From contig JACOUS010000015.1 of assembly GCA_016177735.1 (NCBI GenBank), positions 1-49,785 of the forward strand: DNA of 49,785 nt. The letters run 5' to 3'. Below are positions 1 to 49,785 of the stretch, piece by piece; position 1 is the stretch's first letter; each line of letters starts with the position of its first letter. Below the pieces are notes generated by a model, which ran no database searches, was not told the DNA's origin, and saw nothing but the letters and a program-made list of their open reading frames with translations. Source of the stretch: Ignavibacteriales bacterium (GTDB taxonomy: Bacteria; Bacteroidota; Ignavibacteria; Ignavibacteriales; Melioribacteraceae). A program made the translations under genes and the position numbers.

Positions 1-111
1 AAAGAGTTATGCCATTTTACTAATTATACTCTCAGAATCAACTGCTGATTTTTGAAGTCTCCAATTTTTCAATGAACTTTCTTTGCTTGCTTTTCAACTG
101 CCTTTGGCTTC

Positions 112-195
112 GTTCAACTATTACTTATACTGCCAAATATCTCCCGAAATAAATTCGGGACAAGCGTCTATCACTCCGGCAGTATGTGTGATAGA
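112..195. repeat. Bipartite hairpin downstream of the integrase gene
   Basis: Two nested inverted repeats are visible. The outer arms are ATACTGCC at 127-134 and GGCAGTAT at 178-185. The inner arms are TCCCGAA at 142-148 and TTCGGGA at 154-160. A third pair, TCTATCAC (from 167) and GTGATAGA (to 195), overlaps the right arm. GTTCAAC at 112-118 fits the integron core-site consensus RYYYAAC, but no matching GTTRRRY box follows the right arm, so this is not a complete attC site. It could be a decayed attC, a terminator for a gene to the left, or one copy of the palindrome family seen elsewhere in the window. The rest of positions 1-258 holds no gene I can support. Confidence 0.45.
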
Positions 196-258
196 TTCTA
201 TCAAAAAGTTCTTTTTCACTTTATATTCTAATTTTCTCGCCGGATATCACTCACACTA

Positions 259-1257
259 TTAAAGAATGATATCCAGCGGACTCTTTACACCCATAACTGT
301 TTTTAAAACATGAGTATAAATCATAGTTGTCCTTACCGATTTATGTCCAAGTAATTCTTGTACTGTTCTAATATCATGTCCGGAATCTAACAAATGTGTG
401 GCAAATGAATGCCTAAAAGTATGCGGACTTCCGGGCTTTTCTATCCCAGCGTCTTTTACTGCTTGCTTTACTGCTTTTTGAATCACGCTCTCATGAATAT
501 GATACCGGTATTTAAGTTTATTTTCCTTATCATCAATAAAACCGTTTGCCGGAAAAACGTACTGCCATCCAAACTCTTTTCCCGCATTGGGATATTTCCT
601 TTTTAATGCGTAAGGTAACACTGTTTCACCCAAACCATTTTTTAAATCTTTATCATGCAATCTTTTTACTTTACTTGAGTGTTCTTTTAAGTGCGGAATT
701 AATTTTTGAGGTAAAACTGTAATTCTATCTTTTTCCCCTTTCCCATCTCTTACAATAATTTGGTTCATTTCAAAATCCAAGTCTTTTACTCTCAACTTCA
801 AACATTCATTCAAACGCATACCTGAACCGTAAAGTAAACTAGCAATTATTTTAATTGTTCCGTCTAAGTTTTTAATTACATCAGATGCTTCTCCTCGTGA
901 AAAAACAACCGGTAAATGTTTAATGCGCTTTGCATATTTAATCTCATTTATCCATCCTATTTCTTTCCTTAAAACATTTTTATATAAATAAAGAATACCT
1001 TGTAATGCTTGGTTTTGAGTTGAAGCCGAGACATGTCTTTCAACAGCCAAGTAATTCAAGAAATTTTTTATTTCTTCGCCGCTAAGTTTATCAGGATGGA
1101 TTTTATTATTGTAGATTATGAATTGCTTAATCCATGAAGTGTAACTCTCTTCAGTTTTTGGAGAATAGTGATTTGTTCGGAGTGTAATTCTGACTTGATC
1201 TAATAGTTTTGGCTTCTGTGAATTTACCGGAGAAGAAATCATTAATGCCCTCATCAA
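259..1257 (-). CDS. intI: Integron integrase (IntI-type tyrosine recombinase)
   Basis: Site-specific tyrosine recombinase of 332 residues. An N-terminal SAM-like DNA-binding domain spans about residues 15-105 and the catalytic domain about 115-325. The catalytic set is readable: R148 in GSGMRLNE, the HTFRH box with H279 and R282, H305 in LLGHKSVRT, and nucleophile Y314 in MIYTHV. What separates it from XerC/D is the extra segment at about 213-236 (ALKRKYPNAGKEFGWQYVFP), which matches the IntI-specific insertion that binds the extrahelical bases of attC, and the ending THVLK...GVKSPLD. A second ATG at 1242 has a better Shine-Dalgarno match (GAGGG) and may be the true start. Cassette genes are not evident beside it. 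It could be a solitary integron integrase, or its array may lie to the left of the window. Confidence 0.88.
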   Translation of the reverse strand: MMRALMISSPVNSQKPKLLDQVRITLRTNHYSPKTEESYTSWIKQFIIYNNKIHPDKLSGEEIKNFLNYLAVERHVSASTQNQALQGILYLYKNVLRKEIGWINEIKYAKRIKHLPVVFSRGEASDVIKNLDGTIKIIASLLYGSGMRLNECLKLRVKDLDFEMNQIIVRDGKGEKDRITVLPQKLIPHLKEHSSKVKRLHDKDLKNGLGETVLPYALKRKYPNAGKEFGWQYVFPANGFIDDKENKLKYRYHIHESVIQKAVKQAVKDAGIEKPGSPHTFRHSFATHLLDSGHDIRTVQELLGHKSVRTTMIYTHVLKTVMGVKSPLDIIL

Positions 1258-1575
1258 TTTTTCTTCTGTCGTGAATGCTGCTCACGGCATCCGTGAAAGT
1301 GCTTCAAAAATTTGAAATCAATTTAATTCAAGTTTGGTTTTTTGTCAATTATATTATTAAAGAAATTCTTCAAGGCTCTATCAAAAGTAAATTTTTTTTA
1401 AGAAAAGAATAGTCCGTAGATAAAATCTGATTTAAACTGATTTACGCTGATTTTTAGTTGAATTACTTTTGTTACAATCATTGCAATTTGCTTGTTAAAC
1501 TCTCCTTGCTAATCAGAATTAATCCCGATATTTTTTGGACAACGATATCTCTAAAAATTACTATCCAGGAATATC
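1258..1575. other. Intergenic region between integrase and aminotransferase
   Basis: A 318-bp stretch with no supportable gene. It holds the palindrome TCACGGcatCCGTGA at 1282-1296, about 25 bp upstream of the integrase start, which could be an operator or part of an attI site. It also holds the repeat element at 1374-1479. Two heptamers fit the GTTRRRY core consensus (GTTGAAT near 1458 and GTTAAAC near 1493), but such low-information motifs are expected by chance. Confidence 0.5.
1374..1479 (+). repeat. MITE-like interspersed repeat, copy A
   Basis: This stretch aligns along its whole length with the reverse complement of 29116-29216. Shared blocks include TCAAAAGTA at the left end, AAAAGAATAG, GATAAAATCTGAT, GATTTAC, GATTTTTA and TTACTTTTG at the right end. 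The ends are inverted relative to each other (TCAAAAGTA / TACTTTTG). There is no open reading frame inside. It looks like a short non-autonomous element or a family of intergenic repeats. Confidence 0.6.
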
Positions 1576-2793
1576 ATGAGCTTAAGTCAAATCGCAAGAT
1601 CAATCAAAGCATCGCCCACCCTCGCATTAAATGAAAAAGCCGCAATCTTAAGAGACAAAGGGGATCCGGTAATTCATCTCGGAGGTGGAGAACCAAAAAG
1701 CAGAGCGCCGATGGATGCACTGCTTGCCGCAGTCAATTCGCTCAATACCGGAGAAATCCGTTATGCACCGGCAGACGGAACGCCCGAATTAAAAAAGTCC
1801 ATCATCCGCTACACGGAAGAATATTATCACAGAAAAGTTAACCCGGAAAATGTAATCGCATCCGGCGGAGCTAAACAGGCAATCATGGTTGCACTGCAGG
1901 CAATTTTGAATCCGCAAGAGGAAGTAATTTTTCCGGCGCCCTATTGGGTCAGTTATCCCGATATGACAAAGTTGTGCGGCGCTATTCCGGTTCCGGTTCT
2001 TCCCGAAGACGGAACTTTCTATCCGCGCATGAAAGATATTGAACAGAGAGTTGGTCAATACACAAAAGCAATTATCATTAACAGTCCGAACAATCCGACC
2101 GGCGCTTATTACTCGCAAGAATTTATTGCAGAGATTGTTGATTACTGCGAACGGAAAAATATCTATTTAATAATGGATGATATTTACCACCGTTTGTTGT
2201 TTGATGGAAAGAAACCTTACAGCGCGTACGACTTCACGAAAAAATCTGTCGAAGAATCAAAACTTCTGATTGTAAACGGCGTATCGAAGCAGTATGCGAT
2301 GACCGGATTCAGAATCGGCTGGGCAGTAGGAAATAAAAAATTGATTGAAGCGATGGCAAATATTCAAGGTCATCAAACATCAGGTCCGTCGGTACTTTTA
2401 CAAAAAGCTGCTGCCGGCGCGCTCAATGGAATTCAATCGAGTGTTGAAAGTCTTCGCGTGACTCTCGAAAACAACCGCAACGTTCTTGTTGAACAATTGC
2501 GTTCGTTCGACGGAGTTAAAGTTCACGTACCCGATGGAACATTTTATTTGTTCGCGGATTTTTCTGCTTATGAAAAAGATTCGCAGAAACTTTCCAGCTA
2601 TTTAATTGATAAAGTGATGGTGCTTACCGTTCCCGGAAAAGAATTTGGTTTGGACGGACATTTGAGAATAAGTTACTGCGGAACGATAAAAGATATTACC
2701 GAGGGAATCGAAAGAATAAAATGGGCACTCGATCCGAATGCACCGAACGAACTTTACATAGGCGACCGCAAATTAGTGAGGGACTGGTCATGA
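1576..2793 (+). CDS. PLP-dependent aminotransferase, class I/II (aspartate-type)
   Basis: Fold-type I aminotransferase of 405 residues, likely moving amino groups between aspartate or an aromatic amino acid and a 2-oxoacid in the cytoplasm. Visible signatures are YAPADGTPELKKSI near 63-76, the PLP-phosphate region SGGAKQ near 96-101, NSPNNPTG at 169-176, the PLP-binding DDIY at 201-204 and the Schiff-base lysine K238 in NGVSKQYAMTGFRIGW. Its stop overlaps the start of pckA (ATGA, 2790-2793), so the two genes are translationally coupled. That supports oxaloacetate/aspartate as a substrate pair, since oxaloacetate is what pckA consumes. Exact substrate specificity cannot be read from the sequence. 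Confidence 0.88.
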   Translation: MSLSQIARSIKASPTLALNEKAAILRDKGDPVIHLGGGEPKSRAPMDALLAAVNSLNTGEIRYAPADGTPELKKSIIRYTEEYYHRKVNPENVIASGGAKQAIMVALQAILNPQEEVIFPAPYWVSYPDMTKLCGAIPVPVLPEDGTFYPRMKDIEQRVGQYTKAIIINSPNNPTGAYYSQEFIAEIVDYCERKNIYLIMDDIYHRLLFDGKKPYSAYDFTKKSVEESKLLIVNGVSKQYAMTGFRIGWAVGNKKLIEAMANIQGHQTSGPSVLLQKAAAGALNGIQSSVESLRVTLENNRNVLVEQLRSFDGVKVHVPDGTFYLFADFSAYEKDSQKLSSYLIDKVMVLTVPGKEFGLDGHLRISYCGTIKDITEGIERIKWALDPNAPNELYIGDRKLVRDWS

Positions 2794-4448
2794 GCAAATA
2801 TTTGGAATTCAGCACACCGGCAAGCAAACAAGCAATGGAACTCGCTTCGGACTTTCGCTTGAAGAATCAGGGCTTAACTTTTCTTGATAGAGTTTATTGG
2901 AATTTACCCGACGAAGCTTTGTACGAAGAAGCAATCTTCCGCAACGAAGCGAAACTTGTAAAAGGCGGTGCTCTTTTGGTAAACACCGGCAAACACACAG
3001 CGCGCGCGGCGGCTGATAAATTTGTTGTGCGCGAAGAATCAACCGAGAAAGATATTTGGTGGGGAACATACAATCGTCCGTACGCTCATTCAAAGTGGTC
3101 GCAGTTGATGGGACGTTTGCAAGCTTGGGCACAAGGCGAAGAATTTTTTGTTCAGGATGTTTACGCCGGCGGCGACCCCGATTACAGAATGCCGGTTCGT
3201 ATCGTTGCGGAAAAAGCATGGCATTCTCTTTTTGCTCGCAACATGTTTATCACAACAGATAACAAAGACGAACTGAAAAATTTTATGCCGGAGTTTACGG
3301 TTATTGCCGTGCCCGGTTTTAAAGTTGATCCGATAACGGACGGAACGAGAAGCGAAACGGCAATCCTTCTCAACTTCGATCAAAGAACTGCTGTAATTGC
3401 AAATACACTTTACGCAGGCGAAATTAAAAAATCTGTTTTCACCGTTTTGAATTTTCTTCTCACTTATAAAGATGTTTTGCCGATGCACTGTTCTGCCAAC
3501 GTTGGCAAAGACGGAGATGTTGCTTTGTTTTTCGGATTGAGCGGAACCGGCAAAACAACTCTTTCTGCAGACCCGAAAAGAAGATTAATCGGCGATGACG
3601 AACATGGATGGAGTTCGCAAGGCGTTTTCAATTTTGAAGGCGGGTGTTACGCAAAAGTAATCAGGCTTTCTGCAGAACACGAACCGCAGATTTATTCTAC
3701 TACTCACCGCTACGGAACAATTTTGGAAAATGTTGTATTCGATCCGGTCTCGCGAAGAGTTGATCTCGATGACGATATAGTTACCGAAAACACGCGCGCA
3801 TCGTACCCGATTGAATTTATTGATAATGTAATTGAAGAAGGATACGTGCGCACACACCCGAAGAATATTATTTTCTTAACGTGCGATGCATCGGGCGTTA
3901 TGCCGCCGATTGCGCGGTTAACACCCGAACAATCTCAGTATCATTTTATAAGCGGATATACTTCAAAGATTGCCGGAACGGAAATCGGTTTGGGAATCGA
4001 GCCGCAGATAACTTTCTCAGCATGTTTCGGCGGACCGTTTATGGTTCGTCATCCGTTTGATTATTCCGAAATGCTGAAGCAAAGAATGCTGAAACACAAC
4101 GCAAATGTTTGGCTTGTTAATACCGGATGGGTAGGCGGAAGATTCGGTGTTGGAAAAAGAATCAGCATCCGTCACACGAGAAATCTTTTAGATGCCGCAC
4201 TCAATGGAAAATTGAACGAAGTGAAATACCGCAAAGACAAATTGTTCGGTTTCGAAGTGCCGATGAGCTGTCCCGATGTTCCCGAAGATGTTTTGTATCC
4301 CGAGAATTCATGGGGTAGTAAAGACGAGTACTGGAAAAAGTACGATGCACTTGCCGCACGCTTCATAGAAAATTTCAAATTGTTTGAGAACGGATCTTCG
4401 CAAGAAGTGATAAATGCCGGACCGAAACGATTATCAAAAGTGAAATAG
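2790..4448 (+). CDS. pckA: Phosphoenolpyruvate carboxykinase (ATP)
   Basis: Converts oxaloacetate plus ATP to phosphoenolpyruvate, ADP and CO2, the entry step of gluconeogenesis. The protein is 552 residues, normal for the ATP-dependent family. The P-loop GLSGTGKTTLS lies at 249-259 and the metal-binding GDDEHGW at 268-274. K213 (GEIKKS) and H233 (PMHCSAN) are the usual manganese/substrate region, and GGPFMVRHP and GKRISIRHTR follow. The reading frame is open further upstream to 2721, but the ATG at 2790 is preferred. It has GAGGGA upstream, starts a typical MSKYLEF N-terminus and overlaps the preceding aminotransferase stop by four bases. A strong terminator follows immediately. Confidence 0.96.
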   Translation: MSKYLEFSTPASKQAMELASDFRLKNQGLTFLDRVYWNLPDEALYEEAIFRNEAKLVKGGALLVNTGKHTARAAADKFVVREESTEKDIWWGTYNRPYAHSKWSQLMGRLQAWAQGEEFFVQDVYAGGDPDYRMPVRIVAEKAWHSLFARNMFITTDNKDELKNFMPEFTVIAVPGFKVDPITDGTRSETAILLNFDQRTAVIANTLYAGEIKKSVFTVLNFLLTYKDVLPMHCSANVGKDGDVALFFGLSGTGKTTLSADPKRRLIGDDEHGWSSQGVFNFEGGCYAKVIRLSAEHEPQIYSTTHRYGTILENVVFDPVSRRVDLDDDIVTENTRASYPIEFIDNVIEEGYVRTHPKNIIFLTCDASGVMPPIARLTPEQSQYHFISGYTSKIAGTEIGLGIEPQITFSACFGGPFMVRHPFDYSEMLKQRMLKHNANVWLVNTGWVGGRFGVGKRISIRHTRNLLDAALNGKLNEVKYRKDKLFGFEVPMSCPDVPEDVLYPENSWGSKDEYWKKYDALAARFIENFKLFENGSSQEVINAGPKRLSKVK

Positions 4449-4454
4449 TTTGTT

Positions 4455-4482
4455 GAGACGCGTTTCGGCGCGTCTCTTTTTT
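4455..4482 (+). terminator. Rho-independent terminator of the aminotransferase-pckA operon
   Basis: Perfect 8-bp stem GAGACGCG (4455-4462) and CGCGTCTC (4469-4476) with a 6-nt loop, followed by six T residues, seven bases after the pckA stop. It also separates pckA from the converging hepT gene. The stem resembles the GAGACG...CGTCTC palindromes at 22895 and 20314. Confidence 0.9.
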
Positions 4483-4813
4483 ATTGCAATAATTTTTTTA
4501 CTTCTTTTTCAAGAATAGGCAAATCTTTAATCACTATTCCCCACAAAATTTCAGCAGAAACAGAATCATAACCGTGGATAATTCTATTTCTTGTGTCAAC
4601 AATTTTTCTTGTATCGCTGATGCTGATGGTTGACGTCAATTTTAATATTCGGCTGATTGCTTCGCCAATTATTTCGATATTTCTTTCAACGGCTCGTTTG
4701 GCTTTGATATCTTTTTTGAATTCATTGAAATCTTTGTTGAGAGGAAGGAAAGAATTTATCTCTTCGATAGCATTTTCAATATCTTTCAGCCATGTTCTAA
4801 TTTGGTCTTCCAT
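4481..4813 (-). CDS. hepT: HepT-type HEPN toxin (DUF86), copy 1
   Basis: All-alpha HEPN protein of 110 residues. The RX4HXY ribonuclease motif is intact as RNRIIHGY near residues 76-83. In the MNT/HEPN (HepT-MntA) type VII systems this protein cleaves RNA and is silenced when MntA adds AMP to the motif tyrosine. It follows mntA and overlaps it by 17 bp, the usual antitoxin-first order. It converges on pckA and shares the terminator region. Toxicity is inferred from family membership. Confidence 0.85.
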   Translation of the reverse strand: MEDQIRTWLKDIENAIEEINSFLPLNKDFNEFKKDIKAKRAVERNIEIIGEAISRILKLTSTISISDTRKIVDTRNRIIHGYDSVSAEILWGIVIKDLPILEKEVKKLLQ

Positions 4814-5105
4814 AAATCAAAACCTTAGAACTGTCAATGCTTTTTTTAAGATATGGATTTTTGATTGCGGTCGTTTCGAGCAAGTCAATTGTTCTTTTCA
4901 ATAAACTTTCTAATTCGAATTTGAGATGGAAATATTTGTCGGTGTATTCGATCGGGTCATCAGCGTTTAACTCGACAATAAAATCGATATCGCTTTTTTC
5001 ACTAAATCTTGAAGTGTTTACCGAGCCGAAAGAATAAAGAGTAACTACACCATACTTTTCGCAAAGGCTGCGGATTTTATCTTTATGTGTTGATAATAGT
5101 TGCAT
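4797..5105 (-). CDS. mntA: MntA-type minimal nucleotidyltransferase antitoxin, copy 1
   Basis: Nucleotidyltransferase of 102 residues with the GSX10DXD motif exactly as in the family: GS of SFGSVN, ten residues, then DID, followed by FIVEL. Known MntA proteins transfer AMP from ATP to the tyrosine of the HepT RX4HXY motif. It is the first gene of a two-gene operon with hepT. The pair sits between housekeeping genes and not inside an obvious mobile island, although an integron integrase is about 4 kb away. Confidence 0.85.
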   Translation of the reverse strand: MQLLSTHKDKIRSLCEKYGVVTLYSFGSVNTSRFSEKSDIDFIVELNADDPIEYTDKYFHLKFELESLLKRTIDLLETTAIKNPYLKKSIDSSKVLIYGRPN

Positions 5106-5155
5106 ACTCCAAAATAATGAATTTCATCAGTCAAAGAAATAGACAGCGGATTTAA

Positions 5156-5204
5156 CGGATGAAACGGATTCTCACTGAAATATCTGTGTAACCCGATTCA
5201 TCCG
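5156..5204. repeat. Inverted repeat in the intergenic region upstream of the second aminotransferase
   Basis: CGGATGAA at 5156-5163 and TTCATCCG at 5197-5204 form a perfect 8-bp inverted repeat, embedded in a run of GGAT/ATCC words (gcggatttaacggat...). The wording resembles the core of the MITE-like repeats at 1374 and 29116. It lies between the mntA start and the divergent aminotransferase start, so it could be a regulatory hairpin or a repeat remnant. Confidence 0.4.
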
Positions 5205-5314
5205 CGTTCCATTAATATGCCGCACCTCATATTTTATATTTTTCTCTTCATATTTGTATATTGATTTTAGTTTTTAACGTATCAAAAATTTTTAAAAAGG
5301 AAAGGAGAAAATTC

Positions 5315-6508
5315 TTGTTATCAAAACGTGTAAATAAGATTGGCATTTCGCATACGATGAAGGTTGCCCAGGAAGCAAAGGAACTTCAGGCAAAAGGAGA
5401 AAATGTAATTGATTTGAGTGTAGGCGAGCCGGATTTCCCGACTCCGCAGAATATTAAAAATGCCGCAATAAGAGCTATCGAAAATAATTTTACAAAATAT
5501 ACATTGAATGCCGGTACAATCGAACTTAGAAAAGCGATTGCCGAAAAATTGAAAAAAGAAAACGGACTCGATTATTCTCCCAATGAAATTATTGTTTCAG
5601 CCGGCGCAAAACAGAGCATCTACAATGCAGTGCAAGCGCTGATTTATAACGATGATGAAGCAATAATTGCCGCACCGTATTGGGTTTCATATCCCGAAAT
5701 TGTAACTCTCGCACACGGCAAACCGGTAATTGTTAATGCTTCGGAAGAAAACGGATTTAAATTAACAGCGCAGCAAATTTCTGAAGCAGTAACTCCCCAA
5801 ACAAAACTGCTGATATTGTGCAACCCGTGCAATCCTACCGGCGCGGCATATTCCAAAAAAGAACTTGAAGAAATTGCAGAAGTAGTTGAAGAAAAGAAAT
5901 TGTTTGTAATCAGTGATGAAATTTACGAGAAGCTTGTGTACGATGATTTCAAGTTTGTGAGTTTTGCTTCGTTGAGTGAAAAAATAAAATCGAGGACAAT
6001 TGTTGTTAACGGTTTATCGAAAGCATATTCTATGACCGGCTGGCGGATCGGTTATGCCGCCGCTTCGCAAGAAATAATAAACGCGCTCAATAAAATTCAG
6101 AGTCACAGCACATCGAACGCAAGCAGTATTTCACAAGCCGCAGCCGTTGAAGCGCTCATTGGTCCGCAAGATTCTTTGGAAGTAATGCGAAAAGAATTTG
6201 AGCGGAGAAGAAATTTTTTGTACGATTCGATAACATCAATCGAAGGAATTAAATGCCATAAACCGGAAGGCGCATTTTACTTGTTCCCGAATGTCTCGGA
6301 GTATTTTAACAAATCCACTCATGTTTTTAAGATTACTAACTCTTTCGATCTTGCGATGTATCTTTTGTACGAAGAAAAAATTGCAACCGTTCCGGGCAGT
6401 GCATTCGGTGCGGAAGGTTATATCAGAATTTCTTACTCAACAAGCATGGAACAGCTCGAAGAGGGAGCGCGAAGATTAAAAGAGGCTTTTAAAAAAATGA
6501 GCGTGTAA
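5315..6508 (+). CDS. Aspartate/aromatic aminotransferase (AspC family), TTG start
   Basis: PLP-dependent aminotransferase of 397 residues, probably aspartate aminotransferase. Motifs: VGEPDFPTP at 36-44, SAGAKQ at 95-100, NPCNPTG near 170-176, DEIYEKL at 201-207, and the Schiff-base lysine K236 in VNGLSKAYSMTGWRIGYA. An upstream ATG at 5261 is in frame, but the leading 18 codons are lysine-rich and unlike the family. A textbook ribosome binding site, AAAGGAG at 5301-5307, lies seven bases before TTG at 5315. That start gives the normal N-terminus (M)LSKRVN. It is clearly paralogous to the aminotransferase at 1576. Convergent aroE ends 17 bp downstream. Confidence 0.9.
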   Translation: MLSKRVNKIGISHTMKVAQEAKELQAKGENVIDLSVGEPDFPTPQNIKNAAIRAIENNFTKYTLNAGTIELRKAIAEKLKKENGLDYSPNEIIVSAGAKQSIYNAVQALIYNDDEAIIAAPYWVSYPEIVTLAHGKPVIVNASEENGFKLTAQQISEAVTPQTKLLILCNPCNPTGAAYSKKELEEIAEVVEEKKLFVISDEIYEKLVYDDFKFVSFASLSEKIKSRTIVVNGLSKAYSMTGWRIGYAAASQEIINALNKIQSHSTSNASSISQAAAVEALIGPQDSLEVMRKEFERRRNFLYDSITSIEGIKCHKPEGAFYLFPNVSEYFNKSTHVFKITNSFDLAMYLLYEEKIATVPGSAFGAEGYIRISYSTSMEQLEEGARRLKEAFKKMSV

Positions 6509-6525
6509 AAATCCGGCTTGCGCTG

Positions 6526-7404
6526 TTAAACAGAAAAATATGACTGCAAAGTTTTATAGACTTTATCAACTTGCATCTGTTCGCCAGTCCATAATTCGTA
6601 GGAGCGTGCACCTTGTTCAACAAACATTTTTAAGCCGGTAACAATTTTAGCCCCTTGCGATTCGGCAAGTCTTAAAAGTTTTGTCTTCACCGGGTTGTAA
6701 ACTACATCAAACACGATTTGATCTTTATGAAACGATTCGGGAATCGAAGACGCCGAATCGTCCACGTCCGGGTACATTCCCATTGAAGTAGTGTTGACAA
6801 TCAATTTCGATTTTTGAAACAGTTCTACCAAATCCGGCGGAACGAGCGGATAGGATTTGATATGGGTGAAAAGCATTTTGGTCGAAAAATATTCTTTCAA
6901 CGATTCTGCAATTTGTTCGGTTCTATTTACAATATTTATGTGTTCTACTTTAAAATTTCTGATCAAAGCATAAATCACCGAACGCGAAGCACCGCCGGCA
7001 CCTATTACCGTAACCATACTGCCTTGTAATTCTTCTTTATACGGATTGAGCGATTCGATAATGCCGGTAACATCGGTGTTGTAGCCGCGCAATATTCCGT
7101 CCTCGTTTACAACAGTATTCACTGCACCGATAATGTTTGCTTCTTCCGAAGCATCTTTTAACAGCGGAAGAATTTTTTCTTTGAGAGGAAGCGTAACATT
7201 AAATCCTTTTATCCCAAGAGCAATCATTCCTTTGAGTGCATCTTTTAAAGAACTGACCGGTACATCAAAAGGAAGATAAATGTAATTCAATCCCGAAAGT
7301 TCAAACGAGATGTTGTGCATCAACGGTGAAAAGGAATGTTTGATAGGATGACCGATTATACCAACTATCTTTGTATTATGATTAAACTTGTTTTGAGTCT
7401 GCAT
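6526..7404 (-). CDS. aroE: Shikimate 5-dehydrogenase
   Basis: Reduces 3-dehydroshikimate to shikimate with NADPH in aromatic amino acid synthesis. The 292-residue protein shows the substrate-binding SFSPLMHN at 24-31, the catalytic lysine K75 in FNVTLPLKE, the catalytic aspartate D111 in GYNTDVTG, the nucleotide-binding GAGGASR at 135-141 and the C-terminal GLKMFVEQGARSYELWTG. All key residues are present. It lies six bases downstream of the TPR gene stop on the same strand, suggesting co-transcription. Confidence 0.96.
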   Translation of the reverse strand: MQTQNKFNHNTKIVGIIGHPIKHSFSPLMHNISFELSGLNYIYLPFDVPVSSLKDALKGMIALGIKGFNVTLPLKEKILPLLKDASEEANIIGAVNTVVNEDGILRGYNTDVTGIIESLNPYKEELQGSMVTVIGAGGASRSVIYALIRNFKVEHINIVNRTEQIAESLKEYFSTKMLFTHIKSYPLVPPDLVELFQKSKLIVNTTSMGMYPDVDDSASSIPESFHKDQIVFDVVYNPVKTKLLRLAESQGAKIVTGLKMFVEQGARSYELWTGEQMQVDKVYKTLQSYFSV

Positions 7405-7410
7405 AAATAG

Positions 7411-8835
7411 TTATGATTTATTATCGTCGAGTAATTTTATAAAAAGCTTTGAAGATTTTACTTCGGGATAGTCCCGTGTAAATTCGTTTTTGATATTCGG
7501 ATCGAGTTCGAATGCTGATTTCAAACACTCGATTGCATCATGAGTCCGGCTCAGTAAAAAATTGATCTTTGCTTTCGAGTAAAAAGAACCGGCATGTTTC
7601 GGTTTTAAATTGATGCATTGATCAAATGCTTTTAATGAATCGAGCCACATTCCGGTTTCGTACAATGTTTCGGCAAGTTTATTCCATGCATTAAAATTAG
7701 CCGGATTAATTTCGGCGGCTTTTTTATAACTCTGTATCGATTCATTCAGTTTGCCGAGAGAATATTCGAGATCGGCTTTTGCATACCAGGCATCTTCCGG
7801 ATTGCCGGTAATCGAAATTGCGGTGTTGAAATCTTTTAGAGCAAGCTGGAACTTTCCGATGGCATCGTAGCAGTACCCGCGTGCAAGATACGCTTCGTAA
7901 TATTCGGCATCAAGCTTTAGAGCTTCGGTGTAACATTTAATTGCCTGTTGATAGGATCCAAGTTCCTCGTAAGTTTGTCCCATGTTGAAAAGCAAGGTCT
8001 CATCGTACGGATCGAGTTCGTAAGCTTTTTTGTATGCTCTGATTGAATCACGGAACTTGCCGTTCTTTGAATATGCGAAACCGATATTGAACCACGAGCT
8101 TGCAAAATCTTCTTTGAGTGCAATTGATAATTCAAAAGCGTTGATGGCTTTATCGTATTGTTCCATTCTCAAATGAACAATTCCTTTGTTGTACCAGCCG
8201 GTAAAACTATCGGGAATTATATCGAGATATTTTTCATATGCAGATAAAGCAGAGCCGAGTTGATCGATATTTTCGTAGCAATAACCAAGTTCGTACCAGG
8301 CTTCTGCATATTCGGTGTCAATCTTCACCGCGTTATTAAAATAATCGATGGCTTCCTGAAGTCTTTCTTTTTTCTCATAAAGAATTCCAAGACTGAAAAA
8401 AGTTTCTTCGTTGTTCGGATCGATTGCCAATGCTTTGTTTAGCGATTCGACTGCATCGTCAAACATGCCGAGATTGTCTTCGGCAATCGAGATGTTGATG
8501 AATGATTCAACATCGTTCGGATTGAGCGACAATGCTTTCTGAAAGCATTTGTAAGCTTCGTCAAACACGAAAGAATTGTTAAGGAAAATACCTTTGTACT
8601 GCCAAGCTTCGGCGTTGTAGGGTACAATTTCAAGAAGCGCGTCTGCCAGATATAAACCGTCTTCGATAAAATCGAATTCGAGACATAATTGAATTGTATC
8701 TTCGATAAAATCTATGTTGGCAAGAATTTGTCCGTTATCTATTAATTCTCTGCATGTATTTGTTTTTGATTTGGCTTCGTTCTCATCCATATATGAATCA
8801 TAATCATCATTAAGATAATCTTCGGAAAAACTCAT
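7411..8835 (-). CDS. Tetratricopeptide-repeat protein
   Basis: 474 residues, made almost entirely of TPR units from about residue 60 to 440. Repeats with the W/Y-LG-Y-A-P pattern recur every 34 residues, for example YNKGIVHLRMEQYDKAINAF and WYELGYCYENIDQLGSALSA, about eleven in all. There is an acidic N-terminus (MSFSEDYLNDDYDSYMDENE) and no signal peptide, so it is likely a cytoplasmic protein-protein interaction scaffold. It is upstream of and adjacent to aroE. No specific partner can be named. Confidence 0.85.
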   Translation of the reverse strand: MSFSEDYLNDDYDSYMDENEAKSKTNTCRELIDNGQILANIDFIEDTIQLCLEFDFIEDGLYLADALLEIVPYNAEAWQYKGIFLNNSFVFDEAYKCFQKALSLNPNDVESFINISIAEDNLGMFDDAVESLNKALAIDPNNEETFFSLGILYEKKERLQEAIDYFNNAVKIDTEYAEAWYELGYCYENIDQLGSALSAYEKYLDIIPDSFTGWYNKGIVHLRMEQYDKAINAFELSIALKEDFASSWFNIGFAYSKNGKFRDSIRAYKKAYELDPYDETLLFNMGQTYEELGSYQQAIKCYTEALKLDAEYYEAYLARGYCYDAIGKFQLALKDFNTAISITGNPEDAWYAKADLEYSLGKLNESIQSYKKAAEINPANFNAWNKLAETLYETGMWLDSLKAFDQCINLKPKHAGSFYSKAKINFLLSRTHDAIECLKSAFELDPNIKNEFTRDYPEVKSSKLFIKLLDDNKS

Positions 8836-8944
8836 CTATACTCCGTATTAATTCTGTGGAAAATGTATTACTAAGGAAAGTGAAAATCAAGTTGAAATTA
8901 TTTTTGAAAATTTGCTTCGAAAGAAAAAATTGTTTATGTCACTG

Positions 8945-9120
8945 CTGTCCCAAACTTTTTTAATATGAATTAAAAACTTGCAAAACAAGTCTTTAGCCAA
9001 ATATTCTATTCTACCGGAAAAATTATATTGCTCAAAATTTTTCTTGCCCGCTTAGGCGGGCTTGCTGTAAGTAAATCCCCTTGACAATTTATCGGAATGC
9101 AGAAGCAAAGTTTGGGGCAG
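8945..9120. repeat. MITE-like element with 14-bp terminal inverted repeats
   Basis: CTGTCCCAAACTTT at 8945-8958 and AAAGTTTGGGGCAG at 9107-9120 are inverted copies matching at 13 of 14 positions, 176 bp apart end to end. Inside is a perfect hairpin, GCCCGC/GCGGGC, at 9046-9061 with loop TTAG. The element fills most of the 303-bp gap between the TPR gene and the galactokinase-like gene and has no reading frame. Only one copy is visible here, so repeat status in the genome is inferred. Confidence 0.5.
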
Positions 9121-9138
9121 ATATGGTCTATGAGAAAA

Positions 9139-10398
9139 TTATTTTAAGATGCTTTCAATCTCCTTAGACGAAATTTCTTTTATCCCTTTTGAAATTCGGA
9201 AAGAATAAACCGTTAAATCTTCGTTGAATTTTTCTTTGTACTGATGTTTGATGTAATCAATGTAATTATCGGAATCACTTTTATTAACAAGATTGAAAAT
9301 TCCGCGCTTCGGCGTGCAGCTAATCATTTTCGAACCGTACACACCTTTGTGGTCCATAGATTTTTCTACAATGAAATCACATTTGAAACAACTTAGCTCG
9401 TATTCATTGGAAAGACTTCTGTGAGATTCCGTCAAACATTTTCCAAATTCGTGCAATGAATTTTTTTTCAGATGTTTGATTGCATTTTCTGCCCTTGCAC
9501 GTTCGCCAACATTGTAAAGCACTCTGTTGAAAATTCTACGCGGAAGCATGTGATAATGTTTAAGCAGAAAATCGGATTGTACGTCCCGCAGATTTTTTAT
9601 TCCCCAAATATAAAGCCGAAGTCCTTTTACGCCGATTTCACATTCTTCTATTCTTTCGTTACATGTTGCTTGCGGATTAATAATTTTTTCCCCGGTATCG
9701 AGAATTATCAATTCAAAATTATTGTCTTTTGGGAGAATGGTTTTGTATTCGAGTGTCCGCAGATCGATAAAAAAAAGCCTGTTCTCTTTTTTGAATTTTG
9801 TTGTGTAAAGATGTGCAAGGTTCGAAATCTTTCCGGTAACTGCTAAATCATTTTTTCTTACAAGTGCAAGCAGTGCTTTGCCGTCAATATTTGTGTTGAA
9901 TACTTTTTTGAGAGCCGATGCCATGCATACTTGCAAAGACGAGCTAAAACCCAAACCGATGCAATCGGGAATATTGTACGATACAACGCATTCAAATCCT
10001 TTGTTGATAATTTTTTCCGATTGAAAAAGTTTGGTTATGCTGACTACATATTTGAAGACAGTATTATATGAAGTATCGGTTCCATTACCATCCAAATTTA
10101 TTTTAACACCGGAATTCAGATCCGCAATAATTATTTGGTTGTCATTCCGTTTGCGGATAATAATTACGGTAAATCTGTTGAGGGCAACAGAAATTAGAAT
10201 ACCTTCGTTGTAATGAGTATGATCGCCGAGAAGAATTAAGCTTGCCGGTGTAACTGCCGCTTGTATATTTTGGGTACTGCCAAATAATTCTTCGAACTTA
10301 GCTTTTGCAAAAATCAACTCATCGGAAACATAATCATCATCGTTATGCATTTCGTCACTGTGTGCTATAAGATAGAGCAAAGAATGTTTTTGTCTCAT
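9139..10398 (-). CDS. Galactokinase-like GHMP kinase with altered active site
   Basis: 419 residues with the GHMP-kinase layout closest to galactokinase. PASLILLGDHTHYNEG at 51-66 corresponds to the galactokinase signature (normally GEHTDYNxG). GLGFSSSLQ at 148-156 is the ATP-binding loop, NERIEECE at 247-254 matches the galactokinase NERxxEC motif, and a degenerate third motif (YGSKMISCTPKRG) replaces the usual GGGFGG loop. The glutamate and aspartate that hold the sugar are D and H here. The catalytic-base region (normally xMDQ) reads KISN at 190-193 with no aspartate. It may therefore be inactive, regulatory, or specific for another substrate. It stands alone between a MITE-like element and yebC. 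Confidence 0.65.
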   Translation of the reverse strand: MRQKHSLLYLIAHSDEMHNDDDYVSDELIFAKAKFEELFGSTQNIQAAVTPASLILLGDHTHYNEGILISVALNRFTVIIIRKRNDNQIIIADLNSGVKINLDGNGTDTSYNTVFKYVVSITKLFQSEKIINKGFECVVSYNIPDCIGLGFSSSLQVCMASALKKVFNTNIDGKALLALVRKNDLAVTGKISNLAHLYTTKFKKENRLFFIDLRTLEYKTILPKDNNFELIILDTGEKIINPQATCNERIEECEIGVKGLRLYIWGIKNLRDVQSDFLLKHYHMLPRRIFNRVLYNVGERARAENAIKHLKKNSLHEFGKCLTESHRSLSNEYELSCFKCDFIVEKSMDHKGVYGSKMISCTPKRGIFNLVNKSDSDNYIDYIKHQYKEKFNEDLTVYSFRISKGIKEISSKEIESILK

Positions 10399-10531
10399 TT
10401 AAAATTACTGAATAAAATTTTTTTTTACAGAAAAAACTGATTAGGACAAAAAATCTTTATCTCCGGTTTCTTCAGCGTGTTTGTTGAATTTGATTTTGAA
10501 TGTGAGATGTTTTTGAGAACGGAAATGTGAA

Positions 10532-10582
10532 CTCTGTGTCTCAGTTATTCAGTAGTAAAAAATAAACCACTGAGACACAGAG
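10532..10582 (-). terminator. Long inverted repeat downstream of yebC
   Basis: CTCTGTGTCTCAGT at 10532-10545 and ACTGAGACACAGAG at 10569-10582 are perfect 14-bp inverted copies around a 23-nt A-rich loop. The repeat begins 10 bp beyond the yebC stop on the minus strand, so it can act as a transcription terminator. The CTCTGTG word also occurs in intergenic repeats at 26193 and 29946, so this may equally be one of a dispersed repeat family. Confidence 0.55.
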
Positions 10583-10592
10583 ATAGAAAATA

Positions 10593-11303
10593 TTATTGCA
10601 TATTGTGGTAAACCGATTGAACGTCGTCATCTTCTTCGATTGCTTCAATCAATTCGTTGACTTCTTTTTGTTGTTCTTCGTTTAATTCTTTGTAGTTGGT
10701 CGGGATGTATTGAAATTCTGTTGCGTTAATGTCGAGTCCTCGTTCTTCGAGAGCCTTCTGCATATTTCCGTATTCCTGAAAAGGAGTGTAGATGTAAATG
10801 AAATCATCATCAAAAGAAAAATCATCGAGACCGAAATCGATCAGCTCCAATTCCAAAGATTCAAGGTCGGCTGCTTTGGATTTATCTACTTTGAACAATG
10901 CTTTCTTCTCAAACATAAATGAGATTGAACCGGCATTGCCGAGCGTGCCTTCAAATTTTCTAAAAAGATGGCGCACGTTTGCAACAGTTCTTGTCGGGTT
11001 GTCTGTTGCGCATTCAACCATCATTGCAATTCCGTGCGGAGCGTAACCCTCGTAAACAATTTCCTGATAACCGGCAGTATCTTTTGATGAAGCTCGCTTT
11101 ATCGCCGCTTCAACTTTGTCTTTAGGCATGTTAACACTTTTAGCGTTCTGTACGGCGATGCGCAGTTTTGAATTTGCTTTCGGATCCGAACCGCCGGCTT
11201 TTACGGCTATTTCAATTTCTTTTCTTATTCTGTTGAAAGCTTTTGACATTCGCGCAAAACGCGCAAACATTTTATGTTTTCTGGTTTCAAATATGCGTCC
11301 CAT
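10593..11303 (-). CDS. yebC: YebC/PmpR-family protein
   Basis: 236 residues, the normal length. It has the Bacteroidota-style N-terminus MGRIFETRKHKMFARFARMS, then GGSDPKANSKLR, NMPKDKVEAAIKRAS near 60-74 and the GTLGNAGSISFMF block. The family (YebC/PmpR/TACO1) was first described as transcriptional regulators and is also linked to relief of ribosome stalling and translation fidelity. The sequence does not tell which role applies. It is monocistronic, flanked by a long inverted repeat downstream. Confidence 0.92.
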   Translation of the reverse strand: MGRIFETRKHKMFARFARMSKAFNRIRKEIEIAVKAGGSDPKANSKLRIAVQNAKSVNMPKDKVEAAIKRASSKDTAGYQEIVYEGYAPHGIAMMVECATDNPTRTVANVRHLFRKFEGTLGNAGSISFMFEKKALFKVDKSKAADLESLELELIDFGLDDFSFDDDFIYIYTPFQEYGNMQKALEERGLDINATEFQYIPTNYKELNEEQQKEVNELIEAIEEDDDVQSVYHNMQ

Positions 11304-11375
11304 TAATTTTCACCTTCTAATTTTTCTTTCATGAAAAAAAATTATTTACGAGAGCAAATTTACGTAATTGAATTG

Positions 11376-12227
11376 TTACGGAGCTACAAAATCAGCGTAT
11401 AATTTTTGGAATTCGTTTTGCAGTTTTATCGTAACAGCGCCCGGTTTCCCGGTGTTTGCAATGCTGCCGTTTATTTCCATCACCGGCGTAATCTCGCCGA
11501 GTGTGCTTGTAATAAATATTTCATCGAATGTTTTCATCTCATCGATATTAACCGGTCTTTCACACGATTCCATTCCGGTTTGTTTGCAGATGGCTAAAAT
11601 TGCTTTGCGTGTAATTCCGGCAAGTATAAAATTATTTAACGGCGGTGTGATGATTGTATTATCTTTAACGAAAAAAATGTTAGAGTGTGTGCCTTCCGTA
11701 ATGATTCCGTTCCGGTGCCAAATGATTTCCGCTAAATTATTTCTTACTGCTTTTTTATTGGATAAAATATTTGGGATAAGCGAAGTTGATTTTATATCAC
11801 AGCGGGTCCATCTTATATCTTCATCGAGCCCAACTTTAACGCCGTTTTTCATTTCATCTATTTTTGCCGGAAAATTTTCTACATAAATAAAAAATGTCGG
11901 GCTCGCTTCTTCTATAAAAGCATGCCTTCTCGGAAACTGATAACCGCGGCTTATCTGCAAGTATGCAATTGATAATTTATCAGTAAGATTATTTACGCGA
12001 ATCAATTCGTTCAAAATTTGTTCGATGCTCGAAAGATCCGGTGCCGGTATCTCAAGTTCTTTTAAACTATTTCGCAATCTGGCGAGATGGTCTTCGAGAA
12101 GGAAAAATTTTTTAGGATAGTATCTGATTACTTCATAAACTCCGTCGCCGAACAAAAATCCGCGGTCGAAAGGAGAGAGTACTGCGTTTTCTATTTCCGT
12201 AATTTTTCCGTTAAAGAATACGTGCAT
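11376..12227 (-). CDS. dat: D-amino-acid transaminase (class IV aminotransferase)
   Basis: PLP fold-type IV enzyme of 283 residues. It most resembles D-alanine transaminase, which supplies D-alanine/D-glutamate for cell wall synthesis. Motifs: FDRGFLFGDGVYE near 20-32, the Schiff-base lysine K146 in RWTRCDIKSTSLIPN, HRNGIITEGTHSNIF near 171-185 with E178, and LAGITR. The CDIKS...LIPN and TEGTHSN patterns favour Dat over branched-chain IlvE. The frame is open to 12359, but the first 44 codons are not homologous to the family. The ATG at 12227 begins MHVFFNGKITE, the typical N-terminus. No good ribosome binding site is visible there. Confidence 0.82.
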   Translation of the reverse strand: MHVFFNGKITEIENAVLSPFDRGFLFGDGVYEVIRYYPKKFFLLEDHLARLRNSLKELEIPAPDLSSIEQILNELIRVNNLTDKLSIAYLQISRGYQFPRRHAFIEEASPTFFIYVENFPAKIDEMKNGVKVGLDEDIRWTRCDIKSTSLIPNILSNKKAVRNNLAEIIWHRNGIITEGTHSNIFFVKDNTIITPPLNNFILAGITRKAILAICKQTGMESCERPVNIDEMKTFDEIFITSTLGEITPVMEINGSIANTGKPGAVTIKLQNEFQKLYADFVAP

Positions 12228-12362
12228 GTTTAATTCGTATTTATTGTGAGGGTAACAAGTTGAATTATTGTTCAAAGCTGACTGTGAAAAATAAGAAAGG
12301 TTTTTGTAAAAGCGAGCAGTGGAAAAATGTTTACTGTATAAAATTTTTAGCCGTGACAAACA

Positions 12363-12395
12363 AAAAATCCCGCAAATAATTTCAACGGGATTTTT
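12363..12395 (-). terminator. Hairpin terminator after tRNA-Thr
   Basis: AAAAATCCCG at 12363-12372 and CGGGATTTTT at 12386-12395 form a perfect 10-bp stem with a 13-nt loop. It begins four bases past the tRNA 3' end on the minus strand. The A/T flanks make it look bidirectional. Confidence 0.8.
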
Positions 12396-12398
12396 TTA

Positions 12399-12474
12399 TG
12401 GAGCTGGCGATGGGACTCGAACCCGCGACCTGCTGATTACAAGTCAGCTGCTCTACCAACTGAGCTACGCCAGC
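12399..12474 (-). tRNA. tRNA-Thr (anticodon TGT)
   Basis: 76 nt including an encoded CCA. On the minus strand the acceptor arm GCTGGCG pairs with CGCCAGC. The D-arm reads AGCTCAGTTGGTAGAGC. The anticodon stem GCTGA/TCAGC encloses the loop CTTGTAA with anticodon TGT, and the T-loop carries GGTTCGAGTCC. The discriminator base is T, followed by CCA. All stems are intact. Confidence 0.97.
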
Positions 12475-12495
12475 ATTTATTTCCAATTTTTTTAA

Positions 12496-12592
12496 GAACC
12501 GTCGATTTGCTGATTATCCCGACAAGCCGGGACTGCTCTACTCCGTTAAAGCCGGACAAGCAACCGAGCAGAGTTTATCCCGCGAAGCGGGA
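12496..12592 (-). pseudogene. tRNA-like relic interrupted by small palindromes
   Basis: On the plus strand, GAACCGTCGATTTGCTGATTA at 12496-12516 parallels the T-arm/variable/anticodon side of the neighbouring tRNA-Thr. The similarity is then broken by the palindrome TCCCGACAAGCCGGGA (12517-12532). It resumes as CTGCTCTAC (12533-12541), is broken by TCCGTTAAAGCCGGACAAG (12542-12560), and resumes as CAACCGAGC (12561-12569). A third palindrome, TCCCGCgaaGCGGGA, lies at 12578-12592. The simplest reading is a partial duplicate of a tRNA that received palindrome insertions. It cannot fold into a working tRNA. Chance similarity is possible because the matching blocks are short. Confidence 0.45.
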
Positions 12593-12718
12593 CCAGCATT
12601 CATCTTTCAAATTTTGCGGCACAAATCTAACAATAAATAATATTACTGCGCAACCTTTTGTCCGCATTTCATATCATTTCGCAAATTCTCTATATTTCTT
12701 CTAAAAATCGGCACGCAA

Positions 12719-13480
12719 ATGTTGACAAGAAACGAGCTTAAGTATTATTCCTCATTACTTCAGAAAAAACACCGCGCTGAAGAGAAAAAATTTTTAGTGG
12801 AAGGAGACAAACTAATTCAAGAAGCTGTTGGCTCCGGCTTGAAATGTGAATCTATTATTTCTTCGCATCTCTTTTATGAAAAGAGTAAACATGAAGTTGA
12901 CCAATTTGAAAAAAGAGCAGAGCGTGTAGAAATAGTGAAGCAGATCGATTTTGAAAAATTGTGCGATACAAAAACTCCGCAAGGAATTGTAGGCGTGTTT
13001 GCTTTTCCGGGGCAGAGCAAACAAATTAATCGGAACGAAAAAGTAATTACCGCGCTGGAAAATGTTTCCGATCCCGGCAACATGGGAACAATATTAAGAA
13101 ACTGCGATTGGTTTGGCATTGCCGATGTTTTAATAAGTGAAGATTGTGCGGAGATATTTAATCCAAAAGTGATAAGATCTTCCGCCGGTTCTGTCTTTCA
13201 CTTGAACATAATTGAACCGGAAAATTTTTATGCAGCATTACAAAATTTGAAAAGGGACGGTTATAAAATTTTATGTGCGGATTTGAACGGCGAAGATATT
13301 TACGAACTGAAAAAAAACAGCAAAACGATTTTGGTTTTGGCAAACGAGGCGAACGGACCTTCTCCAAAAATTTTAGAATTATCCGATAAAATTGTTACGA
13401 TACCGCGGAAAGGAAAAGCCGAATCGCTCAATGTTGCAAGCGCTTCGGCTGTTTTGTTTTCGGAATTAACGAGAGACTAA
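12719..13480 (+). CDS. TrmH/SpoU-family RNA 2'-O-methyltransferase
   Basis: 253 residues. An N-terminal substrate-binding domain (KKFLVEGDKLIQEA near 24-37) is followed by a SPOUT methyltransferase domain. The three SPOUT motifs are visible: ENVSDPGNMGTILRNCDWFG near 113-132 (motif 1), LVLANEANGPS near 202-212 (motif 2) and IPRKGKAESLNVASASAVL near 224-242 (motif 3). Such enzymes methylate the ribose 2'-OH of rRNA or tRNA using SAM. The specific target is not readable, so no symbol is given. Its 3' end overlaps the convergent DinB gene by 15 bp. Confidence 0.92.
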   Translation: MLTRNELKYYSSLLQKKHRAEEKKFLVEGDKLIQEAVGSGLKCESIISSHLFYEKSKHEVDQFEKRAERVEIVKQIDFEKLCDTKTPQGIVGVFAFPGQSKQINRNEKVITALENVSDPGNMGTILRNCDWFGIADVLISEDCAEIFNPKVIRSSAGSVFHLNIIEPENFYAALQNLKRDGYKILCADLNGEDIYELKKNSKTILVLANEANGPSPKILELSDKIVTIPRKGKAESLNVASASAVLFSELTRD

Positions 13481-13927
13481 TTTCCTTTTGTAGAAGATGT
13501 AATCTGTTTGCACCGGCTCTAAAGAATTTTGCCTTAGCAGCGAGTTAATTTGTGCACGGTGATATGTCGAATGATTTATCAAGTGTGTGATGATATCTTT
13601 CAACTTAGAAACTGCTTCGATCCCTTTTGTGTTGTGGTACTCATATTCTTTCTCAAGATCATTTTCTGCCGGATTATTTAATAGAGCAAGCCAATCATTT
13701 GTGCTTTTGTTTGAGCGCTGTTGAAGTACTTCAAGCGACAGTGATTTCCAGAAAACATTATCGTAACTGCCTCTCACTCTTCCGAGCCATGTTTCTTGAC
13801 TTAAAATAATGTGGCTCAATAATTCCGAAATTTTTTCCGGCGGACTTTGAATTGCAGCTAATGCCGAAAATATTTTTTCGTTAGCCCAATCATTGTATTG
13901 AAATAAATTTATGAAATGGTTTTGCAT
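13466..13927 (-). CDS. DinB/YfiT-like four-helix metalloprotein
   Basis: 153 residues with the DinB superfamily pattern, a four-helix bundle with a three-histidine metal site. It opens with the typical LFQYNDWANEKIF. H39 (LLSHIILSQETWL) and H119/H123 (LINHSTYHRAQI) are positioned as the metal ligands. Related proteins are thiol-dependent S-transferases or stress-induced proteins of unknown function. It overlaps trmH tail to tail. Its substrate is unknown. Confidence 0.85.
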   Translation of the reverse strand: MQNHFINLFQYNDWANEKIFSALAAIQSPPEKISELLSHIILSQETWLGRVRGSYDNVFWKSLSLEVLQQRSNKSTNDWLALLNNPAENDLEKEYEYHNTKGIEAVSKLKDIITHLINHSTYHRAQINSLLRQNSLEPVQTDYIFYKRKLVSR

Positions 13928-13951
13928 TATACTCTCGCTTATTATTTTATA

Positions 13952-16819
13952 TTATTTCAGTAATATCATTTTGCGTACCGCTGAATAATTACCTGTAGTT
14001 AATTTGTAAAAATAAATTCCGCTTGACAATTCTGCATTCCCGCCTTGGCGGGCAAGCTGCGTTCCGAATTCTACGTTATACTGTCCAGCTTGCTGATATT
14101 CATTGACAAGTGTTGCAACTTCTCTGCCGAGAATATCATAAACTTTCAGAGTTGTGTAACCTGATAGTGGCAAAGTGAAACTAATTGTCGTTGTTGGATT
14201 AAACGGATTCGGATAATTCTGTGAAAGTGAAAATTCGGTCGGTAGATTTTCTTCATCTTCGATGTCTGAAATAATTTCTTTTCCGTTTTCCGGGGTTGGT
14301 AATTTCACTGTTGTATAAATTCTGAATTCACCGGGCTGTAAATTAATTTGATCGCCGGCATTTACGACATTCAAACTATCGCCCGTGAAGTAATCGTACC
14401 ACATGCCCGTATTTTGGAAAGACGGATTCATACTTCCGGCTGTTACACCAAAATTCCCGATGATGTTCACATTCATTGAGCTGTGATTAATGCTGATCCG
14501 TTTGAAAGTAGAAGCTACATTCATGGAGAAATCAGAGCTTGAAAAAGCTTCATAGTTTGTTTTTAATTTTATGAGCTCCGAATAAACTTTGAATAATTTT
14601 TGTCTTTCCGATTGCGGAGAGTTTGTGTAGTAATCCCAGCGGATCGGTTTTTCGCCTACACGCCCGTTGTAATCAATCGAATAATCGTAGCCAAGTTCTC
14701 CGAACTGCCAGATCATTTTTGGTCCGGGCACGGTTATAAAAAATGCGGCGGCAAGTTTTATTCTGCTTAATGCGTAGTTAGTTTTTCTGATGTCGTACTC
14801 ACCGCTTGAATTTCCGTATTTCAGATTTTTGTACATCAATCTTTCCTCATCGTGGCTTTCCATGTACCCGACAAGATGCGGCTTCGTCCATGTTCTATTT
14901 TTATAAGATATATTGCTGAAGTTTGATGTGCTGACCCATCCCATCGCTGCTTCGTTGTAATTGTAATTCAAGTTTCCCCAAAGCATCGCACCGTAATCGG
15001 AAAGAATTTTTTCTTCGTAATTATCGGCAAAGTGTTCGAGAATTACATACGCGGTTGAATCGACTTCCCAAATTTTATCAGCCATTCTTTTTAAGATTGT
15101 AATCCGCGATGCATCGTACGCACTGCCGTCACCGGATTTGTTCGTAAATCCTTTTGTGAAATCAAAACGGAAGCCGTCAAATTTAAATTCTGTTAACCAG
15201 TAAGAAGTAACGCGGTCAACAAAATATTTAGTTGCACTGCTTTCATGATTGAAATCGTTTCCCCACGAAAAAACCGGGTTTGGTGAAACTTGATTGAACC
15301 ACGGATTACCAGCCGAAGGTCTGTTGTTTGTTTCGTCCCAGTACATTCGCACCATTGGATTCGAACCGTATGCATGATTCAAAACTATATCCATTATTAC
15401 TGCGATTCCGTTTTCATGGCAAGCATCAATGAATGCTTTTAACGAATCGCGGTGACCGTAATATTTATCAACGGCAAAGTACATCATTGGATTGTAACCC
15501 CAGCTGCTGTTACCTTCGAACTCGCTTGCCGGCATTAATTCAATTGCATTGATACCGAGTTTCTTGAAATAACTTAATGTGTCTTTGAGTGTTTTGAAAT
15601 TATGAGTGGAAATAAAATCTCTCACAAGCAATTCATAGATAACAAGTTTTTCTTTTGACGGTTTTTGAAAATTATTTACATGCCATTGGTAAGTGGGGAG
15701 CAAATTTTCAAAATATGTAACTATGTTTTCTGTTTTACCGGTTGGATAGGAGGGTAAACCCGGATATGTTGAAGAAGTTATGTAGCCGTCATTCCACGGG
15801 TCAAGTATTGTTTCTGAGTAAGGATCTGGGATTCTAATTTTGCCGTCAACAAGGTATTGGTATTTATAACTGTATCCCATAGGATCGGTGTGTGTTATGG
15901 GCGGTTGAATCCAAAAGATTACACTATCGGGAGTAATTTCATATCGATTCATAAAATAATTTGTATCGACTTTCCAATCGTTAATATCATTGAGCATGTA
16001 AACAAATTCTTTCTTCGGTGCGTAAAGAGCAAATATATCCGAATCTTTGTTGATTCCGATTTTTGCACCTTGTGGCAGCGGCAAATTTTTTACTGCCGGG
16101 TTTTTCATAATTACAAATGTTGTGGAATCAATTCCGCTCGATTCGCCGTCTGCAATAATTTTTACATCATGTCTTCCGGTTGAATATTCATCGGCAATGA
16201 ATTTGTAAGTTATTGAATCGTTATTGACTTGTTCTTTCTTTTCGTTATCAACATAAAGATAAATCCAGTTTGTTTTTCCTCCGACAGTTACAGACGAAAC
16301 AGAAATATTTAATGTATCACCGCTATTAGCAAATACGGGCGAACGCATCGGATCATCGAACTTAACTTCAACATCCGGTTCGTTAATTACAATATTAATT
16401 CCATGTTCATAAAGTTGAATAAAAATATCTTCTGTTTGTTTTGAGCCGTCCGAACTGCGTAGAACAAAACTGAGTTCCGTGATTTTCTCGCTTGATGATG
16501 CGCCGTAATAAGTTCTCGGATTATCGATAACAAGTTGATAAATATTTGTTCCGGTTCGTGTCAATTTTGGCTGTGCAGAATTATTTCCCCAGCTTCCAAT
16601 TACGTGCTGCCATCTGCCGGCTGCGGTAGTAACTCCGGTGTGTGCATAAACATCGCCCGTGTATCCGGCAATTTTATTCGCATGTGTCGCATATGTTACG
16701 TCAAATGTTAAAACGATGTTGTCGGTTTCTATCGGGTACGTTGGAGCAGTTGTAACAACAGTCTGCGCAAATGAAAACGAAGAAATAAAAAACAGAATAA
16801 GAATAGTTTTGAAATTCAT
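13952..16819 (-). CDS. Secreted GH13 alpha-amylase-family glycosidase with type IX sorting domain
   Basis: 955 residues. A signal peptide spans about 1-18 (ILFFISSFSFAQ). Beta-rich N-terminal modules follow (about 20-245), then a CBM48-like segment (IFALYAPKKEFVYMLNDINDW near 262-282) and a GH13 barrel from about 390. The four GH13 regions are intact: DIVLNH 477-482, GFRFDF with nucleophile D553, ILEH with acid/base E595 and ESHD with D657. The last 75 residues are a T9SS type A sorting domain (SQNYPNPFNPTTT...LKVYDILGREVATL). It probably cleaves alpha-glucans at the cell surface or outside. The sorting domain carries an unusual insert encoded by a palindrome (14039-14052). It follows a TonB receptor gene by 50 bp, probably in one operon. 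Confidence 0.93.
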   Translation of the reverse strand: MNFKTILILFFISSFSFAQTVVTTAPTYPIETDNIVLTFDVTYATHANKIAGYTGDVYAHTGVTTAAGRWQHVIGSWGNNSAQPKLTRTGTNIYQLVIDNPRTYYGASSSEKITELSFVLRSSDGSKQTEDIFIQLYEHGINIVINEPDVEVKFDDPMRSPVFANSGDTLNISVSSVTVGGKTNWIYLYVDNEKKEQVNNDSITYKFIADEYSTGRHDVKIIADGESSGIDSTTFVIMKNPAVKNLPLPQGAKIGINKDSDIFALYAPKKEFVYMLNDINDWKVDTNYFMNRYEITPDSVIFWIQPPITHTDPMGYSYKYQYLVDGKIRIPDPYSETILDPWNDGYITSSTYPGLPSYPTGKTENIVTYFENLLPTYQWHVNNFQKPSKEKLVIYELLVRDFISTHNFKTLKDTLSYFKKLGINAIELMPASEFEGNSSWGYNPMMYFAVDKYYGHRDSLKAFIDACHENGIAVIMDIVLNHAYGSNPMVRMYWDETNNRPSAGNPWFNQVSPNPVFSWGNDFNHESSATKYFVDRVTSYWLTEFKFDGFRFDFTKGFTNKSGDGSAYDASRITILKRMADKIWEVDSTAYVILEHFADNYEEKILSDYGAMLWGNLNYNYNEAAMGWVSTSNFSNISYKNRTWTKPHLVGYMESHDEERLMYKNLKYGNSSGEYDIRKTNYALSRIKLAAAFFITVPGPKMIWQFGELGYDYSIDYNGRVGEKPIRWDYYTNSPQSERQKLFKVYSELIKLKTNYEAFSSSDFSMNVASTFKRISINHSSMNVNIIGNFGVTAGSMNPSFQNTGMWYDYFTGDSLNVVNAGDQINLQPGEFRIYTTVKLPTPENGKEIISDIEDEENLPTEFSLSQNYPNPFNPTTTISFTLPLSGYTTLKVYDILGREVATLVNEYQQAGQYNVEFGTQLARQGGNAELSSGIYFYKLTTGNYSAVRKMILLK
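14039..14052. repeat. Palindrome inserted in frame in the amylase sorting domain
   Basis: CCCGCC (14039-14044) and GGCGGG (14047-14052) form a perfect hairpin with a 2-nt loop inside the coding sequence. It encodes part of the peptide GTQLARQGGNAE, which sits between VEF and LSSGIYFYKL. In ordinary Ignavibacteria sorting domains this linker is only about four residues (FDASN-type). The palindrome resembles the intergenic GCCCGC/GCGGGC hairpin at 9046. Confidence 0.7.
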
Positions 16820-16869
16820 TGTGCTCTCTCTTGTGTAAATGTGGGAACAAAATATAAATGTTGGGTTAG

Positions 16870-19005
16870 TTAATCAAGGAATTCCCACGCGACACCAAAA
16901 CGCATTCCGCGTGGTTGTTTCGGGTAATACGGAACGATGAAATATTTTGTATCGAGCAGATTTTCGAAAACAAAATAAACAATCGCTCTATCTTGAATTT
17001 TACCGGAAAGGAAAAAATCTATTTGGAATTCAGGCGAGTAATTATCGAACGAATTGATGATTGTGCCCGTGTAATAATTCTCAACTATGTACGGCGTTGA
17101 TATACTTTTCTGGGAATCGAAATAAATTTGATTGCGCGAACCAACTGTAGAATAATTGATGCCGGTCTTTAATTTCAGATTATCGTTGAACAAAGTATCG
17201 ATGTAATATATTCCACCGCTTGAAGTGAATTCCGGCAATGCCAATTTTTTTCTGCAGCTCTCATTAAAATAATAATTTGTGCTGGTGCTGAATAGAAATT
17301 TCCAAAATCGTAAATCAAGTTTCAGGTTTATTCCATGAAGTGTGTTGTCGCTTTTTTTGAAATAGACTGCTTGGTCACTTAACAAAGTGTCTTGATTAAC
17401 TATCGCGGCAATTAATTTATCTTTTTCAAAAAGATAGAAATAACCGGCAGATAAGCTGATGAAATCCGATGTGTAAGAAGTTTTTAATTCGAAAGCGTTG
17501 TTAGTTTGTTTTCCGTTTGTCTGCCCGTCTGTTGAAATATCATCTGCAATTGTTGCCGTTGGAATATATTCGTAATGACTATTTGGCTTTTCAAAACTTG
17601 AGAAACCGGAATATAATTTTATGTTGTCGGTTAAAATTATTTGTCCGTCAACGCCGAGCCCGAAATTATCTTCGCCGTCATAATTCAAGTATTTGCCGAA
17701 AAGAGAAGCCGAAATGAAATTAGATTTCGGAAATAACGATAACTTGCCAGCCGATGAAAAAAATGAAATATCACTTTTTCTTAAATGAGCATACGATCTC
17801 AGCTTTTGATTTTCAAAAGTGCTGATGATCGAGAAATCTAAAAAGTTATTCGTGAAAGTGTAACTAAATCTTGTTCCGTAGGTTTCATATCGGTTGTTGT
17901 TAACAATTTTAGCAGCATTAATTTGTGAGCTCAATTCATATTCGTTTTGTCTGTATTCGGTTAAATTCGCTTGTGAGTAGAACGACAAATCAAACAAATT
18001 CTCTTCATCGATTCTTGCCAATCCCCTCAACAAGAAATTGTGTGTCCGGGTTTTTTGATAGCGGGTGGAAAAACTGATCGGTGCGCTGATATTGTTATAT
18101 AACTCTTCCTCAAATTGATCAGCCGCAATAGCATCTGCATCAACCCCGCCAAACAATTCTTGATAACTTTGCGAATAATTATAGCTTGCCGAAAGAGTTA
18201 ATGTGTTTGATATGAGATATCTAAAACGTGCTGTGCCAATCCACGCGCTGTAGCCGGTATTCAAATATCTTGGTTCGGTACCTTGATTCGTGATTTCAAA
18301 AAATGTACTTAACCTCTCGCCGAAATTGGAACTGAAAATTCCGTCAACAAATCCTTCATCGTTCGGCGCTTGGTAAAATTTTATTCGTGAATATGGTCGT
18401 GCTGTATAAAAATCTCTGCTGATGAAATTGACATTTGCCGGATTGCTCATGCCGTATAAAAATCCGCGTGCAAGCGGAATAATTTCTATCGAATCGATTC
18501 CTTCCGATTGAAAAAGATTTACGTCGAATGAATTTTGAAGCCGGTTGTTGATTTCGATTCCATCATTCAAAAAAGATAAGTTGTTGAATCCTTGACCGTA
18601 AATTAAAATTTCGTTTGGCTGTCCGATTGTCCCGAGATCGCGCGAAAATCCGAAGGGAATATTTGTGAAAAAATTTCCGGTGTAACGATAATCGGTAACA
18701 TCTAAATTTTTCTTTCGAAGAATTTCTCCGCTTTCAGAATTTTCCAGAAGAGGAGTAACAGAAACAACTTCAATTTTTTTCCTAACGACTTTTGTTGTGT
18801 CTTGAAGTTTAACTTTGGAAGTATCTTTTTCAGCCAAAATATTTTTTTTAGTTGTATCGCTAAGAAAACTTTGAAATGAATTATGATCTGCCGGAATTTT
18901 AGCTTCAGCAGAAAAAGAGTGGATGACAAAAAATAGTATGAGAAATAAAATTTTCAAGTAGTCGAAAAAAATTTTTTGCAAAGATAGAATTAATTCGTCA
19001 TTCAT
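16870..19005 (-). CDS. TonB-dependent receptor-like outer membrane protein
   Basis: 711 residues. A signal segment (LKILFLILFFVIHSFSAEA) is followed by a low-complexity linker rich in D/T/K, then a plug-like domain at about 95-205 (NEILIYGQGFNNLSFLNDGIEI, IEIIPLARGFLYGMSNPANVNFI). A long beta-barrel with alternating aromatic strands ends at ...GMRFGVAWEFLD. The plug resembles TonB-dependent receptors. A carboxypeptidase-like N-terminal domain and a clear TonB box are not seen. It lies 50 bp upstream of the secreted amylase, so import or surface handling of maltodextrins is a reasonable inference. The substrate is not shown by the sequence. Confidence 0.75.
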   Translation of the reverse strand: MNDELILSLQKIFFDYLKILFLILFFVIHSFSAEAKIPADHNSFQSFLSDTTKKNILAEKDTSKVKLQDTTKVVRKKIEVVSVTPLLENSESGEILRKKNLDVTDYRYTGNFFTNIPFGFSRDLGTIGQPNEILIYGQGFNNLSFLNDGIEINNRLQNSFDVNLFQSEGIDSIEIIPLARGFLYGMSNPANVNFISRDFYTARPYSRIKFYQAPNDEGFVDGIFSSNFGERLSTFFEITNQGTEPRYLNTGYSAWIGTARFRYLISNTLTLSASYNYSQSYQELFGGVDADAIAADQFEEELYNNISAPISFSTRYQKTRTHNFLLRGLARIDEENLFDLSFYSQANLTEYRQNEYELSSQINAAKIVNNNRYETYGTRFSYTFTNNFLDFSIISTFENQKLRSYAHLRKSDISFFSSAGKLSLFPKSNFISASLFGKYLNYDGEDNFGLGVDGQIILTDNIKLYSGFSSFEKPNSHYEYIPTATIADDISTDGQTNGKQTNNAFELKTSYTSDFISLSAGYFYLFEKDKLIAAIVNQDTLLSDQAVYFKKSDNTLHGINLKLDLRFWKFLFSTSTNYYFNESCRKKLALPEFTSSGGIYYIDTLFNDNLKLKTGINYSTVGSRNQIYFDSQKSISTPYIVENYYTGTIINSFDNYSPEFQIDFFLSGKIQDRAIVYFVFENLLDTKYFIVPYYPKQPRGMRFGVAWEFLD

Positions 19006-19173
19006 AAAAGAGAAAGGGTAGTCACCTTGTCGAGACCCGTATAAATATTGCCTGATGTTGCTGCCGGGATATTAATCAATGAGTGGATAAAAAAGACAAA
19101 AACTGTTTGTTTTATAATAAAAAAGTGCTAAATTTCGTTTGAATTTACATTCAACAAATAAAGGGGTAAAACA

Positions 19174-19458
19174 ATGGCAATGACTAAAAGCCAAGTTCTT
19201 GACTATATGGCAAAGAAAATCGGAGTTACCAAAAAACAAGCCGGTGTTTTTATATCCGAGCTCGTAAAACTTTCTTACAAAGAAGCTAAGAAATCTTTTG
19301 TTATCCCTGGTTTGGGAAAGTTAGTTCTTGTTGATAGAAAAGCAAGACAAGGTAGAAATCCGAAAACCGGAGAGACAATTACAATTCCGGCAAAGAAAGT
19401 TGTGAAATTCAGAGTTGCAAAAGCGGCAAAAGATGCAATCTTAGTTTATAAAGCTTAA
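19174..19458 (+). CDS. HU-family DNA-binding protein
   Basis: 94 residues. Histone-like dimer that bends DNA. It has MTKSQVLDYMAKKIGVTKKQA at the N-terminus, the hinge VIPGLGKLVLVDRKAR and the DNA-binding arm QGRNPKTGETITIPAKKVVKFR, whose RNPxTG motif is the HU signature. AAAGGGG lies about 8 bp upstream of the ATG. A second ATG two codons later is equally possible. It is monocistronic with its own terminator. Confidence 0.95.
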   Translation: MAMTKSQVLDYMAKKIGVTKKQAGVFISELVKLSYKEAKKSFVIPGLGKLVLVDRKARQGRNPKTGETITIPAKKVVKFRVAKAAKDAILVYKA

Positions 19459-19463
19459 CATAT

Positions 19464-19490
19464 AACCCCCGGAAAATTTTCGGGGGTTTT
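19464..19490 (+). terminator. Terminator of the HU gene
   Basis: AACCCCCG (19464-19471) and CGGGGGTT (19481-19488) form a perfect 8-bp G+C-rich stem, followed by TTTTC. It lies between HU and the convergent membrane-protein gene and may serve both. Confidence 0.88.
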
Positions 19491-19985
19491 CTATTTCCTT
19501 CCCACTTTTTTGATTCTTAGTTTGTCCGTTAAATCGTTGTATAAATATTGGGGAATGTTTTGTAAAATTTTTGTAAGAAGTTTTTGAAAATTTCCCACGT
19601 GCGAATAAAATCCAATCGTAATATTTTGCCTGCCGTCGTGAATGTAAATCGGTCTTGTAGGATAGCCGCTGAAAATTCCTCCCCTGATTTGATCAATATC
19701 TTCCATGTTAATCGTAAATTCTTTTTTGCTGAAGAAAAAATCTTTGCAAATTATTTTCTCGTTGTCGGCTTTAACAAAAAAAGGAAAAAGACGATATGTT
19801 TTTAAGAAGTAGCGGTTAATAATAAAAATAATTGCGGCGTTGATAATTGCGGACAATCCGAAATACCATTTCTGAAACATCATGTAAATCGATGAAGCAA
19901 GATGTATCGCTAAAAGCAATGTTGATATAATGTTTCCGTAGCGGTAAACGATTCTTGCCCAGAATGAATATTTGAAATTTTCCAT
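19491..19985 (-). CDS. Small membrane protein with PH-like domain, function unknown
   Basis: 164 residues. Two hydrophobic helices at about 15-35 and 40-60 (IISTLLLAIHLASSIYMM; FGLSAIINAAIIFIINRYF) precede a beta-rich soluble part. That part has the pattern of a bacterial PH (DUF304-like) domain: FFVKADNEKIICKDFFFSKKEFTINMEDIDQI. I do not recognise a specific family. The protein is probably anchored in the inner membrane with the C-terminal part facing the cytoplasm. It is monocistronic and convergent with HU. Confidence 0.6.
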   Translation of the reverse strand: MENFKYSFWARIVYRYGNIISTLLLAIHLASSIYMMFQKWYFGLSAIINAAIIFIINRYFLKTYRLFPFFVKADNEKIICKDFFFSKKEFTINMEDIDQIRGGIFSGYPTRPIYIHDGRQNITIGFYSHVGNFQKLLTKILQNIPQYLYNDLTDKLRIKKVGRK

Positions 19986-20113
19986 TTGCGTCTTCCGGTT
20001 ATGTATGACAATAGTAAATCTAATATTAATTCTATAAAGTTGATTGAAGCAATAAATTTTGGGAACGGATTTTTAAGAATTGCGATTTGAATCATAGATG
20101 ATTTTGTTTGATG

Positions 20114-21595
20114 TCATTTGGTGAGGATCATTTTTTTAGAAAGAGAAAACACCCCGATAATTAATTGATAAAAATAGATTCCACTTTGTAGGGTGAAACG
20201 CCGATTCGCCCCTACATCAAATTTCACAGAGTATTCTCCCGGCGGCTGGTATTTGTTCACAAGTGTTGCGATTTCTCTGCCGAGGATATCATACACTTTT
20301 AAGGTAATATGTTGTAGTGACGGGATATATCCCATCTCTACGTTGGGAATAACATATTCAATAGTTGTTGATGGATTGAACGGGTTTGGATAATTCTGTT
20401 TCAGATCAAAAATTTTTGGCAATGTTAAACTGCCTACACGAGTTGGTGTGCCTCTAAATTTATAAAGCTTGCCGGTTGAATAATCTGCGAAATACAATTC
20501 ATTGTTTTGATCAATCCCGAAAGTAGATATTTGATGCGATGAAGAGATGACTAAACTATTCTGTACTTTTGAACCGTCGTATTCGAGTGCCCAAATATTT
20601 CCGCTGCCGAAATCACCATAAACATATTTCCCGTAAATTTCTTTTGCACTTTTACCGCGGTACACAAACCCGCCGGTTATTGAAAAACCACCTTCGGAGT
20701 TATGTCCGTATTCCCAAATCGGTAAAGTTAAATTTGTTGTGTTGCATCCGGCTGGGGGATTGTAACAATGATTTCCCTCCATGATTCTCCATCCGTAGTT
20801 TTTTCCTTTTTCGATGATATCAATTTCCTCCCATTCGTTTTGCCCGACATCTGCCGCCCAAATTCTGTTTGTTGGTAAATCGAAACTGAAGCGCCAAACG
20901 TTTCGTAATCCCCATGCAAAAATTTCTTCTTTTAATTCGTTTGTGTTTCCTTTGAAGGGATTGTCATTCGGTATTGCATAATTTTTTCCGGCAGAAGTAT
21001 TGTTGACATCGATACGTAAAATTTTGCCGAGCAATGATTTCAAATTTTGCGCATTGTTTTGAGGATCACCGCCGGAGCCGCCGTCTCCAAATGAAATGTA
21101 GAGATAACCGTCCGGTCCAAATAATATTTGTCCGCCGTTATGATTTGTGTACGGCTGATCAACTTCCAAAATAATCAGTTCGCTGCTGCTGTCTGTTTTA
21201 TCAGGATCATTCGAAGAAACTTTGAACCGTGATACGATTGTTCTTCGCGGATTATCGGTTGTATAGTTCACATAAAAATATCCGTTGTTTTTATAATCGG
21301 AATGAAAGGCGAGACCGAGCAAACCTTGTTCGCCTCCGAAGAGGACTTTGTTTTTTATATCGAGAAAAATTTTTTTTGATGAAGTGTTTGGATCATTATT
21401 AAAAACATAGATTGTTCCCGGTTGTGAAAGAACAAACAATCTGTTGGTTCCATCCGGCGGATGTTGAATATCTGTGGGTTGCTCGAATGATAAGTTTGGA
21501 AACGCCGGCTGAATACTGACGAGTTGAGCTTGTGTTGATTTGCACCCTATTAGTATTGGAATTGATACGATGACTTTTAAAATGAATTTTTTCAT
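20114..21595 (-). CDS. PQQ-type aldose sugar dehydrogenase with type IX sorting domain
   Basis: 493 residues from the ATG at 21595 (MKKFILKVIVSIPILIGCKS); the frame is open nine codons further upstream. The body is a six-bladed soluble glucose/sorbosone dehydrogenase. FEQPTDIQHPPDGTNRLFVL, GEQGLLGLAFHSDY, the active-site HNGGQILFGPDG and WGLRNVWRFSFD are typical, and AADVGQNEWEEID and GKNYGWRIMEG follow. It would oxidise aldose sugars with PQQ in the periplasm or outside. The last about 85 residues are a T9SS sorting domain carrying two palindrome-encoded inserts (20187-20216 and 20314-20341). The N-terminus also has a lipobox (LIGC), which is unexpected for a T9SS cargo. Confidence 0.88.
   Translation of the reverse strand: MKKFILKVIVSIPILIGCKSTQAQLVSIQPAFPNLSFEQPTDIQHPPDGTNRLFVLSQPGTIYVFNNDPNTSSKKIFLDIKNKVLFGGEQGLLGLAFHSDYKNNGYFYVNYTTDNPRRTIVSRFKVSSNDPDKTDSSSELIILEVDQPYTNHNGGQILFGPDGYLYISFGDGGSGGDPQNNAQNLKSLLGKILRIDVNNTSAGKNYAIPNDNPFKGNTNELKEEIFAWGLRNVWRFSFDLPTNRIWAADVGQNEWEEIDIIEKGKNYGWRIMEGNHCYNPPAGCNTTNLTLPIWEYGHNSEGGFSITGGFVYRGKSAKEIYGKYVYGDFGSGNIWALEYDGSKVQNSLVISSSHQISTFGIDQNNELYFADYSTGKLYKFRGTPTRVGSLTLPKIFDLKQNYPNPFNPSTTIEYVIPNVEMGYIPSLQHITLKVYDILGREIATLVNKYQPPGEYSVKFDVGANRRFTLQSGIYFYQLIIGVFSLSKKMILTK
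20187..20216. repeat. Palindrome inserted in frame in the sugar dehydrogenase sorting domain (1)
   Basis: TGTAGGG (20187-20193) and CCCTACA (20210-20216) form an inverted repeat extended by GTGAA/TTCGC. It encodes part of DVGANRRFT between VKF and LQSGIYFYQL. This is the same linker position that is interrupted in the amylase at 14039. The word GTAGGGGCGAA..TTCGCCCCTAC is a familiar intergenic repeat type in bacteria. Confidence 0.7.
20314..20341. repeat. Palindrome inserted in frame in the sugar dehydrogenase sorting domain (2)
   Basis: GTAGTGACGGGATA (20314-20327) and TATCCCATCTCTAC (20328-20341) are abutting inverted copies pairing at 12 of 14 positions. On the coding strand they give the extra residues VEMGYIPSLQH between IPN and ITLKVYDILG, where the usual domain has a short turn. 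The GTAGAGA/TCTCTAC ends resemble the hairpin at 22895. Confidence 0.65.
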
Positions 21596-21793
21596 ACATC
21601 TTACCGTTTTATGTTGTAACAAAAAAATATTTGAATGAGCCGGAGAATATTAACTAAGCAAACAAAATTTTTTTGAAATCGTTCTATTTTTAAATGGGGA
21701 ATAATTTTCCCGGGAACTTCCATTTCGGAGAGATGTTTGAGACTGTAACCCCCGGTAATTTTTGCTAACCGTCAAACAAAAAAGGAGAACACA

Positions 21794-22378
21794 ATGAAAT
21801 CGTTAAATAAATCGCTGCTTGTTTCATTAATGAGTATAATATTCATAGTAGCCCTCTTTGCCGGCAATTCACCGGACAATTCGCGGGTAGAAAATTTTAA
21901 GCTGAAGGACTACAACGGGAAAGAACATCAGCTCACCGATTTCAAAAATTCCAAAGCAATCGTAATAATGTTCATTGCAACTCAATGCCCGGTTTCCAAC
22001 GCATATAACGAAAGGATGGCGCAGATTCACAAAGATTTTAAAAACAAAGGAATCTTCTTTATTGGAATCAATTCCAACAAACAAGAGGATGTTGGTGAAA
22101 TTAAAGAACATGCCGAAGAGAACGATTTTGGTTTTATAATTTTGAAGGACGAAAAAAATATTGTTGCCGATAAATTCAATGCAAGTGTCACGCCGGAAGT
22201 GTATGTTTTAAACCAAAATTTGGAAGTACTTTATCACGGAAGAATTGATGATTCGAGAGATGTGGGAAAAGTAAAGAACCATGATTTGAGAAACGTACTC
22301 GATGAAATTTTATCCGGCAAAAAAATTACAACGACACAAACAAAAGCATTTGGCTGCACAATTAAACGGGTTGGATAA
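21794..22378 (+). CDS. Exported peroxiredoxin-like thioredoxin-fold protein
   Basis: 194 residues with a signal peptide (LLVSLMSIIFIVALFAGN) and an AhpC/TSA-redoxin fold: NFKLKDYNGKEHQLTDF, then IATQCPVSNAYNERM with the single conserved cysteine (about C66), GINSNKQED and the cis-Pro turn VTPEVYVL. A second cysteine is at the C-terminal GCTIKRV. The TQCPVSNAYxERM/GCTIK pair is a recognised subfamily of extracytoplasmic redoxins. AAAGGAG lies before the ATG. The stop overlaps the next gene by one base (TAATG), so the two thioredoxin-fold proteins are translationally coupled and probably act together. Confidence 0.85.
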   Translation: MKSLNKSLLVSLMSIIFIVALFAGNSPDNSRVENFKLKDYNGKEHQLTDFKNSKAIVIMFIATQCPVSNAYNERMAQIHKDFKNKGIFFIGINSNKQEDVGEIKEHAEENDFGFIILKDEKNIVADKFNASVTPEVYVLNQNLEVLYHGRIDDSRDVGKVKNHDLRNVLDEILSGKKITTTQTKAFGCTIKRVG

Positions 22379-22887
22379 TGAAAAAAAATGTATCACTCTC
22401 ATTCATGGTTTTATTTTTATTGCTGATTAATCTAACGGCTGCTGAACCAAAACAAAACGATAAAATCTCTGTTGAAAAAATTGACAAAGCAAAACTTTCC
22501 AAACTGATAAAGGAGCGGAAAGGAAAACCGTTGTTCCTAAATTTGTGGGCAACTTGGTGTGTTCCGTGCCGCGAAGAATTTCCTTCGATTGTTAAACTTA
22601 CCACCGAATACAAAGATGTAGATTTTATTGGAATCAGTGTTGATTTCCCCGAAGAAGTCGAATCTAAAATTATTCCGTTCCTGAAATCGAACGAAGCCAA
22701 TTTTGTTTCGTACGTTAACGGCTTTGAAGGCGATGAAGAGCTGATCAATCTGCTCGATAAAAATTGGAACGGTGCACTACCGGCAACTTTTATATTCGAT
22801 AAGAATGGAAAGAAAATTTCTTTCCTCGAAGGAAAAAAATCTTATGAAGAGTTTAAGAAGGAAATTCTAAAGGTAAAAGAGAAATAA
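22378..22887 (+). CDS. TlpA/ResA-like thiol-disulfide oxidoreductase
   Basis: 169 residues. A signal peptide (SFMVLFLLLINLTAAEP) precedes a thioredoxin fold with the redox motif CVPC in LWATWCVPCREEFPSI near 57-72, ISVDFPEE, the cis-Pro region ALPATFIFDKNGK, and a C-terminal helix. Such proteins reduce or oxidise periplasmic thiols, for instance in cytochrome c maturation. It is the second gene of a coupled pair and a likely partner of the upstream redoxin. Confidence 0.9.
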   Translation: MKKNVSLSFMVLFLLLINLTAAEPKQNDKISVEKIDKAKLSKLIKERKGKPLFLNLWATWCVPCREEFPSIVKLTTEYKDVDFIGISVDFPEEVESKIIPFLKSNEANFVSYVNGFEGDEELINLLDKNWNGALPATFIFDKNGKKISFLEGKKSYEEFKKEILKVKEK

Positions 22888-22894
22888 ATTTGTA

Positions 22895-22918
22895 GAGACG
22901 GCTCCGCAGAGCCGTCTC
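22895..22918 (+). terminator. Hairpin terminator after the thioredoxin pair
   Basis: GAGACGGCTC (22895-22904) and GAGCCGTCTC (22909-22918) make a perfect 10-bp stem with a CGCA loop, eight bases after the stop. The following T-tract is weak (GCTGTCC), so it may act as a hairpin repeat as well as a terminator. Confidence 0.7.
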
Positions 22919-23026
22919 GCTGTCCACTTAATTTTTCTTCATAACAATCCAACGTAAATGCCAAGGTGTTTATTTGCTGTACTTATTCTGTTATATTTAT
23001 CGGTAGTATTAAAAAGGATAAATAAA

Positions 23027-23245
23027 TTGAAAACTTTCACAGCCTACGTGGAATGGGATCCCGAAACAAAATTGTATGTTGGTATAATTCCAGCAATTCC
23101 CGGCGCACATACGCAAGGAGCTACGCTCGATGAATTGAATGCAAATCTTAAAGAAGTCCTTTCAATGTGTATTGAAGAATACGGAGAAGCGGTAGAAAAT
23201 CTGCCGCAATTTGTTGGACTTCAGCAAATCGAGATTGCGGTGTGA
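23027..23245 (+). CDS. hicB: HicB-family antitoxin, TTG start
   Basis: About 72 residues. The sequence FTAYVEWDPETKLYVGIIPAIPGAHTQGATLDEL followed by NLKEVLSMCIEE is the HicB partial RNase-H-like fold. No C-terminal DNA-binding domain is attached. The open frame reaches an ATG at 22958, but that adds a hydrophobic stretch foreign to the family. TTG at 23027 has AAAAAGGA eight bases upstream and is preferred. The partner toxin gene downstream is broken, so this antitoxin appears orphaned. Confidence 0.8.
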   Translation: MKTFTAYVEWDPETKLYVGIIPAIPGAHTQGATLDELNANLKEVLSMCIEEYGEAVENLPQFVGLQQIEIAV

Positions 23246-23471
23246 CTAAACTCCGCTTGGTAAATTTCAAAGAGTTGAACACTGTTTTGCGCACAATCGG
23301 TTTTTCTGTAGTTAGGCAAAAGGAAGTCACGTTTTTTATAGGCATGCTGATGGAAGAACAACTACTGTTCCCAATCATCCCAACCGAGATTTAGCTCGCC
23401 CGCTTATTCGTTAAATACTCAGAGAAATAAAAATTTCCGTCGATGAATTCAGCGAGCTGCTGAATAAATAG
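23242..23471 (+). pseudogene. hicA: HicA-type toxin, frameshifted and with a nonsense codon
   Basis: A GTG codon overlaps the hicB stop (GTGA). Translation gives KLRLVNFKELNTVLRTIGFSVVRQK, a good HicA start, then loses the frame near 23323-23328. Moving one frame recovers the rest of HicA: SHVFYRHADGRTTTVPNHP, then RDLARPLIR. There a TAA codon (23411-23413) interrupts, followed by ILREIKISVDEFSELL and a final TAG at 23469-23471. Both a single-base deletion and a later stop are needed to explain this, so the toxin, including its catalytic histidine region, cannot be made intact. Confidence 0.85.
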
Positions 23472-23564
23472 TGACAAAGTTTTTCAATGACATCACATCA
23501 TCACCGCACATTATAAAAACTTTTGCTATTTTGGACATTAAAACAATGTACTTTTTCTTTTCAG

Positions 23565-24374
23565 ATGAAAATACCCCGATTAAAACTTGGACGAAGATTA
23601 ACCTCAGGCGATTATATTTATAATTTTTTCGCCACTATTACCGGGTTGACAATTTTTAACATACAATTTTTTAAGCAAGCTTTTGTTCCTCCGTATGAAA
23701 TTGGTGAAATAAAAAAACATATGGATGAACTCGGTGTTAAAACTTTTGGTATTGTCAGCGTAACCGGATTTATAATAGGCTTGGTACTTGCAATGCAAAG
23801 CCAGCCGGTACTTGCTCGTTTCGGCGCTTCGGATTTTTTGCCCGGCATGGTTGCTCTTTCTGTTGTCCGCGAATTAGGTCCCGTTATTACTGCTCTTATT
23901 TTTGCCGGTCGTGTAAGTTCTGGCATCGGCGCTGAGCTTGGCTCGATGCGTGTAACCGAACAAATTGATGCGATGGAAGTTTCTGCAGTTAATCCTTTCA
24001 AGTACCTTGTTGTTACGCGTGTAATTGCAACTACAATGATACTGCCCGTTCTTTCTGTTTATGTTATTATAATAGCTATTCTCGGTGGTTATCTTGCAGT
24101 TATTATTACCGAGAGTATGAACTTTACTTATTATGTTGATGCCGTACTTCGTTCAATCGAGTTCGGAGATTTTATCCCCGGCGTTGCAAAAACTTTTGTG
24201 TTTGGTTATCTCGTTGGTATTGTTGGAAGCTACAAGGGCTTTACTGCAGAAGGCGGAACCGAAGGTGTGGGACGCGCTTCAACAACTTCCGTTGTTCTCT
24301 CTTCTTTACTGATTTTAATTTTTGATATGATTTTGGTAAAACTTTCATTATGGTTATGGCCGACTCTCGAGTAG
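23565..24374 (+). CDS. mlaE: MlaE-type ABC transporter permease
   Basis: 269 residues from the ATG at 23565 (the frame is open to 23523). Integral membrane permease of the MlaE/YrbE family that moves phospholipids or other lipids across the inner membrane. The family block is complete: LSVVRELGPVITALIFAGRV, then GAELGSMRVTEQIDAMEVSA, then the late motif YKGFTAEGGTEGVGRAST. Five or so hydrophobic segments are visible. It is the first gene of an MlaE-MlaF-MlaD operon, with mlaF overlapping its 3' end. Confidence 0.92.
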   Translation: MKIPRLKLGRRLTSGDYIYNFFATITGLTIFNIQFFKQAFVPPYEIGEIKKHMDELGVKTFGIVSVTGFIIGLVLAMQSQPVLARFGASDFLPGMVALSVVRELGPVITALIFAGRVSSGIGAELGSMRVTEQIDAMEVSAVNPFKYLVVTRVIATTMILPVLSVYVIIIAILGGYLAVIITESMNFTYYVDAVLRSIEFGDFIPGVAKTFVFGYLVGIVGSYKGFTAEGGTEGVGRASTTSVVLSSLLILIFDMILVKLSLWLWPTLE

Positions 24375-25108
24375 TTGAAATAAAAAATCTAACTAAAAGC
24401 TTCGAGCATTTGACCGTTCTCGAAGACATATCTCTTCATGTGCAAAGAGCAGAAAATCTTATTGTGTTCGGAAGAAGCGGCGAGGGGAAAAGCGTTCTTC
24501 TAAAATGTATCATCGGATTGATGGCGCCCGATGCCGGCAAAATTTTCATTAACGGTAATGATATCGGCAAGCTTTCGATAAAAGAATTGAATCTCGTTAG
24601 AAAAAATATCGGGTTCTTATTTCAAGGTGCTGCCCTGTACGATTCAATGACAGTGCGAGAAAATCTTGCCTTTCCGTTGAAACGTCATTTCCCGGAGATG
24701 AATGAAAAACAGATCGATGATAAAGTTAAATACACTTTGGAACTCGTTTCACTTGAAGAGGCAATCGATAAAATGCCGTCCGAACTTTCCGGCGGAATGA
24801 AAAAAAGAATCGGGCTTGCACGATCAATAATTACAGATCCCGAATTGATGCTTTACGATGAACCGACAACCGGGCTCGATCCGATCACTACAAAAGAAAT
24901 CAGCGAGTTGATTTTGAATCTCCAGAAAAAATTGAACATGACTTCAATCGTTGTTACACACGATTTAATTTGTGCCGAGATTATTGCCGATAGAGCAATT
25001 TTTCTGAAAGGTGCTAAGATTGCTTTTGAAGGAGAGATTAAACAATTAACGGTATCAAACGATCCGTTCCTTAGAAATTTTTTCAGTCATGAGTTAATAA
25101 AAGTTTAA
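24350..25108 (+). CDS. mlaF: MlaF-type ABC transporter ATPase
   Basis: 252 residues. Walker A GRSGEGKSV at 41-49, the signature LSGGMKKRIGLARS at 146-159, Walker B LMLYDE at 166-171 and the H-loop H204. The GEGKS P-loop and FQGAALYDSMTV are characteristic of lipid-type MlaF/TGD3 ATPases. It overlaps mlaE by 25 bp; a second ATG at 24356 is an alternative start. It powers the MlaE permease. Confidence 0.94.
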   Translation: MVMADSRVVEIKNLTKSFEHLTVLEDISLHVQRAENLIVFGRSGEGKSVLLKCIIGLMAPDAGKIFINGNDIGKLSIKELNLVRKNIGFLFQGAALYDSMTVRENLAFPLKRHFPEMNEKQIDDKVKYTLELVSLEEAIDKMPSELSGGMKKRIGLARSIITDPELMLYDEPTTGLDPITTKEISELILNLQKKLNMTSIVVTHDLICAEIIADRAIFLKGAKIAFEGEIKQLTVSNDPFLRNFFSHELIKV

Positions 25109-25119
25109 GAGGGAAAACA

Positions 25120-26160
25120 ATGTTAAAACAATTTGAAGGTGCAAGGCTTGGTATCTTCATTTTTATCGGAACAATTCTTTTAGTGCTTTCAATTTTTCTT
25201 ATAGGTAATAAAGAAAAACTTTTTGTGAGCACATTGGAAATCAAAACATATTTTAACCAGATAGAGGGACTGAAATCCGGCGCGCCGGTTAGATTAAGCG
25301 GTTACGATATTGGAAGCGTAAGCGAAATAAAACTTGTTGACGGCAAAACCGGAAACGTTGAAGTGAAAATGAGAATCGAAACAAACCTAATTCACTTTAT
25401 CCGCTTGGATAGTTTTGCATCAATTGAAACGGAAGGGCTCGTTGGTAAAAAAATTGTTTCAGTTACTCCCGGTTCTGCTGATCATGAAGTAATTAGGGAC
25501 GGCGGCATTTTAAAATCCAAAAACCCGGTTAACATTGCTGCAATAATCGAACAGACGGAATCTACAATGTCTTATCTGAAAAATCTTATTAAAGATCTTT
25601 CCGAAATAATTACGAAGACAAACCAAGGCGAAGGTACAATAGGCAAACTTGTTAACGATGAGAAACTCTATTACTCTGCCGTGCAAATAACTCAAACCGC
25701 AGATAAAAGTTTGAAAGAAATGACCGGCAGATTAACTGAAATTTCCGATATTCTCGTTGATCTCGGAAAAAATGTTAAAGGTATAATTAACAATGTTGAT
25801 GATGCGACCGCAGATGTGAAGAATCTGATTTCAAATATTGAAAAAGGAGACGGCATTGCCGGCGCAATTCTTACAGATAAAAAACTCGGCGATTCGTTAA
25901 AAACCATGATTACCAACTTCACCAAAACTTCCGATGACATGCGCAGTGCAACTTCGAGTCTGGCGGAAAATATGGAAGCACTCAAACACAACTGGCTCTT
26001 CAAAGGATATTTTGAAGAACGCGGTTACTGGAACAAAGAACAGTATGAAAAAGAGATTAACACAAAACTGGAAGATTTGAAAAAGCAGAATGAAATCTTG
26101 GATGTAAAGATTAAACAGCTTTTGGAACTCGAACAAAAATTCGAAAAGAAGAGCAATTAA
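25120..26160 (+). CDS. mlaD: MlaD-type MCE-domain substrate-binding protein
   Basis: 346 residues. One N-terminal membrane anchor (about 9-29, LGIFIFIGTILLVLSIFLIG), an MCE domain at about 35-115 (YFNQIEGLKSGAPVRLSGYD, GLVGKKIVSVTPGS) and a long C-terminal coiled-coil region with a repeated pattern, GTIGKLVNDEKLY and GIAGAILTDKKLGDSL. MCE proteins form periplasmic rings or tubes that ferry lipids. GAGGG precedes the ATG, 11 bp after the mlaF stop. It completes the operon; no MlaC or MlaB homologue is adjacent. Confidence 0.92.
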   Translation: MLKQFEGARLGIFIFIGTILLVLSIFLIGNKEKLFVSTLEIKTYFNQIEGLKSGAPVRLSGYDIGSVSEIKLVDGKTGNVEVKMRIETNLIHFIRLDSFASIETEGLVGKKIVSVTPGSADHEVIRDGGILKSKNPVNIAAIIEQTESTMSYLKNLIKDLSEIITKTNQGEGTIGKLVNDEKLYYSAVQITQTADKSLKEMTGRLTEISDILVDLGKNVKGIINNVDDATADVKNLISNIEKGDGIAGAILTDKKLGDSLKTMITNFTKTSDDMRSATSSLAENMEALKHNWLFKGYFEERGYWNKEQYEKEINTKLEDLKKQNEILDVKIKQLLELEQKFEKKSN

Positions 26161-26192
26161 AATTCGTTTTTAAAATCTCTCGGGCTCTTTGC

Positions 26193-26219
26193 GCTCTGCG
26201 GGAATTTCTCTCGCAGAGC
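26193..26219. terminator. Inverted repeat after the Mla operon
   Basis: GCTCTGCG (26193-26200) and CGCAGAGC (26212-26219) form a perfect 8-bp stem around an 11-nt loop, about 30 bp past mlaD. No T-tract follows. The CTCTGCG/CACAGAG wording matches the CTCTGTG repeats at 10532 and 29946, so it may be a repeat with terminator activity. Confidence 0.5.
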
Positions 26220-26323
26220 ACACAGAGGTCACAAAGTGAATACCTTTCTATATGTTACCGCACTATTTATGTATCAGTACAATTTCGTAATTTATATTTC
26301 ACGATTTAGCCAAAGAATCATTC

Positions 26324-29107
26324 ATGACGAAGAATAATAAATCCATAACCGATCATAAAATTATTGTAAAAGGCGCGCGCCAGCACAACCTAAAAAATAT
26401 TTCGATTGAAATTCCGCGGAACAAACTTGTTGTCTTTACCGGTGTAAGCGGCAGCGGAAAATCATCGCTCGTGTTTGATACAATCTATGCAGAAGGACAG
26501 CGGCGCTACGTAGAAAGTTTGTCTTCGTACGCACGCCAATTTCTTGAACGGATGAACAAACCGGAAGTTGATTTCATTTACGGAATTTCTCCGGCTGTTG
26601 CTATTGAACAAAAAACCGGCGCGCGTAATCCGCGCTCTACTGTTGGCACAAGTACCGAGATTTATGATTTCCTCCGATTGTTGTTTGCGAGAATAGGAAA
26701 AACAATCTGTTTCAACTGCGGTAATGTTGTTAAAAAAGATACTGTCGGAACAATTTCTGAATGGCTCGAAACTCAAAACGAAGAGAATAAATTTTATCTC
26801 GGTTTCCCGATTCACTCTCACGAAGGAAGAGCAATCGAAGAAGAACTCGATCTCCTGAAAAAGAAAGGTTTCTTCCGTGTCTTTATCAAAAATGAATTGG
26901 TTGATCTTAACATTGCATTTCAGCAATCGGGCATGCCGAAATCGAAAAAAGATTTATTTGTTGTGCTCGACCGTTTCAAAATAAAAAAGGGAAAAGTTAG
27001 AGAAACGCTTGCCGATTCAATCGAAGCCGCATTTAAGGAAGGCGAAGGACGTTTAACAATTATCAATGCCGATACGAATGAGATAAAACATTTTACAAAA
27101 TTTTATGAATGCTGCGGCATCCGTTACGAAGAACCCGAACCGAGATTTTTCTCTTTCAATAATCCATTCGGTGCGTGCCCCGTTTGTCAGGGCTTCGGAA
27201 AAACTATGGGATACGAAATGGATCTCATCGTTCCGAATCCGAACTTAAGTTTGAGCGAAGGTGCAATTGCACCGTGGCGCACTGCAAAGTACAGCAAGTA
27301 CATGCGCGATCTCGTCAAATTCAACAACGGCAGAATTCCTCTCAACATTCCTTTTGCGGAATTAACTCAAGAACAAGTTTCATTAATTGAAAGAGGCTTC
27401 GACGGATTTGACGGCATTGACGGTTTCTTCAAACATCTTGAAAGCAAAACTTATAAAATGCACATCAGAATTCTGTTGAGTAAATACCGCGGTTACACTA
27501 CTTGTTCTGCTTGCAGAGGTTCTCGTTTGAGAAGAGAATCTCTTCAAGTTAAGATTGCAGAGAAATCGATTCACGATATCGTGAGTATGTCGATTGAACG
27601 CGTACTGGAATTTTTTAAATCAATAAAATTTTCCGAATATGAAAAGGCAATCGGGCAAAGAATTTATGATGAGATTGTAAAACGGTTGATCTTTTTGAAT
27701 GATGTTGGACTTGGATATTTAACACTCGACCGATTGAGCAGTACATTATCGGGAGGCGAAACGCAGAGAATAAATCTTGCAACATCGCTCGGCTCTGCCT
27801 TGATGGGGACGTTGTATGTACTCGATGAACCGAGTATTGGATTGCATCCGCGCGATAATGCACGGCTGATAAAAATTTTGAAGTCGCTTCGTAATTTGGG
27901 AAACACTGTGCTTGTTGTTGAGCACGATCCTGAAATGATGCACGAAGCAGATTTGATTTTTGATATGGGACCGCGAGCCGGAATTCACGGAGGTGAAATT
28001 ATTGCGCACGGAACCGTTAATGAAATTTTGAAAAACGATAAGTCTCTCACCGGAAAATATTTATCGGGCAAATTAAAAATTCCTATTCCCGAAGTTCGCA
28101 ACACAAAGAAAACAGAGACGATAAAAATAGTCGGTGCACGCGAGAACAATCTTAAAAATGTTACGATAGAATTTCCTCTGCGGAAATTTGTTGTGGTAAC
28201 CGGCGTAAGCGGTTCGGGAAAGAGTACACTCGTCCACGATATCTTATACGGCGGACTCGTTAAACTGCACGGCGGTAATCCGCCGAAACTCGGCAAGTTC
28301 GATGCAATCGAAGGCGCGAGGTATATCGATGAAATAGAAATTGTGGATCAATCGCCGATAGGAAAAACACCTCGCTCTAATCCGATAAGTTATGTTAAAG
28401 GTTACGAATTAATCCGCGAATTATACGCTGCAACGCCGCAAGCACGGGCGCGCGGCTACAAGCCCGGCTATTTTTCGTTCAACGTTCCCGGCGGCAGATG
28501 CGATACTTGCGAAGGCGAAGGCTTCGTAAAAATTGAAATGCAGTTTCTTGCCGATCTTTATCTTGAATGCGATGATTGCAAAAGTACACGTTTCAAAAAA
28601 GAAGTGAGAGAGATAACTTACAAAGGAAAAAATATCGTTGATGTTTTGAACATGACCGTTGACGAAGCGCTCGAGTTCTTTGTTAATCATGATAAAATTT
28701 CTTCGATACTGAAAGTTCTGTCGGATGTCGGACTCGGTTACATAAAACTCGGACAGCCGTCAACAACACTTTCGGGCGGTGAAGCTCAGCGTGTTAAGCT
28801 TGCTTATAATTTATCACAGCAGAAAAAAAATCAGCACACACTTTTTATTTTTGATGAACCGACAACCGGTCTGCACTTTGATGATATCGGAAAATTGTTG
28901 AAATGTTTTCAAATGCTGATCGCAAATAGAAATTCTGTCGTGATAATCGAACACAATCTTGATATTATAAAATGTGCGGATTATGTGATCGATCTCGGTC
29001 CCGAAGCCGGGGAACGAGGCGGAGAAGTTGTTTCAGTTGGAACACCGGAAGAAATTGTGAAGAATGAAAAATCCTACACCGGGAAGTTTTTGAAAAGTTA
29101 CCTGTAA
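26324..29107 (+). CDS. uvrA: UvrABC excinuclease subunit A
   Basis: 927 residues. Damage-recognition ATPase of nucleotide excision repair. Two ABC modules are seen: Walker [10 protein letters not shown] at 40-48 and [10 protein letters not shown] near 627, with signatures LSGGETQR near 475 and LSGGEAQR near 816. [19 protein letters not shown] and [17 protein letters not shown] are hallmark blocks. The second zinc finger is intact (CDTCEGEG...CDDCKSTR). In the first, the usual CxxC before FSFNNP is reduced to an adjacent CC ([11 protein letters not shown]), in line with the loss of this site in Bacteroidota UvrA. Monocistronic. Confidence 0.97.
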
Positions 29108-29115
29108 TTCTGAGA

Positions 29116-29216
29116 GGTTGCCTCAAAAGTAACAAATAAAAATCCGTGTAAATCCGTTCTTATCAGATTTTATCGGCGTTCTATTCTTTTTTTTAATAAA
29201 TACTTTTGAAGCAGCC
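29116..29216 (-). repeat. MITE-like interspersed repeat, copy B
   Basis: 101-bp element whose ends are inverted copies: GGTTGCCTCAAAAGTA at 29116-29131 and TACTTTTGAAGCAGCC at 29201-29216 pair at 13 of 16 positions. Its reverse complement aligns along its length with 1374-1479. It starts nine bases after the uvrA stop. No coding potential. Confidence 0.65.
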
Positions 29217-29402
29217 CGAAGAATTCTCTACTTCGTAGAACAAAATTTGCAGTAATTGGATATTACAAAGAGTGCTAAGTTTTTTATGTGTGATGTTGTT
29301 CCTCTCAAAATTTTTTTTGTTATTTTAATTTTTGTCGAAGCACATTTTTGATTTATGCTTTTAAATTAACATAACAAGTTGTGCAATAAAAACAAGATTG
29401 AG
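29217..29402. other. Intergenic region upstream of the EVE-domain gene
   Basis: Together with the MITE-like copy and the hairpin at 29403, this fills a 348-bp gap. It is A+T-rich with no reading frame I can support. It probably holds the promoter of the EVE gene, but no unambiguous -35/-10 pair stands out. Confidence 0.4.
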
Positions 29403-29438
29403 ATTCTTCGTCCTCGACTGAAGTCGAGGACGAAGAAT
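29403..29438 (+). promoter_or_regulatory. Perfect 17-bp hairpin in the 5' leader of the EVE gene
   Basis: Arms at 29403-29419 and 29422-29438 are exact inverted copies with a 2-nt (GA) turn; the apex reads TCGACTgaAGTCGA. It ends just before the ribosome binding site (AAAGGGGAGGG) of the gene at 29456. If transcribed, it would form a very stable stem next to the start codon, so a role in translation or mRNA stability is possible. It may instead be a palindromic repeat copy. Confidence 0.6.
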
Positions 29439-29455
29439 TTAAAGGGGAGGGAGTA

Positions 29456-29932
29456 ATGCCGAAAAAACACTGGCTTGTAAAATCAGAAGCGAATTGTTTT
29501 CCAATTGGCGCACTGGCGAAATGTAAAAACCAAACAACACATTGGGACGGTGTGCGCAATTATCAAGCACGTAATTACATGCGCGATGAAATGAAACTCG
29601 GCGACAAAGTTATTTTTTATCACAGTAATGGGGAACAGCCGTGTGCCGCCGGCATCTGCGAAGTTGTGAAGGAAGGTTATCCCGATTTTACCGCGTTGGA
29701 TCCCGAAGAGATGCATTACGATCCCAAAAGCAAAGAAGATTCTCCTACATGGATAATGGTTGATATTAAACTTGTGAAGAAATTTAAAAGAGAAGTAACA
29801 CTCGCAGAAATTAAAGAGAACGGAAAACTTCAGAAAATGAAATTGGTGCAGAAGGCAAACCGCTTATCGGTTATGCCGGTTACAAAAGAAGAGTTCGATG
29901 AAATTGTAAGATTGGGAAATCTTTCGAAATAA
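29456..29932 (+). CDS. EVE-domain protein
   Basis: 158 residues filling one EVE (PUA-like) domain: KHWLVKSEANCFPIGAL at the start, WDGVRNYQARNYMRDEM near 30-46, GDKVIFYHSN near 50-59, and the C-terminal LSVMPVTKEEFDEIVRLG. EVE domains bind modified bases in RNA or DNA, and related proteins occur in RNA modification and restriction contexts. It has a strong ribosome binding site (GGGGAGGG) and a large hairpin in its leader. No adjacent restriction genes; the partner is unknown. Confidence 0.92.
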   Translation: MPKKHWLVKSEANCFPIGALAKCKNQTTHWDGVRNYQARNYMRDEMKLGDKVIFYHSNGEQPCAAGICEVVKEGYPDFTALDPEEMHYDPKSKEDSPTWIMVDIKLVKKFKREVTLAEIKENGKLQKMKLVQKANRLSVMPVTKEEFDEIVRLGNLSK

Positions 29933-29945
29933 TTTTTTTGATTTT

Positions 29946-29982
29946 CTCTGTGCAACTCTGTGCCTTCTCTGTGCGCTCTGTG
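29946..29982. repeat. Four CTCTGTG repeats downstream of the EVE gene
   Basis: CTCTGTG occurs at 29946, 29956, 29967 and 29976, spaced 9-11 nt. Further on, AGAGTTG near 30037-30043 can pair with CAACTCT at 29953-29959. These words recur at 10532 and 26193. It probably works as the terminator region between the convergent EVE and chelatase genes. Confidence 0.5.
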
Positions 29983-30056
29983 TATATCTTTTGTCTTTGT
30001 ACTTCACCGAGTTCACCGAGAAGTCACTGAGTCTCGCAGAGAGTTGCCCGTTAAAA

Positions 30057-30635
30057 TTATTTTACAAATTTGTTCACTTGATTTAAAAGAAGATTCGAAA
30101 TATCACTCACATCGTAGGGCCATGCATAAACTACTTTTATATCGGGATGTTCTTCCTTGAACAATTCAATGGCAGCCGGGATATCTTTTTCCGAGTGACC
30201 GCCGCCCGGTGTAACCATTATGCTTGTTAAAACAATTACATCCGGATTTTCTTTAGCCGCTTCCATTAATGCTTCTTTAACGGTCGGCGCACACATTTCG
30301 TTGAATGCATAATGAATGGAATGGAACGAATTTGATTTCTTGAATGCATTAATTACTTTTATGAATCCCGCCCAATATTCATCGTTCTTTTCGTTACGGG
30401 GCCAGTGAATCAATTCGTCTTCGAGCTGTTCTGCTTCAAGCGTATGACTATCGTGCAGCTTAAAATATTCTTTGAGCTTCGGAAAATCTTTTGCCGGTGC
30501 ACCGTGTCCAACTACTATTACTGAAGTTTTTTGCGAGTGTTGATTCTCTTTGCCTTCTGTTCCGGCATTAACAAAAGAAACTGTAATTAACAGAAGCAAA
30601 ACCGCCGCAAATGAGAAAATATTTCTTGTGTTCAT
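30057..30635 (-). CDS. Exported CbiX-like chelatase
   Basis: 192 residues. An N-terminal signal peptide (IFSFAAVLLLLITVSFVNA) is followed by a class II chelatase fold: VIVVGHGAPAKDFP with H44, NEMCAPTVKEAL near 112-123, and SIMVTPGGGHSEKDIPAAI with H147. These align with CbiX/SirB chelatases, which insert Co or Fe into sirohydrochlorin using paired histidines. Classic CbiX is cytoplasmic, so export is unusual. It is the last gene of a block with HmuY- and HmuR-like proteins, suggesting it handles haem or another tetrapyrrole in the periplasm. The direction of the reaction (metal insertion or removal) is not known. Confidence 0.78.
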   Translation of the reverse strand: MNTRNIFSFAAVLLLLITVSFVNAGTEGKENQHSQKTSVIVVGHGAPAKDFPKLKEYFKLHDSHTLEAEQLEDELIHWPRNEKNDEYWAGFIKVINAFKKSNSFHSIHYAFNEMCAPTVKEALMEAAKENPDVIVLTSIMVTPGGGHSEKDIPAAIELFKEEHPDIKVVYAWPYDVSDISNLLLNQVNKFVK

Positions 30636-30693
30636 CTTTTATCCTTTCTTAAATAGTTTTTTGAAAAATTTTTAGCAGCAATTGAAAAACATT

Positions 30694-31284
30694 TTATTCC
30701 AATTTTTTTGAGCCGTCCGGTTGATAAAAATATTTGAACGTGTAATAACCGGAAACATCCGTTGCCCCCGGAGTTTCAGGCGCACCTTTGTAATAACTGG
30801 TTATCTGTACTTTTGCGTATTTTCCTTCACCGCTTTTAATAACGAGCACAACGCCGGTTGCAGCCTTGATAGTATGACTTTGTGCATCGTACAAATACCA
30901 GCCGTTGCCCGAACCGGTTGCAATTGCCGGCGTATTTGCCGCATCGGTTTTATACCCATCTGCCGGCGCTTCTTTCAAGCCGATGAAATCAGTGTTGGTT
31001 AAAACAACAGCGGCGCCTTGCCCGCTGCCGCTTGTGCCGCTGTTTGTAAAGATTGTTGTTTTTGTGAAAGCGATATCCCATTTATTGGTTGCTGTATCTG
31101 CGCCGGTTACAACCGTGCTGTCGCTGAATCTGTAATAAGTTTTACCGGTTGTGCCGGCTTTAATATCTTTTGCAGTGACCGCTTTCAACGGAACCGATTC
31201 TTCCGGTTCTGTTGTGTTGTTATCATCGCAAGCTGATAAATAGATCAAAGAAATCATCATGAAAAGTTTTAGAATCAACTTCAT
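30694..31284 (-). CDS. hmuY: HmuY-family haem-binding lipoprotein
   Basis: 196 residues from the ATG at 31284, which has AAAGGAG just upstream; the frame is open to 31410 without family similarity. The lipobox LSAC puts the lipidated cysteine at C19. The mature part carries HmuY hallmarks: TYYRFSDST, NKWDIAFTKTTI near 67-77, GYKTDAANTPAIA, GNGWYLYD, YAKVQITSYYKG and YYTFKYFYQPDGS. HmuY takes haem from host or environmental haemoproteins and passes it to the TonB receptor HmuR. Only one histidine (H137) remains in the mature protein, so ligation cannot be the two-histidine pair of Porphyromonas HmuY. Confidence 0.85.
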   Translation of the reverse strand: MKLILKLFMMISLIYLSACDDNNTTEPEESVPLKAVTAKDIKAGTTGKTYYRFSDSTVVTGADTATNKWDIAFTKTTIFTNSGTSGSGQGAAVVLTNTDFIGLKEAPADGYKTDAANTPAIATGSGNGWYLYDAQSHTIKAATGVVLVIKSGEGKYAKVQITSYYKGAPETPGATDVSGYYTFKYFYQPDGSKKLE

Positions 31285-31312
31285 TGTTACAACTCCTTTT
31301 ATTTTATGAATG

Positions 31313-33643
31313 CTATTTGTTTCCAATTTCCAATTGCACGCCGGCGTAAAAAATTCTGCCCGGCATCGATGGAATAAATCTGGTGTTAGTTTTATCGAAA
31401 AGATTTTCAATTCGTAATTGCAGACTTAAATTTTTGGTTACCGATTTTACCGCCGTAAAATTCCAAAGTGCATAACCTTGCACGTATTCTTTTTCGTCGT
31501 CGAGAATGTTATTTCCGTTTATGTCGCCGTAACCGTATTTACCGCGTATTATTCCGCTGATAGTTGATGATAATCCGAGCTCATTGTTTGTGTAAGAAAT
31601 TCTAACTGTGCCGGAATGTTTTGAACGATTGTATAATCCGCCGTATTCGGATTCCTTTACCGGTCTGACTCTTCCAGATGGAGTAGTTTTGGAAATTTTT
31701 CCATCTCTTATTTTATCGATTACTTCTTCGTCAATCGCTTCCAAATATTGATAACCGAACGAAGCGGCAAATCCTTCGAACTGTTTTGTAGAGATTTCAC
31801 ACTCGATTCCTTGTGTATAAATTTTGTTGAGATTTAGATAAGTGAAAACGCTCTGCCCGTTCTTTTTAATTGCAGCCGGAGATGCATCGATCAAATCGTG
31901 AACATTGTTGCGGAAAAAATTTACACCCGTTGTCACGAAATCAAAAAATGTGTATTCAAACCCGAGATTGAATGCAAAAGAATTTTCCGCTTTGATTTTG
32001 TTGATTGAAGAAGGATCAATCAGTATTTGGTCGATCTGGTTTTCATTCAAAAGTTTTTCAAATGATGAATAGAAATTAGATGCCCCCAAAACTGTATAAC
32101 CCACAGTTGGATTTGTAAAATCGAGATACAATTGCTGCATAGTCGGCGCTTTGAAACCGCTGCCGATTGAGCCGCGGATATTCAGTGCCGTAATCGGTTT
32201 GATCAAAAATGAAAATTTTGGACTCAGCCTCGAAGAGTAATCACTGTGTGAATCGAATCTTGCACCGAGAACAAAATCAAAAATTTCCGATGGAATCCAT
32301 TCGTGCTGAAGAAATGCGTAATACAAATTTGCTTTCTTCAATCCTTCAACAATGCGGTCGGCTTTTACATTTTCGTTTTGATACCCCGTGCCGAACGATG
32401 AAAGATTTTCTTTGTTGATGATAAGATTGACGAACAATTCACCTTTGTATAAATGCTGATTGAACTCTGTCTCTTCGTAGCTCTCGCCGTTCTCTTTATA
32501 TGTTAAAGAATTTTTTGTCAAATATTGTGTTAGATAAAACTTTGCCTCGGCTTTTAATGATGAAGAAAAATTATTGATGAACGAAAGCAAACCGTTCCAA
32601 TCGGTTAATTTGTCTTTGTCGTCAAGCGGTTTGGTTTCGCTATTCGCGGAAATTTCTGCCGAGTTCTTTTGTTCTTCGAAAAAAATTCTTCCGTTAAGTT
32701 TGATTGTTGAGCTTTCGCTAAGCTTGTATTCAAACTTTGGATTGATAGAATAATTCATGTATTGAGGCGTTGTGCTTGATTGACTTTCGGGGGTGAGATC
32801 GTATCCATCTGAACTTCTTGAATTGATTGATAAAGCGCCGACAAATTCATCTGCGGCGAGTTGTCCATCCAAATTCAAATCGATTGTGTTGTTTGTACCG
32901 TATAATGATTTTAGCGAAGCACCATCTCCCGATGGATTTTCCGTGATTAAATTTATTACCCCGGCGAGTGCTTCGCTTCCATAGAGCGATGATGATGGTC
33001 CTTTCACAATTTCGATTTGTTTGAGATTGGTTACGTTGAATCTCGAAAGTTCAAGTGTACCGGCTGTTCTTCCTATAACCGGCTCGCCGTCGATCAAAAT
33101 TAATGTATAAGCCGGATCTAAACCTTGCATCTGCACGCCTTTGCCATGATCGTTTATAATTGCAAGTCCTGTCTGCTCAATCAGTACATCATCGAGTCTC
33201 GTAAATCCGCTTCGCTTAATTTCCTTACCACCGATAATTTCAGTTCTAACCGGAGTATCGCTTAACTTTTTTTCCGTTCTTGTTCCGGTTACGACAACAT
33301 CACTGAACTTGACCACGCTTTCACGAAGATGAATTATGAGATTATTTATATTCTCATCGCTCATCGAAATTTCTCGCGTTACCATTTCATAACCGACACA
33401 TGAAACTGCGAACTCAATCTTTTCCGCTTTGATATTGCTGATTGTAAATTGTCCATCGTGATTTGTTGCCGTCCCGATTCCCAAATCTTTGATAAATAAA
33501 TTTGCGCCTTCGAGCGGCTCATCATTTTCAGAAAAAACTTTTCCGCTGATAGATGTTTTCGGCTGTGCGTTAACTTGCAGACTGAAAAGAAGAATCAATA
33601 AATAAATTGTAGTGAACACGAGATTAATTTTTTTAATAGTCAT
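31313..33643 (-). CDS. hmuR: HmuR-like TonB-dependent haem receptor
   Basis: About 776 residues from the ATG at 33643 (MTIKKINLVF); the frame is open 13 codons further. A signal peptide (to about VNAQ) is followed by a carboxypeptidase-D-like domain at about 29-105 (GKVFSENDEPLEGANLFI...GQFTISNI). The TonB-box/plug comes next (VVVTGTRTEKKLSDTPV; MQGLDPAYTLILIDGEPV; IEIVKGPSSSLYGSEALAGVINLIT). The 22-strand barrel ends in ...RIFYAGVQLEIGNK. The plug is typical of haem/vitamin B12/siderophore receptors. Haem is inferred from the adjacent HmuY gene, 28 bp downstream. Confidence 0.85.
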   Translation of the reverse strand: MTIKKINLVFTTIYLLILLFSLQVNAQPKTSISGKVFSENDEPLEGANLFIKDLGIGTATNHDGQFTISNIKAEKIEFAVSCVGYEMVTREISMSDENINNLIIHLRESVVKFSDVVVTGTRTEKKLSDTPVRTEIIGGKEIKRSGFTRLDDVLIEQTGLAIINDHGKGVQMQGLDPAYTLILIDGEPVIGRTAGTLELSRFNVTNLKQIEIVKGPSSSLYGSEALAGVINLITENPSGDGASLKSLYGTNNTIDLNLDGQLAADEFVGALSINSRSSDGYDLTPESQSSTTPQYMNYSINPKFEYKLSESSTIKLNGRIFFEEQKNSAEISANSETKPLDDKDKLTDWNGLLSFINNFSSSLKAEAKFYLTQYLTKNSLTYKENGESYEETEFNQHLYKGELFVNLIINKENLSSFGTGYQNENVKADRIVEGLKKANLYYAFLQHEWIPSEIFDFVLGARFDSHSDYSSRLSPKFSFLIKPITALNIRGSIGSGFKAPTMQQLYLDFTNPTVGYTVLGASNFYSSFEKLLNENQIDQILIDPSSINKIKAENSFAFNLGFEYTFFDFVTTGVNFFRNNVHDLIDASPAAIKKNGQSVFTYLNLNKIYTQGIECEISTKQFEGFAASFGYQYLEAIDEEVIDKIRDGKISKTTPSGRVRPVKESEYGGLYNRSKHSGTVRISYTNNELGLSSTISGIIRGKYGYGDINGNNILDDEKEYVQGYALWNFTAVKSVTKNLSLQLRIENLFDKTNTRFIPSMPGRIFYAGVQLEIGNK

Positions 33644-33756
33644 AATAGGCAGCTTGTTGTTTAGACAAAATCTTAATAACAAAACTATTACAGTTCTGCT
33701 GCTTTGTTCAATACTTTATGAATGGTAATTATCGATACCAAAAATTAGGTAGGGCG

Positions 33757-34416
33757 TTAGTCTTTGATTGTTACTAAACCGTGTTTTACTCCGGTAATAA
33801 CAAGCTGTGTTGTGTTTTTCACTTTCAATTTTCTCATCATGTTTCTGCGGTGAGTTAAAACGGTATGCTCGCTAATGAAAAGTGAGCCGGCAATTTCTTT
33901 ATTGCTTTTTCCGGACACAATTTGCTGGAGTATTTCTTTTTCTCTTTGACTCAAATTATTTTTTTGATTGCCGGAATTGCTGCTGCTCTGTTCGATTAAG
34001 TTGTTCATTACATATTGATGAATCTCTTTACAGAAATATCTCTCGCCTCTGTGAATTGTACTTGCAGCTTCTATCAATTCTTCTCTCGATGTGTTTCGTA
34101 AAAGATATCCTTCAAGACGATAATTCAAAATTCTTAAAAACTTTTCTTTGTTATCAATGTTCAGCAGAGCAAGAATTTTAAGCTTAGGATACTTTTCTTT
34201 TATCTCGGAAATCAATTCAAAGCTGTCATATTTCAAAATTTCGATTTCAAGCACAAGCAGTTCCGGCTTCAGTCTTTTAATCTCCGAAAGAAGATCACTC
34301 TCTGAAGAGCCGTGAACTTCGAATTCTTTTATTCTTTGAAGTATGCAGCGGATAGCGTAATTCATCAGAAAATATTTGTTCGCAATTAGAATTCTTATCT
34401 GTGTCATTAAACTCAA
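33757..34416 (-). CDS. NarL/LuxR-type response regulator with non-canonical receiver domain
   Basis: 219 residues. Receiver-like domain 1-125 and a LuxR-type HTH 154-215 (LSQREKEILQQIVSGKSNKEIA, then EHTVLTHRRNMMRKL). The usual phosphorylation residues are missing. The acidic pair after the first strand is N13-K14 (ILIANK), the phospho-acceptor aspartate is E57 (LLVLEIEIL) and the conserved lysine is R107 (GYLLRN). It probably acts without phosphorylation, or mimics the phosphorylated state. It lies 113 bp upstream of hmuR on the same strand, so control of the haem cluster is plausible but unproven. No sensor kinase is nearby. Confidence 0.85.
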   Translation of the reverse strand: MSLMTQIRILIANKYFLMNYAIRCILQRIKEFEVHGSSESDLLSEIKRLKPELLVLEIEILKYDSFELISEIKEKYPKLKILALLNIDNKEKFLRILNYRLEGYLLRNTSREELIEAASTIHRGERYFCKEIHQYVMNNLIEQSSSNSGNQKNNLSQREKEILQQIVSGKSNKEIAGSLFISEHTVLTHRRNMMRKLKVKNTTQLVITGVKHGLVTIKD

Positions 34417-34532
34417 AAAATGTTATTTAGATGCCGTCTAAATTACAAAAATTGAGAACTCTATCAAAGACATGAAGATATTTTTAAATAAAATTTAAGA
34501 GTGGAACATAATTGTCAAAGAATTAGGGTGGG

Positions 34533-34919
34533 CTAAAAAGCATTTATGAAGTGACTAATTTCCGGCTTGGTACCGGACAGATGCAAAATAGCGGCGACAT
34601 CAATTCTGCATTCTTGATCTTTAATATCGTTTTCATAAAGATAAGCTTCCGCAGTTCTTCTGATTAATTTTTGTTTCCCTTTTGTGATTGCAGTTTCGGG
34701 CGGACCGTATTCCAGATTTTTTCTGTACTTCACTTCGATGAATACAAGTATTTCTCTATCCATTGCAATAATATCAATTTCACCGTGACCGTATTGATAA
34801 TTTCGTTCAATAATTTCGTAACCAAGTTTTGAAAAAAACTCGCATGCAATTTCCTCTCCAATACTTCCGGTTTTGCGTCTGTTTTTCTCGTTACTCATTT
34901 CAAATGTTTTCTCTGCCAC
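34533..34919 (-). CDS. yraN: YraN-family (UPF0102) nuclease-fold protein
   Basis: 128 residues, or 121 if the second ATG (MSNEKN) is used. It has the family blocks GSIGEEIACEFFSKLGYEIIERNYQYGHGEIDII, including the acidic residue of GEIDII, and FIEVKYR, the ExK of a PD-(D/E)XK nuclease fold. Function is unknown, possibly Holliday-junction or DNA repair related. It commonly sits beside rnhB, as it does here, 47 bp away on the same strand. Confidence 0.92.
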   Translation of the reverse strand: MAEKTFEMSNEKNRRKTGSIGEEIACEFFSKLGYEIIERNYQYGHGEIDIIAMDREILVFIEVKYRKNLEYGPPETAITKGKQKLIRRTAEAYLYENDIKDQECRIDVAAILHLSGTKPEISHFINAF

Positions 34920-34966
34920 TTTGTTACTTTGGCACTCGGCGGCTAAGTTCCTAAGTGCCTAAGTAA

Positions 34967-35593
34967 TTAAAAGATGCTAATCTGATTTCCTTCGTTCAAA
35001 ATTCTGCTCAAAAAAGTTTTACGATGAAATGAAGTAATACCGTACTTTCGAACTGCTTCAATGTGTGCTTTTGTCGGGTAGCCTTTGTTTTGCATCCACA
35101 AATATTCGGGATGTTCCGATGATAATTTTTTCATGATTCTATCACGTGTAACTTTTGCAATAATTGAAGCGGCGGCAACACAAAATGATTTTGAATCACC
35201 CTTTACAATCGGTTTGGTATGCAATTCGGAAATAAATGATTTGTTGCCGTCAATCAAAATCAAATCAGGGTTGTGCAAAAGTTGTTCTGCGGCAACTTTC
35301 ATAGCCTTTAACGATGCTTGTAAAATGTTGATGCTGTCAATTTCTTCGTGGTCAACAATACCGATTCCGTAAGAAATTGAATTGCCGATAATCCACTCAT
35401 ATAATTCTTCTCGTGTTTTCTCGTTTAATTTTTTTGAATCGTTTACAAATTGGTGAGAAATTTTATTGTTGAAGATAACTGCGGCGGCAACAACGGGACC
35501 AGCAATCGGTCCGCGCCCGGCTTCATCAACTCCGGCAATAATTTTTACTTTGTTCGATAAAAATGAGTTGTCAAATTTTTTTAGTGAGTTCAT
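34967..35593 (-). CDS. rnhB: Ribonuclease HII
   Basis: 208 residues from the ATG at 35593 (MNSLKKF); the longer frame to 35677 lacks family similarity. It removes ribonucleotides and RNA from DNA-RNA hybrids. Motifs are GVDEAGRGPIAGPVVAAAVI with the catalytic D-E pair, NDSKKL, LILIDGNK, KGDSKSFCVAAASIIAKVTRD and GYPTKAHIEAVRKYGIT. All catalytic acidic residues are present. Confidence 0.96.
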   Translation of the reverse strand: MNSLKKFDNSFLSNKVKIIAGVDEAGRGPIAGPVVAAAVIFNNKISHQFVNDSKKLNEKTREELYEWIIGNSISYGIGIVDHEEIDSINILQASLKAMKVAAEQLLHNPDLILIDGNKSFISELHTKPIVKGDSKSFCVAAASIIAKVTRDRIMKKLSSEHPEYLWMQNKGYPTKAHIEAVRKYGITSFHRKTFLSRILNEGNQISIF

Positions 35594-35686
35594 ACCTAAA
35601 AATAAAAAGGAATAATCTGTTTCGAAACAAATTGTTTTTAAAAGCACATTTATTTTTACAATTGCTGCTGGCAGCAAGTATCAAGC

Positions 35687-37210
35687 TTAGAATTCGTTAA
35701 CAATTCCAAAATGTATTTTGCCGTCGGAAAACGAATCACCTTTTGCGAGTGCAAAACTAACCCCGAGTACGCCGAGTCCGGTTTCGATGTTCAATCCAAG
35801 TCCGTAACCAATTTTGAATCCCTCAAGTTTTGTGATATTGTTTTCTGCGTTTTCATTTCTCAAGTAGTAACCGGTATCAAAAAATAAAAATGCAAATGAA
35901 CGGCGGCTTAATAGATAACGATATTCAAGGTTAGTCCATGCAATTCTGCCGGCATTGAATTGTTTTTCGCGGTAACCTCTCAAAGAATTTGTGCCGCCAA
36001 GAAAATACATATCGCTGACTTCAGCATCCGAGCCGCGTAATTCGCGTGCGTGAATTCCGGCTGCAAGAATTTGCCCGTTAAATATTTTTTGGAAGTAGGC
36101 GAAATCAACTTCGAGTCGTTGAAAATTCACTTTTGTTTTTGTTGATGGAGAAATGTACCCCGCCGGACCGTTAATACTTTTGCTTGTGTATTTGTATGAG
36201 TTGATCAAAAAAAATCCGCGGGTGGGTGCATAAAAATCGTCGCGTGTATCAATCTTAAAATTAAATCCGGTTGTAAGTGCATCGGAATTATAAACCGTAA
36301 ATATTTTATTCTTTCTTTCGGTTGGAATTGTTGATCGTGTATTAATCGAAAATGAAGCTGTAATTTCTTGCGTTGCAAGAAAATCAATTTTGCCTTCGAA
36401 AGTTCTTTGCACGTAAGTTGAATCTTGTTTGCGTTGAAACAAATCCATCTCGATGTTGAACGGATAGCTAAACAACCACGGCTCGATGTAACGCACTTCA
36501 AGCTCTTGCGAGTTTCTGTTTTCTTGCAGCCATCGTACCGCCGCGGCACGTCCGGTTCCGAAAAGATTTCTCAAACTAATGTTAACATACCCGGTGAAAA
36601 ACCCTTTCTCGTTTGTACTGCTTGAAGGAACATAACCAACAACACCGTCAAAATTGTTTGTCTCTTTTTCTTTTACGATAATTTTCAGCACACCTTCGTT
36701 TTTGGAATTGATGTAGTAAATTGGTCTTTCTACCGGCTCAAAAAAACGGAGACGATTCAAAAGTGCGGGTATTTCATCAATCTTTTTTTGGCTGTAAAGA
36801 TTTGCCTGAACATTTCTTAACTCACGAAGAATTACATAATCTTTCGTTTTTGTGCTTCCATCGATAATAATTTTGTCGAATCTGCCGGGCTCGCCTTTCG
36901 AAATATTTAAATGGATGTCTGCATAATTTTTTTGTTCTGTTGAATCGGCATGAAAATAAACAGATACGATTTGTATTGAAGCAAAAGGGAATCCGCTATT
37001 TTCAAAATAATCGAGTAGAGTTGAAATGGCTTCTTCGACAACCGGCACAGTGAATTCTTTTCCTTCAATGATGCCGAGTGTATTTGTTAAAAAAGCAGAA
37101 TCGGATTTTTCGTAATTGTAGTTAATCTTTTTGATAAAGTTTTGCGGGAAGAGTGATGAAGCGAAAAATAAAACCGAAAAAAAATATTTAATAATTAGGC
37201 GAGTCATCAA
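35687..37210 (-). CDS. BamA/TamA-family (Omp85) outer membrane protein
   Basis: 507 residues. A signal peptide (YFFSVLFFASSLFPQN) leads into POTRA-type repeats at about 20-185 (ILRELRNVQANLYSQKKID, LNRLRFFEPVERP) and a beta-barrel to the end. The Omp85 loop-6 motif appears as LGGTNSLRGYREKQF (LRGY for the usual V/IRGF). It is too short for the five-POTRA BamA, so it is a TamA-like or specialised Omp85 protein that inserts proteins or lipids into the outer membrane. Its start overlaps the end of the PfkB kinase gene by 23 bp. Confidence 0.85.
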   Translation of the reverse strand: MMTRLIIKYFFSVLFFASSLFPQNFIKKINYNYEKSDSAFLTNTLGIIEGKEFTVPVVEEAISTLLDYFENSGFPFASIQIVSVYFHADSTEQKNYADIHLNISKGEPGRFDKIIIDGSTKTKDYVILRELRNVQANLYSQKKIDEIPALLNRLRFFEPVERPIYYINSKNEGVLKIIVKEKETNNFDGVVGYVPSSSTNEKGFFTGYVNISLRNLFGTGRAAAVRWLQENRNSQELEVRYIEPWLFSYPFNIEMDLFQRKQDSTYVQRTFEGKIDFLATQEITASFSINTRSTIPTERKNKIFTVYNSDALTTGFNFKIDTRDDFYAPTRGFFLINSYKYTSKSINGPAGYISPSTKTKVNFQRLEVDFAYFQKIFNGQILAAGIHARELRGSDAEVSDMYFLGGTNSLRGYREKQFNAGRIAWTNLEYRYLLSRRSFAFLFFDTGYYLRNENAENNITKLEGFKIGYGLGLNIETGLGVLGVSFALAKGDSFSDGKIHFGIVNEF

Positions 37211-38156
37211 TTATCTTCATCTTTTTGCCTACCGGCTCAACTTTTATTCGGTCAAAATATTTTTCCATTTGATCTTTTGTAACAGAGCATGTTTCCCACA
37301 CTCCGGCATTTGCCGAACCGAGTGCCGCGGCAATTTTTGAGAATTCATCAAACACAAGCGAGCTCTCCAAACCGTAAACAATTCCGGCGGTAAATGCATC
37401 GCCGCTGCCGGCGGAATCGATGACGGAAATTTTTGGAGAAACAATTTTGTAATGGAAATCGAACTTCGAGGCGTATGTTTCGTTTGCACCGTCGGTTAGA
37501 AATGCAAGCTTGATTCCTTTTCTGTAAAGTTGATCGAGATAATCAAGTTTTTCTTTTTCCGTTTTTAATTGAATGCCGAAAGTCTCTTCAACTTCGCTCG
37601 TGTTGTTGTGAATAACTGTCGGCGTTGCCTCGATGCAATTTTGCAGATGACTTCCATAAGTATCGAGTACGGAAATTTTATCGTAACGATTTGCAAGTTC
37701 GATTCCGTAGGGGAAAATATCATCGGTCTCTTCGCACGGTGAGCTTCCCGAAAAAACAATAATCGAACTGTTGTGAATCATCTTATCGAGTTTCTGTTTG
37801 AATTCATCGGCTTCTTCTTTTGATACATTGCTGTTCGTACCAAAAAAAGTAGTAAGCGAATTATTTGATTCGTCAATTATAAGATTTGCGGAACGCGTTT
37901 CGGATTTTGTCTGCACGAGATTGAAATCAATCTGTCCTTCCGAAAGAATGTGGCGAAAAATTTTTCCGCTGCCGCCGCCGATAAATGTAAACGCAGAATT
38001 TTTTATTCCAAGCAGATTTAATTGACGGCTTACATTTATTCCTTTTCCGCCGGCAGTGAATTCGTCTTTAATACATCTGTGCGATTTGCCCAAACTTACT
38101 TTTTCGTAAGATAATCTTCTTTCGAGTAAAGGATTTAGTGTTACTGTGAGTACCAT
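37188..38156 (-). CDS. PfkB-family sugar kinase (1-phosphofructokinase/tagatose-6-phosphate kinase type)
   Basis: 322 residues. N-terminal VTLNPLLERRL and GGKGINVSRQLNLLG (about 37-51) mark the hexose-phosphate kinase branch of PfkB. SSIIVFSGSSP and the anion-hole/catalytic-base motif DSAGSGDAFTAGIVYG near 246-261 are intact. The likely reaction is ATP-dependent phosphorylation of fructose-1-phosphate or tagatose-6-phosphate. There are no PTS genes nearby to decide. Coupled to the downstream Omp85 gene by overlap. Confidence 0.85.
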   Translation of the reverse strand: MVLTVTLNPLLERRLSYEKVSLGKSHRCIKDEFTAGGKGINVSRQLNLLGIKNSAFTFIGGGSGKIFRHILSEGQIDFNLVQTKSETRSANLIIDESNNSLTTFFGTNSNVSKEEADEFKQKLDKMIHNSSIIVFSGSSPCEETDDIFPYGIELANRYDKISVLDTYGSHLQNCIEATPTVIHNNTSEVEETFGIQLKTEKEKLDYLDQLYRKGIKLAFLTDGANETYASKFDFHYKIVSPKISVIDSAGSGDAFTAGIVYGLESSLVFDEFSKIAAALGSANAGVWETCSVTKDQMEKYFDRIKVEPVGKKMKIIDDSPNY

Positions 38157-38166
38157 TTTGAACGTA

Positions 38167-38242
38167 GAGTTTAGAGTGACGAGTGTAGAGTGATAAATGC
38201 AAAAATGTTTTTAGCTCTGCACTCATCACTCATTACTCAAAA
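38167..38242 (-). repeat. Imperfect inverted repeat between GWxTD and PfkB genes
   Basis: A run of GAGTG/GTAGAG words on the left (tagagtgacgagtg) and CACTCATCACTCATTACTC on the right can pair into a long imperfect hairpin in the 86-bp gap. It may terminate transcription from the GWxTD gene before the kinase gene. The wording looks like a degenerate simple repeat. Confidence 0.45.
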
Positions 38243-39517
38243 TTATTGTCTGTATCCTGGCCAGCGGCTGTAATCGGGATTAACAAGCCGGTAATCTCCG
38301 AATCCGGTTTGATCGAGAAAAACAAAGGAGCGGTTTAAATCGTAATAGTCCCACACTTCGTAGGGTTTGGAATCCGGATCGAGCGGATGTCTTTCAACAT
38401 GATTCGGCGGACCGAACGTAACATAAATCATTCCCATATCGGAGCGCCAGCCTTCCCCCAAACCTTTGAAATTTTTGTTCGCGTATTCGATGCGTCTGTA
38501 ATATTCAAAAAGAATCGGATTTTCATCGATGCTCTTATTCGGTTTTTTCTTTTCCCAGAAAGCAAGGAAGAGTTCAAGTTTTTTATCGTATGCTTCTTCA
38601 TCTTCGATTTTATCGAGCTCGTCGGGCGATGCAATGTAGAGCATCTGTTCAACAGCTTTGTCGAGATCTGTTATTGAACTCGGGAAGCCCTGAATTTTTG
38701 AATAGAATCTTTTTTCTGTCGATGCAATTTCTTTCCACTCATTGTTTTTCAAAACAATTTTAAGAATATACTCGCCGAGAGTGAACTCGGTATTTTCCAA
38801 AGTAAAATAGATTGTATTGTTACCGGCTTTTATCTTCTGCGGGTCCAAAGTTTTTGTGGATGACTTTCTTTTAACACTTTCGAGGTAAAACTCCATGAAA
38901 ATTTCTCCGTCCTTGTTCGAATAAACTTCGAAGTAGAAAGGGAAAGATTTGTTTTTGCTCGTAACAACTTTGGAAATATTCGGGACCACTTTTTCGCCGG
39001 TGGAATCTTTCATGATTTCGGAAATGAACATTGCACTGCTCAAGCCGAGTGTATCTGAAACGCCGGTTAGCGTAACCGGAAACTCTTTTGCAGCCGTCCG
39101 GCGGGAATCCGTGTCTTCAAGTATGCACTTAACAAAATACTCGCCGGGCGCGAGATCAAAACTTCTGTGCGATAAATTAAAATTGTTCCTCGATAATGTC
39201 TGCGTAAAATCAGTTACCGCAACTCTTTCTTTCCATATTCTTTCGAACAAAACATTGTTTTTATCTTTATCGTAAAATGTTAACGAAACATTGTAAGCAG
39301 CATTAAAGGAGTTGTCTTTCTTTACGAATTGAATTCCCGCATACGGAACTTGAATAAAAAGATCGAGACGGGATTTGTTTGGTACGGAGCCGAGGTATTC
39401 TGCATAATCAGTATAGAAGAGCGGTGCATCGCCAAGCGGGTTAAGACCGGTTGAATATTCTACTTGTGCGGAAACAAAACCGGCAAGCAATAACAGAAGA
39501 AGAAAAATTTTTTTCAT
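38243..39517 (-). CDS. GWxTD-domain protein, exported
   Basis: 424 residues with a signal peptide (MKKIFLLLLLLAGFVSAQ). The long beta-rich N-terminal part is followed by the C-terminal GWxTD block near residues 355-415: GLGEGWRSDMGMIYVTFGPP, then PYEVWDYYDL and FVFLDQTGFGDYRLV. GWRSD replaces the usual GWRTD. The domain is widespread in Bacteroidota, Ignavibacteria and Acidobacteria and its function is unknown. It lies 12 bp downstream of rimO on the same strand. Confidence 0.88.
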   Translation of the reverse strand: MKKIFLLLLLLAGFVSAQVEYSTGLNPLGDAPLFYTDYAEYLGSVPNKSRLDLFIQVPYAGIQFVKKDNSFNAAYNVSLTFYDKDKNNVLFERIWKERVAVTDFTQTLSRNNFNLSHRSFDLAPGEYFVKCILEDTDSRRTAAKEFPVTLTGVSDTLGLSSAMFISEIMKDSTGEKVVPNISKVVTSKNKSFPFYFEVYSNKDGEIFMEFYLESVKRKSSTKTLDPQKIKAGNNTIYFTLENTEFTLGEYILKIVLKNNEWKEIASTEKRFYSKIQGFPSSITDLDKAVEQMLYIASPDELDKIEDEEAYDKKLELFLAFWEKKKPNKSIDENPILFEYYRRIEYANKNFKGLGEGWRSDMGMIYVTFGPPNHVERHPLDPDSKPYEVWDYYDLNRSFVFLDQTGFGDYRLVNPDYSRWPGYRQ

Positions 39518-39529
39518 TTACTAGCTCCT

Positions 39530-40828
39530 TTAGACGCGTTTTAATTTACCAAATAAATCATACTCATTGCAATCGTAAATTTCAACGTTATAAAATTGAC
39601 CTCGTTTTAAAAGATTGCTTTCTGCAAGAACCAGTACTTCGCCGTCAACTTCGGGTGCATCTCTTTCGGATCGTGCAGTGTAATATTCTCCTTCAATATC
39701 ATCGATAAGCACTTTCATCTCTTTGCCGATAAGTTCTTCGTTCTTCTTTCGCGAAATTTCTTTTTGGATCTCCATCAACTCGGTTTTTCTTCTTTCTTTT
39801 TCTTCCTGAGGAACCGGATCGCCAAGAATAAAACTTGGAGTATTTTCTTCTATCGAATAAGTGAACACACCGAAGCGGTCGAACTTTATATCTTTCACAA
39901 AATCGCAAAGTTCCTGAAATTCTTTCTCCGTTTCGTTAGGATAGCCGACGATGAAAGTTGTACGCAAAGTTATTCCCTGAATTCTTTCTTTAAATTGATA
40001 AAGAAGTTCTTTCGTTCTCCGTTGTGTAATTCCTCTACGCATCGATTTTAAAACGTTATCGGAAATGTGCTGCAGCGGGATATCAATGTATTTACAAATC
40101 TTCGGGTTGACTGAAATTTCTTTCATCAAATCTTCGGGAAAGTGGGAAGGATATGCGTACAAAAGTCTGATCCATTCGACTCCGTTAACGTCCGACAATT
40201 TTTTGAGAAGCTCCGCAATGTTTCGTCTGCCGTAATTTTCTTTGCCGTAGTCGGTTGTATCCTGACCGATTATGTTAAATTCTTTTACGCCTTTTTTTGC
40301 AAGCGACTCGGCTTCGAAGAGTAAATCGTCAACCGGCTTTGTTTTGTGTGTACCGCGCATTAATGGAATTGCGCAGAACGAACACGGGTTATCGCATCCT
40401 TCGGAAATTTTCAAGTATGCATAATGTTTTGGAGTCGTAACAATCCGTTCGCCGAGCAGTTCGTATTTTAAGCTGCCGCCGAACTCGCGTACGATTCCTT
40501 CGTATGCTTCGGTTCCGAAGAATGCATCAACTTCGGGGATCTCTTTTTTTAGTTCGCTCAAATATCTTTCCGAAAGGCATCCGGCAACAACAACTTTTTT
40601 CAACTTGCCTTGTTTCTTTAATTCTATTGCAGAAAGAATTGTGTTAACCGATTCTTCTTTTGCCGCATCGATAAATCCGCATGTGTTGATTACAACCGAA
40701 TCCGCTTCTTCGGGGTTATCTATCAAGTCGAACTTGTTTACTTTGAACTGGTTCATCAAACGTTCAGAATCGACCGTGTTTTTTGAACATCCGAGCGTAA
40801 TGACTGAAATTTTTTGCTTGTTGGACAT
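39530..40828 (-). CDS. rimO: Ribosomal protein S12 methylthiotransferase
   Basis: 432 residues. Adds a methylthio group to an aspartate of ribosomal protein S12. An N-terminal MTTase domain (VITLGCSKNTVDSERLM, CGFIDAAKEES, VAGCLSERY), the radical-SAM CxxxCxxC as CDNPCSFC and IPLMRGTHKTKP are seen. A C-terminal TRAM-like region follows (about 365-432). The GCSKNTVDSE and CAIPLMRG signatures separate RimO from MiaB and MtaB. Cysteines for both iron-sulphur clusters are present. Confidence 0.95.
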   Translation of the reverse strand: MSNKQKISVITLGCSKNTVDSERLMNQFKVNKFDLIDNPEEADSVVINTCGFIDAAKEESVNTILSAIELKKQGKLKKVVVAGCLSERYLSELKKEIPEVDAFFGTEAYEGIVREFGGSLKYELLGERIVTTPKHYAYLKISEGCDNPCSFCAIPLMRGTHKTKPVDDLLFEAESLAKKGVKEFNIIGQDTTDYGKENYGRRNIAELLKKLSDVNGVEWIRLLYAYPSHFPEDLMKEISVNPKICKYIDIPLQHISDNVLKSMRRGITQRRTKELLYQFKERIQGITLRTTFIVGYPNETEKEFQELCDFVKDIKFDRFGVFTYSIEENTPSFILGDPVPQEEKERRKTELMEIQKEISRKKNEELIGKEMKVLIDDIEGEYYTARSERDAPEVDGEVLVLAESNLLKRGQFYNVEIYDCNEYDLFGKLKRV

Positions 40829-40941
40829 TTACTACTTTCTATTGAATTGATTTTCTTGCCACGCAAAAATAGAGAAATAGTTTTGGAAGGGAAAACGAAG
40901 GGGAGGGAATTCGTTTCCCCAAAAAACAATGACGGCTTTAA

Positions 40942-41271
40942 TTATCTTAATATTTCTTTTATTCTTTTTTCTATGGGGGGTAATTTATGTTTGACTGCAT
41001 CCCAAATTAATTCGTAGTCAACACTAAAATATTGATGTATTAATTTATCTCTCATGCCGGCTATTTTCTTCCAGTCGATGTCATTGTTTTGATTTCTAAA
41101 TTCATTGGATAAGTTTTTGACTGCTTCGCCTATTATTTCAATACTTCGTGAAAATGCTCTTGTATATGTCTCGTTTTCAACGAACGAATTATAATTAAGT
41201 TCGGCAGATGTTCTCTTGATAAATTCAATTTCGTCAAGTATGTGCCACAAGTAAACTTTATCATGCTTCAT
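40942..41271 (-). CDS. hepT: HepT-type HEPN toxin (DUF86), copy 2
   Basis: 109 residues with the RX4HXY motif as RDKLIHQY near 78-85, preceded by AFSRSIEIIGEAVKNLS. It belongs to a different HepT subgroup from copy 1 (HxxDEIEFI N-terminus; HKLPPIEKRIKEIL C-terminus). It overlaps mntA by 11 bp and is downstream of it. RNase activity silenced by AMPylation is inferred from the family. Confidence 0.88.
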   Translation of the reverse strand: MKHDKVYLWHILDEIEFIKRTSAELNYNSFVENETYTRAFSRSIEIIGEAVKNLSNEFRNQNNDIDWKKIAGMRDKLIHQYFSVDYELIWDAVKHKLPPIEKRIKEILR

Positions 41272-41560
41272 ACCAGCGGACCTCGTTTTGCACGTACGGC
41301 AGTATATACGGACTGATGCCCTTCTCCGTTAGAAGATCAACTTCTCTTCCGAATATTTTTTCGAGTTCGAAAACAAGACCGATAAAATTATCAAATGATT
41401 TCTCTTCGAAGTCTACCAATAAATCAATATCGCTTTCATTATTTGATTCATTCCGGACAAACGAGCCGAACAAACCGATTTTTTTTACTCTGTACTTTTT
41501 TAATAATTCTTTGTTCCGGCTCAGTATCTCAAAGATTTCGTTTGACGAATAGTTTTCCAT
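41261..41560 (-). CDS. mntA: MntA-type nucleotidyltransferase antitoxin, copy 2
   Basis: 99 residues, GSX10DXD intact (GLFGSFVRNE...SDIDLLVDFEE), then FGREVDLLTEKGI. First gene of the second MNT/HEPN operon in the window. The low similarity to copy 1 suggests independent acquisition. It opens the accessory region that runs to the right end. Confidence 0.88.
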   Translation of the reverse strand: MENYSSNEIFEILSRNKELLKKYRVKKIGLFGSFVRNESNNESDIDLLVDFEEKSFDNFIGLVFELEKIFGREVDLLTEKGISPYILPYVQNEVRWYEA

Positions 41561-41700
41561 CGCTGTGTTCTTTTTTTGTTAAAAATATACGAAAGATAAG
41601 TTGCATAAAAAACTTTCGGCTATTGTAGAAGAAAATTAAACGGCGAGAATTTTTTTATCCTATTGCTTGCCCGGCGGTTTATTGACGGGATTTTTTACTT

Positions 41701-41737
41701 ACCTGTCCGCTATTTTTTTTTGAGGATTAAAGAAGTT
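41701..41737 (+). repeat. Short repeat left of the dehydrogenase gene
   Basis: TACCTGTCCGC...GAGGATTAAAGA here resembles TACCTGTCCGCC...GACGGATTAAAGA at 42783-42812 and CCTGTCCCG...ACGGGATTAA at 44715-44740. The first two lie directly on either side of the gene at 41746-42723, in the same orientation. Confidence 0.5.
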
Positions 41738-41745
41738 AAGTTTTG

Positions 41746-42723
41746 TCATGCTGTTCTATGCTCAATTGCTATTACGACATTTCCGGTTTTCTGTCCCGTC
41801 TCAACATATTTAGTGGCTTCCACAATTTCTTCAAGGCGGTAACGCCTATCAATAACGGCTCTGTACTTTCCCGCCTCGATGAGCTCCTTAAAAAAGATTA
41901 TATCTTCCTTGCTGTCTTTTGGAATCGGGAACAAAACTTTTCTACCTCCGATGATTGGAGTTAACAGCGCTAAAAAAATATTCTGGGATAAAAAGCCAAG
42001 GTCGGTTGAAAAATAAATTCCTCCCGGTTTTAGCAATTTTCTACAACGGAAAAAAGAACTTTTGCCGACGGCATCAAAAACTACATCGTACAATTTTCCG
42101 TTTTTCGTAAAATCTTTTTTTGTGTAGTCAATTACTTCATCTGCACCCAGCGATTTCACCAATTCCAAATTCTTGGTATTACATACGGCGGTAATTTCCG
42201 CACCAAAGTATTTAGCAAGCTGCACAGCCGCCGAGCCAATAGATCCGGAAGCACCGTTAATTAGAATTTTTGCTGCTTTCTTAAAATCTATTTTCTTAAT
42301 ATTTGCCAATGCAAGAAATGCACCGTCACAGATTGCAGCCGCTTCTTCGTAAGAAATGTTATCCGGTTTTATTGCAATCGAACCTGATTCGGGAATACAA
42401 ATGTATTCCGCGTGGGCTCCAAAATCCGAAGTCTTTAATCCAAAAACTTTGTCGCCTACCTTAAATGTTTTGACATCCTTTCCAAGAGATACAATCTCTC
42501 CGGCAAGTTCGGTTCCTAATATTGTTCTTTTGGGTTTAAATATGCCGTTGATCAATCTGATAATAAGAGGGTATTCGGGTTTTCGAAATCCGCAGTCCGT
42601 TCTATTTACTGTTGTCGCATATATTTTTATTAAAACCTCGTTCTCTTTGGGATCTGGTTTTTCAACTTCTTTTAGCTGGAGAACTCCCGGCGGTCCATAT
42701 TTTATGTGTACAATTGCCTTCAT
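41746..42723 (-). CDS. Zinc-independent medium-chain dehydrogenase/reductase (quinone oxidoreductase-like)
   Basis: 325 residues. A GroES-like N-terminal domain (VEKPDPKENEVLIKIYATTV, RTDCGFRKPEYP) is followed by a Rossmann fold with ILINGASGSIGSAAVQLAKYFGAEITAV near 152-180. The structural and catalytic zinc cysteines of alcohol dehydrogenases are absent. It belongs with NADPH quinone/enone reductases. No metabolic partner is adjacent. It is bracketed by short direct repeats, which suggests it arrived as a unit. Confidence 0.85.
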   Translation of the reverse strand: MKAIVHIKYGPPGVLQLKEVEKPDPKENEVLIKIYATTVNRTDCGFRKPEYPLIIRLINGIFKPKRTILGTELAGEIVSLGKDVKTFKVGDKVFGLKTSDFGAHAEYICIPESGSIAIKPDNISYEEAAAICDGAFLALANIKKIDFKKAAKILINGASGSIGSAAVQLAKYFGAEITAVCNTKNLELVKSLGADEVIDYTKKDFTKNGKLYDVVFDAVGKSSFFRCRKLLKPGGIYFSTDLGFLSQNIFLALLTPIIGGRKVLFPIPKDSKEDIIFFKELIEAGKYRAVIDRRYRLEEIVEATKYVETGQKTGNVVIAIEHRTA

Positions 42724-42772
42724 AAGTATTCCTACGATATTACTTTGATTCGATTATTTTCAATATAGTTGA

Positions 42773-42830
42773 CAACAAGTTTACCTGTCCGCCGTTATTT
42801 TGACGGATTAAAGATGTAGGCTGCTTGTTG
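42773..42830. repeat. Bipartite hairpin between the dehydrogenase and DinB-like genes
   Basis: Outer arms CAACAAG (42773-42779) and CTTGTTG (42824-42830) are a perfect inverted pair. An inner CCGT/ACGG pair (42792-42795, 42803-42806) makes a second stem. The organisation, an outer ACAAC/GTTGT stem plus an inner CCG/CGG stem, parallels 44771-44805. Confidence 0.5.
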
Positions 42831-42839
42831 AAGCAATAA

Positions 42840-43505
42840 TTATTTTTGTCGTTCGCTTAAATTGTTAGCTTCGTTTAGATGTAAAATATTATGTCTTGTT
42901 GCTGGCATAAGTAGTAATCCGGCAACATTTTTTTTGCTCCAATAGTCTCCGATTCTTTTTGCTGACTCTATTAAAGCCCCTTCTTGATATAATCTTTCAA
43001 TTCTATTTCCAGAAATCTTTTCTTTCAATTTTTCCATTGTTATATCTTTCACAATTGATTGTGTCTGTTTTCCAACTGCAATCCTATATTTTTTTAATTC
43101 CTCAATATTTATACTAACACTCAATTCTTCTACTTCTTCTTTTAACATTCCATTTCCAGTACTTATAAATCTTGTATTCATTCTCTGCAGCCAATTGTTT
43201 TGTCTTAGTATTTGTTCGCCACCATCTACTAAAATATTCATAGTAACATCTTCGACTCTTGCCAAATGCCATAAGCACCAAGCTATTGAGTGATTCGATT
43301 TTTGAGGGATAAATCTCACTTTAAGTTCCGGTAATTCTCTTAAGATTTCATCTTCGTATGACCACTCAGAATGATTATTAACTTTTGTTGAATGTAGTTG
43401 TGCGTGATGTCTGAGAAACATTTCCTTTATTTTTGCAATATTTTTGGAGGTTAGTAACTCATCTCTAAACCTTGTTTGGTTTCTATTTAATTCTTTTCTA
43501 TTCAT
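42840..43505 (-). CDS. DinB-like four-helix protein, larger variant
   Basis: 221 residues. A DinB-type metal triad is suggested by H80 (SIAWCLWHLARVED), H205 and H209 (MPATRHNILHLNEA). An N-terminal extension of about 65 residues and a middle insertion distinguish it from the DinB protein at 13466. The coding sequence is visibly A+T-rich, like its accessory-region neighbours. Function unknown; some relatives are linked to thiol-dependent detoxification. Confidence 0.7.
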   Translation of the reverse strand: MNRKELNRNQTRFRDELLTSKNIAKIKEMFLRHHAQLHSTKVNNHSEWSYEDEILRELPELKVRFIPQKSNHSIAWCLWHLARVEDVTMNILVDGGEQILRQNNWLQRMNTRFISTGNGMLKEEVEELSVSINIEELKKYRIAVGKQTQSIVKDITMEKLKEKISGNRIERLYQEGALIESAKRIGDYWSKKNVAGLLLMPATRHNILHLNEANNLSERQK

Positions 43506-43928
43506 TACTCTATCTTAAAATTTAATTAGCAAGCTAATGGCATGGCAACTAAAGCGCTGCCAAAAGGTTTACGCCGCCAATATTTTTTGTTTTACTGATT
43601 GTGTTATTTATTTACTTCTTAGAACTTCTTGCACAACAAAACTTTTCTGCAAACACCACGACCGACTACATCACTCGGTTTTGAGTTGCATGATTACACT
43701 CCTTATGTGTGAGACAATTATTAAAAATACCGGGATTAGAAGCAATCTTTTTTTCCAAATCATGAGACACTGCGCTTCGTGGAGTTTATCCCGCATAGCG
43801 GGGCTTGCCTAATATATATATCCGGAATTGTCCATTCGTTATGGATAACTCTAGAGTTCGTTCAATAATATTTTATTACCTATTGGCTTAATCCTTTTTT
43901 AAGCGGTAAGCCTATGAAATTTATTTTC
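43506..43928. other. Non-coding stretch with palindromes upstream of HigBA
   Basis: About 420 bp with no gene I can support. It holds a GGCA...TGCC inverted repeat near 43540-43562, the palindrome CCCGCataGCGGG at 43790-43802 and an imperfect hairpin GGCTTA...TAAGCC near 43884-43912. An open frame from 43537 to 43812 lacks family resemblance, spans a palindrome and is rejected. The stretch may be remnants of excised or decayed modules. Confidence 0.5.
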
Positions 43929-43957
43929 TTGACAATATGTCATATCTGACATATTTT
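43929..43957 (+). promoter_or_regulatory. HigBA promoter with embedded operator
   Basis: A consensus -35 TTGACA (43929-43934) and -10 TATTTT (43952-43957) are separated by exactly 17 bp. The spacer contains the palindrome ATATGTCA-TATC-TGACATAT (43935-43954), a perfect 8-bp inverted repeat that fits an HTH dimer site and would block RNA polymerase when bound. The predicted transcription start lies about at the toxin ATG (43964), leaving no room for a Shine-Dalgarno sequence. Confidence 0.75.
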
Positions 43958-43963
43958 TACACC

Positions 43964-44296
43964 ATGATAATTCAAGATAAACCTCTCATCTGGTTGCATG
44001 GAGAGATTAAAACTCCTCCATTTTCCTCTGCTGCAAGGATAGAAACTGGATTTCTTTTCAGACTTCTTCAGATGGGAGAAAAATTGAAAATGCCACATTC
44101 GAGACCAATGCCTAGTATAGGTTCTAATTGCCATGAAATGCGAGTAAATGATGAAAGAAATACTTGGCGGATTATATATAGAGTTGATTATGATGCAATA
44201 ATAATTCTTGAAGTATTTAAAAAGAAAACTCAACAAACGCCTAAAAATATTATAGATATATGTAAAAAGAGAATAAAGGAATATGACAATGAATAG
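43964..44296 (+). CDS. higB: HigB-type (Gp49-like/RelE superfamily) toxin
   Basis: 110 residues from the ATG at 43964. The family sequence is clear: PLIWLHGEIKTPPFS, LFRLLQMGEKLKMPHSRPMP, HEMRVNDERNTWRIIYRVD and ILEVFKKKTQQTP. These mRNA interferases cleave translated mRNA on the ribosome. An ATG at 43937 is in frame but lies inside the promoter spacer, so it cannot be the usual start. The start at 43964 coincides with the expected transcription start, implying leaderless translation. It overlaps the antitoxin gene by 14 bp, in toxin-first order as in HigBA. Confidence 0.9.
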   Translation: MIIQDKPLIWLHGEIKTPPFSSAARIETGFLFRLLQMGEKLKMPHSRPMPSIGSNCHEMRVNDERNTWRIIYRVDYDAIIILEVFKKKTQQTPKNIIDICKKRIKEYDNE

Positions 44297-44600
44297 ACAG
44301 AAACAAAAAAGCTTAGAGAAAAAAGGTTGGAAAATTGGCTCAACCGCAGAGTTTCTCAATTTATCGGAAGAAGAATCTTCATACATAGAACTAAAATTGA
44401 AACTCAGCATCAATTTAAGAAAGTTGCGAACAGAGCAAAAACTAACACAAGTTGAACTTGCAAAAATTCTTAAATCAAGCCAATCGCGCGTGGCAAAACT
44501 TGAAATAGGTGATCCTTCTGTTTCACTTGATCTCATTATTAGATCCTTATTAGCTCTTGGCACATCAAACAAGGAAATTGCTCGAGCTATCTCCTCTTAA
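44283..44600 (+). CDS. higA: HigA-type XRE-family antitoxin
   Basis: 105 residues. A helix-turn-helix of the XRE type lies at about 42-95 (INLRKLRTEQKLTQVELAKI, then KSSQSRVAKLEIGDPSVSLD). It would neutralise the HigB toxin and bind the palindrome in its own promoter. The N-terminal about 35 residues precede the HTH and may contact the toxin. The ribosome binding site lies inside the toxin gene (AATAAAGGA upstream of ATG). Confidence 0.9.
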   Translation: MTMNRQKQKSLEKKGWKIGSTAEFLNLSEEESSYIELKLKLSINLRKLRTEQKLTQVELAKILKSSQSRVAKLEIGDPSVSLDLIIRSLLALGTSNKEIARAISS

Positions 44601-44617
44601 TATTTTGTGAAAAGGCT

Positions 44618-44669
44618 AACGGCGTGTTATCCCGATAAGTCGGGACAAGTTGTTAAAGATCAACGCGCC
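44618..44669. repeat. Repeat/hairpin at the left boundary of the restriction-modification module
   Basis: A 28-nt word at 44618-44645 (AACGGCGTGTTATCCCG then ATAAGTCGGGA) recurs at 49617-49644 with a single mismatch, in the same orientation. Here it forms a bipartite hairpin: outer arms GGCGTGTT (44621-44628) and AACGCGCC (44662-44669), inner arms TCCCGA and TCGGGA. The preceding GGCTAAC and the G-C-rich arms recall integron attC sites, but no GTTRRRY partner box is found. Confidence 0.65.
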
Positions 44670-44718
44670 AAAAAGATGGCGGGTAAGCACTACCGTATTT
44701 GAGTTCTCGTTTATCCTG

Positions 44719-44805
44719 TCCCGTTTACTTTACGGGATTAATTATTTCTTTCTCTACATCAGAAGAAGTTATAACAACCTCCCGCAAAGCGGGACAAGTT
44801 GTTAT
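44719..44805. repeat. Two further palindromes downstream of the helicase gene
   Basis: TCCCGT (44719-44724) / ACGGGA (44732-44737) is the first. The second is bipartite: outer ATAACAAC (44771-44778) and GTTGTTAT (44798-44805), inner TCCCGC (44780-44785) and GCGGGA (44789-44794). Both lie in the 286-bp gap between higA and the end of the helicase gene, which has no gene. The second could act as a terminator for either side. Confidence 0.65.
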
Positions 44806-44886
44806 TCGTCGTCTTGAGCGACAATTAGCTTTTTCGTTTTCAAGAGAACTGTGCCGCATTCTTGCCTTACGTGTACTAATCACTAT

Positions 44887-47385
44887 TTAATCTTCATTCA
44901 CAAAACTTTCTTTATAATCTTTTTCACTTAGAACAGTGTCATATAATCCAACATCTTCTCCTTCGTGCTTATTTACTCCAACGTAAACAAGACTTGCATC
45001 TTCATAACGTTTGAACTTGTAAACTGCATCGTTCATTAAGGCACTGTTGAATACTCCAAGACTTACAAGTAATTCAAAATCTTTAACTGTTAATCCGGTG
45101 ACCTTTTTGAAAAGACCCGGTTCAAGTTGAGTAATTACGTCTTTCAAACTTCTTTCGCGGTAATCTGTTAAATACATAAAAACCGGAACACGGGTTGCAA
45201 ACTTGATAAGTTTTTCTTGAATCTGCTTTCTTAAACTCTTGTATTCCCTTTCTTCTTCAGTTAGTTCCTTTTTCTCTTTTTTGGTTAACTCTCTTTCATT
45301 GGCTTCTTTCTTGGTCTTCTTTACAGATTCAGATTTATTTATTATCGTTTCAATATCTTGATTTAAATTTCGGAAACCCTCAATACTCATTAACGCTTGC
45401 ATAGCTTTCTCATTGTTCATTAAGCGTTGGAGAGTGTTATTATCGACATTAACAAGTAGTGCACTTTCCCAACGTCTGGCTAACAGTGTTGCTGTTGTAC
45501 CACTCATTGCCATATCCAAAATGCCGGCTGCATCAATTTGTTTCATAGAACTTCCGTCATAAGCAAGAACCGGTAAGAAGTGAATAAATTCTTCAACTTT
45601 CTTTTCGGGATTTGATTCATTTACATTCAAACGGCAACTGTAATCTGCTATTTGCCTTAATGCTCTGTCGGGCGCAAAGTCAAACACATAACATTCTTGT
45701 TTTATAATTTCTTCTTTGTTAGGTGATTTGTTATCTGAATTATAAATTGTCCAGGGTGATTGAACTCTAAATGCCGCTTGAAAATATGTTTCAGGGCTTG
45801 AAGAATTACGAAGCATAAAAATTCCAGTCCAAGGTTTGACCGTAACACCGGTTGTTAGTTTTCCGCAAGATAAAGTAATAGTTTTTGTTTTTAATGGATT
45901 ATACATTGCTTCAAAAACCGGTGGCAGTGCTTCAACCCCTATACCGGCAATTGTACCGGCTGATACTATAATGTAATAATCGTGATAAAATTTATTTTGC
46001 TTTTGCGACATTAAGTTCTTCATTGCATAACAGGAAGCAACACTTGGCAAAAACCAGAATGTATGTGAGAGAACATTTAATAAACGAGCATCCGAAAATG
46101 GCATAGGAGGTTTTTTGGCTCCTAATTTTAAATTGTCGATTGTTGTTTCTAAATATGAACCGCGAATTAAATCCAGCCATTTTTGAACTTCATCTTCATA
46201 TTTAAAACGAGCCGTGGATCCTTCACCATAAGCTGCGAAAAATACATTCAAGTCAAACTCGTTGAATTCTCCTTTCATTGCAATTTCTCTAATCGAATCC
46301 GGTAACTGATATGTAAGCATTACCATTCGCGGTAATGAAAGATATGGATTGTCTGAACCTTTCCATTCTTCCTTTGCCTTTTGTTCATCAGAATATGTCC
46401 AGTTAAAAATCTGTTCTTCAATAAATTCACCGGATGTTATTGCTCTAAACGGTGTACCGGATAAATACAAATATGCATTAGTAGTTATTGGCATCGTCTC
46501 TTCGTCAAAGTATTCTATTCCTTCACCTTCCCCAAACTTAATTTCTTTTTTGTCTTCGGCTTCAAATAAGTCTTTTGCATTCTCCCTCCACGCTCCGTAA
46601 TGGTATTCGTCAAAAACAACGCAATCCCAATTGGTAGTATGTACCCATTCATTTTTTGTTTTTATACCACCAACATCATTTTTCCCCAAATAATCTTGGA
46701 AAGAACCAAAACAAACAAATGACTTGTCCTTATCCACATTATCAAACGTTAAACCGTTACGCGAAATAAACTGCCAGCCTTTAAAATCTATGTGTGATTG
46801 CAAATCTTCTTCCCAAGCGCTTTGTACAGCCGGTTTAAACGTTAATACAAGGATTTTCTTCCAGCCCATCCTTTTAGCTAGTTGGTAAGTAGCAAAAGTT
46901 TTTCCGAAACGCATTTTGGCGTTCCAAAGGAAGTGAGGAGTTTTTTTAGGATTTTCTTTCTTGAAGTTTTTGAAATAAGCAATAGTTTTGTTAACCGCTG
47001 TTTCTTGTTCATGACGCATTTTAAAATTTAACGAGCGGTTATCTTCAATAGATGTTCCAAGCTTAATTGATAGAATAGCTGATCTAATTGCATCAAGTGA
47101 ACACTTGAACCATTCACCTTCCGGATTCTTAATTTTCTTTTTTCGTAGGTAACGGTGAACATCGTGGTCTGTAAATACACTTCCATCTTTACGAATTGCG
47201 GATTCTTCAAGTAGAATCTTATACTTAACTCTGCTTGTTTTTAACTGCTCTGCAATTCGGTCTTGCGAAGTTCGGTTGGTATATCCAACTTTAAGCAAAC
47301 CTTTATGGCTTTCAACACCAATTAATTCATAAGCATAAATAGTTGGGTTTGCTTCAGGGCGTTGCGGAAAGAATTTATTGCTCAT
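44887..47385 (-). CDS. Superfamily 2 helicase with N-terminal GIY-YIG/T5orf172-like domain (restriction subunit)
   Basis: 832 residues. At about 16-95 is a T5orf172/MUG113-type GIY-YIG domain: IYAYELIGVE, GLLKVGYTNRTSQDRI with candidate arginines R38/R43, and the terminal glutamate in GEWFKC (E91). From about 125 a DEAD-type helicase follows: motif I MRFGKTFA (158-165), motif II DEYH (259-262), motif III YLSGTPFRA, and motifs V/VI TTGVTVKPW and QAAFRVQSP. A coiled, charged region at about 690-745 precedes the C-terminus. It overlaps the upstream methylase gene by 11 bp. The likely role is ATP-driven translocation with DNA cutting by the GIY-YIG domain. The class of system is not certain. Confidence 0.82.
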   Translation of the reverse strand: MSNKFFPQRPEANPTIYAYELIGVESHKGLLKVGYTNRTSQDRIAEQLKTSRVKYKILLEESAIRKDGSVFTDHDVHRYLRKKKIKNPEGEWFKCSLDAIRSAILSIKLGTSIEDNRSLNFKMRHEQETAVNKTIAYFKNFKKENPKKTPHFLWNAKMRFGKTFATYQLAKRMGWKKILVLTFKPAVQSAWEEDLQSHIDFKGWQFISRNGLTFDNVDKDKSFVCFGSFQDYLGKNDVGGIKTKNEWVHTTNWDCVVFDEYHYGAWRENAKDLFEAEDKKEIKFGEGEGIEYFDEETMPITTNAYLYLSGTPFRAITSGEFIEEQIFNWTYSDEQKAKEEWKGSDNPYLSLPRMVMLTYQLPDSIREIAMKGEFNEFDLNVFFAAYGEGSTARFKYEDEVQKWLDLIRGSYLETTIDNLKLGAKKPPMPFSDARLLNVLSHTFWFLPSVASCYAMKNLMSQKQNKFYHDYYIIVSAGTIAGIGVEALPPVFEAMYNPLKTKTITLSCGKLTTGVTVKPWTGIFMLRNSSSPETYFQAAFRVQSPWTIYNSDNKSPNKEEIIKQECYVFDFAPDRALRQIADYSCRLNVNESNPEKKVEEFIHFLPVLAYDGSSMKQIDAAGILDMAMSGTTATLLARRWESALLVNVDNNTLQRLMNNEKAMQALMSIEGFRNLNQDIETIINKSESVKKTKKEANERELTKKEKKELTEEEREYKSLRKQIQEKLIKFATRVPVFMYLTDYRERSLKDVITQLEPGLFKKVTGLTVKDFELLVSLGVFNSALMNDAVYKFKRYEDASLVYVGVNKHEGEDVGLYDTVLSEKDYKESFVNED

Positions 47386-48901
47386 CGTTCAATTCCATTG
47401 GGCGTATCATTGATTCAATAAATTTTATTTCTGCTTTTGTTATTCCATACTTTTTGTAGAGCTTTTCGTCTGTCCACGTAGTATTCCACTTTTGTTTTGG
47501 CACCCACAAGTATGTTGATCTTGTTGCATCTTGAGTTATTTTACGTAAGGAAACTAAAAAACGAAAGAAGCAAGTCTTATAATAACTTTCAACACTTTGA
47601 GCTTCCTCTTTTGTATCTACAAAGAAAAACAAAAAAGATTGCGTACAGACTGATGGTGATTTTGCTATTAATGGCTTTCCTAAAACATGATCAGGTATTT
47701 TTTTACCTCCATCCGAACCAGCCTTTGGAACAAGAACCTTCCACTGATCAATAAGATGCACGCTTTTATTCACTTCTTTGCGAGCAATCCATCCTATATC
47801 TCTTTTTCCTTTCGTTATGTAGTAAAGTGGAACATCCCCTTCTTTTTCTTTTTGGTGGAAACCAGAAAAATTCGATGTCCATCCGAACTCCTTATCTACC
47901 GAAAGATTATCTATAATTGAATGTTCTTTAAATGTTAGGATTTTTTTGAGAATTTTTACAGCTCGTCCGTTTCTTACAAAAATATCAAATTCGCCCAATT
48001 CTCTTTCAATTGGTCCGAAAACTTCACTTCCGCGAATATTAATAACTTCACAAGAACCTTCATTATCCCGATCCCATAAGAAGTAGCAAACTCCTCCTTT
48101 TATTTCAACGCCAACAAATACTTCATTGGCAACAGGATAATCCACAAGTTTTCTTATTCGTTTGTCTTCAAGCATGGTTTTGCGAAACTCTGCTAATCCT
48201 AACCCACTTGCCATCCATCGAGAAGGAATAATCATACAAAGAAACCTAGGATTTAGCTTTTTTGCTTGGTCAACGAATTTATTATAGATGGGAATATCAC
48301 GAGTACCCCCATCCGAACCTAATTGATAAGGCGGGTTCCCAACTATTACATCAAATTTCATTTTATATATTTCCTCCGGTTTATCGGTATGGATAAAATT
48401 ATAAGCGTAAGTTTCTAAAGATTCGCCTCTATCATAAACTACTTTGCTTGCACCGCAATAAGAACATTTTCCGTTTTGCCAGGTATGCTTTAAGCGGTTG
48501 TATTTAATATTGCCTTGTGCGTCTTCAAAAGTTTCGCAAACAGAATATTTTCCGTTTGCAGTTTTGGAGCAATAAACACTTCTGCGTGATAATAAAGAAG
48601 TTAATTCTGTAATTGCTATTCCATAGAGCTGGTTTTTGTAAATGTGGTTAAGCCGTTTTTGCTTCTGGGGAATTTGTTTTTCCAAACCGGCATTTAATCG
48701 TTTTGCAATTTCACGCAAGAACACACCAGATTTACAAACCGGATCGAGAAACTTAGCTTCTTTATTTTTCCAAAGTTCGCTTGGCAATAAATCCAAAATT
48801 TGGTTTACTAAATTTGGCGGTGTAAAAACTTCGTCGTTGCTAAGATTTGCAAGGCAAGTAAGCACATCGGGATTATAGTTCTGCTGTATCATTATCACCA
48901 A
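47375..48901 (-). CDS. N6-adenine DNA methyltransferase (Eco57I-type)
   Basis: 508 residues. EVFTPPNLVNQIL near 24-36, a modified SAM-binding motif I FLDPVCKSGVFLREI at 51-65 (CKSG in place of GxG) and the catalytic NPPY at 189-192 in FDVIVGNPPYQLG. A CSYC pair at 146-149 between motifs suggests a small metal-binding insert. The C-terminal half (about 290-500) probably recognises the DNA target. It overlaps the upstream methylase-like gene by 29 bp. It modifies adenine in the recognition sequence, protecting it from the helicase/nuclease partner. Confidence 0.85.
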   Translation of the reverse strand: MVIMIQQNYNPDVLTCLANLSNDEVFTPPNLVNQILDLLPSELWKNKEAKFLDPVCKSGVFLREIAKRLNAGLEKQIPQKQKRLNHIYKNQLYGIAITELTSLLSRRSVYCSKTANGKYSVCETFEDAQGNIKYNRLKHTWQNGKCSYCGASKVVYDRGESLETYAYNFIHTDKPEEIYKMKFDVIVGNPPYQLGSDGGTRDIPIYNKFVDQAKKLNPRFLCMIIPSRWMASGLGLAEFRKTMLEDKRIRKLVDYPVANEVFVGVEIKGGVCYFLWDRDNEGSCEVINIRGSEVFGPIERELGEFDIFVRNGRAVKILKKILTFKEHSIIDNLSVDKEFGWTSNFSGFHQKEKEGDVPLYYITKGKRDIGWIARKEVNKSVHLIDQWKVLVPKAGSDGGKKIPDHVLGKPLIAKSPSVCTQSFLFFFVDTKEEAQSVESYYKTCFFRFLVSLRKITQDATRSTYLWVPKQKWNTTWTDEKLYKKYGITKAEIKFIESMIRPMELNDEQ

Positions 48902-49568
48902 GTTTTAAAAAATGAATTAAAGGATAATCAGCAACCGGAGTTGGAATAAAAGCTTTGTCACCCAAATCGGAAAATAAATTTAAACCTTCCATTGGTTGGC
49001 TCTCAAGCAAATTAGCCATTGTATAATCTCTTCTTTTAATCATACTGCCGTTAACCGCGCTCCACTCCGAGAAAATAATTGGTTCGGCTTTTTCATCAGG
49101 TGTTTTTAGACTTAATGCATCACCCCATAAAATATTTCTGCTAAGAATAAATTCAGCAGCTTTTAAGCATTCCGGTTTAATTTCTTTTTTATAATTGTTT
49201 AGGTAGTAATGCGTAAAAACATCCAAAAGTCTGTCTCTACAAGTTTGAACATTATCTTTCAATATTTCTACGCCATAAATACTTGATAGAGCAAGTATTG
49301 CATAGCGTTCATATTCAAGTTGATTTTTTGAATAACGGTTTTCTACGATTCTTAATTTTCTTTTTAATATTTCAACCAAAAAATTTCCGGTACCGCAAGC
49401 TGGTTCTAAAAAGCGTGAATCAATTCTTTTAGTTTCTTGTTTAACTAAATCAAGCATTGCATTAACTTCACGTTCTGAAGTAAACACTTCACCGTGGTCT
49501 GTAACGCGCTGGCGGGTTTTAACTTGGATATTACTATTTATATCTTCTGGTACATTATTCATATTCAC
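48873..49568 (-). CDS. Methyltransferase-fold protein with motif I but no NPPY
   Basis: 231 residues. VTDHGEVFTSEREVNAML near 22-39 and a classic SAM-binding motif I FLEPACGTGNFLVEIL at 53-68, then a second acidic strand (SIYGVEIL). There is no catalytic (N/D)PPY motif before the stop, so alone it should not methylate DNA. It could be a SAM-binding partner of the 508-residue methylase, or the N-terminal half of a split enzyme. The first gene of the operon. No clear ribosome binding site precedes the ATG. Confidence 0.75.
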   Translation of the reverse strand: MNMNNVPEDINSNIQVKTRQRVTDHGEVFTSEREVNAMLDLVKQETKRIDSRFLEPACGTGNFLVEILKRKLRIVENRYSKNQLEYERYAILALSSIYGVEILKDNVQTCRDRLLDVFTHYYLNNYKKEIKPECLKAAEFILSRNILWGDALSLKTPDEKAEPIIFSEWSAVNGSMIKRRDYTMANLLESQPMEGLNLFSDLGDKAFIPTPVADYPLIHFLKLGDNDTAEL

Positions 49569-49616
49569 ATTTTACTAAAATTTTGCCAATAATATAGAGT
49601 TTTATACGAAGCACAT

Positions 49617-49655
49617 AACGACGTGTTATCCCGATAAGTCGGGATGTAGCGTCCT
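49617..49655. repeat. Repeat at the right boundary of the restriction-modification module
   Basis: AACGACGTGTTATCCCG followed by ATAAGTCGGGA (49617-49644) repeats the 28-nt word at 44618-44645 with one mismatch. It contains TCCCGA/TCGGGA and is flanked by a weak outer GACG/CGTC pair. It lies 49 bp upstream of the first methylase gene. Confidence 0.65.
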
Positions 49656-49717
49656 GAAAAAGGTTGACTATTTTATTAATTATATAGATAAATAAACATA
49701 CTCGATTTATGGTTTTA

Positions 49718-49747
49718 TTATATACATCAGCTAGCTGATGTATATAA
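49718..49747. promoter_or_regulatory. Perfect 30-bp palindrome upstream of the restriction-modification operon
   Basis: The 30 bases from 49718 to 49747 equal their own reverse complement; the centre reads CATCAGCTAGCTGATG. On the plus strand it is followed by six T residues, so it could be a terminator for a gene arriving from the left, but no plus-strand gene ends nearby. It could also be an operator, or the terminator of a gene beyond the window. Confidence 0.6.
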
Positions 49748-49785
49748 TTTTTTGCAATAATAATTTTTCCACTTCCTTTTTAACT

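Follow-up and report, generated by a model that had tools for sequence, protein, structure and literature searches.

In-frame selfish palindromes are known chiefly from Rickettsia, and the small dispersed repeats of cyanobacteria are very small and presumably mobile; we know of no link between the latter and T9SS. The Rickettsia palindromic elements (RPEs), as described in a MITE review (PMC10969869), are palindromic DNA of about 150 bp that sits in frame in unrelated protein genes and adds a peptide to their products. Intragenic REPs occur in varied genes, many of them for DNA synthesis or repair, according to Di Nocera 2013 (PMC3733652). REPINs are described as RAYT-associated short palindromes that form inverted doublets in extragenic space (PMC3116915), and that paper and RepRanger (PMC12306157) treat mainly extragenic repeats.

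In this work we analyzed a stretch of 49,785 nucleotides (the window), which is contig C17 of a 3.87-Mb Ignavibacteriales genome in 44 contigs (G000). A 14-bp hairpin with CCCGCC arms lies there within the sorting domain of a secreted amylase (Table 1). It resembles RPEs in being found in frame in T9SS domains, an ATP-grasp ligase, RNase HIII and a PAS kinase (the last without orthologue comparison), and it differs in its insert of 18 bp, compared with about 150 bp, and in the CTTG direct repeats at its non-T9SS sites. The hairpin may be called RPE-like in behaviour, not in size, on a comparison of descriptions. The GTAG/CGTC REPs and REPtrons, as described in PMC3733652, share with the palindromes of this genome a short length and, in some cases, an intragenic position, and the AQISNLR palindrome (see below) also flanks a RAYT gene here; the palindromes of this genome differ in gathering within a single secretion domain, at three of its loops, and the CCCGCC hairpin carries no GTAG or CGTC tag. 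REPINs too are short palindromes, whereas the CCCGCC element consists of one hairpin and lies mostly in genes. The cyanobacterial repeats are alike in tiny size, compared by description only. Literature searches listed no paper on palindromic insertions in T9SS domains or on these domains as landing sites.

Table 1. Positions of the hairpin, its insert, related palindromes and host domains in the window.
Feature	Position	Strand	Evidence
Alpha-amylase-like secreted protein, 955 aa, with T9SS C-terminal sorting domain	13952..16819	-	ORF; PF00128 E 4.4e-20, PF18962 E 5e-9
Por_Secre_tail / T9SS sorting domain with insert	13964..14215	-	TIGR04183 47.4 bits, cut-off 23; AF2 mean pLDDT 87.6
12-residue peptide GTQLARQGGNAE, codons of the site B loop; hairpin insert is only the middle six codons	14030..14065	-	
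18-bp in-frame insert CTTGCCCGCCAAGGCGGG, six codons LARQGG	14039..14056	-	Paralogous domain #62 is the empty site
Hairpin CCCGCC TT GGCGGG, CCCGCCTTGGCGGG, 14 bp	14039..14052	.	Sequence; 11 genome copies, control 0
Element variant CTTG-CCCGCTTAGGCGGG-CTTG, intergenic (gene ends 8835 and 9139), same 4-bp direct repeat	9043..9064	.	
GTAGGGGCGAATC-type palindrome, decayed, site B (VGANRRFTL), T9SS domain of gene 20114-21595	20188..20215	-	
GTAG-type palindrome with two arm changes, site A (VEMGYIPSL), T9SS domain of second secreted protein (gene 20114-21595)	20314..20341	-	

The insert in the amylase sorting domain

The original prediction of a palindrome in the amylase sorting domain was confirmed: the hairpin is exact at its position in Table 1, within the amylase frame and the Por_Secre_tail match. 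Curated family models place the domain among the T9SS sorting domains (TIGR04183 above cut-off, together with PF18962), and among named sequences the amylase is closest to records labelled Ignavibacteria, Melioribacter and Ignavibacteriaceae, which would place the genome in or near Ignavibacteriales. The extra peptide had also been said to coincide with the hairpin. This holds for LARQGG (18 bp) and fails for the whole 12 residues, since an extension similar to the flanking GTQ...NAE occurs elsewhere without the hairpin. Alignment to the T9SS domains of the same genome, a check that had been proposed, brought out an empty-site paralogue, #62 (G000:C14:20568), which reads GTAGAGTTCAGAATGCAG directly followed by AATGCAGAATTGTCG, i.e. 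...CAG/AATGCAG...; at the matching point the window reads GTAGAATTCGGAACGCAG, CTTGCCCGCCAAGGCGGG and AATGCAGAATTGTCA, with six codons gained.

Presence and absence between amylase orthologues had also been proposed as a test. Twenty amylase loci were read, and LARQGG is absent from all 19 in other genomes, several of which carry different inserts at site A or B. The amylase of the sister genome G001 (same genus) has STNNNLQL in place of the insert (domain 70% identical, body 80%). Since the G001 sorting domain differs elsewhere too, the amylase pair alone proves little.

The AlphaFold2 model of the window domain, built from 27 domains, is predicted as an Ig-like sandwich in which the insert (residues 67-72, pLDDT there about 75), in part a short helix, falls between strands 57-63 and 79-87. 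Structural matches of the model include T9SS proteins (PorU residues 959-1157, Z 9.3; PorZ, 8.3; a chain of the NucA-bound T9SS complex, 8.0; mirolase CTD, 7.9) among other Ig-like folds at similar Z. Foldseek with the same model gave no match at E <= 0.001, and a PDB sequence search with the sorting domain gave none at E <= 1. The element may survive in T9SS domains because its site is a loop of the Ig-like domain.

Copies of the hairpin in the genome and in relatives

A search of the 3.87-Mb genome with CCCGCCNNGGCGGG, also proposed beforehand, found 11 exact copies, against 0.0075 (about 0.008) expected by chance from the base composition of the window and none with the reversed-pattern control. 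Six copies are in T9SS domains, all at one place (rows 23, 41, 78, 80, 81 and 89). Three more are in frame, each with six extra codons, in unrelated genes, namely those for a D-Ala-D-Ala-ligase-like ATP-grasp protein, an RNase HIII (identified by TIGR00716 above cut-off) and a PAS histidine kinase. The remaining two (L006 and L009, the latter terminator-like) are in no frame of at least 60 codons. The nine copies within genes make up about the share expected of random insertion in a gene-dense genome, and in all four kinds of host gene in G000 the hairpin begins at codon position 2. One sister-species domain (G001:C172:13270) contains LARQGG with one arm base changed.

Generic CCCGCCNNGGCGGG matches occur in 22 of 58 genomes, G000 included. 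The copies in relatives were rejected as the same element: G035 has 13 of them in a single cluster, and G009 has four that are tRNA-like repeats in a tRNA-gene stretch, not ARAGORN-called genes.

Empty sites and CTTG/CAAG direct repeats

The ATP-grasp insert LARHGG is absent from all 15 relatives aligned (of 20 matching sequences, one of them its own, the first 16 were aligned), and the RNase HIII insert ARRGGQ from all 10 aligned; in both genes the closest relatives show conserved flanks, and this conservation weakens in distant ones. The other 23 genomes gave no orthologue of the PAS kinase (search with the PAS part, E <= 1e-20). The proposal of an RPE-like mobile element is supported by these in-frame copies in three unrelated genes, two of them with empty sites in all aligned relatives.

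The three non-T9SS coding sites read CTTG-hairpin-CTTG or CAAG-hairpin-CAAG, with 4-bp direct repeats as in the intergenic variant in Table 1. The empty ATP-grasp site of G001 has a single CTTG (GAC-CTTG-AATTT), and the empty RNase HIII site reads GAA-CAAG-CT in G003 and has CAGG, not CAAG, in G001. A 4-bp direct repeat was found in 4 of 57 distinct hairpin contexts, all four CTTG/CAAG, and an inverted repeat in 5; the binomial chance of 4/57 is 8e-5 at 1/256, a value that takes no account of base composition or of shared descent. In the T9SS copies the left flank is CTTG in five of six and CCTG in one, and the right flank is AATG, AGTG, AACG or AGTT, the window's included. With CTTG on one side only, target duplication is not evident at the amylase insert or the other T9SS copies. 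Hairpin (14 bp) and tetranucleotide (4 bp) together give 18 bp, which keeps the reading frame.

We favor, with a probability of about 0.7, the reading of the insert as a tiny non-autonomous palindromic element, made up of a GC-rich hairpin of 14 bp and a duplicated CTTG/CAAG target. The hairpin would land at or beside a CTTG/CAAG tetranucleotide and leave a second copy of the tetranucleotide behind, and each insertion would add 18 bp, i.e. six codons ([L]ARxGG[Q]), with no frameshift. It might move as single-stranded hairpin DNA by the action of a trans-supplied enzyme, or arise by a hairpin-primed replication error.

Palindrome families in the T9SS loops

The genome has 112 Por_Secre_tail matches, of which 101 are above cut-off. 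Smooth variation of linker length had been named as a result that would count against insertion, and the lengths are stepped: where landmarks are clear (87 domains), loop A is 19 residues long in 67 and 27 residues long in 12, and loops B and C show steps as well. At the DNA level many long loops are palindromic, with several families over the three loops. By DNA signatures that were composed after the sequences had been read, the site A palindrome GTAGAGACG-GGATATATCC-CGTCTCTAC (VETGYIPSL) is found in 15 of the 112 rows. Site B has the palindrome GCGCAGATT-TCC-AATCTGCGC (AQISNLR) in 8/112 rows and the GTAGGGGCGAATC type (VGANRRF) in 4/112; site C has GATTCTTC...CAGAATT in 9/112 and a CTCGCC-GGGCGAG type in 6/112. 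The CCCGCC hairpin itself is in 9/112 rows, six exact and three (rows 82, 100 and 101) nested inside site A GTAG-type palindromes. One G000/G001 pair contains a clean site C insertion (A54, IRVYSPGRAGNFTETKKM vs. B5, IKAGTYTETKKM). In the predicted structure of the second T9SS domain of the window (mean pLDDT 81.9), the site A and B inserts lie between strands, at residues 30-40 and 74-84, and the site B palindrome falls between model strands 66-73 and 85-93.

Inverted repeats with arms of at least 10 bp are present in 10 of 95 G000 domains, compared with 0.1 on average over ten rounds of synonymous resampling, and in 15 of 94 domains of G001, compared with 0.2, in counts that treat descent-related copies as separate and leave the window hairpin (6-bp arms) outside. 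Nine of the ten G000 cases represent a single element (GGATATATCC core) located at site A; the tenth lies elsewhere. The excess is smaller for arms of 7 bp: 28 vs. 14.8 (maximum 21) in G000 and 28 vs. 14.6 (maximum 23) in G001.

The divergence of the domain and the variability of its loops in many genera are what ordinary linker-length drift in a fast-evolving domain, combined with a chance palindrome, would give. The stepped lengths, the 11 hairpin copies and the long arms in both genomes (10/95 and 15/94 domains) argue against it, and the repeat copies in unrelated genes already contradict it; we regard drift as very improbable. A chance palindrome was rejected on the copy number, the empty control and the inverted-repeat excess over resampling.

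Among 164 genomes of the order, a pattern of GTAG palindrome plus VTLK-like codons was found in 4 (14 places, six different cores) and a site B pattern in 5 (6 places). Judged by motifs, all 20 places translate to T9SS domains; because the patterns were designed to find T9SS domains, 20/20 is a check and no independent proof. At least 159 of the 164 genomes match neither pattern, so that the exact palindrome form is uncommon. G000 has 17 GTAG-type palindromes, 9 of them in T9SS domains, and none of seven examined among the other eight is in a frame of at least 150 codons (longest 143).

Probable gene conversion among sorting domains

For domains #78 and #81, identity is 99 and 96% in the half that contains the hairpin, which runs from the linker to the end, and 66% before the linker. 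The pairs #60/#66 and #24/#39 are 99% identical in the domain and 60 and 63% upstream, and as they carry no insert, conversion is not special to palindromes. Judging from the sequences, the six T9SS copies probably represent one insertion spread by domain gene conversion: a single old event may have been followed by copying among paralogous domains. Six independent insertions at the T9SS site are unnecessary, as the shared flanks and conversion tracts indicate copying.

G000 and G001 share 47 reciprocal-best pairs, of which 29 passed the filters. Where at least one domain of a pair carries an insert (12 pairs), conservation of the domain falls short of that of the body by a mean of 17.5 points, compared with -2.0 in the 13 canonical pairs and -1.5 in the four non-canonical pairs. 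Insert and canonical pairs differ with p 1.2e-4 (n = 12 and 13) under a loop-length classification that was picked after the result by total length was known (12.4 vs. 1.0 points, n = 13 and 16, p 0.007). Part of the conservation deficit of the insert-bearing domains could come from their faster drift.

The clear conversion tracts, and palindromes whose cores vary while the arms are kept, would also fit a local origin during replication, through template switching or hairpin-primed copying, followed by gene conversion and with no transposition. Local copying does not explain an identical 14-bp sequence in unrelated genes with CTTG on both sides, and the AQISNLR repeat occurs outside genes and beside the RAYT gene as well. 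We consider formation in place rather improbable.

Palindromes beside RAYT and Y1 transposase genes

Four Y1 transposase genes were found in the genome, one of which NCBIfam NF047646 identifies as a RAYT (98.6 bits, cut-off 80). This RAYT gene is bordered on both sides by GCGCAGATT palindromes, the same as in the AQISNLR insert of T9SS site B; the upstream one is preceded by GTAG and reads GTAGCGCAGATT. The AQISNLR palindrome (GCAGATTNNNAATCTGC) has 14 genome copies, some of them in no long frame, and is a REP by its position on the flanks of a RAYT gene and its extragenic copies. In the sister genome, a similar RAYT-like gene has this core palindrome on either side, preceded there by GTAA. 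Upstream of a second Y1 gene, an IS200/IS605 transposase, there is a GGGGCGAATC palindrome, a weaker link.

The palindrome scan beside the Y1 genes covered arms of at least 8 bp and is blind to the 6-bp arms of the CCCGCC hairpin; a direct search of the four Y1 loci (3.2-3.3 kb) found no exact copy of it. The hairpin was rejected as an ordinary REP, as it is flanked by CTTG/CAAG rather than tagged by GTAG/CGTC, 9 of 11 copies are intragenic where REPs are mostly extragenic, and no copy is beside the RAYT. A REP-type element mobilized by the RAYT or another Y1 (HUH) transposase of this genome, as other palindromes of the sorting domains may be, would account for the nesting of the hairpin in site A GTAG-type palindromes, and the RAYT genes between AQISNLR-type palindromes in both genomes, as well as the three more Y1 genes in this one, speak for such a source. 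Against it, the hairpin has CTTG in place of a GTAG or CGTC tag, does not reach the length of REPs and is missing from the four loci. A simple IS200/IS605 insertion, moreover, is not known to make a target duplication. We consider mobilization by these enzymes unlikely.

Implications

Besides the very short hairpin element that we prefer as the explanation of the window insert, the same T9SS loops appear to have taken in several further families of palindromes, including a RAYT-linked one. More tentatively, the hairpin might be among the smallest mobile DNA units, and the Ignavibacteriales T9SS sorting domains might be a reservoir for such elements and for RAYT-driven REPs, in which elements captured in three exposed loops would be shuffled among dozens of secreted proteins by conversion. 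An 18-bp, frame-keeping element in a group other than Rickettsia, together with one protein domain as the landing site of several palindrome families, would make the entry of REPs and RPEs into genes, and their persistence there, directly testable; empty sites in the sister species and a RAYT gene are available for this. The finding also bears on how many T9SS cargo tags diversify within one cell.

Palindromes in coding sequences of related genomes

The CCCGCC hairpin, the 14-bp element located in the amylase T9SS sorting domain, was also found in frame in proteins of two relatives. In the sister species (G001:C143, position 2004 of extracted locus L013) it falls within the linker of an HsdS-like protein (type I restriction specificity, assigned by eye), where it is surrounded by AGAATGC-like repeats such as are also seen at site B, one of the three T9SS domain loops (A, B, and C) that hold palindromic inserts. 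In another genus (G003:C5, L016 1997) the in-frame hairpin occupies loop A of a T9SS domain and is read as TLPRHGGQAK.

Other sorting domains carry palindromes as well. Two neighboring genes of Ignavibacteriales SURF_24 each encode a sorting domain (L177 522-863 and 3466-3780) with a GTAG-type insert at site A, the cores being different (VETSYMTSL vs. VETRHSAAGGSSLQQ); one of the two domains apparently belongs to the amylase orthologue. A T9SS domain in G002:C73 (L168 1501), read by eye, seemingly ends right behind a site B palindrome, as if truncated.

Repeat clusters and further palindromes of the window

The 14-mer CCCGCCNNGGCGGG is present in 13 copies inside 2.3 kb of a relative's genome (G035:C1:2997911-3000158), many of them spaced at about 86 and 140 bp. 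In G009:C1 (L019 2005-2562) the 14-mer occurs four times, in tRNA-like repeats with 136-bp steps that are bracketed by a tRNA-Val and a tRNA-Leu gene; these repeats were not called by ARAGORN.

Two intergenic palindromes of the window resemble T9SS inserts: the arms of the 37-bp palindrome are similar to the site C insert (GATTCTTCGTC...), and the GTAGAGACG-type palindrome belongs to the type inserted at site A.

Palindromes and short GC hairpins of the window
Feature	Position	Location
37-bp palindrome ATTCTTCGTCCTCGACTGAAGTCGAGGACGAAGAATT	29403-29439	between frame ending 29107 and frame starting 29456
GTAGAGACG-type palindrome, core GCTCCGCAGAGC	22895-22919	between frame ending 22887 and frame starting 23565
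CCCG...CGGG hairpin	12518-12531	
CCCG...CGGG hairpin	12579-12592	
CCCG...CGGG hairpin	44631-44645	
CCCG...CGGG hairpin	44781-44794	
CCCG...CGGG hairpin	49630-49645	

Most of the five CCCG...CGGG hairpins are preceded by TTAT. The five probably represent additional small-palindrome families.
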